A stretch of DNA of 37,529 bases, from positions 1 through 37,529 of the IMG/VR virus record IMGVR_UViG_3300020000_000043. One strand, written 5' to 3'. Positions 1-37,529 of this stretch are shown one piece after another. The notes below the pieces were generated by a model that was given only the letters and a program-made list of their open reading frames with translations, was not told the DNA's origin and did no database searches. Position 1 is the first letter of the stretch; every line of letters begins with the position of its first letter. Source of the DNA: a virus. Both the position numbers and the translations under genes were made by a program.

Positions 1-130
1 GTATATCATCAAAGGCTGGAAATTCATCGACAGCTTTAAGCCAATCTTCTCTTTGTTCTTTTAATGCATTCCAAATTGTTTCTTTTAGGTCTATTTCGTA
101 TTTCATTTTTATTTCCTCATCGTTTATCAA
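1..130. repeat. Terminal direct repeat, left copy (circle overlap)
   Basis: Bases 5-130 are identical to 37404-37529. The match continues to base 1 if one A is skipped (left copy has one A where the right copy has AA). This is what an overlap of a circular or circularly permuted molecule looks like; a short true terminal repeat is less likely because the unit begins inside a coding gene. On the minus strand it carries the first codons (ATG complement 106-104) of the gene that is complete at 37212-37505; the one-base difference shifts its frame, so it should not be counted as a second gene. Confidence 0.85.
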
Positions 131-137
131 TAAAAGA

Positions 138-166
138 ATTGTACCAAACAATTTGTTGCATGGCAA
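138..166 (-). promoter_or_regulatory. Promoter for the leftward early cluster
   Basis: Reading the minus strand: TTGCCA (166-161), a 17-bp spacer, then TACAAT (143-138). Both boxes match the sigma-70 consensus at five of six bases. Because the ends are redundant, transcripts starting here enter the minus-strand gene cluster that runs from 37505 down to 35050. Base 131 onward is outside the repeat, so the promoter is seen only at this end. Confidence 0.6.
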
Positions 167-254
167 GAGTTTTCGGTTAAATATGTAAAAAATAATCTTG
201 TATTTTTTTGGCAGTTGTTGTAAATATAACTTAATGATTTATAAGGATAAATTA

Positions 255-434
255 ATGTTAAAACGTTGCCCCGAATGCATGGGTCGTAAAAAAGTTCCAG
301 GTTTAGGTATGATTTTGCAAGACTGTTTGACTTGCGATAAGACTGGTTTTGTTGAAGATATGCCTGTTTTGCAGGTGGGTGAAAAGATTAAGAGAAAGTA
401 TCAGAAGGCTATTGATGCTTTAGCGGAGCGCTAG
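255..434 (+). CDS. Small zinc-knuckle protein upstream of terminase
   Basis: 59 aa starting MLKRCPEC. Two CxxC pairs (CPEC near residues 5-8, CLTC near 23-26) with glycines between them look like one DnaJ-type cysteine-rich zinc repeat; function is unknown. The start at 255 is chosen because AAGGA lies 7 bases upstream; longer in-frame starts at 198 and 234 lack a ribosome site. It stops 2 bases before the terminase small subunit, so it is probably co-translated with the packaging genes. First gene of the rightward late block. Confidence 0.65.
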   Translation: MLKRCPECMGRKKVPGLGMILQDCLTCDKTGFVEDMPVLQVGEKIKRKYQKAIDALAER

Positions 435-436
435 GA

Positions 437-922
437 ATGGTAGCAAAGAAAAAAGATATTCAGCAGCCTAAAAAATCAGAAAATAAAACCGCACATCCAG
501 GTGGTAGACCCACAACATATTCAGAAGAGATGTGCAATTTGATTTGCGAAAGAGTTGCTTCTCATACATATGGATTGCAAAAACTTTGCAAAACTTACGA
601 TGATCTTCCCGATCAGTCTACTGTAAATTTATGGCGCTATAAATATCCAGAGTTTTCCGATCGCTACATACAGGCAAAAATTAAACAAGCTGACTTATTA
701 GCGGAAGAATGTTTGGAAATTGCAGATAGAGAAGAGGGTGATTCTCGTCTTGATGAATTTGGAAACGAGGTTTTCAATGCTGAATATGTCGCGCGTGCGC
801 GATTGAAAGTTGATACTCGCAAATGGCTGGCGTCAAAACTAATACCAAAACTATACGGCGTTAAACAGGATTCCGTAACGGTTATTGTTAAGCATGAAGA
901 TTTAATCAAAGACTTAGAATGA
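437..922 (+). CDS. Terminase small subunit
   Basis: 161 aa. Basic N-terminus, then the GGRPTTYSEEMCNLIC segment (about residues 22-37) that opens the helix-turn-helix DNA-recognition domain of Sf6/P22-type small terminases, followed by helices (SDRYIQAKIKQADLLAEE) and a conserved KVDTRKWLASKL stretch near 125-137. The family binds the pac site and assembles as a ring that feeds DNA to the large subunit. Its stop overlaps the start of the large subunit (ATGA), the usual terminase pair arrangement. Identification rests on sequence pattern plus position. Confidence 0.85.
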   Translation: MVAKKKDIQQPKKSENKTAHPGGRPTTYSEEMCNLICERVASHTYGLQKLCKTYDDLPDQSTVNLWRYKYPEFSDRYIQAKIKQADLLAEECLEIADREEGDSRLDEFGNEVFNAEYVARARLKVDTRKWLASKLIPKLYGVKQDSVTVIVKHEDLIKDLE

Positions 923-2493
923 CACCAGAAGAAAAAGCCATTCGACAAAAACTTAAAGATAACTTTGAACATTATGCTTTAAAGTGCCTTAAAATTCGCA
1001 CCAAGGAAGTATCAAGCAAATCAGGGGCTATTGAACCTTTTTCTTTTAATCGGGCGCAGAAATACGTCCATCAACGGCTCGAAGAACAGAAGCGTCTCAC
1101 TGGTAAAGTTAGAGCGTTGATTTTGAAAGGTCGTCAACAAGGGATTAGTACCTATGTTGGAGGTAGATACTACCACAATGTAACCCATCACTTCGGAACT
1201 CAGGCATTCATCTTAACGCACGCATTAGATGCCACACAAAATCTCTATAAAATGGCTCAGCGCTACTATGAAAATACGCCAGAAGTCGTTAAGCCTCAAG
1301 TCACCACGTCAAACTCCAAAGAGTTGATATTCGGATTGCTAGATTCTGGCTACAAGCTAGGAACCGCTGAAAACAAGGCGGTAGGTCGTTCTGCTACTAT
1401 CCAGCTATTGCACGGCTCAGAAGTTGCCTTTTGGAATAACGCCTCAGAGCACGCAAAGGGCATACTACAGGCTGTGCCCAACTCTTCTGGCACGGAAATC
1501 ATCTTAGAATCTACGGCCAATGGGTTAGGTAATTTCTTCCATCAACAATGGCAGTTAGCCGAAGCAGGTCTATCAGACTATATAGCCGTCTTTGTCCCAT
1601 GGTTTTGGCAGGATGAATATACTATATATATAGATGAAATAGATTTAACGCCAGAAGAAATGGAGCTTAAAGAATTCTACGGCCTGAATAACGGTCAAAT
1701 AGCCTGGCGCAGACAAAAAATAAGAGAGCTTAGCGTTAATGGGACGGATGGCGAGAAGTCATTTAAGCAAGAATACCCATGCAATAGTGAAGAAGCTTTT
1801 CAGCTCACAGGTGAAGATAGCTACATAGATTCAACACTTGTTATGCGGGCAAGAAAGACACAAAAAGTGGAGATATTCGGGAAAAAATACCTTGGTGTGG
1901 ATATTGCCCGCTTCGGAGATGATAGAACAAGTTTCATTATGAGGCAAGGAAGAAGAGCGTATGCCCTTGAATCTTATATAAAAAAAGACGTAATGGAAGT
2001 TACAGGCCTTGTTGTTCAGGCCATTCAAAAGCATCAGCCTGATAAGGTCATGATAGACATGGGCGCTATGGGGAGCGGTGTCTATGACCGCTTAAAAGAG
2101 CTTGGTTATAAAGAAATTTTGGTGGCGGTTAATTTTGGCGGCAAGCCGCTTGATGCAAAAAAATATGTAGCTAAGCGTGAAGAAATGTGGGGTCTTTGCA
2201 AAGAATGGCTTGCTGATGAGCCGTGTCAAATACCTGATTCAGATACCTTGCACGCAGACCTTTGTGGCGTTAGATACAGTATTGATTCAAATTCCAGGTT
2301 AAAGATGGAGTCAAAAACCGCTATGAAGAAACGTGGAATCAGGTCAAGTGATGAGGCAGACGCCCTTTGTTTAACCTTTGCCCATCCAGAAATAAATTCA
2401 CAAAACGCTAGTAAAAACAATGATTTAGCTGTTAATATTATGAAAAATCAATTCCGACGCATTCAAGACGAGTCTAATTATTATGGCGTATAA
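919..2493 (+). CDS. Terminase large subunit (packaging ATPase-nuclease)
   Basis: 524 aa. The ATPase part has a Walker A of the form KGRQQGIST (70-78), a Walker B ending HGSEVAFW with catalytic Glu168, and the coupling motif ILESTANG (195-202). The C-terminal RNase H-like nuclease has its acidic residues at Asp328 (GVDIARFGDD), Asp380 (MIDMGAMGSG) and around DEAD 478-481. It cuts concatemeric DNA and pumps it through the portal. Overlaps the small subunit by 4 bp and the portal by 11 bp. The motif set fits headful-packaging terminases, but the packaging mode is inferred. Confidence 0.95.
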   Translation: MTPEEKAIRQKLKDNFEHYALKCLKIRTKEVSSKSGAIEPFSFNRAQKYVHQRLEEQKRLTGKVRALILKGRQQGISTYVGGRYYHNVTHHFGTQAFILTHALDATQNLYKMAQRYYENTPEVVKPQVTTSNSKELIFGLLDSGYKLGTAENKAVGRSATIQLLHGSEVAFWNNASEHAKGILQAVPNSSGTEIILESTANGLGNFFHQQWQLAEAGLSDYIAVFVPWFWQDEYTIYIDEIDLTPEEMELKEFYGLNNGQIAWRRQKIRELSVNGTDGEKSFKQEYPCNSEEAFQLTGEDSYIDSTLVMRARKTQKVEIFGKKYLGVDIARFGDDRTSFIMRQGRRAYALESYIKKDVMEVTGLVVQAIQKHQPDKVMIDMGAMGSGVYDRLKELGYKEILVAVNFGGKPLDAKKYVAKREEMWGLCKEWLADEPCQIPDSDTLHADLCGVRYSIDSNSRLKMESKTAMKKRGIRSSDEADALCLTFAHPEINSQNASKNNDLAVNIMKNQFRRIQDESNYYGV

Positions 2494-4681
2494 TGAAAGC
2501 AATTTCGGTGAAGACAATTTACAGCGCATTAAAGATAATATTGCGACGGCCTATTGCTACTTCGAAGACAACTACAAGCGTTATAGAGATTTTCGTCAAT
2601 ATGTATTTAAAGAATCTGTCACCGAAGACCAGCGAGCGGTTTTAAAGCGCCTTAATCGCCCTTGTATTGAATTCAACATCTTAGAGGCTTATGTATCTCG
2701 CTTAAAAGGCGAGTTCGCCATGCAAGAACCATCAATTTCTGCAATGCCGGAAGAGAATCAACAGGCTTTGGTTGAGCTTTCATCTATTATTGAAGGCCAT
2801 ATCCGTCACATTAAAAACGTAGCCGATAAAGATTCTTTCTCTGATGACTTGTATCAAGATGAGCTGGCAGGTGGTTTTTCGGTGGCTGAATGCTACACGG
2901 ACTTTGCAAGCCCCATGTCTTTTGACCAGCAAATCAAGTGGCGCAGAGTTTTCGACCCCACTTTATGCGGCTTTGACCCCTTAGCTAGACAATCTCACAA
3001 AGGCGATGGAGACTTTTGTTTTGAAATATTCCCCATGCTTATCGAGGATTTCAAGAGAAAATTTCCCGACCAAGACGTTGAAAATCTTAATTACATGGTG
3101 GACATTGAGGGTTTCTCATGGTCTTACAGCGACCAGACTAACCGCAAAGTGCTGTTGTTTGTTCGTTATTTTGAAAAGAAAAAGAAAAAAACAAAGATTG
3201 TTAAACTTGCCAATGGGCGCACAATGACGCTTTCCAACTACCGAAAGATGGAAAGGTTTTGGCAAGAGCAGCAGTATATTGAGCAGATTCCCGTTATTGT
3301 GAAGCAAAGAACCACTGAGCTTGAAACTATTTGCTTTTATGAGCTGATAGAAAATCGCATATTGACAATGGAAGTTACAGACTATAATCAATTGCCTTAT
3401 GTTTTCTTTGATGGAAATTCAATTAACTTAACGAAAGGTAAAGGTCGCTCTACCTATCAAATGACAAGACCTTATGTCTATCACGCCAAAGGAATTCAAG
3501 ACCTTAAAAACTTCGCGGGACAGACTCTTGCTAACTACTTACAAAATATGGTTCAGCACAAATTTATCGTGATGAAAGAAGCTATACCGCAAGAGAAAGA
3601 CTATCTCGAAGCTCTTAGCGATATACAGCGAATGAATACTGTTGTTGTCAATGCCTATTCAGAAAACAACCCTGATAAGCCCATACCGAACCCGATTAGA
3701 GAAGTTCAGAACTTGCCAGCGCCACCAGAAGTCATGGGCGCGTTCCAGATGACAGACCCAACGACTCAGACCATCCTAGGAAGTTTTGCGTCTAACTTGG
3801 GCCGTAATGACCAAGATTTATCTGGTAAAGCTGTTATTGAAACCGCTAGCGTTGGTAATGCTGCCTCTATGCCGTATGTTATGGGCTATCTGGCAGGGTT
3901 GACTCAACTAGCAAATATCACAGCTTCTCTAATGCCAAAACGCCTAATCGGCAAGCGGATGCTTCCATTATTAAATGCTGCTAAAGAACAGGAATATAAA
4001 GAAATCAACGGCCCTGGATTGCCAACACTTGATTATGACGACCATTCAATCAAGATAAATATAACGGCGGGCGTCAACTTCCAAGTGCAAAAGAACCAGG
4101 CATTACAGCAAATAACATCGCTTATGCAAGCAAGCCAAGAGTTTGCGGCATTCATGAACGACGATGAAACATTGCCTATATTAGTTGACAATCTAACTAT
4201 TTACGGCGCAGACAGACTCAAAGAAGCTGTCCCCAAATGGATTGCTAAAAAACAACAGATGCAACAACAGGCTCAGCAAATGCAGCAGCAAGCCATGATG
4301 CAAGATCCTCGCATGATTAAAGCACAAGCCGATATGCAGAAAACGCAGTTAGCAGGAGCAGAACTCCAAGCCAAGCAGCAACAGCAGCAGTTTGAGAATC
4401 AAATGGAAATCGCAAAACGCGCCACTGAGGATAAACTTGCTGATGCAAAAATACTGGAAGCTGAGGCGAAAGTTTCTCAAGCCCAAATTGATAGTGCAAT
4501 CAGGCTTGAGGAATCAAATACAAGTCTTGAGCGCCACGCCTTAGATGCGGCAGCAAAGCTCGCCGAAGTCAAAGGCCGCGAGCACGATACTTTATTGAAA
4601 ACGCATCAAGCGCATTTAGAAGAAAGAAAATTACAACACGAAATAAACAAAGCAGAAAAGGAGTCTAATAATGTCGAATAA
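2483..4681 (+). CDS. Portal protein, P22 type
   Basis: 732 aa, close to the 725 aa of P22 gp1. The middle has the typical podovirus portal core; from about residue 590 the protein becomes Gln-rich and then a long charged coiled coil to the end, matching the helical barrel that projects into the P22 capsid. It forms the dodecameric vertex through which DNA enters and leaves. The start overlaps the terminase end by 11 bp. The C-terminal low-complexity Gln tract (CAG/CAA codons around 4250-4400) is in frame and seems genuine. Confidence 0.92.
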   Translation: MAYNESNFGEDNLQRIKDNIATAYCYFEDNYKRYRDFRQYVFKESVTEDQRAVLKRLNRPCIEFNILEAYVSRLKGEFAMQEPSISAMPEENQQALVELSSIIEGHIRHIKNVADKDSFSDDLYQDELAGGFSVAECYTDFASPMSFDQQIKWRRVFDPTLCGFDPLARQSHKGDGDFCFEIFPMLIEDFKRKFPDQDVENLNYMVDIEGFSWSYSDQTNRKVLLFVRYFEKKKKKTKIVKLANGRTMTLSNYRKMERFWQEQQYIEQIPVIVKQRTTELETICFYELIENRILTMEVTDYNQLPYVFFDGNSINLTKGKGRSTYQMTRPYVYHAKGIQDLKNFAGQTLANYLQNMVQHKFIVMKEAIPQEKDYLEALSDIQRMNTVVVNAYSENNPDKPIPNPIREVQNLPAPPEVMGAFQMTDPTTQTILGSFASNLGRNDQDLSGKAVIETASVGNAASMPYVMGYLAGLTQLANITASLMPKRLIGKRMLPLLNAAKEQEYKEINGPGLPTLDYDDHSIKINITAGVNFQVQKNQALQQITSLMQASQEFAAFMNDDETLPILVDNLTIYGADRLKEAVPKWIAKKQQMQQQAQQMQQQAMMQDPRMIKAQADMQKTQLAGAELQAKQQQQQFENQMEIAKRATEDKLADAKILEAEAKVSQAQIDSAIRLEESNTSLERHALDAAAKLAEVKGREHDTLLKTHQAHLEERKLQHEINKAEKESNNVE

Positions 4682-4853
4682 ATATAATATTTCAATAAAA
4701 GACATAGAAACCAAGCATGGCATTGCAAAGCTTGAGCATGACGGCTTCTCAAGACAAGATATTATGCACGGCATGTACAAGCTTACAGATGGCCTTCCTC
4801 AGCACAAAAGAACTGAGCTGGTCAAAGAGCTTTTTAATCGCAGGGAGAAGTAA
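4671..4853 (+). CDS. Small hypothetical protein after portal
   Basis: 60 aa, MSNKYNISIK to FNRREK. Charged, predicted helical, with no cysteine motif or membrane segment; I do not recognise a family. It overlaps the portal end by 11 bp and its stop is directly followed by the next ATG, so it is translated as part of the portal-scaffold cluster. The AAGGAG-like site lies inside the portal coding end (about 4660). Confidence 0.7.
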   Translation: MSNKYNISIKDIETKHGIAKLEHDGFSRQDIMHGMYKLTDGLPQHKRTELVKELFNRREK

Positions 4854-5021
4854 ATGGTTTCAATGCTAGGTAATGTTGGCTTGAAGCTGGTTGAAGCAGA
4901 ATTGTCAAAGCATTGCCCTGAAATTCAATCTTTCATTCTAAGTCAGTTGAAAGTTCTGGCGGAAGATATTATTGATTTCGTTATGCAAAAAGGTAAAGAA
5001 ATGGAAGAGGGCAAGCAATGA
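4854..5021 (+). CDS. Small hypothetical protein
   Basis: 55 aa, MVSMLGNVGLKLVEAE to EMEEGKQ. Starts on the base after the previous stop and its TGA overlaps the next ATG (ATGA). Amphipathic helical, acidic C-terminus, no known motif. Position between portal and scaffold suggests a virion-assembly or late accessory role, but that is only context. Confidence 0.65.
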   Translation: MVSMLGNVGLKLVEAELSKHCPEIQSFILSQLKVLAEDIIDFVMQKGKEMEEGKQ

Positions 5022-5197
5022 TAGCTTTTTCAGTTTATGAAGATTACGAAAATGTTCGGTCTAGATATTACAATCTCTTAATAGACGATAAGGGGCGCAT
5101 GTTTCTGGAAAATGAGGCCGGCAATGCTATACAGCTTGCTGATGATGAGCTATTTCAAGTATTTCATGATTATTTTAAAACCCATGGGAGCGTATAA
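5018..5197 (+). CDS. Small hypothetical protein
   Basis: 59 aa, MIAFSVYEDYENVRSR to KTHGSV. Overlaps the previous gene by 4 bp. Mixed alpha/beta and acidic; it reads like the small parts seen in many phage late clusters. No recognised family. Codon use matches its neighbours and the start is fixed by the ATGA overlap. Confidence 0.65.
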   Translation: MIAFSVYEDYENVRSRYYNLLIDDKGRMFLENEAGNAIQLADDELFQVFHDYFKTHGSV

Positions 5198-5198
5198 A

Positions 5199-5276
5199 AT
5201 GAGCAAAGAACAAAAGCCTAAAGATGACAAAAAGAAGATGAAGCAAAAGAAAGATAAGAAGAAGGATTGCATGTAA
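5199..5276 (+). CDS. Lysine-rich 25-aa peptide
   Basis: 25 codons, MSKEQKPKDDKKK to KKDCM, about half lysine with several aspartates. It starts one base after the previous stop and its TAA shares an A with the ATG of the next gene (TAATG), so it sits inside a tight translational chain, which is the main reason to believe it. Such a peptide could bind DNA, but nothing shows it. Confidence 0.5.
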   Translation: MSKEQKPKDDKKKMKQKKDKKKDCM

Positions 5277-5416
5277 TGCCCTTTAAAAGCAAAGCTCAGG
5301 CTAAATTTATGTTTGCAAAAAAACCAGAGTTGGCCGAAGAATTCGCTTCAAAGACTAAAAGCATCAAATCTTTGCCTGAGCACGTAAAGAAAAGTAAAGC
5401 CAAAAAGAAAACATAA
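5276..5416 (+). CDS. Short conserved phage protein (SKAQ...FMFAKKPE type)
   Basis: 46 aa, MPFKSKAQAKFMFAKKPE then a Lys-rich tail. The opening matches a common class of small phage proteins that start MPF.S.AQ..FM.A..P..A; their function is not known to me. Coupled to the preceding peptide by a TAATG overlap. It ends the portal-proximal small-gene cluster; a strong promoter follows at once. Confidence 0.7.
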   Translation: MPFKSKAQAKFMFAKKPELAEEFASKTKSIKSLPEHVKKSKAKKKT

Positions 5417-5420
5417 CCTA

Positions 5421-5553
5421 TTGACAAATATAACAATTTTTCATTACTATGAAATTATTAACGTCGCCAAACGAAAACTATGGCTGCCTCTTCGTGCACA
5501 AACGAAGCTTTTCACGGTGACACCGAAAATAAGTCAAAAAAGTAGGATTTTAA
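5421..5553 (+). promoter_or_regulatory. Late promoter and structured leader of the scaffold/coat genes
   Basis: Perfect -35 TTGACA (5421-5426) and -10 TACTAT (5445-5450, spacer 18; TTACTA gives 17). The resulting leader of about 95 nt holds a 6-bp hairpin CTTCGT/ACGAAG (5490-5507, 6-nt loop) and a small palindrome CGGTGACACCG (5515-5525) before the scaffold start. There is no coding sequence here. The promoter lets scaffold and coat be made in excess of terminase and portal. Confidence 0.65.
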
Positions 5554-6321
5554 ATGATTGATGGAATTGAAACTGAAAATCTTGAAGAACCTGTTTCTAA
5601 CTTAGAAAGTGAACCCGTTTTAAGCGAGCAAGAAGAGGAAAAGAAAGAGAAATCATTCCCTAGCTCTACAGTTCAAAAAATTGTAGCCCGCGAAAGACAG
5701 AAAGCTTACGAGAAAGGAAAAAAAGAGGCTCTTATGACACTAGAAAATCAAGAAATGAACTTGCAACAACCTGCACAGGCGCAGCCCATGCAGCAACCAC
5801 CTAATCAATTGGGCGGGATTCCCCAACAACCGCAAGTTTCATCCGATGATATCAGTCGAATAATTGCTGAACAACTGCCGCAGCACCTACAACAACAAGT
5901 CGAAGCGCATAAAAATAATATGCTAATCGAATCGTTTGTTAACAAAATGCAAGCAGCAGAACAGGTATATCCGGGCTTAGAAAAGAAACTTAATGATTTA
6001 GATTACACAAAACCAGGAACGCGCGCCCTTGTAGAGATGGCAAATTCCATGGAAAACACAGGCGATATCATGAATGAATTGATAGAGAACCCTGAAAAAA
6101 TGGGCACTCTGTTAAATCTTATTTATGAGCAGCCTAGACTTGCAGTTCAAAGAATGGCAAGCCTATCTAATTCAATTAAGACTAATCAACAGGCCGTGTC
6201 GCAAGAAAAACAGGCTCAAAACCCAATCAATCAAGTTAAATCCTCACCTAATACTGGCATGTCTGGTAATAGCGAGCAGGACTTATCGATGAATGATTTA
6301 AGGCGTATGTTTAGCCGTTAA
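5554..6321 (+). CDS. Scaffolding protein
   Basis: 255 aa. Very acidic N-terminal 35 residues, basic stretch ARERQKAYEKGKKE near 47-60, a Gln/Pro-rich linker (about 70-115), helical middle, and a short basic C-terminal helix ending NDLRRMFSR. That layout, with a C-terminal coat-binding helix, and the place between portal and coat fit P22 gp8-type scaffolds that direct procapsid assembly and then leave. No sequence signature is absolute, so the call is mainly architecture and synteny. Confidence 0.8.
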   Translation: MIDGIETENLEEPVSNLESEPVLSEQEEEKKEKSFPSSTVQKIVARERQKAYEKGKKEALMTLENQEMNLQQPAQAQPMQQPPNQLGGIPQQPQVSSDDISRIIAEQLPQHLQQQVEAHKNNMLIESFVNKMQAAEQVYPGLEKKLNDLDYTKPGTRALVEMANSMENTGDIMNELIENPEKMGTLLNLIYEQPRLAVQRMASLSNSIKTNQQAVSQEKQAQNPINQVKSSPNTGMSGNSEQDLSMNDLRRMFSR

Positions 6322-6386
6322 TTCAAAGGTTTTCTATGTGGTCGCAATTATCCAGATATTTATAAAATATTTTTGGAGTAACTATC

Positions 6387-7715
6387 GTGGCTACACCTAC
6401 TAATACATTGCAAAATGTACAGTTATACATCAAAGCCGAATTGGCTTGGCTTGCAAACTCCTTTTGGGGTATCGCAAACGCTAATAAATCTCTTGAAGAA
6501 TTTAACGACAGAAAAGGAAACTTAGGTGATGTAATCACATTTGATACAACTCCTCGTTACATCTCTTTTGATGGCCTGGTTATTACGCAACAGCCTTCAG
6601 TACAAAGAATCCAGTCTTTAATCTGCTCTCAAGCGAAAAACGTTTCGGCAGGTTATACAGACGAACAGTTCATCTTCAACGTCCGTGACTACATGGACCG
6701 GTTTGGGATGGCAGCAGCCGAAGAACTAGGTACCGCAATTGAATCTGATATCCTAAGAAACATCGTATCTGGCGTCGTTGGTAACAACCCTAATTCACCT
6801 GAATATCTTCAATCTCAAGTAAACTCAGGTCCTTTTAGATTCTATGGCGATGGCGTTACACCCATCAATAGTTTCCAACAATTAGCACAAGCATGGGCAA
6901 ACTTCACAGCCTTTGGTTCTGCAACTTACAAAAAACGTGGTGTTTTACCAGTTGATATCGTACCTGCAATCGTAGGAACAGGATTAAACCAGTTCGTTCA
7001 AAAACGAAACGATGAAATCGGTGTTTCTTGGGAAGTAGGGCGTTTTGGCGGCATGGATGTTGATTGGTCTGTTTCTAACTTACTTCCAATCCATACGTCC
7101 GGAACAATTGGTGATACAGCAGCGCCTAATAACATCATGACTGTTGTTTCTACAAACGACCCCACAGGGGTGAATGTGACTGCAATCACTTTCACCGAAC
7201 CAACTGGTGGTACTGATGCAAACGCAATCAAAGCTGGCGATTTATTCCAGTTCAATGATGGCGTTAGTGGCAAGCCTAACATGCGTTTCTTAACTTTTAT
7301 TGGTCATAAAGTAACTAGACAAAGAGTCCAATTCAGAGCAATTGCCGATGCTGCGACTGTAGCTGGTAGCGTTACTGTCTCAATCCAAACCATTAATGGT
7401 GTGGGCTTGGTCTGGGCGCAAAACCAAAACCAAAACATTAACAACACAATCACGGCTGGTATGACTGTCACGCCTCTTCCTTCTCATCAAGCTGGCTGGA
7501 TGGATGCGGGAAATCAGTTCTACTTAGCAATGCCAAGACTGCCAGACCAATCACCTTTTGAGACTGTCTACTTTAAAGACAAAGAATCAGGTGCTGCTCT
7601 TCGACATTATTGGGGTGCTCAATTCGGTCTTGATAACAGGGCGTATGTACGTGACTCAACTTGGGGATCGACGTTAGTTGCGGAAGATTCAATGCGTTTG
7701 ATTATTCCTCTTTAA
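6387..7715 (+). CDS. Major capsid protein, P22 coat-like
   Basis: 442 aa, GTG start with GGAG about 10 bases upstream (P22 gp5 is 430 aa). The helical N-terminus has the ELAWLANSFWGIANANK stretch, followed by the region FDTTPRYISFDGLVITQQP and AAAEELGTAIESDI typical of P22-type coat proteins. A beta-rich segment (about 225-340) could be the inserted I-domain-like part. Together with the scaffold it builds the procapsid. Family call is from fold pattern and order, not from an alignment. Confidence 0.85.
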   Translation: MATPTNTLQNVQLYIKAELAWLANSFWGIANANKSLEEFNDRKGNLGDVITFDTTPRYISFDGLVITQQPSVQRIQSLICSQAKNVSAGYTDEQFIFNVRDYMDRFGMAAAEELGTAIESDILRNIVSGVVGNNPNSPEYLQSQVNSGPFRFYGDGVTPINSFQQLAQAWANFTAFGSATYKKRGVLPVDIVPAIVGTGLNQFVQKRNDEIGVSWEVGRFGGMDVDWSVSNLLPIHTSGTIGDTAAPNNIMTVVSTNDPTGVNVTAITFTEPTGGTDANAIKAGDLFQFNDGVSGKPNMRFLTFIGHKVTRQRVQFRAIADAATVAGSVTVSIQTINGVGLVWAQNQNQNINNTITAGMTVTPLPSHQAGWMDAGNQFYLAMPRLPDQSPFETVYFKDKESGAALRHYWGAQFGLDNRAYVRDSTWGSTLVAEDSMRLIIPL

Positions 7716-7742
7716 TGGCTAACTGATTATAGGATACTAAAA

Positions 7743-8504
7743 ATGACAACTTACAAATCATATAACACAGCGCCATTTGCATTCATTAATGGCCTGGGCA
7801 TTAGCAATAATGCCACCACCCCTAACACCAAGCTTGATATCGCAGCGGGTTCTACTTTGGATTCAACTGGAACTTTTCAGTTGACCTCAACTGCTACGAT
7901 TACCATTAATGCTGCTAATAGCGGCTTAAATGGCTTGGATACAGGTACTTTTGCGGCTTCCAAGGTCTATGCGGTATTTTTAGTCGCCGACCCTGTAACT
8001 TTGCAGCCTATTGGTGCAATGCTGTCTTTGTCGTACACAGCGCCTTTAATGCCTTTCGGATATTCAGCCTTTGCTCTCTTAGGATTTGCAACAACTGATT
8101 CTTCAGTGCATTTCTTAAAAGGTTATTGGACTGATACCGATAGCACAACCCGTATCTTTATGTATGACGCGCCAATCGCTTGCTTGACAGGCGGTGTTGC
8201 GACCACATATGGTACTGGCGGTATTGCCTTAACAGCCTTTGTGCCTGCGATTAACAATCTGCCTGTTTATATTAATGCGGACTTAATACCAGGAAATGCT
8301 GCCGGTGATACGCTGAAGTTCCAGCCAGGAAACGGTACAGGTGATGCTATTACTATCACGGGCCAAGTCACGACTGTTCACATAACCCCGCAGGTTCTTG
8401 TATTGTCTCAACTTGTAACAGGTGTACCAACAATTAACTACAAAGTGACAAACGCAGGTGATACCGCTGCTGCTGCCGTTGGTGGTTATATCTTTACCCT
8501 GTAA
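7743..8504 (+). CDS. Putative head decoration or minor virion protein
   Basis: 253 aa, rich in Thr/Ala/Gly/Ser and predicted all-beta, without charged helices. Lies between coat and the gp4-like adaptor, where podoviruses often encode a head accessory or decoration protein. Good ribosome site (AGGATACTAAA before ATG). I do not recognise a family; a role on the capsid surface is inference. Confidence 0.6.
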   Translation: MTTYKSYNTAPFAFINGLGISNNATTPNTKLDIAAGSTLDSTGTFQLTSTATITINAANSGLNGLDTGTFAASKVYAVFLVADPVTLQPIGAMLSLSYTAPLMPFGYSAFALLGFATTDSSVHFLKGYWTDTDSTTRIFMYDAPIACLTGGVATTYGTGGIALTAFVPAINNLPVYINADLIPGNAAGDTLKFQPGNGTGDAITITGQVTTVHITPQVLVLSQLVTGVPTINYKVTNAGDTAAAAVGGYIFTL

Positions 8505-8524
8505 GAAAAAAAGGATAGCAAGTT

Positions 8525-9229
8525 ATGGTTTATACCGCGCGCAAATTAATAACCAAAGCCTATTATTTGTCGCAAGTTATAAGCCGTAGCTTGCAAACAG
8601 TTACAGCAGAACAAGTCACAGACGGACTTGAGTTACTCAATGCTTTGATTGACTTTAAGCGCTCTGATTTAAGGCTCATACCTTATTACAGCAATTACTT
8701 TTTCAATACCGTTCAGGGGCAAGAATTATACGTAATTCCCAATCTTTTGGCGGTTGATACACTTACATTCAATATCGGGGATGTGAGATTCTCACTCCAA
8801 GACCAAACAAGAAGTGGGTATTTTGCCACTTACAGGATTGATAATGTTCAATCTCTTCCTTATGAATACCGCATAGAAAGACAGTTTAACGGGGCCAACC
8901 TGTACTTGTACTTCGTGCCAAGCCAAGTATTTCAGATGAAGTTATGGGGTAAGTTTGGTTTAAGTGAAGTAACGCTTGACCAAGACATGGCACTTACCTA
9001 TGACCTATACTACATAGAATACTTGAGGTATTTGTTAGCCGAATATATTTGCTCAGACTGGGGCGCTACATTTCCCGACGAATCCAAAATGAAGCTTAAA
9101 GAGCTTGAGAAGAAATGCATGGATGTGTCGCCTCCTGATTTGTCCGTAAGAACCCAAAATTACTTTGGAAGCAGTCCAGGACTAGACTGGGCTGTGATAA
9201 ATTTATCCAATGGATATTTGCCGTATTAA
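8525..9229 (+). CDS. Head-to-tail adaptor, P22 gp4-like
   Basis: 234 aa. Opens MVYTARKLITKAYYLSQ then EQVTDGLELLNALIDFKRSD, which is the typical start of P22 gp4-type tail accessory factors, and contains the aromatic RYLLAEYICSDWG segment near 165-177. The family closes the portal after packaging and bridges it to the tail. AAGGA upstream. Its end is followed by an intruding endonuclease gene that separates it from its usual partner gp10. Confidence 0.8.
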   Translation: MVYTARKLITKAYYLSQVISRSLQTVTAEQVTDGLELLNALIDFKRSDLRLIPYYSNYFFNTVQGQELYVIPNLLAVDTLTFNIGDVRFSLQDQTRSGYFATYRIDNVQSLPYEYRIERQFNGANLYLYFVPSQVFQMKLWGKFGLSEVTLDQDMALTYDLYYIEYLRYLLAEYICSDWGATFPDESKMKLKELEKKCMDVSPPDLSVRTQNYFGSSPGLDWAVINLSNGYLPY

Positions 9230-9257
9230 TCTTCCTGGTTTTGATTGGCAGATTAAT

Positions 9258-9290
9258 ATAATATACCCTCTTTTTAATGGGGTATATTAT
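9258..9290 (+). promoter_or_regulatory. Hairpin covering the start of the HNH gene
   Basis: A perfect 11-bp inverted repeat, ATAATATACCC (9258-9268) and GGGTATATTAT (9280-9290), loop of 11. The GGGG ribosome site (9279-9282) and the first two bases of the ATG (9289-9291) are inside the 3' arm. Read-through transcripts from the capsid genes would therefore hide the start codon. Confidence 0.75.
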
Positions 9291-9888
9291 GAAAACTGGG
9301 TTTTGTCTGATACATGGGGTTTTGAATGAAGAAAATGCAGATATTTGCATTACGAAATATGTAAAACGAGGGTGGAGATTGAGATGCAAGGAATGCAGCA
9401 AGATTAGCAAAAAGAAAATGTATGATAAAACTAGAGATCGACAAATTCAGATTGCGACTGAATGGGCTAAAAATAATAGAGAAAGGATAAATAAAAGAAA
9501 AAAAGAAGATAGACTAAAAAATCCTAATAAATATAGAGCATGGGAAGCAGGAAAATATAAAAAGGCATTTGAGAAGCATGGAGATGCCCATAGGGTTAAA
9601 CAAATTTTAAGAAAATATAAGATAACAGTTGATAACTATTTTATGATGATTGAGCAGCAGGATAATAAATGCGCTATTTGCAGAAAAGAAGAGACAAAAA
9701 TGAGCACTAGATCTTTAAGTGGGCCAAAAATTAGCCCTTTAGGAGTAGATCATTGTCATAAAACAGGCAAAGTTAGGGCATTATTATGCAGGAAATGCAA
9801 TCTTGGGTTGGGCGCTTTTGATGACGATATTGAAAGAATGGAAGTTGCGATTAAGTATTTGAGGATACATATTGATGCCAGCGCCTGA
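9289..9888 (+). CDS. Free-standing HNH homing-type endonuclease (endonuclease VII fold)
   Basis: 199 aa. N-terminal zinc pairs C6/H9 and C33/C36, then a very basic helical linker (40-115), then a recombination-endonuclease-VII-like core: C128xxC131, VDHCH (153-157) and C167xxC170N171 followed by LGLGAFDDD. Proteins of this kind nick or cut intron-less phage genes and spread themselves. It is wedged between gp4-like and gp10-like genes and its last 14 bases contain the start of the latter. Start at 9289 is preferred over 9277 because of the GGGG site. Confidence 0.85.
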   Translation: MKTGFCLIHGVLNEENADICITKYVKRGWRLRCKECSKISKKKMYDKTRDRQIQIATEWAKNNRERINKRKKEDRLKNPNKYRAWEAGKYKKAFEKHGDAHRVKQILRKYKITVDNYFMMIEQQDNKCAICRKEETKMSTRSLSGPKISPLGVDHCHKTGKVRALLCRKCNLGLGAFDDDIERMEVAIKYLRIHIDASA

Positions 9889-11470
9889 AAGATCACAAAA
9901 TATACAAGAAGTTCAATTAAAGGTCGTTGGTGGGAACAAATTCGGACGCTATCCTAAGATCTCGGTTGAACAAACGTGGAACTTTATTGTCTCTGATAAT
10001 GCTTTAGTGCCCTATGCCGGCTATAAAAACGTCTTAAATGTGGGTGGCACAAATGTAGGGCGAGATATCTTTTCAAGCATACCCGGTAATCTCATGCTTG
10101 GTGTGTGGGGAAGTCAAGTATTCGTTATCTCAACAGCGCTTGTTGCAACCTTTGTAGGCAGCTTGACGACCACTACAGGGGATGTTTTTATAGAAGAAAA
10201 CAACAATCAGGAAATAGCTATCACTGATGGGGTTCACATCTATGTTTATAACTGGGGAAGTGGTCTTTTTAGCACTTCGGATGTAACGCCTGGATTTACT
10301 TTGCCTGTAGGATTGGACAACCCTGGTTATATCTCTTTTCAAAACGGTCGGTTAATTGTGGTTGATACTGATTCATCAAACTGGTATTTGGGTAAATTTA
10401 ATGATGCTTTAACCTGGACGGGCACTGGAACATACATAGGCGCATTACAATCAAAACCTGATAGAGTGCAAGCAGCAGTTCCAACGCCCGGGGGCGGTAA
10501 TAACCTGTGCTTGTTCGGTCATGCAGTTGTTGAACAATGGCAGGACATAGGTGCCGCAACATTCCCATATCAACGCTCTTCAACCTTCAATGTTGATTTT
10601 GGTTGCTTAAATGCCTCATCAATAGCCGCCCTAGATACTTATATTGTGTGGCTTTCAGCGAGCGAGACCTCAGGTGCCACGGTCATGATAATCAATGGCA
10701 GTAATGCTAAATCTATCAGTACAGATGGCCTTGATTTTAAACTTGCAGAACTTACCAATCCAACTAATTGTACGGGATTTCTATTTCGACAAGATGGTCA
10801 TGTTATTTATCAATTCTGTTTTCCAGACGACAATCTAAGCTATGCCTTAGACTTAAATACGAATTTATTCTTCACGGTGACAGATGAACGACTTAATTAC
10901 CATCCGGCTCGTAACGTTGTTTTCTTTAATGACAATTATTATTTTGTTTCATTGAAAAACCCCAATTTATTTTTGTTTGATACAACTATTACTGATATAG
11001 ATTACGGAAATGACGAAGTATTTGAATTACCAAGGCTTAGAATAGCACCCCCTTTAAGGCTGCCTTCTCAGCGCATGTATATCATAAAATCACTAGGTTT
11101 TACGATAGAAAATGGTCAGCCTAATATTCCAACGACTATCACGACATTTACAGGGATGCTCGATGATTTGGCGACAGAAGATTCTTTTGATATCACGACA
11201 GAGGATGGTGATTTAATAGCATTGGATGGCGGTGCCGATTCATCTAACACAAGTATTTATTATTCTGAGGCCGTGGACTTATCAATCTCAAGGGATGGCG
11301 GTGAATCGTGGGGCAATGCTGAAAGGCAATATATGAACCCTATTGGCAAGCGCACAAGCAGATTTATATTTCAAAGATTAGGTCAAGCAAATGATGCAAG
11401 CCCTCAATTAAGATTTAGTGGATTTGGTCGCTTTGTAGCCTTTGATGGCGTTGTCGAGGTGTACGTATGA
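9875..11470 (+). CDS. Tail protein, P22 gp10-like DNA stabilisation hub
   Basis: 531 aa (P22 gp10 is 472). Opens MPAPERSQNIQEVQLKV, then a chain of beta-strands in a propeller-like pattern (PTPGGGNNLCLFGHAVVEQW near 185-205; LDTYIVWLSASETSGA), and ends SISRDGGESWG...FGRFVAFDGVVEVYV, the closing pattern of gp10-family hubs. These bind below gp4, plug the tail and hold the fibre. GAGG lies within the preceding HNH gene. It shares 4 bp (ATGA) with the next gene. Confidence 0.8.
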   Translation: MPAPERSQNIQEVQLKVVGGNKFGRYPKISVEQTWNFIVSDNALVPYAGYKNVLNVGGTNVGRDIFSSIPGNLMLGVWGSQVFVISTALVATFVGSLTTTTGDVFIEENNNQEIAITDGVHIYVYNWGSGLFSTSDVTPGFTLPVGLDNPGYISFQNGRLIVVDTDSSNWYLGKFNDALTWTGTGTYIGALQSKPDRVQAAVPTPGGGNNLCLFGHAVVEQWQDIGAATFPYQRSSTFNVDFGCLNASSIAALDTYIVWLSASETSGATVMIINGSNAKSISTDGLDFKLAELTNPTNCTGFLFRQDGHVIYQFCFPDDNLSYALDLNTNLFFTVTDERLNYHPARNVVFFNDNYYFVSLKNPNLFLFDTTITDIDYGNDEVFELPRLRIAPPLRLPSQRMYIIKSLGFTIENGQPNIPTTITTFTGMLDDLATEDSFDITTEDGDLIALDGGADSSNTSIYYSEAVDLSISRDGGESWGNAERQYMNPIGKRTSRFIFQRLGQANDASPQLRFSGFGRFVAFDGVVEVYV

Positions 11471-11781
11471 GCATTCGCATACCCAACCTACCGATAGGCC
11501 AAATCGTTGATGAAAATGGCAATGCTACTGATGACGAGCTTACTTTTAGGCATGCCCTAATTACCCAATTGCAAGATAATTTTGGCGCTGAGGGCTGTGT
11601 CATTCCGTCCCAAACGGCAGCCAATATTCTTATCATACAAAACAACACAGACGTACAAGGTAACTTTACATGTCAATTCGGGACAATGCTTTATGAATCA
11701 GACACAGGCTTGGTAAAAATCGCTATTGAAGACCCGTTAGGCAGCGGTATACCAGTATTTCACACTATAACGGTAGTATAA
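11467..11781 (+). CDS. Small tail-associated protein
   Basis: 104 aa, MSIRIPNLPIGQIVDENG to FHTITVV. N-terminal helix-like part and beta-rich C-terminal half. The start is coupled by ATGA to the gp10-like gene and the next gene follows after 10 bp. The place corresponds to the needle position of P22-like phages, but it is much shorter than gp26 and has no long coiled coil, so I leave function open. Confidence 0.65.
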   Translation: MSIRIPNLPIGQIVDENGNATDDELTFRHALITQLQDNFGAEGCVIPSQTAANILIIQNNTDVQGNFTCQFGTMLYESDTGLVKIAIEDPLGSGIPVFHTITVV

Positions 11782-11791
11782 GGGGTTTAAA

Positions 11792-12478
11792 ATGGATCCA
11801 CTAACAATGATGATGCTTGCTCAAGGCGGAATGGCTTTGGGTCAAGGTATATCTGGCATGTTTAATAGAGGTGGCAATCCTAGCGATAAAGCCAATGAGT
11901 ATATTGGTCAGATTCCAGGTGCTGTCAATCCCTACTACCAGCCTTACATAAGCCGTGGTGTGGGTGCTAATAATGAACTAGATAAGCAATACACTGATAT
12001 GCTTTATAATCCAGGCGCTTTATATGACCGCCTTGGTGCTGGATATAAGCAATCACCTGGTTATAAATTTGCTCTTGAGCAAGCCATGCAGCAAGCTGGT
12101 AATGCTTCTGCATCAGGGGGTATGTTAGGAACGCCAGCAGATGAACAAAGACGCATGGAATCAGCCCAAGGTATAGCGTCAAAAGACTTTGAAGATTACA
12201 TTAACCATGTTATGGGCTTATATGGCGGTGGGGTAAGTGGCGTTCAGAAAACACAGCAACAGGGTTTTGATGCGTCAAGACAATATGCTGATATTCTTGG
12301 TCAAACACTTGGTCAACAAGGTCAGTACGCTTATGGCGGTCAAGATTTTAATAACCAAAACCAAGCTAAGAACTGGTCTAATATCTTTAGTGGTGGCGCT
12401 ATGGGTGCCAATGCATTCTTTAATAGACCTCAACAAGGTGGTAATTCAGGTTACCAACCAACTGGGAGGGGTTATTAA
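11792..12478 (+). CDS. Ejection (internal virion) protein, first of three
   Basis: 228 aa, Gly/Gln/Asn/Tyr-rich. Starts MDPLTMMMLAQGGMALGQG, a short hydrophobic Gly-rich helix, and ends in GNSGYQPTGRGY. P22 gp7-type DNA-transfer proteins have this hydrophobic-glycine start and low complexity, and sit directly after the tail hub as here. They are ejected with the DNA and line the channel across the cell envelope. TAATG overlap with the next gene. Confidence 0.65.
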   Translation: MDPLTMMMLAQGGMALGQGISGMFNRGGNPSDKANEYIGQIPGAVNPYYQPYISRGVGANNELDKQYTDMLYNPGALYDRLGAGYKQSPGYKFALEQAMQQAGNASASGGMLGTPADEQRRMESAQGIASKDFEDYINHVMGLYGGGVSGVQKTQQQGFDASRQYADILGQTLGQQGQYAYGGQDFNNQNQAKNWSNIFSGGAMGANAFFNRPQQGGNSGYQPTGRGY

Positions 12479-13614
12479 TGGCATTTAATATTCCCGGTAT
12501 TCCATTTAGGGCAAGTTCAAATGTCCCCGATTTGATGGAAGCTATTTCTAAAGGTTTTACTGTTGGTATGCAGCCTCAGAAGCAAGCGCAAGAGCTTTTG
12601 GCTAGTTCTTTGGCAAATAAAATCAGTCAGGCTAAGGCGCAGTATGCGCCACAAAGGCAGCAATCAGAAATTGACCATATTTTGGCACAGATTCAGCAAG
12701 AAAAGGCGATGAGTCAGCATTTTGGGGCGCAAACTACGGGTTTAAATTTAACTAATGCTTCTCTACCTGAAAAGTTAAGATATGAATTAATGCAGCAGCG
12801 AAATAAAGCTGAACATCCTGAGCTTGGCTTTACTGGTAATGTTGGTGATTTGGCAAGACTTCAATATCTGCAACAAAACAATCCTGGTGTTTTTGGTCAG
12901 CAATCACAGTCGCAACAAGACATGACGCCTCAAAATTTCGGTCAAGGACACGGTGTGTTTGCGCCACAACAGGAACCGCAAGAAAATTTATATGACAGGA
13001 TGAGAAATAGTATTCTTGGGAATATGGGTGCTCAAAAGAACATGAGCACTTTAGATAAGGCTCAAGCAGGTTATGATAGAGCTGTTGCGCAATATGGCGC
13101 TAATTCTGAACAAGCACAAACAGCATTATCATTTAGAAATAAAACAGCAGGAACATTGAATAAAGATACAACGACAGTTCAATCTATTAAACAACAAATC
13201 GCCTTAGCTATTCCAAGGCTTCGCGAAGCTATAGAAAATCTCAAAGCTATTCCAGCCCCTTTTGCAGGTTCACCGGATTTTGCAGCAAAAACAGCACATG
13301 AAAAGGCAGTTATTGAGGCCGCTGAATCTTATGTGCTTGCTAAAGGATGGAAAAACACCGATGAAAATATGGCCAAGGCTATGAAATTACTAGAAAGAGG
13401 ATTTTTAAATTCAGACAAAAGCTATCATTCTCAATTGCAGGATATAACAAACAGTATTGAAAATGATTATGAAAATGCTACCGGCGAAAAACTTCCTCCG
13501 CGAGAATCTTTAAAGAGAAGAGAATTTAAAGACCAAAAAGAATTTCTAGATTATTTGAAGCACTTAACCCCGGGCAGACGCGCTGAGGCAAAAATACTTT
13601 ATGCGAGTAAATAA
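12478..13614 (+). CDS. Ejection (internal virion) protein, second of three
   Basis: 378 aa. Gln-rich and helical (KPQKQAQELLASSLANKISQ-like start, QQ and QE runs to about 180), then a charged helical C-terminal half. Compatible with a P22 gp20-type DNA-transfer protein by order and composition (gp20 is about 470 aa); no specific motif proves it. Coupled by TAATG to the gene before. Confidence 0.6.
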   Translation: MAFNIPGIPFRASSNVPDLMEAISKGFTVGMQPQKQAQELLASSLANKISQAKAQYAPQRQQSEIDHILAQIQQEKAMSQHFGAQTTGLNLTNASLPEKLRYELMQQRNKAEHPELGFTGNVGDLARLQYLQQNNPGVFGQQSQSQQDMTPQNFGQGHGVFAPQQEPQENLYDRMRNSILGNMGAQKNMSTLDKAQAGYDRAVAQYGANSEQAQTALSFRNKTAGTLNKDTTTVQSIKQQIALAIPRLREAIENLKAIPAPFAGSPDFAAKTAHEKAVIEAAESYVLAKGWKNTDENMAKAMKLLERGFLNSDKSYHSQLQDITNSIENDYENATGEKLPPRESLKRREFKDQKEFLDYLKHLTPGRRAEAKILYASK

Positions 13615-13615
13615 A

Positions 13616-15604
13616 ATGGCATACATACCTACTGGAAAAGATTTTGAAGATTTTGAAGCTAATAATCAAGGTATTGGCGGCATAGGACAAGACATTGCTG
13701 AAAGCATCCAAGGACTTCCTTCATACGCAGCAAACATGGCTAAGCAATTGCCAGGTGAAGTCTGGGGCGCTTTAACGCATCCATCAAGAATTCAAGGTAA
13801 TTTACTTGCAGGCCTTGGAGAAGGCGCTATAGGATTGCTTAACACCCCTGGTGTAGCGTTAGACTACTTTGCCAATAAAGGATTGATTCCTAAATCAGTA
13901 TCCAAGTATGCGCCTCACATTGGAGATTTAGGTGTTGAAAAATTCCTTGGTATTGAACCCAAAGAAAAAGGGGATATGCTTATTCGTTCATTATCTGGCT
14001 TAGCGGTTCCAGGTAGTATACTTAAGGCTGCTAAATTAGGGAAGGCTGCAAGTCCTCTTGCAACGGCCTTGTATTCAATGGGACAAAATGAGAACCCTTT
14101 GCAAGCTGCCTTACTGGGTGAAGCTGTCCCAATTGGTAAAGAGCTTTATAATAGAGGCCGTCCGTCAAGTATATTCCGTGGGGAATTACCGCCAGAAGAA
14201 TTGGCACGTAAATTGCAATTGACACAAGGTACTGAAACGCCTTTAGGGGATGTTATACAAAGTCCTTTCTTAAAAAGACTTTATGAGAATGTACTGCCCC
14301 ATGTTCTTGGCTCGGGCGCTGAAAAGGTTATGCAAAGAACGGGAACTAATATACAACAACTGGGTGTCAATTTGATGAATCGAATAGGTTCTCAATTACA
14401 AGTTAATCCGGAAGATGTGGGTGCGCGCATACAACATGCTTTGCGAACAACTGCAAGAGAAGCAGAACAACAAAAAGAAGCTAATTTTAAGAGAGTAAAC
14501 GATAGCGCTGAAAAATTGGGAGTTAATACGAATAGAACTCAATTAAGAGAAGCAGCAAAGAATATCTTGAAATCTATCAATGAAGATCCAGATTTAGCAA
14601 ATTTTACTAATACTAATGATATAAGCCTTTTAGAAAAAATTTCGGCTAATCCTGCAAATGACAAGGGATTTTCATTAAGAAATACAGGTATTTTGCGTGG
14701 CGCAATTGGAAAAGCGGCATATGAGGCCAGGACTAAAGGGGAAATGCCGAAAGAAGCCATTTATAATAAATTAAAAAATGCTCTTGAGGAGGATGTTAAT
14801 CAAGCTATTGAACAATCTGGCTCATCTGAATTGCAAGATCTTCATAATAACGCAATGGATTTTTATCGCAATGAATATGCACAGTATAAAGACCCTGAAA
14901 TACGTAAATATATTAAAGGCGGAGGAGATCCTGATTTAATCCTTCAACATTTCATTAAGGGCGGCAAAAACGACCGCGGCACGATTTTACAAAAGCTTTC
15001 CAACGCATTAAGGCAGAATCCGGAGATCTCGCCTGCCGTTCAAGACTCATCCCAATTGCAACATATAGGTACATCCCAACACCAAACACAACGAAACCCA
15101 CAAGAAACTCTGTTAGCATATTCTTATCTCTCCAAAGCTTTGGATGATGAAGGTCACATCAATCCAGTTAAATTAAGAACACTATATCATAATTTGGGCA
15201 CAAATCAAAAAAGAGCCTTATTTGGCGAAGGCGATCTTGCAAATGAAGTTAGAAATTATGCTGATTTAGTTGGTCACAATAAAGAAGCGTTTGATTTGAT
15301 GTTAAATCCCCATACAGGCAAAAGAAATAGTGCTTTACTATCGCAAGTAGGCCAATTGGCCACGGGCGCAGCATTTCATCATTTACCTTTATTAATAGCT
15401 TCGGGCATAGGAGGAAGACTTGCAACTAATCGCATAACTTCCCCAAAATACAGAGAAAAGCTAATCAACGCCATGATTAAAAACAAGCGAGTTGAACTAC
15501 CAAAAACAACAAAAGCGCTACAACCACTTGGTGCCGTTGCAACTAACGAACAAAAGCCATTAGAACTAGAACTTAACCAGGGCGCAAGATATGGAAAATA
15601 CTAA
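13616..15604 (+). CDS. Ejection (internal virion) protein, third of three
   Basis: 662 aa from ATG 13616 (an in-frame ATG at 13601 would overlap the previous gene). Contains several Gly-rich amphipathic stretches (LAGLGEGAIGLLNTPG near 60-75; LSGLAVPGSILKAAKLG near 127-143; ATGAAFHHLPLLIASGIGG near 583-601) that could sit in membranes, separated by long charged helices. Size and place resemble P22 gp16 (609 aa). Expected to leave the virion with the DNA. Confidence 0.65.
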   Translation: MAYIPTGKDFEDFEANNQGIGGIGQDIAESIQGLPSYAANMAKQLPGEVWGALTHPSRIQGNLLAGLGEGAIGLLNTPGVALDYFANKGLIPKSVSKYAPHIGDLGVEKFLGIEPKEKGDMLIRSLSGLAVPGSILKAAKLGKAASPLATALYSMGQNENPLQAALLGEAVPIGKELYNRGRPSSIFRGELPPEELARKLQLTQGTETPLGDVIQSPFLKRLYENVLPHVLGSGAEKVMQRTGTNIQQLGVNLMNRIGSQLQVNPEDVGARIQHALRTTAREAEQQKEANFKRVNDSAEKLGVNTNRTQLREAAKNILKSINEDPDLANFTNTNDISLLEKISANPANDKGFSLRNTGILRGAIGKAAYEARTKGEMPKEAIYNKLKNALEEDVNQAIEQSGSSELQDLHNNAMDFYRNEYAQYKDPEIRKYIKGGGDPDLILQHFIKGGKNDRGTILQKLSNALRQNPEISPAVQDSSQLQHIGTSQHQTQRNPQETLLAYSYLSKALDDEGHINPVKLRTLYHNLGTNQKRALFGEGDLANEVRNYADLVGHNKEAFDLMLNPHTGKRNSALLSQVGQLATGAAFHHLPLLIASGIGGRLATNRITSPKYREKLINAMIKNKRVELPKTTKALQPLGAVATNEQKPLELELNQGARYGKY

Positions 15605-15623
15605 TAAAATCAATAACTTAACA

Positions 15624-15687
15624 TTGAAAATTTATCAAAAATAAAATAGACTGTAGGTATCTTGGTGCAATCAAATAGGATACCTAC
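15624..15687 (+). promoter_or_regulatory. Promoter and start-proximal hairpin of the tail fibre/spike gene
   Basis: TTGAAA (15624-15629), 17-bp spacer, TAGACT (15647-15652), then directly a perfect 9-bp inverted repeat GTAGGTATC (15653-15661) / GATACCTAC (15679-15687) with a 17-nt loop. The GTG start codon is the very next base (15688). Half of the AGGA ribosome site (15677-15680) lies in the 3' arm, so folding would limit translation. Transcripts starting about 15658 would lack part of the 5' arm and so be free; read-through transcripts would fold. Confidence 0.6.
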
Positions 15688-17913
15688 GTGCCAGTCACTG
15701 ATTTACCAGACCCAAGGTTTATCGAAAGCCCGCAATTACAGAATATCTTTTTAGATAAAGATACTGCTTTTCCCATGTCTGGTGGTCGCGTTGAATTCTA
15801 TGAAGACAATAACAGAACAGTTTTTAAAACTATCTATCAGCAAGTAAGACAGCCTAATAACACTTATCTTTTTGTTCCTTTAAATAATCCTGTGGGCCTT
15901 GGGAATGCGGGGTCTTATGTTGATTTAACAGGGAATGATATCAATGTTTATTTATATCCCTATGTTGGAAGTCCTACAGACGAAGACCAGGGTGCAATTG
16001 ATTTATATTATATTAAGGTTTATAACGCAGACGGCGTCTTCCAGTTCGATAGAGAAGCTTGGCCACCCAATGTGCAGGCGGTCGGCGGTAATACAGTTTT
16101 CCAAGACTCTGATAATCAAATAGAAAACCCCCAGTTTGTTGACGTGCTTTTTAACAATGACAGGGGTGCAACATCACACTCTTTTGCTGTAAGTGGCGCG
16201 GGAACTAGAAGCTCTATCATTCCAGACTGGGACATCATCACCAACGGCAGCGGTACAGTAGTCGTCTCTCAGTTAGCTTTAACTGATTTAACAGCAGCAA
16301 GTTTGCCTCCATATGCTTTGCGTATATCATCATCAGGCATTACAAGCCTTCAACTAAGACAAAGAATTACAGCAAGCCCTAGATTAATGGGTGCTAGTTT
16401 TATCTCAGGTAGCTTTGTAGCCAAGTCATTTAATGCCAATGCAGTTAACTTGGTAATGAATTATGTTGCCTCAAACGGCTACACAGAGAATCTTGTTAAT
16501 GACTTCACAAGTTCGGATGGTAATTTCAACACACTTATTAATGATACCGCCACCGAAATCAATACTACAAATACAAATGCACCTCCTTCTGGTCATATTG
16601 ATATCGTCATAACGATACCTGTCGGACAAGATGTGGGCATTACCTCAGTACAAATCGTTGCGGTTGCAAATATTGAATCCACCTCTGAATTTCTTCAAGA
16701 ATCTGTGCCTAGACAGTTAGACCATCTATTTCATTATTATGACCCATTGCTTAAGTTTAAACCCATTCCAAGTTACTTAGTTGGTTGGGACTTTCCTTTA
16801 AATCCTGCGCAATTTGGCGTAACTGGAACTTTGGGCGCGATAGGTGCTAACAAAGGGGCTTACGTTTGGGATCAAACAATTGTATTCCAGGCAGTAGATA
16901 ATTCAGTATCTTATAGTCGAGATTCTTCTGGCTCTTTGCAATTAGCGGCGACAGCAAATACACAGGTTGCTATTATCCAATATTTAGACAGCATTGAAGC
17001 AGTTAAAATACTGATAAATAACTTGGCTGTAAATGTTAGATGCTATTCTAATGTGTCGGCTAATGTAACGATTTCACTGTGGTATACGACCAACGCAAGT
17101 CTTCCTGTAGTTACAGCAGGAACTAATAACACATTCATCTCTACGCTAGACGCTAACGGTCATCCTTCTGCTGTAGTTGCTGGATGGACAGAAGTATCAC
17201 GAGGAGCTTTGGGCAGCGCTGCCTTTACGCAATCATTTTCTACGTTCATAGATAATGGTTTCTCGGGATGGGATTTACTGCCTCAAGCAACGGCGAACAC
17301 AGCCAAATTCTTTGCTATTGCTATAGGTACTTCAACAATCCTAAGCGGTAATAATATTGCTTTTAATTCAGTGTCTCTGGTTCCCGGGAAGATACCTACA
17401 ATTCCAGCACCCCAAACGGCTGATGAAGTGCTTAGAGAATGTAAATACTATTATCAGAGTAGCTACGACTTAGGCGTCCCCCCTGGAACGCCTGGCGTTT
17501 ACCCTAATTTTAATAATGCTAAATCCGCACCCCAATTACAATTGAGTACTACTATAACAAATGCTGCAGGCTACCTTAAAAGTTTTGAATTGGAGTATGA
17601 TACTAAAAGGTCTGTTACTCCCATTATTCAATTCTACTCTCCTGAATCTGGCACTGTAGATACTATGTTGTATGCCCTGAACTTGGCTGGTGTATATCCA
17701 GCAGTAAGTGCGCCGCCTGGACTTCTTGCTGTAAATCCAGGGGATATCACACCCTCTACTTCATACACTCAGTTTTATCTAGGTGACAGCAGGGCTTTCT
17801 ATCAGTGGACTGATACAACCCTAATTATGTCATCTACAGCGGCTATCAGCCCCACATCAGACACTTTCATTTTATATCACTTCACATGTGACGCTCGTTT
17901 AGGAGTAGTTTAA
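15688..17913 (+). CDS. Tail fibre or tailspike with head-binding N-terminus
   Basis: 741 aa, GTG start (MPVTDLPDPRF). The first 130 residues (IFLDKDTAFPMSGGRVEFYED, then VFQFDREAWPPN) resemble the particle-binding domain of P22-type tailspikes: short strands describing a value, a unit and an axis. The rest is beta-rich with long Ser/Thr/Asn runs and ends TFILYHFTCDARLGVV. No obvious glycosidase motif can be named. It should attach to the gp10-like hub and recognise the cell surface. TAATG overlap with the next gene. Confidence 0.75.
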   Translation: MPVTDLPDPRFIESPQLQNIFLDKDTAFPMSGGRVEFYEDNNRTVFKTIYQQVRQPNNTYLFVPLNNPVGLGNAGSYVDLTGNDINVYLYPYVGSPTDEDQGAIDLYYIKVYNADGVFQFDREAWPPNVQAVGGNTVFQDSDNQIENPQFVDVLFNNDRGATSHSFAVSGAGTRSSIIPDWDIITNGSGTVVVSQLALTDLTAASLPPYALRISSSGITSLQLRQRITASPRLMGASFISGSFVAKSFNANAVNLVMNYVASNGYTENLVNDFTSSDGNFNTLINDTATEINTTNTNAPPSGHIDIVITIPVGQDVGITSVQIVAVANIESTSEFLQESVPRQLDHLFHYYDPLLKFKPIPSYLVGWDFPLNPAQFGVTGTLGAIGANKGAYVWDQTIVFQAVDNSVSYSRDSSGSLQLAATANTQVAIIQYLDSIEAVKILINNLAVNVRCYSNVSANVTISLWYTTNASLPVVTAGTNNTFISTLDANGHPSAVVAGWTEVSRGALGSAAFTQSFSTFIDNGFSGWDLLPQATANTAKFFAIAIGTSTILSGNNIAFNSVSLVPGKIPTIPAPQTADEVLRECKYYYQSSYDLGVPPGTPGVYPNFNNAKSAPQLQLSTTITNAAGYLKSFELEYDTKRSVTPIIQFYSPESGTVDTMLYALNLAGVYPAVSAPPGLLAVNPGDITPSTSYTQFYLGDSRAFYQWTDTTLIMSSTAAISPTSDTFILYHFTCDARLGVV

Positions 17914-18269
17914 TGTCAACCAAATTTAATATGACCAAAGATATCGCGGGCTATAACGGCTTTGGCATCCCATTTTCTTTAGATGGTCAGTCTATGATTC
18001 TAACCGCAGCAGTAGCTCAGTCTGTAACGGTTCCATTAAACTATCCTTTTTGGATTGCAATATTTAGCTACACACCAGGCTCAAGTATTTGGGTCGATGG
18101 TATTACTACGGCCGTAGCACCTACAGGGGCTGCTTCGGCCACCACAGCTAGACTTAACCCGAGTGCCAGATACGTTAGAGGCGGTCAAACAATTAGCTTC
18201 ATTACAAGCGATGTTACGCTACCTATGGTTGGTGTTGAATTCTTAGTTATAAACCCTTACGAGAATTAA
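17913..18269 (+). CDS. Small beta-rich virion protein of the receptor module
   Basis: 118 aa, MSTKFNMTKDIAGYNGFG to VINPYEN. Short beta domain with alternating hydrophobics; no charged coiled coil. It is translationally linked to the preceding fibre (TAATG) and followed two bases later by another tiny gene. It could be a fibre-attached tip or an assembly helper. Confidence 0.6.
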   Translation: MSTKFNMTKDIAGYNGFGIPFSLDGQSMILTAAVAQSVTVPLNYPFWIAIFSYTPGSSIWVDGITTAVAPTGAASATTARLNPSARYVRGGQTISFITSDVTLPMVGVEFLVINPYEN

Positions 18270-18271
18270 AA

Positions 18272-18451
18272 ATGAGCGTTTGGAATGTGGCCTTGGGAAT
18301 GAATGTAAAAAATAATCCAGTCTTGGATAGCCCGTATGTGCAACAAATGGACATAGGATTTAGTTTTTTCCCTCCAGGCACAGAAGGACTTCTTACCGAG
18401 GCTGGTAGTTTTATTTTAACCGAAGATTTAGAATTTATTACAACGGAGTAG
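18272..18451 (+). CDS. Small protein of the receptor module
   Basis: 59 aa, MSVWNVALGMNVKNNP to EDLEFITTE. The tail LTEAGSFILTEDLEFITTE repeats a TE-x-x-x-F-x-(I/L)-T motif, and a similar phrase (ATEDSFDITTEDGDLIALDGG-like) is seen in the gp10-like hub. Such repeats fold as short beta turns. It lies 2 bp after the previous gene and 6 bp before the next, so it is very probably real although small. Confidence 0.6.
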   Translation: MSVWNVALGMNVKNNPVLDSPYVQQMDIGFSFFPPGTEGLLTEAGSFILTEDLEFITTE

Positions 18452-18457
18452 TGCAAA

Positions 18458-19360
18458 ATGCCACAAATTAAAATTAGCGCATTACCTACAGGCACCCCTA
18501 AGGCGACTGATTTAACGCCAGCCACAGACCCTCTTGATACTTCATCAGCGCCCTCAGGGACTACAAAAAAATATATTAGAAGTGATGAATTTAACTTTTA
18601 TGCCTCAGCCTTTGGCTATACCACTCTTACCTCAGTGGTGGCCGCATCAACGGTTGCTTTAACTGCCACTTATGCGAATGGTGCGCTGGGTGTTGGCGCT
18701 ACTCTAACTAATGCAGGTGCCATGGCGGCTTTAACCCTGGATGGCGTGACGCTAGCGGCAGGGAATCGCGTCTTAATATGGAATCAAGCCTCTCAATTCC
18801 AAAATGGTATTTATACAGTCACAACAGTTGGTTCAGGTGCGGTTAACTGGGTTCTAACTAGAGCCACAGATTACGACCAAGCAGCAGAAATAGCACAGGG
18901 TCAAGTTGTTCTTGTCCAGCAAGGCACTTTATATGGCGGCAAAGCCTTCCAACAGACAAATACTGGCCCATTCACAATGGGTACCACTTCAATCATATTT
19001 GCATTGTTCTCAAGTTTTTCATCAGCTTTTCATTGGCAAGTTGTAACCACATCACCAATTTCAATGGTCAGGAATAACGGCTATGTAACCAATACCGCAG
19101 GTGCAATCAGCCTATCTTTGCCAGCGGTTAGTGCCGTGGGCGATGAATTAAGATTAATAAATTACGGCGCTGGCTTATTAACTATCACGCAAGGTGCTGG
19201 CCAAAGAATATTTATAGGTGCTGGCAATACGACCTTAGGCGTTGGTGGTACGGTTGCAACATCAGCGCAATACGATTCTTTCGGGTTAATTTGCGTTGTT
19301 GCAAATACCATTTGGGTCGCACCTAGCGCACCTCAAAGTGCTGGCTTAATCTTCGTGTAA
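18458..19360 (+). CDS. Tail fibre protein A
   Basis: 300 aa. The N-terminus KISALPTGTPKATDLTPATD is the kind of virion-anchoring start seen in many phage fibre proteins. The middle, LAAGNRVLIWNQASQFQNG then IYTVTTVG, is a widespread beta-helix-like fibre module (about 105-170). The C-terminal 100 residues are a compact beta domain. Ribosome site GGAG 9 bases upstream. Confidence 0.7.
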   Translation: MPQIKISALPTGTPKATDLTPATDPLDTSSAPSGTTKKYIRSDEFNFYASAFGYTTLTSVVAASTVALTATYANGALGVGATLTNAGAMAALTLDGVTLAAGNRVLIWNQASQFQNGIYTVTTVGSGAVNWVLTRATDYDQAAEIAQGQVVLVQQGTLYGGKAFQQTNTGPFTMGTTSIIFALFSSFSSAFHWQVVTTSPISMVRNNGYVTNTAGAISLSLPAVSAVGDELRLINYGAGLLTITQGAGQRIFIGAGNTTLGVGGTVATSAQYDSFGLICVVANTIWVAPSAPQSAGLIFV

Positions 19361-19373
19361 GGACTGAATAAAA

Positions 19374-20327
19374 ATGACCTCACCTAATAATGCAGTAAAT
19401 ACCACCTTAACAGGACAGTCAGGCACAGGTGCCTTTGCAGGGACTGCCAACACGACCTTTACTGGAAAGACCGTTACTAGCGAGCTTTTATGCGGCAGCG
19501 CCACAGGCCCACAAACATCAGCAGCAGGTACTATGCAAGCCGTGGGGGTAGGGGCCGCAGGCCAAGTCATTACTTCATCTTACATTAATAACGCAGGGTC
19601 CTCCCCAACTGTTTGGCATTATAAATCACGAAGCGCAGTAGTAGGCTCTTTCGCGACCGTACAAACAGCAGATACCTTGGGTCGAGAGTTATTTTTTGCA
19701 GATGATGGCACAAGCTTTGTCTCATCGGCTGCGGTAATTGTTTCAGCCACGGGCGCTGTATCAACAGGCATCGTACCTGGTCAATATGTGATTCAGACCG
19801 CCAATTCCTCGGGTTCTTTAACGTCAGCAGTGACAATAAATAGCGCTCAGCAAACTAATTTTGCAGGATTAATAACTTCATCCAATGGAATTAATTTTGG
19901 CGGAACAACGCTTGGCACCTACACTGAGAACACTTTTTTGCCAACTTTTACCTGCGCAACACCAGGCGATTTATCAGTTTCTTATGCAACCCAAAACGGA
20001 TATGTAACACGCATAGGAAGGATGGCGTTTGTACAAGTTGATTTAGTATGCACCCCTACTTTTACGACCGCATCTGGCCAGATTCGTGTTTCAGCATTGC
20101 CATTTACGGTAAATAGTACAGCGCCTTTGCCAATCGGAGGCGTCAGTACTTCGTCAGGCTTCGTTTATGTTGGAACCCCAACCACCAGCATCATAGGCGT
20201 TCCGGGTCAAGTTTATGCAAATATAAGATTAAATGCCACGGCTAGTAATGGTGTAATAATGTTAATGTCTAATATAACTACTGGCGCAGTAATCGAAATC
20301 ACTTTCACTTTAGCGTATTTAATATAA
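19374..20327 (+). CDS. Tail fibre protein B (receptor-binding)
   Basis: 317 aa. Low-complexity Thr/Gly/Ala start, a head-like repeat region, then from about 205 the pattern LGTYTENTFLPTFTC...VSYATQNGYVTRIGRMAFV, a common C-terminal receptor-binding domain in phage fibres. AAGGA lies 10 bases before the ATG. Probably trimeric and distal to the hub; the receptor is unknown. Confidence 0.7.
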   Translation: MTSPNNAVNTTLTGQSGTGAFAGTANTTFTGKTVTSELLCGSATGPQTSAAGTMQAVGVGAAGQVITSSYINNAGSSPTVWHYKSRSAVVGSFATVQTADTLGRELFFADDGTSFVSSAAVIVSATGAVSTGIVPGQYVIQTANSSGSLTSAVTINSAQQTNFAGLITSSNGINFGGTTLGTYTENTFLPTFTCATPGDLSVSYATQNGYVTRIGRMAFVQVDLVCTPTFTTASGQIRVSALPFTVNSTAPLPIGGVSTSSGFVYVGTPTTSIIGVPGQVYANIRLNATASNGVIMLMSNITTGAVIEITFTLAYLI

Positions 20328-20344
20328 AAAATTAAGGATTAAAA

Positions 20345-21346
20345 ATGGCAATATTAAGCATACAAACATCGCAAACAGGCACCGTTGGCGTATTGCCATC
20401 TATTGCTTATATTGCGACTACTAATACAGAGGTTGAAGTTTTAGCAACGGGATTTCTTAACAATGCTGTAGCGAGCGGCATTCAGTTTTCATTGCCATGC
20501 CTTGCCGAAGTCTCAACGGCCACAAGTCCATCAGCACAGCCAGACGTGGGATGGTACGAAATAAAACATGTTGGTGCAAACTGGTCTTTAGTGCCAAGCG
20601 AGAATCCTGGGGATGTCGTTCTTCCAACCATTGCTAACCATATCGCAGTATTCACCAATACTACAGGTACGCTGGGAGAAGATGCAGCTATCGCAATTAA
20701 TGGTGGAAACATCCAGGCGGGCTTAAGTGGCACCGCTGGCTATTTGGCTTCATTTCCTGCAACGGCAGCGCGAGGTTCTTTAAGAGTAACCGCTGTTGCT
20801 AATACAGGAAATACACTAACCACCTTGTCAAATGTTGCAATGGGACAGGCTAGTGTTGTGAGCATTCCAGACCCTGTGAATGCCTTAGGTAGACTGCTAA
20901 TAGGCGCTACAGCAACACCTTTTGTCAGTGGTAACTTTCCTGTTAATTCTGGCACGGGCGGTCTAATGGTTGACTCAGGGATTGCAGCTTCTCAATTAAT
21001 GCAATTGAATGCTGTCAATACTTTGACAGGTTCTGGGCAAATTGTTTTAGTAAAGGCAAATGGCGTTGAAGCTTCCAACCTGGTAACGGCAAGTGGTAAT
21101 GCTGGAGTTATAACCACCTCTTCTCTTAACACTGCTGGTGGCGCGACCTATGCTATTACCTGGACCAATACCAAGATAACCACAGCGTCCGTTCTCTCCT
21201 TATGCATCCAAGGTGGTACAAATACTACGCAAAATATAACCTTCACCTGTGTACCAGGGTCTGGCACTGCAACATTAACTATCTTCAACAATACAGCAGC
21301 CACGGCATTAAACGGTACGATTTTGATAGGTTACACAGTGCTATAG
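20345..21346 (+). CDS. Tail fibre protein C
   Basis: 333 aa. N-terminal strand-rich part (SIQTSQTGTVGVLPSIAYI), two internal Ala/Thr/Val/Ser segments, and a C-terminal domain with SLNTAGGATYAITWTN and GGTNTTQNITFTCVPG that recurs in phage fibres. It is the last gene of the late block; a terminator follows. Three fibres in a row suggest either a composite fibre or several receptor specificities. Confidence 0.7.
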   Translation: MAILSIQTSQTGTVGVLPSIAYIATTNTEVEVLATGFLNNAVASGIQFSLPCLAEVSTATSPSAQPDVGWYEIKHVGANWSLVPSENPGDVVLPTIANHIAVFTNTTGTLGEDAAIAINGGNIQAGLSGTAGYLASFPATAARGSLRVTAVANTGNTLTTLSNVAMGQASVVSIPDPVNALGRLLIGATATPFVSGNFPVNSGTGGLMVDSGIAASQLMQLNAVNTLTGSGQIVLVKANGVEASNLVTASGNAGVITTSSLNTAGGATYAITWTNTKITTASVLSLCIQGGTNTTQNITFTCVPGSGTATLTIFNNTAATALNGTILIGYTVL

Positions 21347-21376
21347 TATCTCATCTATCAATGATAGAAAGAGCTG

Positions 21377-21407
21377 AGCCAACGTTATGCGTTGGCTTGT
21401 TATTTAT
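21377..21407 (+). terminator. Rho-independent terminator of the late operon
   Basis: Perfect 8-bp stem AGCCAACG (21377-21384) / CGTTGGCT (21390-21397), 5-nt loop, followed by TTGTTATTTAT. The T tract is interrupted but the stem is strong and it is about 30 bp after the last fibre gene. Confidence 0.8.
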
Positions 21408-21410
21408 AGC

Positions 21411-21438
21411 TTGAAACAAAATTATTTTGTGTTACATT
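21411..21438 (+). promoter_or_regulatory. Promoter for the hairpin/tRNA-like/lysis transcript
   Basis: TTGAAA (21411-21416), 16-bp spacer, TACATT (21433-21438). A start about 7 bases later would fall exactly at the long inverted repeat that begins at 21443. Confidence 0.5.
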
Positions 21439-21442
21439 GAAC

Positions 21443-21493
21443 TGTGGCATAGGTTTTTTCCTCATTCATGCGATCCAGTTTTCCTATGCCACA
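21443..21493 (+). ncRNA. Long leader hairpin before tRNA-like gene 1
   Basis: Perfect 11-bp inverted repeat TGTGGCATAGG (21443-21453) / CCTATGCCACA (21483-21493) enclosing 29 nt that begin with TTTTTT and end TTTT. It starts where the promoter's first base would be and ends 5 bp before the tRNA-like gene, so it could shape the 5' end of the precursor or be a separate small RNA. No ORF inside. Confidence 0.5.
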
Positions 21494-21498
21494 CCACT

Positions 21499-21601
21499 GA
21501 ATACAGTTGCGGAGCGGTTAAACGCGAATAGTTATTGTGGGTAACAATAATGCACTTCGGCCTATGGCCTACGTTGGTTCGAATCCAACCTGTATTCACC
21601 A
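21499..21601 (+). tRNA. tRNA-like gene 1, unusual 8-bp acceptor, anticodon unclear
   Basis: 103 nt. Acceptor GAATACAG (21499-21506) pairs fully with CTGTATTC (21590-21597); discriminator A and an encoded CCA (21599-21601). T arm GTTGG-TTCGAAT-CCAAC (21573-21589) is canonical. D arm GCG/CGC (21509-21525) has the GAGCGGTTAAA loop typical of class II tRNAs. The middle is about 13 nt longer than in Leu/Ser tRNAs and its best hairpin is TTATTG-TGGGTAA-CAATAA (21532-21550), whose 7-nt loop has no U at position 33; GGCC-TAT-GGCC (21559-21569) would be the variable arm. The 8+5 stem count is that of bacterial tRNA-Sec. An alternative 4-bp stem would show GTG (His). I cannot assign an amino acid. Confidence 0.65.
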
Positions 21602-21626
21602 AATTTAAGCATTAAGTGAGAATAAA

Positions 21627-22181
21627 ATGGAAGACTTATCTTCAATACGATTTGAACAAGCTGTATCTGTAGTTTTCAGGCAAGAGGGTCTTTTTACGAA
21701 TAATGCCGCAGACCCTGGGGGCGCTACTAATTATGGTATCTCATTAAGGTTCTTAAAAGCGGCTGGTGTTGATATTAATGCCGATGGCGTTATTGATGTT
21801 CATGACATTAAGTCTTTAACGGTTGACGGCGCTAAATCAATCTATAAAAAATATTGGTGGGATAAGTACAATATTTCCCTGATTGATTCCCTTGAAATTG
21901 CCACAAAGATTTTTAGTCTTGGCGTTAACATGGGCATGCATGAAGCTGTTAAGCTATTGCAGATTGCCTATAATCGGCTTAATAAAAAACCTATTGCAGT
22001 AGATGGTATTATGGGGAAACAAACCTTTGACGCTATTAATGGCAGACTTACAGCTACTAGCAAAGACGTTCTTTTAGAAGAATTCAAGAATTCAGCTAAA
22101 CATTTTTATATTAATCTCGTTGCAGACCATCCTTATTTGAATGTCTTTTTGAAAGGGTGGCTTAACAGGGCTTCAAGTTAA
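21627..22181 (+). CDS. Endolysin, GH108-type muramidase
   Basis: 184 aa. Catalytic Glu20 in the RQEG motif (usual form EGG), then AADPGGATNYGIS (27-39), the signature of the ZliS-like GH108 family that cuts the glycan backbone of peptidoglycan. Residues 49-60 (DINADGVIDVHD) form an EF-hand-type calcium loop, which is common in this family. KKYWWDKY (73-80) and the C-terminal peptidoglycan-binding half with VDGIMGKQT follow. No signal peptide, so release needs a holin; none is adjacent. Begins 25 bp after tRNA-like gene 1. Confidence 0.9.
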   Translation: MEDLSSIRFEQAVSVVFRQEGLFTNNAADPGGATNYGISLRFLKAAGVDINADGVIDVHDIKSLTVDGAKSIYKKYWWDKYNISLIDSLEIATKIFSLGVNMGMHEAVKLLQIAYNRLNKKPIAVDGIMGKQTFDAINGRLTATSKDVLLEEFKNSAKHFYINLVADHPYLNVFLKGWLNRASS

Positions 22182-22552
22182 TGCTTAAGCCAGAAGAGGC
22201 GGAACAAATAGCCTTATTCGACTGGATAAGGCTTCATCCCAATATTGCACCCTATGCCTTTCACATTCCAAATGAACGTAAAACCTCCAAGCAACATGGC
22301 TACAAATTAAAAAGAATGGGCGTTAAACCCGGTGTTAGTGATATATTTATAGCTATTCCATCGCTGGAATACTACGGTCTTTTTATTGAACTTAAAGCTG
22401 GTAAAAATAAGGCTACGCCAGTTCAAAATCAGTTCCTTGATGATATGAGGGAACAGGGCTATCAAGCTGTTTGTTTAACTGGATTTGAGGAAGCTAGAAT
22501 GTTTATTGAATCTTATTTGAAATACACAACTGCTTGTACCAATTCTAAATAA
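22181..22552 (+). CDS. VRR-NUC domain nuclease
   Basis: 123 aa, a single VRR-NUC domain: Glu5-x3-Gln9, IPNERKTSKQHGYKLKRMG (29-47), GVSDIF with Asp54, and the catalytic FIELKAG with Glu70 and Lys72 of the PD-(D/E)xK fold, then Gln in PVQNQFLDDM. Stand-alone VRR-NUC proteins in phages are thought to resolve branched DNA during replication or packaging. Coupled to the endolysin by TAATG, which is an unusual partnership. Confidence 0.88.
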   Translation: MLKPEEAEQIALFDWIRLHPNIAPYAFHIPNERKTSKQHGYKLKRMGVKPGVSDIFIAIPSLEYYGLFIELKAGKNKATPVQNQFLDDMREQGYQAVCLTGFEEARMFIESYLKYTTACTNSK

Positions 22553-22553
22553 T

Positions 22554-22988
22554 TCACTCATCATTCATTATCTTTAAACGCTGCACTATATGAAGACTCA
22601 AAGACATTAAGGCTTTAAGAGAATCTTGTCGTTTTTCTATGACCTTCTCTTTGTCAGAAATTTCATCAAACCAGAGACCATTTATAGCATGCTCTAAAGC
22701 ATCACAACCAGAGCAACTTCCATAATCAATCATGATGTAATAAAATTTACTCCAATGTTCTTCGTCAGGCATTACAAAGACCATTGTTCCAGAATAACTA
22801 TCATGATTAATAACTGTTATATTTTCCAAATTAGGATTAAAGACAAAGTCTTCTTTTAATTTTTCAAGGACAATTTTTACTAGGTCAGGGTAACCAATAT
22901 TAAAATCTGGGTCTAATAATTTTTCTTCGAAAAGCACCTCAATAGATTGTTTTCTTTCTTCCCATAACTTCACAATTTCTTTAATCAT
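22554..22988 (-). CDS. Hypothetical protein (YGSCSGCD motif)
   Basis: 144 aa. Mixed alpha/beta, acidic, with the motif DYGSCSGCDALEHAI (about 89-103) that I have seen in uncharacterised phage proteins; the paired cysteines could bind metal. Its ATG follows directly on the stop of the upstream gene (TAAATG), so the two form a leftward operon. It converges on the VRR-NUC gene with one base between stops. Confidence 0.65.
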   Translation of the reverse strand: MIKEIVKLWEERKQSIEVLFEEKLLDPDFNIGYPDLVKIVLEKLKEDFVFNPNLENITVINHDSYSGTMVFVMPDEEHWSKFYYIMIDYGSCSGCDALEHAINGLWFDEISDKEKVIEKRQDSLKALMSLSLHIVQRLKIMNDE

Positions 22989-23420
22989 TTAAATTCTGTC
23001 CTTGTAACTGTTGCGACCATCATCATAATAGTTTTGCCAGCCATCACTCAATAATTTACCAAGTGTCACTTTTTCTGAATAATAACTATTAGAAGAGCCG
23101 TACCATCTGATTGTTACACCCCCTTTGGTAGTATCAAGCTTATAGAAAGACCAGGTAAAGCTTATATCAGTATATTCAGGTATTTTAACACCCTCAGGGT
23201 TTTCATCTTTGTGGGTAACAAGCTCAGCAACCACTAAAGGAGAACCGATAATATCTTCCAAGTCGCCACAAATGTCTATGATTTCACAATTTGCGCAACA
23301 GTCATGGTGATACATAAGCCTATATCTAAAGCCATCATCGCAGCCAAATTCCATACATTCTTTGTCTTCTGATATGTTTATATATAATATAGTCTTGCCT
23401 TTTAAATCTTCAAATTTCAT
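22989..23420 (-). CDS. Hypothetical protein, DUF7448-like
   Basis: 143 aa from ATG at 23420 (MKFEDLKGKTIL). The segment HHDCCANCEIIDICGDLEDIIG...LVVAE is the pattern of an uncharacterised phage family (DUF7448-like) with a metal-binding Cys cluster and conserved Asp/Glu. A longer reading to 23477 would run into tRNA-like gene 2 and lacks a ribosome site, whereas TAGG precedes 23420. First gene of a two-gene leftward unit. Confidence 0.65.
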   Translation of the reverse strand: MKFEDLKGKTILYINISEDKECMEFGCDDGFRYRLMYHHDCCANCEIIDICGDLEDIIGSPLVVAELVTHKDENPEGVKIPEYTDISFTWSFYKLDTTKGGVTIRWYGSSNSYYSEKVTLGKLLSDGWQNYYDDGRNSYKDRI

Positions 23421-23472
23421 AATAAAACCTACAAATTTATTTTGTGCTATGATATATTGGTTTTTTGAATAT

Positions 23473-23576
23473 GACAATAGTGGCAGAGAGGTCTATAGCT
23501 TATCTATACGTAAAGGCGGCGTGCGACTAGACGCAATACGCTTGCTCGCGAGTTCGAATCTCGCCTATTGTCACCA
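23473..23576 (+). tRNA. tRNA-like gene 2, unusual 8-bp acceptor, anticodon unclear
   Basis: 104 nt. GACAATAG (23473-23480) pairs with CTATTGTC (23565-23572), discriminator A, encoded CCA (23574-23576). T arm GCGAG-TTCGAAT-CTCGC is perfect and adjoins the acceptor. The D region GGCAGAGAGGTCTATAGCT has a short GGC/GCT stem and a class II-type loop. The 47 nt between D and T arms do not give a 5-bp stem with a 7-nt loop and U33; the best hairpins are TATAG/CTATA and GCGT/ACGC (8-nt loop). Same build and length as gene 1. A TATGAT box lies at about 23447. Confidence 0.62.
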
Positions 23577-23581
23577 GATAT

Positions 23582-23753
23582 GACACTCTCGGCGTTGACA
23601 GTGAAACGCTATAATCACTAAAGTAACGGCGGTGAAACAGTGTATAAAAGATATTCTATAGCTCAACTGGTAGAGCAGAGCTGTCGCAACGGCCCTGGAT
23701 GTAGGTTCGAGTCCTGCAAATATCATAGCAAGTGCAATTCTTGCAGAGTGTCA
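23582..23753 (+). ncRNA. tRNA-like structure 3, split by another tRNA-like sequence
   Basis: GACACTCT (23582-23589) pairs fully with AGAGTGTC (23745-23752), next to a 5-bp arm GCAAG-TGCAATT-CTTGC (23728-23744) and followed by A at 23753 but not CCA. After the 5' strand comes a GCG/CGC arm (23592-23609), as in gene 1, and a further stem TATA..CACT / AGTGTATA (23610-23646). This is the same 8+5 plan as genes 1 and 2, except that 76 nt (23650-23725) are lodged just before the T arm. Without them it would be about 96 nt. The T-loop TGCAATT is not canonical. Confidence 0.45.
23650..23725 (+). tRNA. 76-nt tRNA-like sequence nested in structure 3
   Basis: Contains classic box A and B: GCTCAACTGGTAGAGC (D arm, 23661-23676) and GTAGG-TTCGAGT-CCTGC (T arm). 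The ends GATATT/AATATC pair over 6 bp; C and A face each other at the seventh position. Four bases instead of two separate acceptor and D stem. The anticodon region (18 nt) gives GAGCTG/CGGCCC with one mismatch and a 6-nt loop TCGCAA; reading U33 gives CGC (Ala), but the geometry is poor. No CCA is encoded. Could be a decayed or divergent phage tRNA. Confidence 0.5.
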
Positions 23754-23939
23754 ACTGAACTCAATCAGCCTAGGTTATGATTGAGAGGTGGCGGCATACC
23801 TACCATAAGTATAGGGCTAGAACCCCTAGAGTGTCCTGCTAGGTCAGCAGTACAAGAGACCGAAGACGGTGAAAGCCCGTCGCTATGTCCTAGTCATGGT
23901 CGATTGGCTGGGACACCATTCGCTATTCGGGAATCAAGA
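23754..23939 (+). ncRNA. Structured non-coding stretch
   Basis: No believable ORF; instead a chain of hairpins: CTCAATCA/TGATTGAG (23760-23785), TAGGG-CTAGAAC-CCCTA (23812-23828), GACGG-TGAAAGC-CCGTC (23865-23881), an 11-bp stem TGTCCTAGTCA/TGGCTGGGACA with 8-nt loop (23886-23915), and CATTC...GAATG just before the next gene. AGAGTGTC occurs again at 23828-23835, so it could compete with 23745-23752 for GACACTCT at 23582. Probably part of a folded RNA that continues from the tRNA-like block. Confidence 0.45.
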
Positions 23940-24122
23940 ATGATAAATAAACATACTTATATATGCGAATGCTGCAAGCAGACATATAACAGCAATAGAA
24001 GTGATGCAGAAGCTATCAAAGAATTTCATCAAGGAATAAACTTGTTAGGTTATTATGATGACGAAGAGGCTGCTATTGTGTGTGATGATTGCTTCATAAA
24101 AATAATGAGAACCGTAAATTAA
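23940..24122 (+). CDS. Small zinc-ribbon protein
   Basis: 60 aa, MINKHTYICECCKQTY to FIKIMRTVN. CECC (9-12) and CDDC (about 49-52) form a treble-clef or zinc-ribbon pair around an acidic helix (SDAEAIKEF), a pattern frequent in small phage proteins of unknown role. The start at 23940 is preferred because the upstream in-frame part lies in the structured RNA stretch; no clear ribosome site is visible there. Confidence 0.65.
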   Translation: MINKHTYICECCKQTYNSNRSDAEAIKEFHQGINLLGYYDDEEAAIVCDDCFIKIMRTVN

Positions 24123-24131
24123 AGAGGAAAT

Positions 24132-24401
24132 ATGTCAGTAATACGTAAATATAAACTTACCATAGATAATGATTTTAGTATTTTAATTCCAAGACTACCT
24201 GAAATACTAGACATCAGGTATCAGGATGATGATTTATATCTCTGGGCTTTAGTTGATTTAGAAAAAGATGAAGTTTTTTTGCATTTTAAAATAATTGGCA
24301 CAGGTTTTGATTTCAATCCTAATGGGCTTTCATTTATAAGAACTGTTCATGACCCAAGAGGTTTTGTTTGGCATGTATTTTATAAGCATCCTGAAATATG
24401 A
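24132..24401 (+). CDS. Hypothetical protein, DUF7352-like
   Basis: 89 aa. Pattern IRKYKLTI...IPRLPEILDIRYQDDDLYLWALVD...GTGF...FIRTV...FVWHVFYK is that of a widespread small phage family (DUF7352-like) with an all-beta fold; function unknown. GAGGA three bases before ATG. Shares ATGA with the next gene. Confidence 0.75.
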   Translation: MSVIRKYKLTIDNDFSILIPRLPEILDIRYQDDDLYLWALVDLEKDEVFLHFKIIGTGFDFNPNGLSFIRTVHDPRGFVWHVFYKHPEI

Positions 24402-24589
24402 CAGATGAAAAAATATACTGGATTGAATTTAGAATTAGAGAAGGAACTATCCAATCAACTTTTGAAGGTATAAATTTTGTGCCTGATAATTGTATAGATG
24501 ACATGGATTGGTTTCACTTCGTTAGTCCTGATAAAAATCAGGCCATAAATGAACTTATTGCTAAACTTCAGAGTTTGAAAGATGAATGA
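24398..24589 (+). CDS. Hypothetical protein
   Basis: 63 aa, MTDEKIYWIEFRIREG to AKLQSLKDE. Small alpha/beta protein, acidic, no motif that I recognise. Linked by ATGA to the gene before and overlapping the next by 8 bp. Confidence 0.6.
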   Translation: MTDEKIYWIEFRIREGTIQSTFEGINFVPDNCIDDMDWFHFVSPDKNQAINELIAKLQSLKDE

Positions 24590-24758
24590 ATTTACAGAAT
24601 CAGAATTAAATCATATGAGAGATGGCGTTTCCTTGCGTCTAAATTTAGACATGTCAAACGAAACGCGCAATGAACTGCTTTCTTTATTAAATAAATTGGG
24701 GCGTATGGTTGATGGCTATTATAAATGTCATGTTTGCGAGCATGTATCGTATGAATGA
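24582..24758 (+). CDS. Tandem paralogue 1 (MNEFT family)
   Basis: 58 aa, MNEFTESELNHMRDG to CHVCEHVSYE. First of three consecutive small genes that all begin MN(E/D)FT..EL and have a (S/R)M(I/V)D.Y phrase. It also ends in a CHVCEH zinc-like pair. Start is set by the ATGAATGAA overlap with the previous stop. Function unknown. Confidence 0.6.
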   Translation: MNEFTESELNHMRDGVSLRLNLDMSNETRNELLSLLNKLGRMVDGYYKCHVCEHVSYE

Positions 24759-24909
24759 TTTTACTAAAGAAGAACTAGAAGACTTCATAAACTGGGGAGA
24801 AGTTTATACCGAATTTGGATGTTCTTGGGCTGCTGCAGTGCATAGACCTTTAATTGATAAAGTTCAATCCATGATTGATAATTATAAAGAAGATGAAAGC
24901 AATGAATGA
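24751..24909 (+). CDS. Tandem paralogue 2 (MNDFT family)
   Basis: 52 aa, MNDFTKEELEDFINWG to YKEDESNE. Shares its N-terminus and the KVQSMIDNY phrase with the next gene, but has lost the cysteine tail. The start is at 24751, in the ATGAATGA junction used by all three members; an upstream in-frame start at 24709 is inside gene 1. Confidence 0.6.
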   Translation: MNDFTKEELEDFINWGEVYTEFGCSWAAAVHRPLIDKVQSMIDNYKEDESNE

Positions 24910-25102
24910 ATTCACGAAAGATGAATTAAACGATCTCAATGTATTGCTAACCGTTTGGCTCGTCAAATATCCTATGGACAAAATCACTGCCGAATTGCAA
25001 GTTAAATTGCAATCCATGATCGATAGCTATTGCGAGCATACAAGACAAATGCCTAATTATAACATCCAGACACAATGCGCGGATTGCTTGGAGATACTTT
25101 AA
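24902..25102 (+). CDS. Tandem paralogue 3 (MNEFT family)
   Basis: 66 aa, MNEFTKDELNDLNVL to CADCLEIL. KLQSMIDSY parallels KVQSMIDNY of the previous gene; its tail (CEH...CADC) matches the zinc-like end of gene 1. So members 1 and 3 keep the cysteine part and member 2 does not. Overlaps gene 2 by 8 bp. Confidence 0.62.
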   Translation: MNEFTKDELNDLNVLLTVWLVKYPMDKITAELQVKLQSMIDSYCEHTRQMPNYNIQTQCADCLEIL

Positions 25103-25231
25103 ATGATAATCAGTGAAAAAATAGTTTTTGGATTAAAAATCATAACTTGTATTGGTGTTACTTGCCTTACAATTTTGCTTGTATTTATGTGCGCAGCTAT
25201 GATTTACGGAACAATTACAGGTGATTTATGA
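25103..25231 (+). CDS. 42-aa membrane peptide
   Basis: MIISEKIVFGLKIIT followed by a continuous hydrophobic stretch (about residues 12-37): one membrane span. Starts on the base after the previous stop and shares ATGA with the next gene. Could be a small inner-membrane effector; a holin role is possible but not supported by position. Confidence 0.5.
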   Translation: MIISEKIVFGLKIITCIGVTCLTILLVFMCAAMIYGTITGDL

Positions 25232-25347
25232 TAATCAGCAAAAGGATAAAGAAATTTTTCATGAATCTAGATACCGCTAAAGGATTTCTAATCGGTGTTA
25301 TTTTCTCCGGCATTATAAATTTAATTATTATTTGGTTATGCAGATGA
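25228..25347 (+). CDS. 39-aa membrane peptide
   Basis: MIISKRIKKFFMNLD then a hydrophobic span (about 18-37, ending IIWLCR). It opens with the same MIIS as the gene before, and a third vestige (MTISQ, then stop) begins at 25344 in the same ATGA manner. The three look like decaying tandem copies. Confidence 0.48.
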   Translation: MIISKRIKKFFMNLDTAKGFLIGVIFSGIINLIIIWLCR

Positions 25348-25374
25348 CAATCAGTCAATAACAGGAGATATAAT

Positions 25375-25689
25375 ATGCCCTGTACATCAGGAATAGGAAA
25401 TGATAGACCACCTTCCCTCAATGAGTATCAAGATACGCTGGAATTCTTTCTTTGCAGAGCATGCCGATATTTGTCTAGACAACAACTACAAGCAATCGTT
25501 AGGGAAGAGCAAGCAATTGTTACGCCAACTACAAATAAACTTTATGAGTGGTACAAAAAACATTTGAAAGAGGATTACGAATGTGAACAAGGCCACGAGC
25601 ATAGACCAGATACATCTTATGCTTTGAATGAGCTTAAGAGAATTAGCGGTATTAACCATAATAATATAGGTGGAGTTTACCCTTATTAA
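25375..25689 (+). CDS. Hypothetical protein
   Basis: 104 aa, MPCTSGIGNDRPPSLNEY to GGVYPY. Helical, with Cys residues at 3, 28 and 31 (LCRAC), a charged middle and KHLKEDYECEQGHEH. Excellent ribosome site (AGGAG, 7 bases). Not recognised. Stop is directly followed by the next ATG. Confidence 0.65.
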   Translation: MPCTSGIGNDRPPSLNEYQDTLEFFLCRACRYLSRQQLQAIVREEQAIVTPTTNKLYEWYKKHLKEDYECEQGHEHRPDTSYALNELKRISGINHNNIGGVYPY

Positions 25690-25878
25690 ATGAAATGCTG
25701 GTTTAAAAAACATAAGTTCAGACATTTCTATGACCAAGTAGTAGGTGGCATTCTTGCTAGGCATGTTATATGCAAGAATTGCCATCTTGAGTATGCTTTA
25801 TTTTGGTATGTTGAAAAACCACATAAACCACCGATACGATCTTGTCGTATTAAATTGAGAAACCATGAATTCCTATAA
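25690..25878 (+). CDS. Small basic zinc-knuckle protein
   Basis: 62 aa, MKCWFKKHKFRHFYD to RNHEFL. Very basic; Cys/His at C3, H8, H12 and a CKNC pair near 29-32 suggest a zinc-bound fold that could touch nucleic acid. Last gene of this rightward run; its end faces a leftward gene 6 bp away. Confidence 0.6.
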   Translation: MKCWFKKHKFRHFYDQVVGGILARHVICKNCHLEYALFWYVEKPHKPPIRSCRIKLRNHEFL

Positions 25879-25884
25879 ACCAGA

Positions 25885-26298
25885 TTAATATTTTTTATCT
25901 CTAGCTTCAAGTAAAGGCAATCCAGCTTCAGTTGGAATATAAATAATCTTATCACTTGTATGTGTTAATGAATCAATCCAAAGATAACGTAAATACCCTT
26001 CATTACCCTTCAGGCTATCGCCTATGATTTTATTTGCTTTTGCAACACCTTCTGCTCTTATAACTTCTGCTTGAGAAAGCATTGAAGCTGAATCCATTTT
26101 AGCTTGAGCCTCCCTAACGGTTATCTGCCTATTCCATTCTGCTCGTTTAAGTTCTGCTTCACCAGATAGCGCTGAAGACCATAGATTGTATTTAGCATAA
26201 ATAGCCATTAGACCAAATAAACTTACTATACCTATGAAAAGCACAAAGATAACTATAATTGAAACAAAAGCGCCTTCCTTTAATTCTTCACTATCCAT
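25885..26298 (-). CDS. Membrane-anchored protein with SPFH-like C-terminal helix
   Basis: 137 aa from ATG at 26298 (AGGA 7 bases upstream). One long membrane span (about 10-37, FVSIIVIFVLFIGIVSLFG), then a charged Ala/Glu-rich helix (EAELKRAEWNRQITVREAQ, later QAEVIRAEGVAKANKIIG) that is the tail pattern of stomatin/prohibitin/HflC-type proteins, then YLRYLWIDSL and IYIPTEAGLPLLEA. The SPFH body domain itself is missing. Phages carry such single-span versions; they may act on host membrane proteases, but this is a guess. Confidence 0.7.
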   Translation of the reverse strand: MDSEELKEGAFVSIIVIFVLFIGIVSLFGLMAIYAKYNLWSSALSGEAELKRAEWNRQITVREAQAKMDSASMLSQAEVIRAEGVAKANKIIGDSLKGNEGYLRYLWIDSLTHTSDKIIYIPTEAGLPLLEARDKKY

Positions 26299-26367
26299 TT
26301 CTAAGTCCTGAATTTTATATATGCCTTTAAATATCATGCATTCTGATAATTTGCAACAAACCAATTC

Positions 26368-26401
26368 AATAAACCCGATTAGGATAATAATCAGGTTTAT
26401 T
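26368..26401. promoter_or_regulatory. Long imperfect palindrome between divergent units
   Basis: AATAAACC (26368-26375) and GGTTTATT (26394-26401) enclose GATTA/TAATC with a C/A mismatch and a 6-nt loop GGATAA: 13 paired bases. It lies about 70 bp upstream of the leftward gene and 200 bp upstream of the rightward one. No T run is clear on either strand, so operator or transcript structure are both possible. Confidence 0.45.
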
Positions 26402-26465
26402 AAATTACTTTAAAATCAATGACTTACATATAATACACTAACATTCCCCCTGCTTTTTGCTAAAA

Positions 26466-26583
26466 AGTTCTAAATTTTCTTAAATAGTTCTAATTTTTTG
26501 ACCGAATAGCGTCTATTCGGTTATGTCGTTCCTTATTCGGTTATGGCAATCTTGCTTGGACTTACCAAAATATTTGTTATAAT
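26466..26583 (+). promoter_or_regulatory. Early rightward control region: repeats, palindrome, promoter
   Basis: Promoter TTGGAC (26556-26561), 16-bp spacer, perfect TATAAT (26578-26583). Upstream: AGTTCTAA at 26466 and 26486, exactly 20 bp apart; CCGAATAG-CGT-CTATTCGG (26502-26520); TATTCGGTTATG at 26514 and 26534, again 20 bp apart. Repeats spaced near two helical turns are what a cooperatively binding regulator would use. The candidate regulators in the window are the Cro-like protein (32156) and the Rep-like protein (33332). No gene lies in 26299-26603. Confidence 0.6.
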
Positions 26584-26603
26584 AAATCTTTTGAGGTAAT
26601 TTT

Positions 26604-26837
26604 ATGTCTGGCCCATACATTTGTACTTTATGCTTATCTTATGATTGTGTTCATAGTAATTTTGGTTCAACCTCTACTTTGTCAGGACAGCAGGGAGGAA
26701 TGTTTCCTGCTAGTGACCAATATGCAAGATATCAAGCAATTTTATCTCAAGGGATGTTAAATACTGCGCAAAATATTGAGAATCACATTAATAAAAGCAA
26801 ACAGCCAAACAAAAAACTTTTACTATTAAGGAAATGA
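26604..26837 (+). CDS. Hypothetical early protein
   Basis: 77 aa, MSGPYICTLCLSYDC to NKKLLLLRK. Cys-rich start (C7, C10, C15) followed by His, then a Ser/Gly/Gln-rich stretch and a basic end. Could bind zinc. First gene after the TATAAT promoter, GAGG 8 bases before ATG. Confidence 0.62.
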   Translation: MSGPYICTLCLSYDCVHSNFGSTSTLSGQQGGMFPASDQYARYQAILSQGMLNTAQNIENHINKSKQPNKKLLLLRK

Positions 26838-26839
26838 CA

Positions 26840-27121
26840 ATGAGCCTATTAAAATACAGAGACGTTCTTACACTTTGCAAAGAAAAAGTCAAAGAAGCCA
26901 TGGCACCATTACGCGCCCGTGAGATGCGTAAGAAAGCTGAGTTAGAAATTTGTAAACTTGAAAGCACGATTGCAGAAAAGGAGCAAAAGATACAAGAATA
27001 TGCTTCTCAATACCCTATTGACTTTGATAAGTTGATTGACGCCATAGACGAGCTTGAACTTACAAAAAGACGCAAAGAACAGTTTGAGAAGATAGTTGAA
27101 GAGATGTTTGGCGATGATTGA
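26840..27121 (+). CDS. Coiled-coil early protein
   Basis: 93 aa from ATG 26840 (AAGGA 7 bases upstream; the earlier ATG 26834 is too close to it). Almost entirely charged heptad-like helix, MSLLKYRDVLTLCKEKV to VEEMFGDD, with a short break at YPIDFD. A structural or inhibitory small protein; no family recognised. Overlaps the next gene by 8 bp. Confidence 0.62.
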   Translation: MSLLKYRDVLTLCKEKVKEAMAPLRAREMRKKAELEICKLESTIAEKEQKIQEYASQYPIDFDKLIDAIDELELTKRRKEQFEKIVEEMFGDD

Positions 27122-27302
27122 CTCTACCTGTGACCATGACCCCTCAACGGTTCATGGAGCCATTGGAATGTATCATTGTCCATTGTGCGGGGAAATGCAG
27201 ATTGCAGGACTTTCACATACTAAAATCATGGAGGTTAAAGATTGGGATGAAATGGACGATTATTTGAAATCAAAAAACGAAAAACTTGAATATTTAGGCT
27301 AG
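27114..27302 (+). CDS. Small zinc protein (YHCPLCGEMQIAG)
   Basis: 62 aa, MIDSTCDHDPSTVHG. CDH near 6-8 and HCPLCGEM near 20-27 form one zinc site; HCP.CGE...AGL is a familiar phrase in uncharacterised phage proteins. Start at 27114 overlaps the previous stop; a longer start at 27096 would sit well inside it. Confidence 0.6.
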   Translation: MIDSTCDHDPSTVHGAIGMYHCPLCGEMQIAGLSHTKIMEVKDWDEMDDYLKSKNEKLEYLG

Positions 27303-27318
27303 GATGAAGGAGATTCAA

Positions 27319-27942
27319 ATGATTGACTATGACAAACTAAAAATTGCACATGAGTTATGCGAAAAATTATCAATCATTAAAAATCAGTATATACAGGTTA
27401 AAATACAAATATGTCTCAATGACTGCTCTTATGCGCTAGAAAACAATGCAAATATTTTTAAATTTGAATGGTTTGATAGTATTGAGGAACTAATCACAAA
27501 GCTTAAAGAGCTCACAGAGCCGCAACCAAAATACAAAATAGGCCAAGAGGTCTGGTATATTACTTGTGAATTTGAACCCATATCAACAAAAATAGAAGAC
27601 TTAACTTGGTTTGAAGATTCAACTCATTATCTTATTGATGAAGGGCATATTAAAGAAAGCAATTTATATCCCTCAAAACAAGCATTAATCGAAGCACAGA
27701 TTGAACACTGGACTAAGTTAAAAATAGATGAAATATCAGAAGATACCATAATTTCTACATTGTGTTGCGGTAGCACATGGAGTTACTATAAGAGTGCCAA
27801 ATACGTAGTTAATTGCGCGCATTGCCAAAAAAAGTTTCATGAAAAATGCCAACATGAAAGCGATGGAATCTTGAAAGATGATAGCGGAACATTTGAACTA
27901 GGCTGTTATAAGTGCAAAAAATGCGGACAATTTTACAGATGA
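27319..27942 (+). CDS. Hypothetical protein with C-terminal zinc ribbon
   Basis: 207 aa from ATG 27319 with AAGGAG six bases upstream. N-terminal helical part, then KYKIGQEVWYIT (about 75-86), a small beta domain found in phage proteins that scan barrels, and a Cys-rich end with CCG, CAHC, KCQHESDGIL and CYKCKKCGQFYR. The CQHE.DG(I/V)L phrase recurs in the protein at 35050-35346. Linked by ATGA to the next gene. Confidence 0.62.
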   Translation: MIDYDKLKIAHELCEKLSIIKNQYIQVKIQICLNDCSYALENNANIFKFEWFDSIEELITKLKELTEPQPKYKIGQEVWYITCEFEPISTKIEDLTWFEDSTHYLIDEGHIKESNLYPSKQALIEAQIEHWTKLKIDEISEDTIISTLCCGSTWSYYKSAKYVVNCAHCQKKFHEKCQHESDGILKDDSGTFELGCYKCKKCGQFYR

Positions 27943-28103
27943 AATGGTTATCCAGACTGCTTGAATATTGGAATGATAAAAAATTAGCAGAAAAATGGGG
28001 GATGGATGTTAAGGATATTTGTGTGCACGAAATTAATACTTCTGATAGATTTATAAATATAAATTCATTCAAGTGCGCTAAATGTGGAAGGCTTTATAAA
28101 TGA
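27939..28103 (+). CDS. Small zinc-ribbon protein
   Basis: 54 aa, MKWLSRLLEYWNDKK to FKCAKCGRLYK. Its end (CVHE...FKCAKCGRLYK) parallels that of the preceding gene (CQHE...YKCKKCGQFYR), so the two share a module. The N-terminus is an amphipathic helix. Both borders are ATGA overlaps. Confidence 0.6.
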   Translation: MKWLSRLLEYWNDKKLAEKWGMDVKDICVHEINTSDRFININSFKCAKCGRLYK

Positions 28104-28351
28104 CTAGAGAAGAGCAATCGCCTGGCATTCAAGAATCTGTGCAAAACGCATATCAAAATGCATTGGACTTGATAACAAAGTTAAGAAAACTTGATGAAGA
28201 ATGTTTTGATGGCCTTAAAAAAAATTTCCCAAATTTATTGCATTCAATTAAATTTGATTTATCGGCCAGATATGTTAAAACAGATAATGAAACAAAAGAT
28301 ACTAATCTTGATATAAAAAAGGACTTAACCAATGAAGAAACCAGAAGTTGA
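28100..28351 (+). CDS. Hypothetical helical protein
   Basis: 83 aa, MTREEQSPGIQESVQ to NEETRS. Acidic, helical, low in aromatic residues, no motif recognised. ATGA with the gene before; overlaps the next by 20 bp. Confidence 0.58.
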   Translation: MTREEQSPGIQESVQNAYQNALDLITKLRKLDEECFDGLKKNFPNLLHSIKFDLSARYVKTDNETKDTNLDIKKDLTNEETRS

Positions 28352-28667
28352 TGAATTAGCTAACAATATAGGTCAACAAGCTCGCCCTGCCTTAAGAAAA
28401 CTAATAAATGTTTTAAACAACGAATGCAAGAAATTAACTCTTGATTTAACCGAGCAACTTCCTCATGTAAAACCCGATGAAATATTCCTAACTACAATAG
28501 GTTGTTTGCTTTCTATGATGGTTGCAAACGCCACTATTGGACTCAAAAACACAGAGATTATTCCTGATTATCAATGGTTTATAGACAGCTTCTGTGATAG
28601 TGTAAAGTCTATTATAGCTAATGAAATTCTATCTACCAATGACAGAAATGCAGGACTGCTTAATTAA
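28332..28667 (+). CDS. Hypothetical helical protein
   Basis: 111 aa, MKKPEVDELANNIGQ to DRNAGLLN. Predicted helical with a hydrophobic middle (TTIGCLLSMMVANATIGL, about 56-73) too polar for a sure membrane span. AAGGA lies 8 bases upstream. Length and helical pattern recall the 107-aa paralogue pair at 35776-36424, but identity is too low for me to claim homology. Confidence 0.58.
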   Translation: MKKPEVDELANNIGQQARPALRKLINVLNNECKKLTLDLTEQLPHVKPDEIFLTTIGCLLSMMVANATIGLKNTEIIPDYQWFIDSFCDSVKSIIANEILSTNDRNAGLLN

Positions 28668-28824
28668 CTTAATCAAAAAAAATCATCACAAAGCCAGGGC
28701 TTTGGGCGATAAAAAACTTCTCGTCTCAAAGGATGTAAAAGAGAAGGGGCGCATAATGGTTAAGTCAGATATTATAGAAGCTGAGGTGTCGGCAGTCCTT
28801 GACTGGATTAGGTCGCCTTTATGA
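28639..28824 (+). CDS. Hypothetical small basic protein
   Basis: 61 aa if started at 28639 (MTEMQDCLINLIKKN). Overlaps the previous gene by 29 bp in another frame. No start has a good ribosome site except a late ATG at 28759 (AAGGGG upstream), which would leave 21 aa (MVKSDIIEAEVSAVLDW). The ATGA junction with the next gene supports translation through this frame. Confidence 0.45.
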   Translation: MTEMQDCLINLIKKNHHKARALGDKKLLVSKDVKEKGRIMVKSDIIEAEVSAVLDWIRSPL

Positions 28825-29024
28825 AGATAATTGACGAGTTTTTACATAGAAATTTTCTCATAAAAATAATTGAGGTAGTTCCTGATTCTCATTGCGCCGA
28901 AGTTTATAAGTTAAGCAATCTTTTTCTTGAAGATGATATACCTTTGATTGCCGTAAGCGGATTTAAAACGCCCGAGGAGGCCGAAGAACGGGCGTTGCAA
29001 CATATTGATGTTATTTTCAAGTAG
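28821..29024 (+). CDS. Hypothetical protein
   Basis: 67 aa, MKIIDEFLHRNFLIKI to HIDVIFK. Alpha/beta; strands around IEVVPDSHCAEVYKL and an acidic helix TPEEAEERALQHI at the end. Looks like the small domains that phages use as host-directed inhibitors, with no family named. Ends 8 bp inside the convergent leftward gene. Confidence 0.58.
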   Translation: MKIIDEFLHRNFLIKIIEVVPDSHCAEVYKLSNLFLEDDIPLIAVSGFKTPEEAEERALQHIDVIFK

Positions 29025-29220
29025 CTGTCTTAAATATCAAAACAAGATAATAAATCGTATTAAAAAATGAGATGTAAGAAATGCAGGTTAATATTAAGAC
29101 AACTATTGTACAAGACCAACTATAATTTTCTATTCCCTTAAGAGTACTAACAATGCCTTTAAAAAACAGAAAAACAGTAAACCATATGCCGCCGCAAATC
29201 GAAATAATAGGCCAAGCCAT
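29017..29220 (-). CDS. Two-span membrane protein, paralogue A
   Basis: 67 aa, MAWPIISICGGIWFTV, two hydrophobic segments (about 3-24 and 38-62). Same length and plan as the next gene upstream (W at 3, GG(I/F)W near 10-13, YY/HY(L/I)V.L(I/M)(F/I)K at the end). Such pairs of short membrane proteins can be holin and antiholin, but they are far from the endolysin. Part of the leftward RecE/RecT unit. Confidence 0.6.
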   Translation of the reverse strand: MAWPIISICGGIWFTVFLFFKGIVSTLKGIENYSWSCTIVVLILTCISYISFFNTIYYLVLIFKTAT

Positions 29221-29235
29221 TATAAACTCCTTGTT

Positions 29236-29439
29236 CTAACTAGAAAGTTTAATCATTAGAATGACATAATGAAGTACGCTAAAAGAACTTATCATCATAA
29301 ATATTATGCACAAAACCCCAAGAAATACGCATGTAGCTTGCTTCTCTACCATTTGAGGAATTAATATAAAAGAACCCATAAGACCTATTAAACCTGCAAG
29401 CCAAAACCCCCCGAAAATAGAAACACCTTGCCAGCTCAT
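29236..29439 (-). CDS. Two-span membrane protein, paralogue B
   Basis: 67 aa, MSWQGVSIFGGFWLAG, two hydrophobic segments (about 5-28 and 35-62), paralogous to the neighbour at 29017-29220. Its start is shared with the end of the 279-aa gene (position 29439). Ribosome site GAGGAG-like within that end. Function unknown. Confidence 0.6.
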   Translation of the reverse strand: MSWQGVSIFGGFWLAGLIGLMGSFILIPQMVEKQATCVFLGVLCIIFMMISSFSVLHYVILMIKLSS

Positions 29440-30278
29440 TATAAACTCCTCAACAAATCAATAATTTTAATAAGGTCTCTATTTGATAACTTCTCATCCA
29501 CCGAAACTTTCACGCCGTTTGAAATAGTAAGTTCAAGTTTGTTTGTGTAATTTCTTTCTTCATCAATTGAAAATTCAGAGAATTGATAAAATAAGGCATT
29601 AGGTGGTTTTAACAGAAAAGACTTATCGCAAGTAGCAAATGAATCTAAAGGATGATGTAGCATTTGCGTATCAAGTGAATGCTCAGGAATATCATTAATA
29701 TTAACAACTGAATCTTCGACCGCATGAGATTCATTAAAAGAATCAGGTTCATTTTCTTTTATATCTTCCTTTTTATCGTAAGTAATCTGGTCATTTAAGT
29801 TAAAGCTAACGCAAGCGTCAAATTTGCCCTCTTTACTTTTATCAATAAAATCAGCAAGTTGTTTTTCTTTCTTGCGCCCTCTTTTTTTCCCGCTCTTGGT
29901 AGTACTCTTTATTTTCAAAAGCATTTTTATATTATCAAGTTCATGTAGGCGACCTAATTTTTTAATCAGAGAAATGTAGTTTAAATGAACCATTATTTCA
30001 CGAGCTTTTAAAATATCTAAGTTATGTTTCTTGCAATATTCTAGTTTACTTATGCTTAAATTTTGACACATTAACATTTGTGCTTTATATTCATCGTAAT
30101 AATCGCAGGCCTCCTGGTCTAAGAATATCCTTCTCTTTATATTAATAAAGCTTGAGAATTTTAATCCATTGTTAGCGCAATATTCTTTTGCTGTATCATG
30201 AGACTCACAAAACTTATAACAATGGTCCAGAGCTTCCCCTATCGATTTTGAAGTCAGCATTATTTTAGATCTCTTCAT
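29439..30278 (-). CDS. Hypothetical DNA-binding-type protein
   Basis: 279 aa. N-terminal half helical and Cys/basic (ALDHCYKFCESHDTAKEYC, KSGKKRGRKKEKQ near 127-139), then an acidic, unstructured middle (DQITYDKKEDIKENEPDSF...), and a short C-terminal domain KLELTISNGVKVSVDEKLSNRDLIKIIDLL. That last phrase resembles the (E/L)L.(I/L).NG..(I/L).V......L..(L/I)L..L end of IS66-type TnpA and of small phage regulators. AAGGA 7 bases before ATG 30278. Translated with RecE/RecT; may be an accessory to recombination. Confidence 0.55.
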   Translation of the reverse strand: MKRSKIMLTSKSIGEALDHCYKFCESHDTAKEYCANNGLKFSSFINIKRRIFLDQEACDYYDEYKAQMLMCQNLSISKLEYCKKHNLDILKAREIMVHLNYISLIKKLGRLHELDNIKMLLKIKSTTKSGKKRGRKKEKQLADFIDKSKEGKFDACVSFNLNDQITYDKKEDIKENEPDSFNESHAVEDSVVNINDIPEHSLDTQMLHHPLDSFATCDKSFLLKPPNALFYQFSEFSIDEERNYTNKLELTISNGVKVSVDEKLSNRDLIKIIDLLRSL

Positions 30279-30281
30279 CTT

Positions 30282-31178
30282 TTATTCCTTGTTTAAATCA
30301 TTAATAAACATTTTTTCTCTTTCAATCATAAGTATTTTTATAAAACTCTGGCCCTGGTCTTCAGTCAATTCTGCTGGATTTTCTGCTTTGTAATAACCCA
30401 TTGCTTTTTGATATCTATCGTCAGGCAACCCAACCTCTTCAATCAATTCTAATAATTTAGCTAAAGTTGTTTCAGTGATTGATTCGCCTGTTTCTTTAAT
30501 GTCATTTACCTCAACAACATTATTTGTAACTGATTGATTTATAATAGATTTTAATATTGATGAAGCTTTGTTTTTTGGTTCTTGGTTTACAACAGAGCCT
30601 TCAATATGGCCTTCGATGTCTTCGATTTCTTCACGTGGCTTAATACCTCTTATAGCATCAGCAAAGGTATCTCTGATACAAAATGCCCTGGCTCGCATCT
30701 GTAACATTCTATCGGGATATTGGGACCAAGGGCCTGCTTTACCCCACAGCGAGGCTTTTTTTGCATCTTCAATGGTAAATTCTACGGTATGTGGCTCATG
30801 GTTTTTACGCTTTATTGTACATGTGGCACCTACAAGTTTATCCTTGTCATCATATATTTTATGCTCTTTTATATATTCATAATGAGAATGTCCTTGTATG
30901 ACTGCTAAAAGACCATCTCCATACATACAGGGCTTGCCGTTTATTACTGCTATATCTTGCAAAGATTGTAGCATCGGGATACCCAATTGTACGCCCATGT
31001 CCATTGCTATCAGAATATCACTAGGCTTGCCTATCATGTTCTTGGGAACCATAGAGGATTTTGCTAAAAAAGAAGAAACCTCCATATAATGTGAAAAATT
31101 TTCCTTTGAAAACAAAGAGTTGTCTATATTTGCAATCTTTGTGTCTTGATGATTATGTACTTGTAATTCATTGCTCAT
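30282..31178 (-). CDS. recT: RecT-like single-strand annealing protein
   Basis: 298 aa. The segment DILIAMDMGVQLGIPMLQS then LQDIAVINGKPCMYGDGLLAVI (about 54-95) and SLWGKAGPWSQYPDRMLQMR followed by ARAFCIRDTFADAI (about 143-177) are hallmarks of the RecT/Redbeta-type family. It binds single strands produced by the exonuclease encoded upstream and pairs them, giving phage recombination and repair of ends. C-terminal third is acidic and helical. Gene order exonuclease-annealase with 23 bp between is the typical pair. Confidence 0.88.
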   Translation of the reverse strand: MSNELQVHNHQDTKIANIDNSLFSKENFSHYMEVSSFLAKSSMVPKNMIGKPSDILIAMDMGVQLGIPMLQSLQDIAVINGKPCMYGDGLLAVIQGHSHYEYIKEHKIYDDKDKLVGATCTIKRKNHEPHTVEFTIEDAKKASLWGKAGPWSQYPDRMLQMRARAFCIRDTFADAIRGIKPREEIEDIEGHIEGSVVNQEPKNKASSILKSIINQSVTNNVVEVNDIKETGESITETTLAKLLELIEEVGLPDDRYQKAMGYYKAENPAELTEDQGQSFIKILMIEREKMFINDLNKE

Positions 31179-31201
31179 TTTATTTAGTCCTCATTAGTAA
31201 A

Positions 31202-32059
31202 TTATTGTTCTATGTCTATATCTATATCGTCTATTTCGTCATACATTGCAAACCGGGGTACTGTTAATTCTTTGGCTGCATATCCAGGCCATCTATTCAT
31301 CTCAGAACAAAGTTTGTAATTAGCAACTAATTCATAAAACTGATTCATTCCGTACTCAAGAGCTTCCTGATGCATAATATAAGTCGCAGTCGCGTAAGGT
31401 TCTCTATTTTCAACGACAATAAAAATAAAGTTATCTATATCACAACCTATTGATTTTAAAGCAATTTTTATCATTCCTGCTTGCAGATAATACCCTGAAC
31501 TTACTGCCTGGCGTTGAAAGGCATTATAGGAAGCGTCACGGGATGTCTTTAAATCCAAAGCAAAATTACAATTAAAGCCGTCAGGCCTAGCTTTACATAA
31601 AACATCTGCTCTCTCATCTTTGAAATAAATTGATTTTTCAATATTCAGTTCTTGTTTCGATAGAACTGAATTTATTTCAGGATTATTTTGTAATGATTGC
31701 CTCATCTCATATGCTCTCGCATATAAATCAGAATTTATGACGGTGACGCCTTTTTCTTTTGCATTTTCTAAAACAGAGGCATAATGCTCTTTACCTGCCT
31801 TGGTTCGCCTATCAATGTGCTCAGTCATGATATATCTATCCTGAAAGGATAATGGCTCAAGCACCAGGGTATGCACAAGCTCACCCAAAACCATAGCCTC
31901 CGAAGGAGTTTGTCTTGTTTTGTCGGGCTTTAAGTAAGAATGCCAGTAATGATAAGGGCTTTTCTTAAATTGCATCAGGGCGCTTCTCGATAGACCTGGT
32001 GACGAATGATATTCTTCATTACTTATATTATGTAAACCAAGTTTGATATCTTCAGACAT
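31202..32059 (-). CDS. recE: RecE-like exonuclease (DUF3799, PD-(D/E)xK)
   Basis: 285 aa from ATG 32059 (GAGG 7 bases upstream; longer start at 32101 has none). NISNEEYHSSPGLSRSALM (11-29), FKKSPYHYW, ALG-like LGELVH with His63, then KARPDG with Asp160, ALDLKTS with Asp169 and Lys171, and GYYLQAG near 189-195: the full C-terminal RecE/DUF3799 nuclease. It degrades one strand of double-stranded ends and hands over to RecT. First gene of the leftward unit. Confidence 0.88.
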   Translation of the reverse strand: MSEDIKLGLHNISNEEYHSSPGLSRSALMQFKKSPYHYWHSYLKPDKTRQTPSEAMVLGELVHTLVLEPLSFQDRYIMTEHIDRRTKAGKEHYASVLENAKEKGVTVINSDLYARAYEMRQSLQNNPEINSVLSKQELNIEKSIYFKDERADVLCKARPDGFNCNFALDLKTSRDASYNAFQRQAVSSGYYLQAGMIKIALKSIGCDIDNFIFIVVENREPYATATYIMHQEALEYGMNQFYELVANYKLCSEMNRWPGYAAKELTVPRFAMYDEIDDIDIDIEQ

Positions 32060-32083
32060 TTTATTCCTCATAATTTTTAATTC

Positions 32084-32112
32084 TTGCAATAGCTTAAACA
32101 ATTTATTATACT
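32084..32112 (+). promoter_or_regulatory. Promoter of the Cro-like/Rep unit
   Basis: TTGCAA (32084-32089), exactly 17 bp, TATACT (32107-32112). The complementary strand reads TATAAT at 32110-32105 for a leftward transcript into the RecE/RecT genes, so the two promoters overlap face to face; binding by a repressor here would govern both. The 96 bp between the divergent starts are otherwise AT-rich and without genes. Confidence 0.6.
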
Positions 32113-32155
32113 AAAGCAACAAATAATTTATTATTAATTAAAACAGGTGTATAGT

Positions 32156-32374
32156 ATGACGATAGACGAAGCTTATAAGTATTTCGGAAGGAATTGGCGA
32201 AAAATGGCCAGGGACATTGGATTCTCGAAGAACTCTTATCAATACTGGCTAAAGATAGGGTATATCCCTATGCATACGCAAATTATCATTGAAGAGCATA
32301 CAAAAGGGAAATTAAAAGCCAACGGAATTTTAAGGACAACTAACAATGAACGACCCTCAGTTAGTGCAGTTTAA
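32156..32374 (+). CDS. Cro-like / YdaS-type helix-turn-helix regulator
   Basis: 72 aa from ATG 32156 (MTIDEAYKYFG), ACAGG 8 bases upstream. YFGRNWRKMARDIGFSKNSYQYWLKIG (about 7-33) is a Cro/YdaS-type helix-turn-helix: recognition helix SKNSYQYWL, then IPMHTQIIIEEHTKGKL that packs against it. It lies directly after the divergent promoter pair and opposite the recombination unit, the place of a Cro-type switch. No CI-type repressor and no integrase are seen in the window. Confidence 0.8.
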   Translation: MTIDEAYKYFGRNWRKMARDIGFSKNSYQYWLKIGYIPMHTQIIIEEHTKGKLKANGILRTTNNERPSVSAV

Positions 32375-32507
32375 GTATGCAGTAACGATGTCTTTAATGT
32401 CTTGTTTAAATCAGAAGCTAACACCTTATTTAATACAAGGCATTACTGAAGAAATACTTATTAAAATCAAGGATTTGTTAGAACCTATTAACAAAAAAGA
32501 GCTATAA
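32346..32507 (+). CDS. Small helical hypothetical protein
   Basis: 53 aa, MNDPQLVQFKYAVTMS to NKKEL. Overlaps the regulator by 29 bp in a different frame and has AAGGA 9 bases upstream. Purely helical; it may be a partner or anti-regulator, but I recognise nothing. The 36 bp that follow contain no gene. Confidence 0.55.
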   Translation: MNDPQLVQFKYAVTMSLMSCLNQKLTPYLIQGITEEILIKIKDLLEPINKKEL

Positions 32508-32543
32508 TATTTAACCAAAAACTCTATAAAAGGATATTAAAAA

Positions 32544-32891
32544 ATGAAAGATGCAAAGTTCAAAAAACCTAAAAAAAGCTTGATTTTTTCTTCATATTTT
32601 TCATTGGTTGCAGTACTTTTTATCGTCGTAGGTCTTTTATTTTACATTGTAAGATACGACATGGATGAGGATTACAGGAACAGAATAGCAAAGATAAATC
32701 AATCGGGATTTGCTACAGATAAAGATAAGTTTGTAACTGATGAGGGCGATAAAATTGGTACTAAAAAAGTAATTTCTCTGCAGCAGAAAGAGCAAGAAAG
32801 ACAAGATGATGTAGAAGATGCAGACGAAGAAGACCTGGACTTAAACGCAAAGTATTTTATATCCTGTGTTACAGATGAAAGTGGGATATAA
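32544..32891 (+). CDS. Single-span membrane protein with acidic tail
   Basis: 115 aa. Basic cytoplasmic start (MKDAKFKKPKKS), a membrane span (about 13-39, SLVAVLFIVVGLLFYIV), then a charged region with Asp/Glu-rich stretch (DDVEDADEEDLDL, about 88-100). Type II-like topology by the positive-inside rule. AAGGATATTAAAAA before ATG. Possibly an exclusion or membrane-tethering protein; unknown. Confidence 0.6.
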   Translation: MKDAKFKKPKKSLIFSSYFSLVAVLFIVVGLLFYIVRYDMDEDYRNRIAKINQSGFATDKDKFVTDEGDKIGTKKVISLQQKEQERQDDVEDADEEDLDLNAKYFISCVTDESGI

Positions 32892-33287
32892 AATCTAGTT
32901 GCTTGGTTGGACTTGCTCCTCTTTACTAAACGGAACGAGATGATTTAAGCATAAAAAATTTGGTAGGTCAAGAGTTAGAAACTGGCACGAGATTCTCGGG
33001 AAACCTAATGCCAGTGCGCGACGCGCTTTGATACTGCCAACCGCTTGTGGACAGCGGGCAATACAAATATTGTAACAATTTATTTTGTATAAATCAAGGC
33101 CAAGAATTATTTTGCAGAAAACGCTTTGAAAATCTTAAGATTAGTATTAGTGTGTAGAGTTACCAGGGGCGTCCTTCCCCCTAGCTGTCGAAGAGCTTTC
33201 CCGAACTTCCGACGCAACCATATTTTAGATAAGGTAAACCATTTCAACTAAATACCTTATCCCTTTGCTTTACTTGGAGATTTGCAA
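32892..33287 (+). ncRNA. Structured intergenic region upstream of rep
   Basis: About 400 bp without a gene but full of stems: ACTGGCA/TGCCAGT (32981-33015) enclosing CGAG-ATT-CTCG; palindrome GCGCGACGCGC (33016-33026); CCGCT-TGTGGAC-AGCGG (33041-33057) with outer TGCC/GGCA; ATACAAA/TTTGTAT (33061-33090) enclosing ATTGT-A-ACAAT; AGGGG/CCCCT (about 33165-33182); GTCGAAG/CTTCCGAC with one bulge (33187-33212); GATAAGGTA (33228-33236)/TACCTTATC (33253-33261). Their density exceeds chance. Either a long structured rep leader RNA, an antisense/regulatory RNA, or an origin. Confidence 0.5.
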
Positions 33288-33335
33288 ATGAACATCATCA
33301 CAGCATTACATTCGCAACAGGGGAATTGTACATGA
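33288..33335 (+). CDS. 15-codon leader peptide coupled to rep
   Basis: MNIITALHSQQGNCT, GGAG (33276-33279) 8 bases before the ATG, stop TGA (33333-33335) overlapping the rep ATG (33332) as ATGA. In IncFII/IncB-type plasmids a leader peptide of this sort must be translated to open the rep start. Too short to trust on its own; the ribosome site and exact ATGA make it credible. Confidence 0.5.
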   Translation: MNIITALHSQQGNCT

Positions 33336-34540
33336 CAGTCATGCCTAAACGCAATATAGAAAAGCTTATAAATCATTCTAAGCACATTATCGAGAAGCCT
33401 CCTTTTACACAAATCTATAATTTTGTTATCAACCATCTTATTGATTCCGATGCTTTTGCAATATGGGTTTACCTTCAATCCAAGTCAGAACAATGGATAC
33501 CTAGAGAAAAAGAAATACATAATCACTTCATAAATTTAGGAAGAGACAGAATTCATCGGGCACTTATGACTTTAAAAGCCTGTGGTCTTTATGTTGTTGC
33601 TGTACACAGAAACGAACAAACTGGCAGATTTGGCTCTTGGAGCGTACAAGTTAAATGCGGAATTGGTTGTGAGGAAAAAATACTGGCCTGGAAGGAAAGC
33701 AGGATTAATACAGGACAAGAAAAGAACAAATTGAAAAACGGAATCCAGAGCGAGTATAAAGATTGTACAGAACAAGATCCCAATCAAAATACCCCTGAAA
33801 CAGACCAAAACGAAGTGCATGCCGATATAATTATTGAACAGAATGATAGTGAAAACAATCAAAATGCACTCTGCTACCAGAATACTGGATTTCCAGAGAC
33901 TGGTGACTCAGTATACATACATAACAAAGAGCTTTTAAGAAACAAAGAAAAACAAAACAACATAACTAAACAACAACATAACTTGATAGATAAGACTGAA
34001 GAAACAAAATTGTCCAGTTCGTTTGTTTTTGATTTGTTAAAAGAAAAAGAATTGTTGAATTGCAAAAATAGATACATGAAAGATGATTTAAGAGCAGATG
34101 TTGATTTTACAAGGCAGTGTAGATTCCATTTTCAAAAAAGGATTGCGGACGGTATTGAGCCATTAAAAGCATTCTTAGGTTTGAAAAAATTAATTGTTGA
34201 GGGTAGATTTTCATGTCCATCAGATTTCGTTAATGTAGACGATCAAAATTATTACAAATCACAAATGAAAAAACATGAAGAGATAAAACTAGATTCAAAA
34301 GAATCATCAAATTCAGCGATAGAAGCCATTCAGGAGGTCGCAGTTAAACGATCTTCGCATATCCCTGGCATAGGTAGCATGAAGCATCTTGAGCGCCTCT
34401 TGGTGACCAAATTTGCGAGGGCTAAGAAATTAAATCCCAATGTTACACTCGATGAATGCCTTGATTCGTGTCAACTTAGGCTTATGGAACCTTATCGAGA
34501 GCTTATTGAACAACTTAAAGATTTAAAAAATTATGAATAA
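33332..34540 (+). CDS. Replication initiator-like protein with N-terminal winged helix
   Basis: 402 aa from ATG 33332 (GGGGA 7 bases upstream). N-terminal about 110 residues (IYNFVINHLIDSDAFAIWVY, WIPREKEIHNHF, GRDRIHRALMTLKACGLY) form a winged helix like those of phage and plasmid replication proteins; the middle (about 135-225) is Asn/Gln/Asp-rich and unstructured; the end (FTRQCRFHFQKRIADGIEP...; HLERLLVTKFARAKKLNPN) is helical and may bind DnaB-like helicase or DNA. An alternative is a transcription regulator. The DnaA boxes 36 bp after it favour replication. Confidence 0.6.
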   Translation: MTVMPKRNIEKLINHSKHIIEKPPFTQIYNFVINHLIDSDAFAIWVYLQSKSEQWIPREKEIHNHFINLGRDRIHRALMTLKACGLYVVAVHRNEQTGRFGSWSVQVKCGIGCEEKILAWKESRINTGQEKNKLKNGIQSEYKDCTEQDPNQNTPETDQNEVHADIIIEQNDSENNQNALCYQNTGFPETGDSVYIHNKELLRNKEKQNNITKQQHNLIDKTEETKLSSSFVFDLLKEKELLNCKNRYMKDDLRADVDFTRQCRFHFQKRIADGIEPLKAFLGLKKLIVEGRFSCPSDFVNVDDQNYYKSQMKKHEEIKLDSKESSNSAIEAIQEVAVKRSSHIPGIGSMKHLERLLVTKFARAKKLNPNVTLDECLDSCQLRLMEPYRELIEQLKDLKNYE

Positions 34541-34575
34541 ATATCATAATAAAAATAAGTAACTTATTAACAATT

Positions 34576-34598
34576 TTATCCACAGAATTTGTGGGTAA
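34576..34598. promoter_or_regulatory. Inverted pair of DnaA boxes, candidate origin
   Basis: Perfect TTATCCACA (34576-34584) and TGTGGGTAA (34590-34598), which is the same box inverted with one change, separated by 5 bp. Together they also form a 9-bp hairpin with one G-T pair. Flanked by AT-only stretches (34541-34575), an expected unwinding element. Sits 36 bp after the rep-like gene. Confidence 0.6.
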
Positions 34599-34614
34599 CT
34601 TTATAAGGATAAAA

Positions 34615-34806
34615 ATGTCAATAAAAATATTAACAAAAGAAGAGGTTTTGCTAGAAAATATCAGGAGTTTAAGGTTCTTTATTGCAGGGGTACAAATGGC
34701 ATTTGTAGATAGAGACATAGAATTTTCAGTGTTAGATCGTATTCAATATGAAATTGATATTTATTATGATGATTTATTGGAATTATTTGAAGAAAAAAAT
34801 GATTGA
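34615..34806 (+). CDS. Small acidic hypothetical protein
   Basis: 63 aa, MSIKILTKEEVLLEN to LFEEKND, AAGGA 5-6 bases upstream. Acidic helical. Downstream of the candidate origin. Overlaps the next gene by 8 bp. No family recognised. Confidence 0.55.
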   Translation: MSIKILTKEEVLLENIRSLRFFIAGVQMAFVDRDIEFSVLDRIQYEIDIYYDDLLELFEEKND

Positions 34807-35038
34807 TATAAATACAATTGAAAACATTGTTTTTCTCTGTTCAAAAAAATATTCATTAATGCGAGAAAGAAATGAAATATATTGTGTGCCATTTAAAAGA
34901 TTTTTTAAAAAGTACAAAAATAGAATAAAAATTATAGATGCAGAAATTTATGAAGTTGAATTGCAGCTTTATGAGCTTAATAACACACAAAGCAACAAAG
35001 AATTGATTAACGAATTAAGGTGGGTTTATAGGTGCTGA
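34799..35038 (+). CDS. Small basic hypothetical protein
   Basis: 79 aa, MIDINTIENIVFLCS to WVYRC. Basic middle (RERNEIYCVPFKRFFKKYKNR) and helical end. It ends 11 bp before the convergent leftward cluster; no terminator is visible between. Not recognised. Confidence 0.55.
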   Translation: MIDINTIENIVFLCSKKYSLMRERNEIYCVPFKRFFKKYKNRIKIIDAEIYEVELQLYELNNTQSNKELINELRWVYRC

Positions 35039-35049
35039 TGACGCATTTG

Positions 35050-35346
35050 TTAGTGCACAAAACAGTCTTCGCCACAATGCTTGCATAGCCCTAAATTTCC
35101 ATTAATTGGCTCTTCAAGTAAAACACCATCCCATTCATGCTGGCATTCAGGGTATAAAACATGACCCAACCAATTATGAAGTTCTAAAGCCTCAGATTCT
35201 GTTAATTCAAGACAATCAAAAGGCGGATAAATACCCTCTTTAAATTTTCTAAAGACTATTTCACTGTCCTTATATCTGAAGATATGTCCTGTTATTTTTA
35301 ACTCCGGGTCCGGAGACATTAACTTGGCTCTAATCCATTTAATCAC
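35050..35346 (-). CDS. Hypothetical protein with C-terminal zinc ribbon
   Basis: 98 aa, MIKWIRAKLMSPDPEL to CGEDCFVH. Ends CQHEWDGVLLEEPINGNLG then LCKHCGEDC; the CQHE.DG(I/V)L phrase is the same as in the 207-aa protein at 27319, although the two are in separate operons and different strands. Overlaps the next gene upstream by 8 bp. Confidence 0.6.
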   Translation of the reverse strand: MIKWIRAKLMSPDPELKITGHIFRYKDSEIVFRKFKEGIYPPFDCLELTESEALELHNWLGHVLYPECQHEWDGVLLEEPINGNLGLCKHCGEDCFVH

Positions 35347-35527
35347 TTAGCTTAATCCTCATAAATCCGGTTGGCTTTGTATCTATCATATCTAAACATT
35401 CAGCTAACACGTTTCCTATATATTGAAAACCGTCATAAATTGGAGGGTTACAGATGTCTCTGCACCCATTAGAATAAGTGATTAAATCAGATATTTTATT
35501 AAAAAGTTTTTGTGTTGCTTCATTCAT
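35339..35527 (-). CDS. Hypothetical small protein
   Basis: 62 aa, MNEATQKLFNKISDL to MRIKLSD. Helical, two cysteines (CRDIC). Ribosome site AAGGAATAAAAG upstream. Not recognised. Confidence 0.58.
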   Translation of the reverse strand: MNEATQKLFNKISDLITYSNGCRDICNPPIYDGFQYIGNVLAECLDMIDTKPTGFMRIKLSD

Positions 35528-35537
35528 CTTTTATTCC

Positions 35538-35774
35538 TTAGTTAACAGTTATATTTTTAAGTATTTTTTCCATGTAAGCATCAAGCCACACCTGGAAACC
35601 AGAATTATCAGTTACAAAGTGGTATAGTACTTTAATGCTAATACATGTAGCTGCTTGCATCGCTTCATTGCCACAATTAAGTCTTTCATGAATTTCTTCA
35701 AGCATTCCTTGCAGTGATTCAAGTTGTTGGCTGGCTATTGAAATAGCCTCCTCCCTGGATATTTGGGTTGTCAT
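35538..35774 (-). CDS. Hypothetical helical protein
   Basis: 78 aa, MTTQISREEAISIASQ to KNITVN. All-helical with a moderately hydrophobic central part. GGAG in CCAGGGAGGAG-type sequence precedes. Stop is one base from the next gene. Confidence 0.55.
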   Translation of the reverse strand: MTTQISREEAISIASQQLESLQGMLEEIHERLNCGNEAMQAATCISIKVLYHFVTDNSGFQVWLDAYMEKILKNITVN

Positions 35775-35775
35775 T

Positions 35776-36099
35776 TTAATGAGTCTCTTTTATATTTGCA
35801 GCCACTTCATAGAAAATAGATTCTATCTCGGCTAGAATTTTGTTTAATTGTATTGCCCGTTTATGCTTAGGCAGGTTGTATGCTAAAAATATTACGGGCA
35901 TGTGGCAAATTATCATGCACATTAGATTGTTAATAATTTGATTTTCTGTTTCGCCTCCATTAAAATTTTTATCTGAATTAGAAAGTAATTCTTTTACTTT
36001 AATTTTTAATGTGTCTAGCATGGCCATAGATAAATTATTCATTTCAATATTGAATTCATCACTGATAGTTAGTAGTCCATTTGTGAGTTTAATAGTCAT
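35776..36099 (-). CDS. 107-aa paralogue A
   Basis: Starts MTIKLTNGLLTISDEF and ends YEVAANIKETH. Same length and plan as the gene directly upstream: (N..L..(N/K)I(M)..(I/L)(C)(H/D)MP..F pattern near 60-75, E(I/V)IFF/SIFY near 93-98, ending (E)(T/I)H. Helical. Tandem duplication with divergence, each copy followed by AATGA at the junction. Confidence 0.6.
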   Translation of the reverse strand: MTIKLTNGLLTISDEFNIEMNNLSMAMLDTLKIKVKELLSNSDKNFNGGETENQIINNLMCMIICHMPVIFLAYNLPKHKRAIQLNKILAEIESIFYEVAANIKETH

Positions 36100-36100
36100 T

Positions 36101-36424
36101 TTAATGAATCTCCTGCGATCTATCGATCATCTGAAAAAATATAACTTCAATTTCATTAATCAATCTCTGCATGTGACATTCTCTATCTTCGGATGGAACA
36201 GAAGACATAACGAATCTTCCTGGCATGTCGCACAAAGTAAGAGCCATAATATTTTTAACGAGTTGATTTTTAAATTCTCCGTCAAATCTATCTTCACAGT
36301 ATCCAGGAAGCTCATTGGCAAGCATATTTTTTATGTTTTCTTTCAATATTTCCAAAAATGATATAGATAACTCATTTATAGGGTTATTAAGAAGGGTAAT
36401 GATGTCAATGAGTTGTTCTTTCAT
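36101..36424 (-). CDS. 107-aa paralogue B
   Basis: Starts MKEQLIDIITLLNNP and ends IDRSQEIH. Paralogue of 35776-36099 (MALTLCDMPGRFV corresponds to MCMIICHMPVIFL; NEIEVIFFQMI to AEIESIFYEVA). Function unknown. The spacing of one base and equal lengths make a recent-to-moderate tandem duplication the simplest explanation. Confidence 0.6.
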   Translation of the reverse strand: MKEQLIDIITLLNNPINELSISFLEILKENIKNMLANELPGYCEDRFDGEFKNQLVKNIMALTLCDMPGRFVMSSVPSEDRECHMQRLINEIEVIFFQMIDRSQEIH

Positions 36425-36633
36425 TTTAAGTTAATCCCTGATTCGTTAATTTGTTCTTCCTCGGGCTTAGATTTTCCTTCAAGAAAGCCATTTATGAAGA
36501 ATCCTTTGCAGAGAAGTTTTAAAGGCAATTCGTCAATCATGCCTTCCTCCTTTGCTTGCTGCCAACTTCGTTTAAAAAGTATCTGGCAGTCATTTATACT
36601 TTCTAGTTCTTTTTCTTGTTTAGTCTGTGTCAT
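36421..36633 (-). CDS. Hypothetical small protein
   Basis: 70 aa, MTQTKQEKELESIND to SGINLK. Charged N-terminal helix then KRSWQQAKEEGMID and GFFINGFLEG, a pattern common in phage early proteins of unknown function. Overlaps its downstream neighbour by 4 bp and its upstream neighbour by 4 bp. Confidence 0.55.
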   Translation of the reverse strand: MTQTKQEKELESINDCQILFKRSWQQAKEEGMIDELPLKLLCKGFFINGFLEGKSKPEEEQINESGINLK

Positions 36634-36977
36634 TGGCTAAATCCTTCCGAATACAGCTCTAATTTATCAGCTACAGTATGCAAATATAATTTCGCGTCTT
36701 CCTTTGTTTCAAAGACAAGGTGACTTGGTATTGGAAATTCTATATCTTGGTTTAATAGAAAAAAATTACCTGTTTCATCACTTTCATGTATGCGAATAAC
36801 CTGATATATGACTTCATCTATATTAGAAATTAAATCTCCTGAAAATCTTTCTATATTGTGAGTACGAAAATTACCTTTTACTCCAACTATCATGGCATAC
36901 GATAAATGCGCGCCTGTATAATTTGCTATATGCAAAACGTAAACTGGATCGCCTAATTTAAAATGTTCATTTATCAT
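36630..36977 (-). CDS. Hypothetical beta-rich protein
   Basis: 115 aa from ATG 36977 (GGGGGT five bases upstream; a TTG start at 36989 is less likely). FKLGDPVYVLHI and YAMIVGVKGNFRT are strands of a small barrel (SH3/KOW-like), followed by a helix-strand part with FETKEDAKLYLHTVADKLE. Resembles phage proteins that start KLGD.VY.(L/I). Unknown role. Confidence 0.58.
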   Translation of the reverse strand: MINEHFKLGDPVYVLHIANYTGAHLSYAMIVGVKGNFRTHNIERFSGDLISNIDEVIYQVIRIHESDETGNFFLLNQDIEFPIPSHLVFETKEDAKLYLHTVADKLELYSEGFSQ

Positions 36978-36979
36978 TT

Positions 36980-37210
36980 TTACCCCCAAATTATCCTAAG
37001 TGAATTTTGTATTTCTCTAGCCATCTGAACTATTTTGTCATTTGAGATAAAATCGGGTTCAATTGCATTAAGTTCTTGATTATTAAAGAAATTTTCTATC
37101 TTTTCGTTTGCTATTTCATGTTCGTGTTGGCGTTCAATTTCTTTAAAGTTACAAAGAGAATCGTAGGCTTGTTTTATTTCTGGTTCGTCGCCGTGGTATA
37201 GGTCGTTCAT
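36980..37210 (-). CDS. Hypothetical acidic protein
   Basis: 76 aa, MNDLYHGDEPEIKQA to SLRIIWG. Helical and acidic. The stop lies one base before the TTG codon of the next gene's longer reading, again tight packing. GGAG lies upstream (GAAGGAGAATAAAATG). Confidence 0.55.
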   Translation of the reverse strand: MNDLYHGDEPEIKQAYDSLCNFKEIERQHEHEIANEKIENFFNNQELNAIEPDFISNDKIVQMAREIQNSLRIIWG

Positions 37211-37211
37211 T

Positions 37212-37505
37212 TTATTCTCCTTCGCTTTTTAATAATTCAAATTTATTTACACATAGTTCTATTGTTTCATGTTGATAATCTCTAAATTCATCGCCGTCTA
37301 TATCGTCAACTTCTAATCCTAGAGAGAAAAGCGCCTCCTCAAGAATATCCTCATGTGAAAACATATCCTCCTCTAAGCCGTCTTGATATTCTTCAACTGT
37401 ATAATCATCAAAGGCTGGAAATTCATCGACAGCTTTAAGCCAATCTTCTCTTTGTTCTTTTAATGCATTCCAAATTGTTTCTTTTAGGTCTATTTCGTAT
37501 TTCAT
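37212..37505 (-). CDS. Hypothetical acidic protein, first of the leftward cluster
   Basis: 97 aa from ATG 37505 (MKYEIDLKETIWNAL), GAGGAAATAAAA upstream. Strongly acidic (FPAFDDYTVEEYQDGLEED, 28-46). Acidic small proteins made early in phage infection often mimic DNA or occupy host DNA-binding proteins; here that is only a suggestion. Its promoter is at 138-166 once the circle is closed. A frame-shifted partial copy sits at window bases 1-106. Confidence 0.6.
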   Translation of the reverse strand: MKYEIDLKETIWNALKEQREDWLKAVDEFPAFDDYTVEEYQDGLEEDMFSHEDILEEALFSLGLEVDDIDGDEFRDYQHETIELCVNKFELLKSEGE

Positions 37506-37529
37506 TTTTATTTCCTCATCGTTTATCAA
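37404..37529. repeat. Terminal direct repeat, right copy (circle overlap)
   Basis: 126 bp identical to bases 5-130. Carries the start of the acidic 97-aa gene and its ribosome site. In this copy the reading frame is intact. Confidence 0.85.

Follow-up and report, generated by a model that had tools for sequence, protein, structure and literature searches.

Genomic context and organization of the array

The window analysed here is the whole stretch of 37,529 bases of a virus record, whose genes include those for a terminase, a portal, an Hc3 connector, an endolysin and RecT/exonuclease. Its relatives according to TerL, at 63-67% identity, are environmental contigs, one of them binned as Legionella. 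Two non-coding islands, 21440-21601 and 23473-23919, are located between the structural genes and a set of small ORFs, and host an array of tRNA-like units. Among these units, “8+5” refers to an 8-bp acceptor stacked on a 5-bp T stem. The features of the array, all on the + strand, are the following:

21411..21438, + strand: promoter-like site of U0/U1, located ahead of both: TTGAAA-16-TACATT, the -10 being preceded by TG; it overlaps a repeated 19-mer
21443..21497, + strand: U0, an 11-bp hairpin TGTGGCATAGG/CCTATGCCACA with CCA directly after it (stem + ACCA)
21499..21601, + strand: U1, an 8+5 class-II tRNA-like RNA with a Ser-like D arm and an ACCA end
23431..23449, + strand: repeat (89%) of the 19-mer upstream of U0/U1, here ahead of U2 and followed by TGCTATGAT, which is extended -10-like
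23473..23576, + strand: U2, an 8+5 class-II tRNA-like RNA without anticodon arm and with an ACCA end
23582..23753, + strand: outer unit, with acceptor helix 23582-23589/23745-23752, T-arm-like hairpin 23728-23744 and A at 23753
23592..23619, + strand: D-arm-like hairpin of the outer unit, GCGTT-GACAGTGA-AACGC; pairing of its loop AGTGA with TCACT at 23615-23619 is possible
23650..23724, + strand: inner tRNA-like unit, inside the outer unit, with acceptor GATATT/AATATC, D arm 23661-23676, a CGCA-loop hairpin 23677-23696 at the place of the anticodon arm and T arm 23701-23717
23828..23835, + strand: second AGAGTGTC, a rival partner for the 5' strand of the outer acceptor, behind the 5-bp/7-nt hairpin TAGGG-CTAGAAC-CCCTA
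23886..23918, + strand: U5, an 11-bp hairpin TGTCCTAGTCA-TGGTCGAT-TGGCTGGGACA followed by CCA, resembling an acceptor/T minihelix

A gene for a small CxxC protein (23940-24122) lies directly 3' of the array, and a small CxxC gene likewise follows a tRNA-Asn in a related contig (L018, 2366 onward). Elsewhere in the window, an intergenic sequence before the scaffold gene (5461-5530, ACGTCGCCAAACGA ... ACGGTGACACCGAA) is conserved in related phages, including L004 (~4735-4815) and L027 (~1625-1705); with GTCGCC and GGTGAC able to pair, it looks like a structured leader RNA.

Neighbouring units U0, U1, U2 and U5

ACCA is encoded after each of U0, U1, U2 and U5. Within the array, ARAGORN and Rfam each find U1 alone, which ARAGORN calls a tRNA-His of 103 nt, its 33.7 bits against RF00005 making it the sole unit over the cut-off of 29. 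U1 and U2 have D stems of 3 bp (the third pair of U2 being mismatched), D loops of 11 nt and long variable arms, and both display the elbow motifs of tRNAs, GG in the D loop and TTCRA in the T loop. Neither has the canonical 5-bp/7-nt anticodon arm, which is present in the class-II tRNAs taken as controls. The variable arm of U2 consists of a hairpin and a 3' AAU bulge, and pairing is possible between the loop of this hairpin, TAGA (23528-23531), and the linker TCTA (23503-23506). This pairing occurs in the register of the U2 relatives described below, but with only 4 bp it is not significant alone.

Two other assignments were rejected. The region of U5 (23831-23918) as a Twister-sister ribozyme reached 21.7 bits against a cut-off of 34, and the 3' core strand GGCGCUCAU is absent; the strand order of the locus is wrong for a permuted tmRNA.

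The outer unit

The segment 23582-23753 had been described in the first-pass annotation as one tRNA-like unit within a second tRNA-like 8+5 structure, a description to which the sequence, the chance estimates and the position in the array now all lend support. All the sequence pieces on which it relied are present where it had placed them, and the ends of the segment do reproduce the 8+5 of genes 1 and 2, the same geometry closing U1 (21499-21601), U2 (23473-23576) and the outer unit. In the latter, GACACTCT (23582-23589) is perfectly complementary over 8 bp to AGAGTGTC (23745-23752), and this 3' acceptor strand begins exactly at the end of the hairpin GCAAG-TGCAATT-CTTGC (23728-23744). The combination of a perfect 8-bp acceptor, a 5-bp stem and a T.CRA loop is found three times in the window, against an average of 0.0067 in 150 dinucleotide shuffles of its sequence. 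When any loop sequence is accepted, four such structures are observed against 0.49 expected per window, so that a large part of the significance comes from the T-loop match. Over its two strands the window has seven further T-arm-like hairpins, and none of them (0/7) has an acceptor partner. The predicted ensemble probabilities are 0.97 for the outer acceptor helix and 0.98 for the outer T helix. The outer 8+5 helix exists and is not due to chance. Moreover, the unit starts 6 nt 3' of the CCA end of U2, a position which fits that of the next member of the array.

U1 and U2 end in ACCA, and no CCA is encoded after the outer unit, whose T loop TGCAATT is non-canonical. Its D loop holds no GG, so the elbow motifs of a canonical tRNA are not reproduced. 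Direct reading and folds agree on the absence of an anticodon arm, and the Rfam tRNA model RF00005 gave no match to the unit. An H-type pseudoknot in the D arm, formed by the AGTGA/TCACT pairing, is possible, although suggestive only: the pattern was found in 15/20000 shuffles, but 25 such patterns exist in the window over both strands, for which reason it was left out of the evidence.

The inner unit

The inner unit was presented in the first-pass annotation as 76 nt with canonical D and T boxes; its D arm (GCTC-AACTGGTA-GAGC) and T arm (GTAGG-TTCGAGT-CCTGC) are indeed canonical, and its length is 75 nt. The acceptor comprises 6 bp stacked on a T stem of 6 bp, and the elbow motifs (GG in the D loop, TTCRA in the T loop) are present. 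At the place of the anticodon arm stands AGAGCTGT-CGCA-ACGGCCCT, a hairpin whose stem has 8 positions, one of them an A.C mismatch, and whose loop has 4 nt. As read from its sequence, the inner unit is devoid of an anticodon and cannot read codons. The idea that either the inner or the outer unit is a tRNA is not supported, neither having a usable anticodon arm. The inner unit matches RF00005 weakly (22.9 bits, under the cut-off of 29), and blastn against phages returned generic tRNA similarity only, for example with a mycobacteriophage tRNA-Trp over 59 nt. The 4-nt loops of the inner unit and of loci L152 and L199 are alike, in three cases only.

The nested cloverleaf has a predicted energy of -49.6 kcal/mol against -50.3 kcal/mol for the free optimum, a cost of only 0.7 kcal/mol. 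Over the whole ensemble of 172 nt, the probability predicted for the inner acceptor is only 0.20.

Homologues of the portal and endolysin led to many related phages. No relative of the inner or outer unit was found among 20 related-phage contigs searched with the DNA of the region, nor did a search of INPHARED return a relative carrying either unit. Three related contigs read at the syntenic place, in the endolysin neighbourhoods, have no such array. The sole match of one motif scan of viral_contigs (L054) proved to be a chance match in coding DNA.

Phage relatives of U2 and the linker/variable-loop pseudoknot

IMG/VR was scanned with three patterns that combine a class-II D loop with an over-long middle and a T arm, and 62 loci were retrieved; since these scans were designed around 8+5 and the class-II D loop, they show breadth and not frequency. 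Some of the 62 loci have a normal anticodon arm and are tRNAs of the ordinary or suppressor type, and in about 18 other loci that were read this arm is missing. The acceptors of L155, L201 and L202 are poor or broken. A model, R1, was built from L201, L204 and L208, leaving U2 out. Its best independent match was U2, with 63 bits, compared with about 48-52 bits for ordinary tRNA-Ser genes, while U1 obtained 40 bits, within the range of ordinary tRNA-Ser. R1 gave no match to the outer unit 23582-23753 with filters off, and thus no ground for placing it in the U2 family.

In about 11 of these U2-type RNAs, the 13-15 nt following the D stem do not form a hairpin and are complementary to the loop of the variable-arm hairpin. 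The paired strands differ from one RNA to another: CGCAGA/TCTGCG (L208), TGTGTG/CACACA (L204), CACTAG/CTAGTG (L193), TCCTAAA/TTTAGGA (L151), GCAACA/TGTTGC (L153), ACCCAG/CTGGGT (L195) and ATGCGC/GCGCAT (L206). Linkers paired with the loop of their own RNA outscored swapped partners (98 versus 74.9 +/- 4.0, 0/5000 permutations), and with a fixed downstream window the comparison of own and swapped partners gave 0/20000, also without U2. Six ordinary tRNAs used as controls had 0 linker/loop matches of at least 6. The second strand of the pseudoknot is in the hairpin loop in 10/11 cases. The comparison shows that U2, at the level of predicted structure, is one of a broader group of phage RNAs which lack an anticodon arm and mostly display a linker/variable-loop pseudoknot.

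Three further RNAs of 144-145 nt (L131, L181 and L185) have a tRNA-type terminal stack around a large interior, and a compensatory acceptor change distinguishes L131 (GAGCGTCG/CGACGCTC) from L185 (GAGCGTTG/CAACGCTC).

Comparison with T4 species 1 RNA

Within the tRNA array of T4, the rnaC gene (species 1 RNA) carries the annotation of a small stable RNA, and RNAC and RNAD are late T4 RNAs whose function is yet unknown (PMC9697503). We aligned the T4 sequence with five divergent Tevenvirinae homologues (n=6). The alignment backs a T arm and a terminal stem running on from it. It likewise backs a variable-arm hairpin, in which six pairs are doubly changed, and a pseudoknot of 6 bp between the linker and the variable loop, TTGAYG/CRTCAA, in which one change is compensatory. 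The score for covariation was higher than in 500/500 shuffles and in all slid controls. The 5' strand of the terminal stem, CGRUYCG, covers 7 positions and the stem is imperfect in T4, with two U.U. An 8+5 stem, ACGGAACG/CGTTTCGT, derived from the R1 hit on T4, was rejected as it is mismatched in every other homologue.

Similarly to the RNAs of the window and the U2-type RNAs, rnaC is located in a tRNA array, carries its terminal stem on the T arm, which in rnaC is canonical, and has no anticodon arm; with the U2-type RNAs it also shares a variable-hairpin loop paired with the upstream linker. It differs from the units of the window in its 7-position terminal stem instead of 8 bp, its length of 139 nt and the absence of an inner tRNA-like domain, and has no sequence similarity to them. 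Of this architecture, the terminal stem and the T-like arm alone are demonstrated in the outer unit. T4 species 1 RNA apparently has the same plan as the U2-type RNAs, a link which would provide a laboratory system for an RNA of unknown function.

Comparison with other known systems

The 8+5 (8/5) acceptor/T stack of U1, U2 and the outer unit, together with the long variable arm of U1 and U2, recalls tRNA-Sec. However, the D arm of tRNA-Sec has 6 bp and 4 nt, compared with 3 bp and an 11-nt loop in U1 and U2 and 5 bp and 8 nt in the outer unit; the units of the window also lack its UCA anticodon arm, and there is no Rfam match to tRNA-Sec. In tRNA-Sec, the 8-bp acceptor lowers EF-Tu binding ~100-fold (PMC7609411), a weakening which fits a role outside elongation.

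Polycistrons of allo-tRNA-like RNAs from soil metatranscriptomes, composed of irregular tRNAs (Mukai 2017, as reviewed in PMC7609411), resemble the window in that they are clusters of irregular tRNAs whose acceptors are long and of which some have extra loops, and according to the same review irregular allo-tRNA-like RNAs are not charged by E. coli enzymes. As the review describes them, allo-tRNAs have 8/4 or 9/3 stacks (12 bp), whereas the units of the window have 8/5 (13 bp), and the U2-type RNAs are set apart from that description by the absence of an anticodon arm and the presence of a pseudoknot. Our literature search found no description of these anticodon-less phage RNAs, the allo-tRNA polycistrons being compared through the review's account; some of the irregular RNAs of those polycistrons might be of the same kind.

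GOLLD and ROOL are, as in the window, phage non-coding RNAs near tRNA islands, but they are much longer (many GOLLD exceed 800 nt) and of another structure, and neither has an Rfam match in the window. GOLLD RNA sometimes carries tRNAs in a linker (PMC12286853), which constitutes a precedent for a tRNA within a larger structured phage RNA. As for remodelled variable arms, T5 tRNA-Tyr offers a model, its variable arm differing from that of the host and resisting a loop-cutting defence nuclease (retron-Eco7; Septu in PMC13096335), but this tRNA decodes and has a normal anticodon.

Nature of the nested segment

In our reading, which we consider to have an even chance of being right, the segment 23582-23753 is one member of a tandem series of tRNA-like RNAs that do not decode, and the outer unit is a stable RNA some 172 nt long, with an acceptor and T arm of tRNA type closing it and a tRNA-like domain in its interior. 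The plan common to the outer unit, rnaC and the L131/L181/L185 RNAs, a terminal stack around a large interior, favours one RNA of 172 nt.

It is somewhat unlikely that the nesting instead results from an insertion, in which a second tRNA-like gene would have recombined into an 8+5 gene of 97 nt just before its T arm, the outer unit being an interrupted gene that is undecayed or still folding. This explanation is retained because the 97 nt left when the inner unit is removed resemble U1 (99 nt) and U2 (100 nt) without their CCA; the likeness had been pointed out before, with a length of about 96 nt. D, T and acceptor helices are all present within the inner unit itself, and tRNA genes sit within the GOLLD linker in other phages (PMC12286853). 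Yet an empty site or a relative was not found in the searches made, no flanking duplication was seen beyond a 5-mer, and the perfect outer helices imply that decay has not begun.

The 5' strand 23582-23589 has a second possible partner, since AGAGTGTC recurs at 23828-23835, and this partner was chosen over 23745-23752 in one fold. Combined with the non-canonical outer T loop, the missing CCA and the expectation of 0.49 for an unrestricted loop, this points to an explanation in which the inner unit is all that matters and the outer 5' strand forms a chance or regulatory stem or pairs with the copy at 23828. We regard it as quite improbable, given the expectation of 0.0067 with a T-like loop and a site 6 nt after U2 in an 8+5 array. 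A graveyard of decaying phage tRNA genes would account for the absence of canonical anticodon arms, the success of U1 alone with tRNA detectors and the broken acceptors of the possible relatives L155, L201 and L202, but is very unlikely for the whole cluster, as perfect 8-bp acceptors, replacement hairpins and covarying pseudoknots are not products of decay and a promoter-like sequence is repeated and common to U0, U1 and U2.

Putative processing and role

The acceptor/T stack is recognised by RNase P and 3'-end enzymes. For the array of non-decoding units proposed here, those of the host could cut the units from a common transcript, the tRNA-like ends serving as processing and stability devices and the altered interior being the working part. 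A cut by RNase P also at 23650 would leave two pieces held by the 8-bp helix and no spliced 97-nt tRNA. The joined 96-nt species envisaged in the first-pass annotation finds no support beyond length arithmetic, and we know of no bacterial enzyme that would ligate the outer halves into it.

Phage tRNA arrays are usually seen as decoding supplements. RNAs with all the handles of a tRNA except an anticodon cannot decode and, if expressed, would point to a further way in which phages employ the tRNA fold, possibly as processing and stability ends or as decoys for tRNA-targeting immunity; the nested unit would add an RNA in which one tRNA-like fold is enclosed by another. The role of a processed, stable, non-decoding RNA falls, in our estimation, just short of an even probability. 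The interior might mimic class-II tRNAs and thereby occupy or resist host tRNA-binding or tRNA-cutting factors, the role of a decoy for tRNA-targeting host factors being unlikely. More tentatively, and with less than even confidence, we propose that tailed phages commonly encode non-decoding RNAs which retain the acceptor, D and T arms of a tRNA and whose anticodon arm is replaced by a pseudoknot of the linker with the variable-arm loop, that T4 species 1 RNA is a long-known example of this architecture and 23582-23753 a nested variant, and that they would be tRNA mimics aimed at host proteins which bind or cut tRNAs.

Further irregular tRNA-like RNAs in phage contigs

Most of the irregular tRNA-like units received no ARAGORN call, and tRNA finders miss most anticodon-less tRNA-like RNAs. 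In one phage contig (L153, 6850-8900), a tmRNA and normal tRNAs are accompanied by several additional tRNA-like units of irregular form, of which the one at 8002 has an 8+5 stack and a 6-bp/4-nt D arm as in tRNA-Sec, others being short and without anticodon arm. Two tiny tRNA-like units near a CsrA-like gene (L151, 2327-2395 and 3367-3437) both comprise an acceptor, a T arm and a single hairpin, without anticodon arm. Class-II tRNAs with stop-codon anticodons (CTA, TTA, TCA) in L154, L156, L158 and L159 are probable suppressor tRNAs. A tRNA-Tyr-like RNA with a normal anticodon arm displays a large structured insertion in the D-arm region (L161 372-527, identical to L166 3777-3932), and a smaller, unannotated case of insertion in this region occurs in Escherichia phage Mangalitsa (L068 533-630). 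Finally, a permuted (two-piece) tmRNA with the tag ANDSVYALAA is present in a phage contig (L078 6385-6774; Rfam RF04321, 119 bits).
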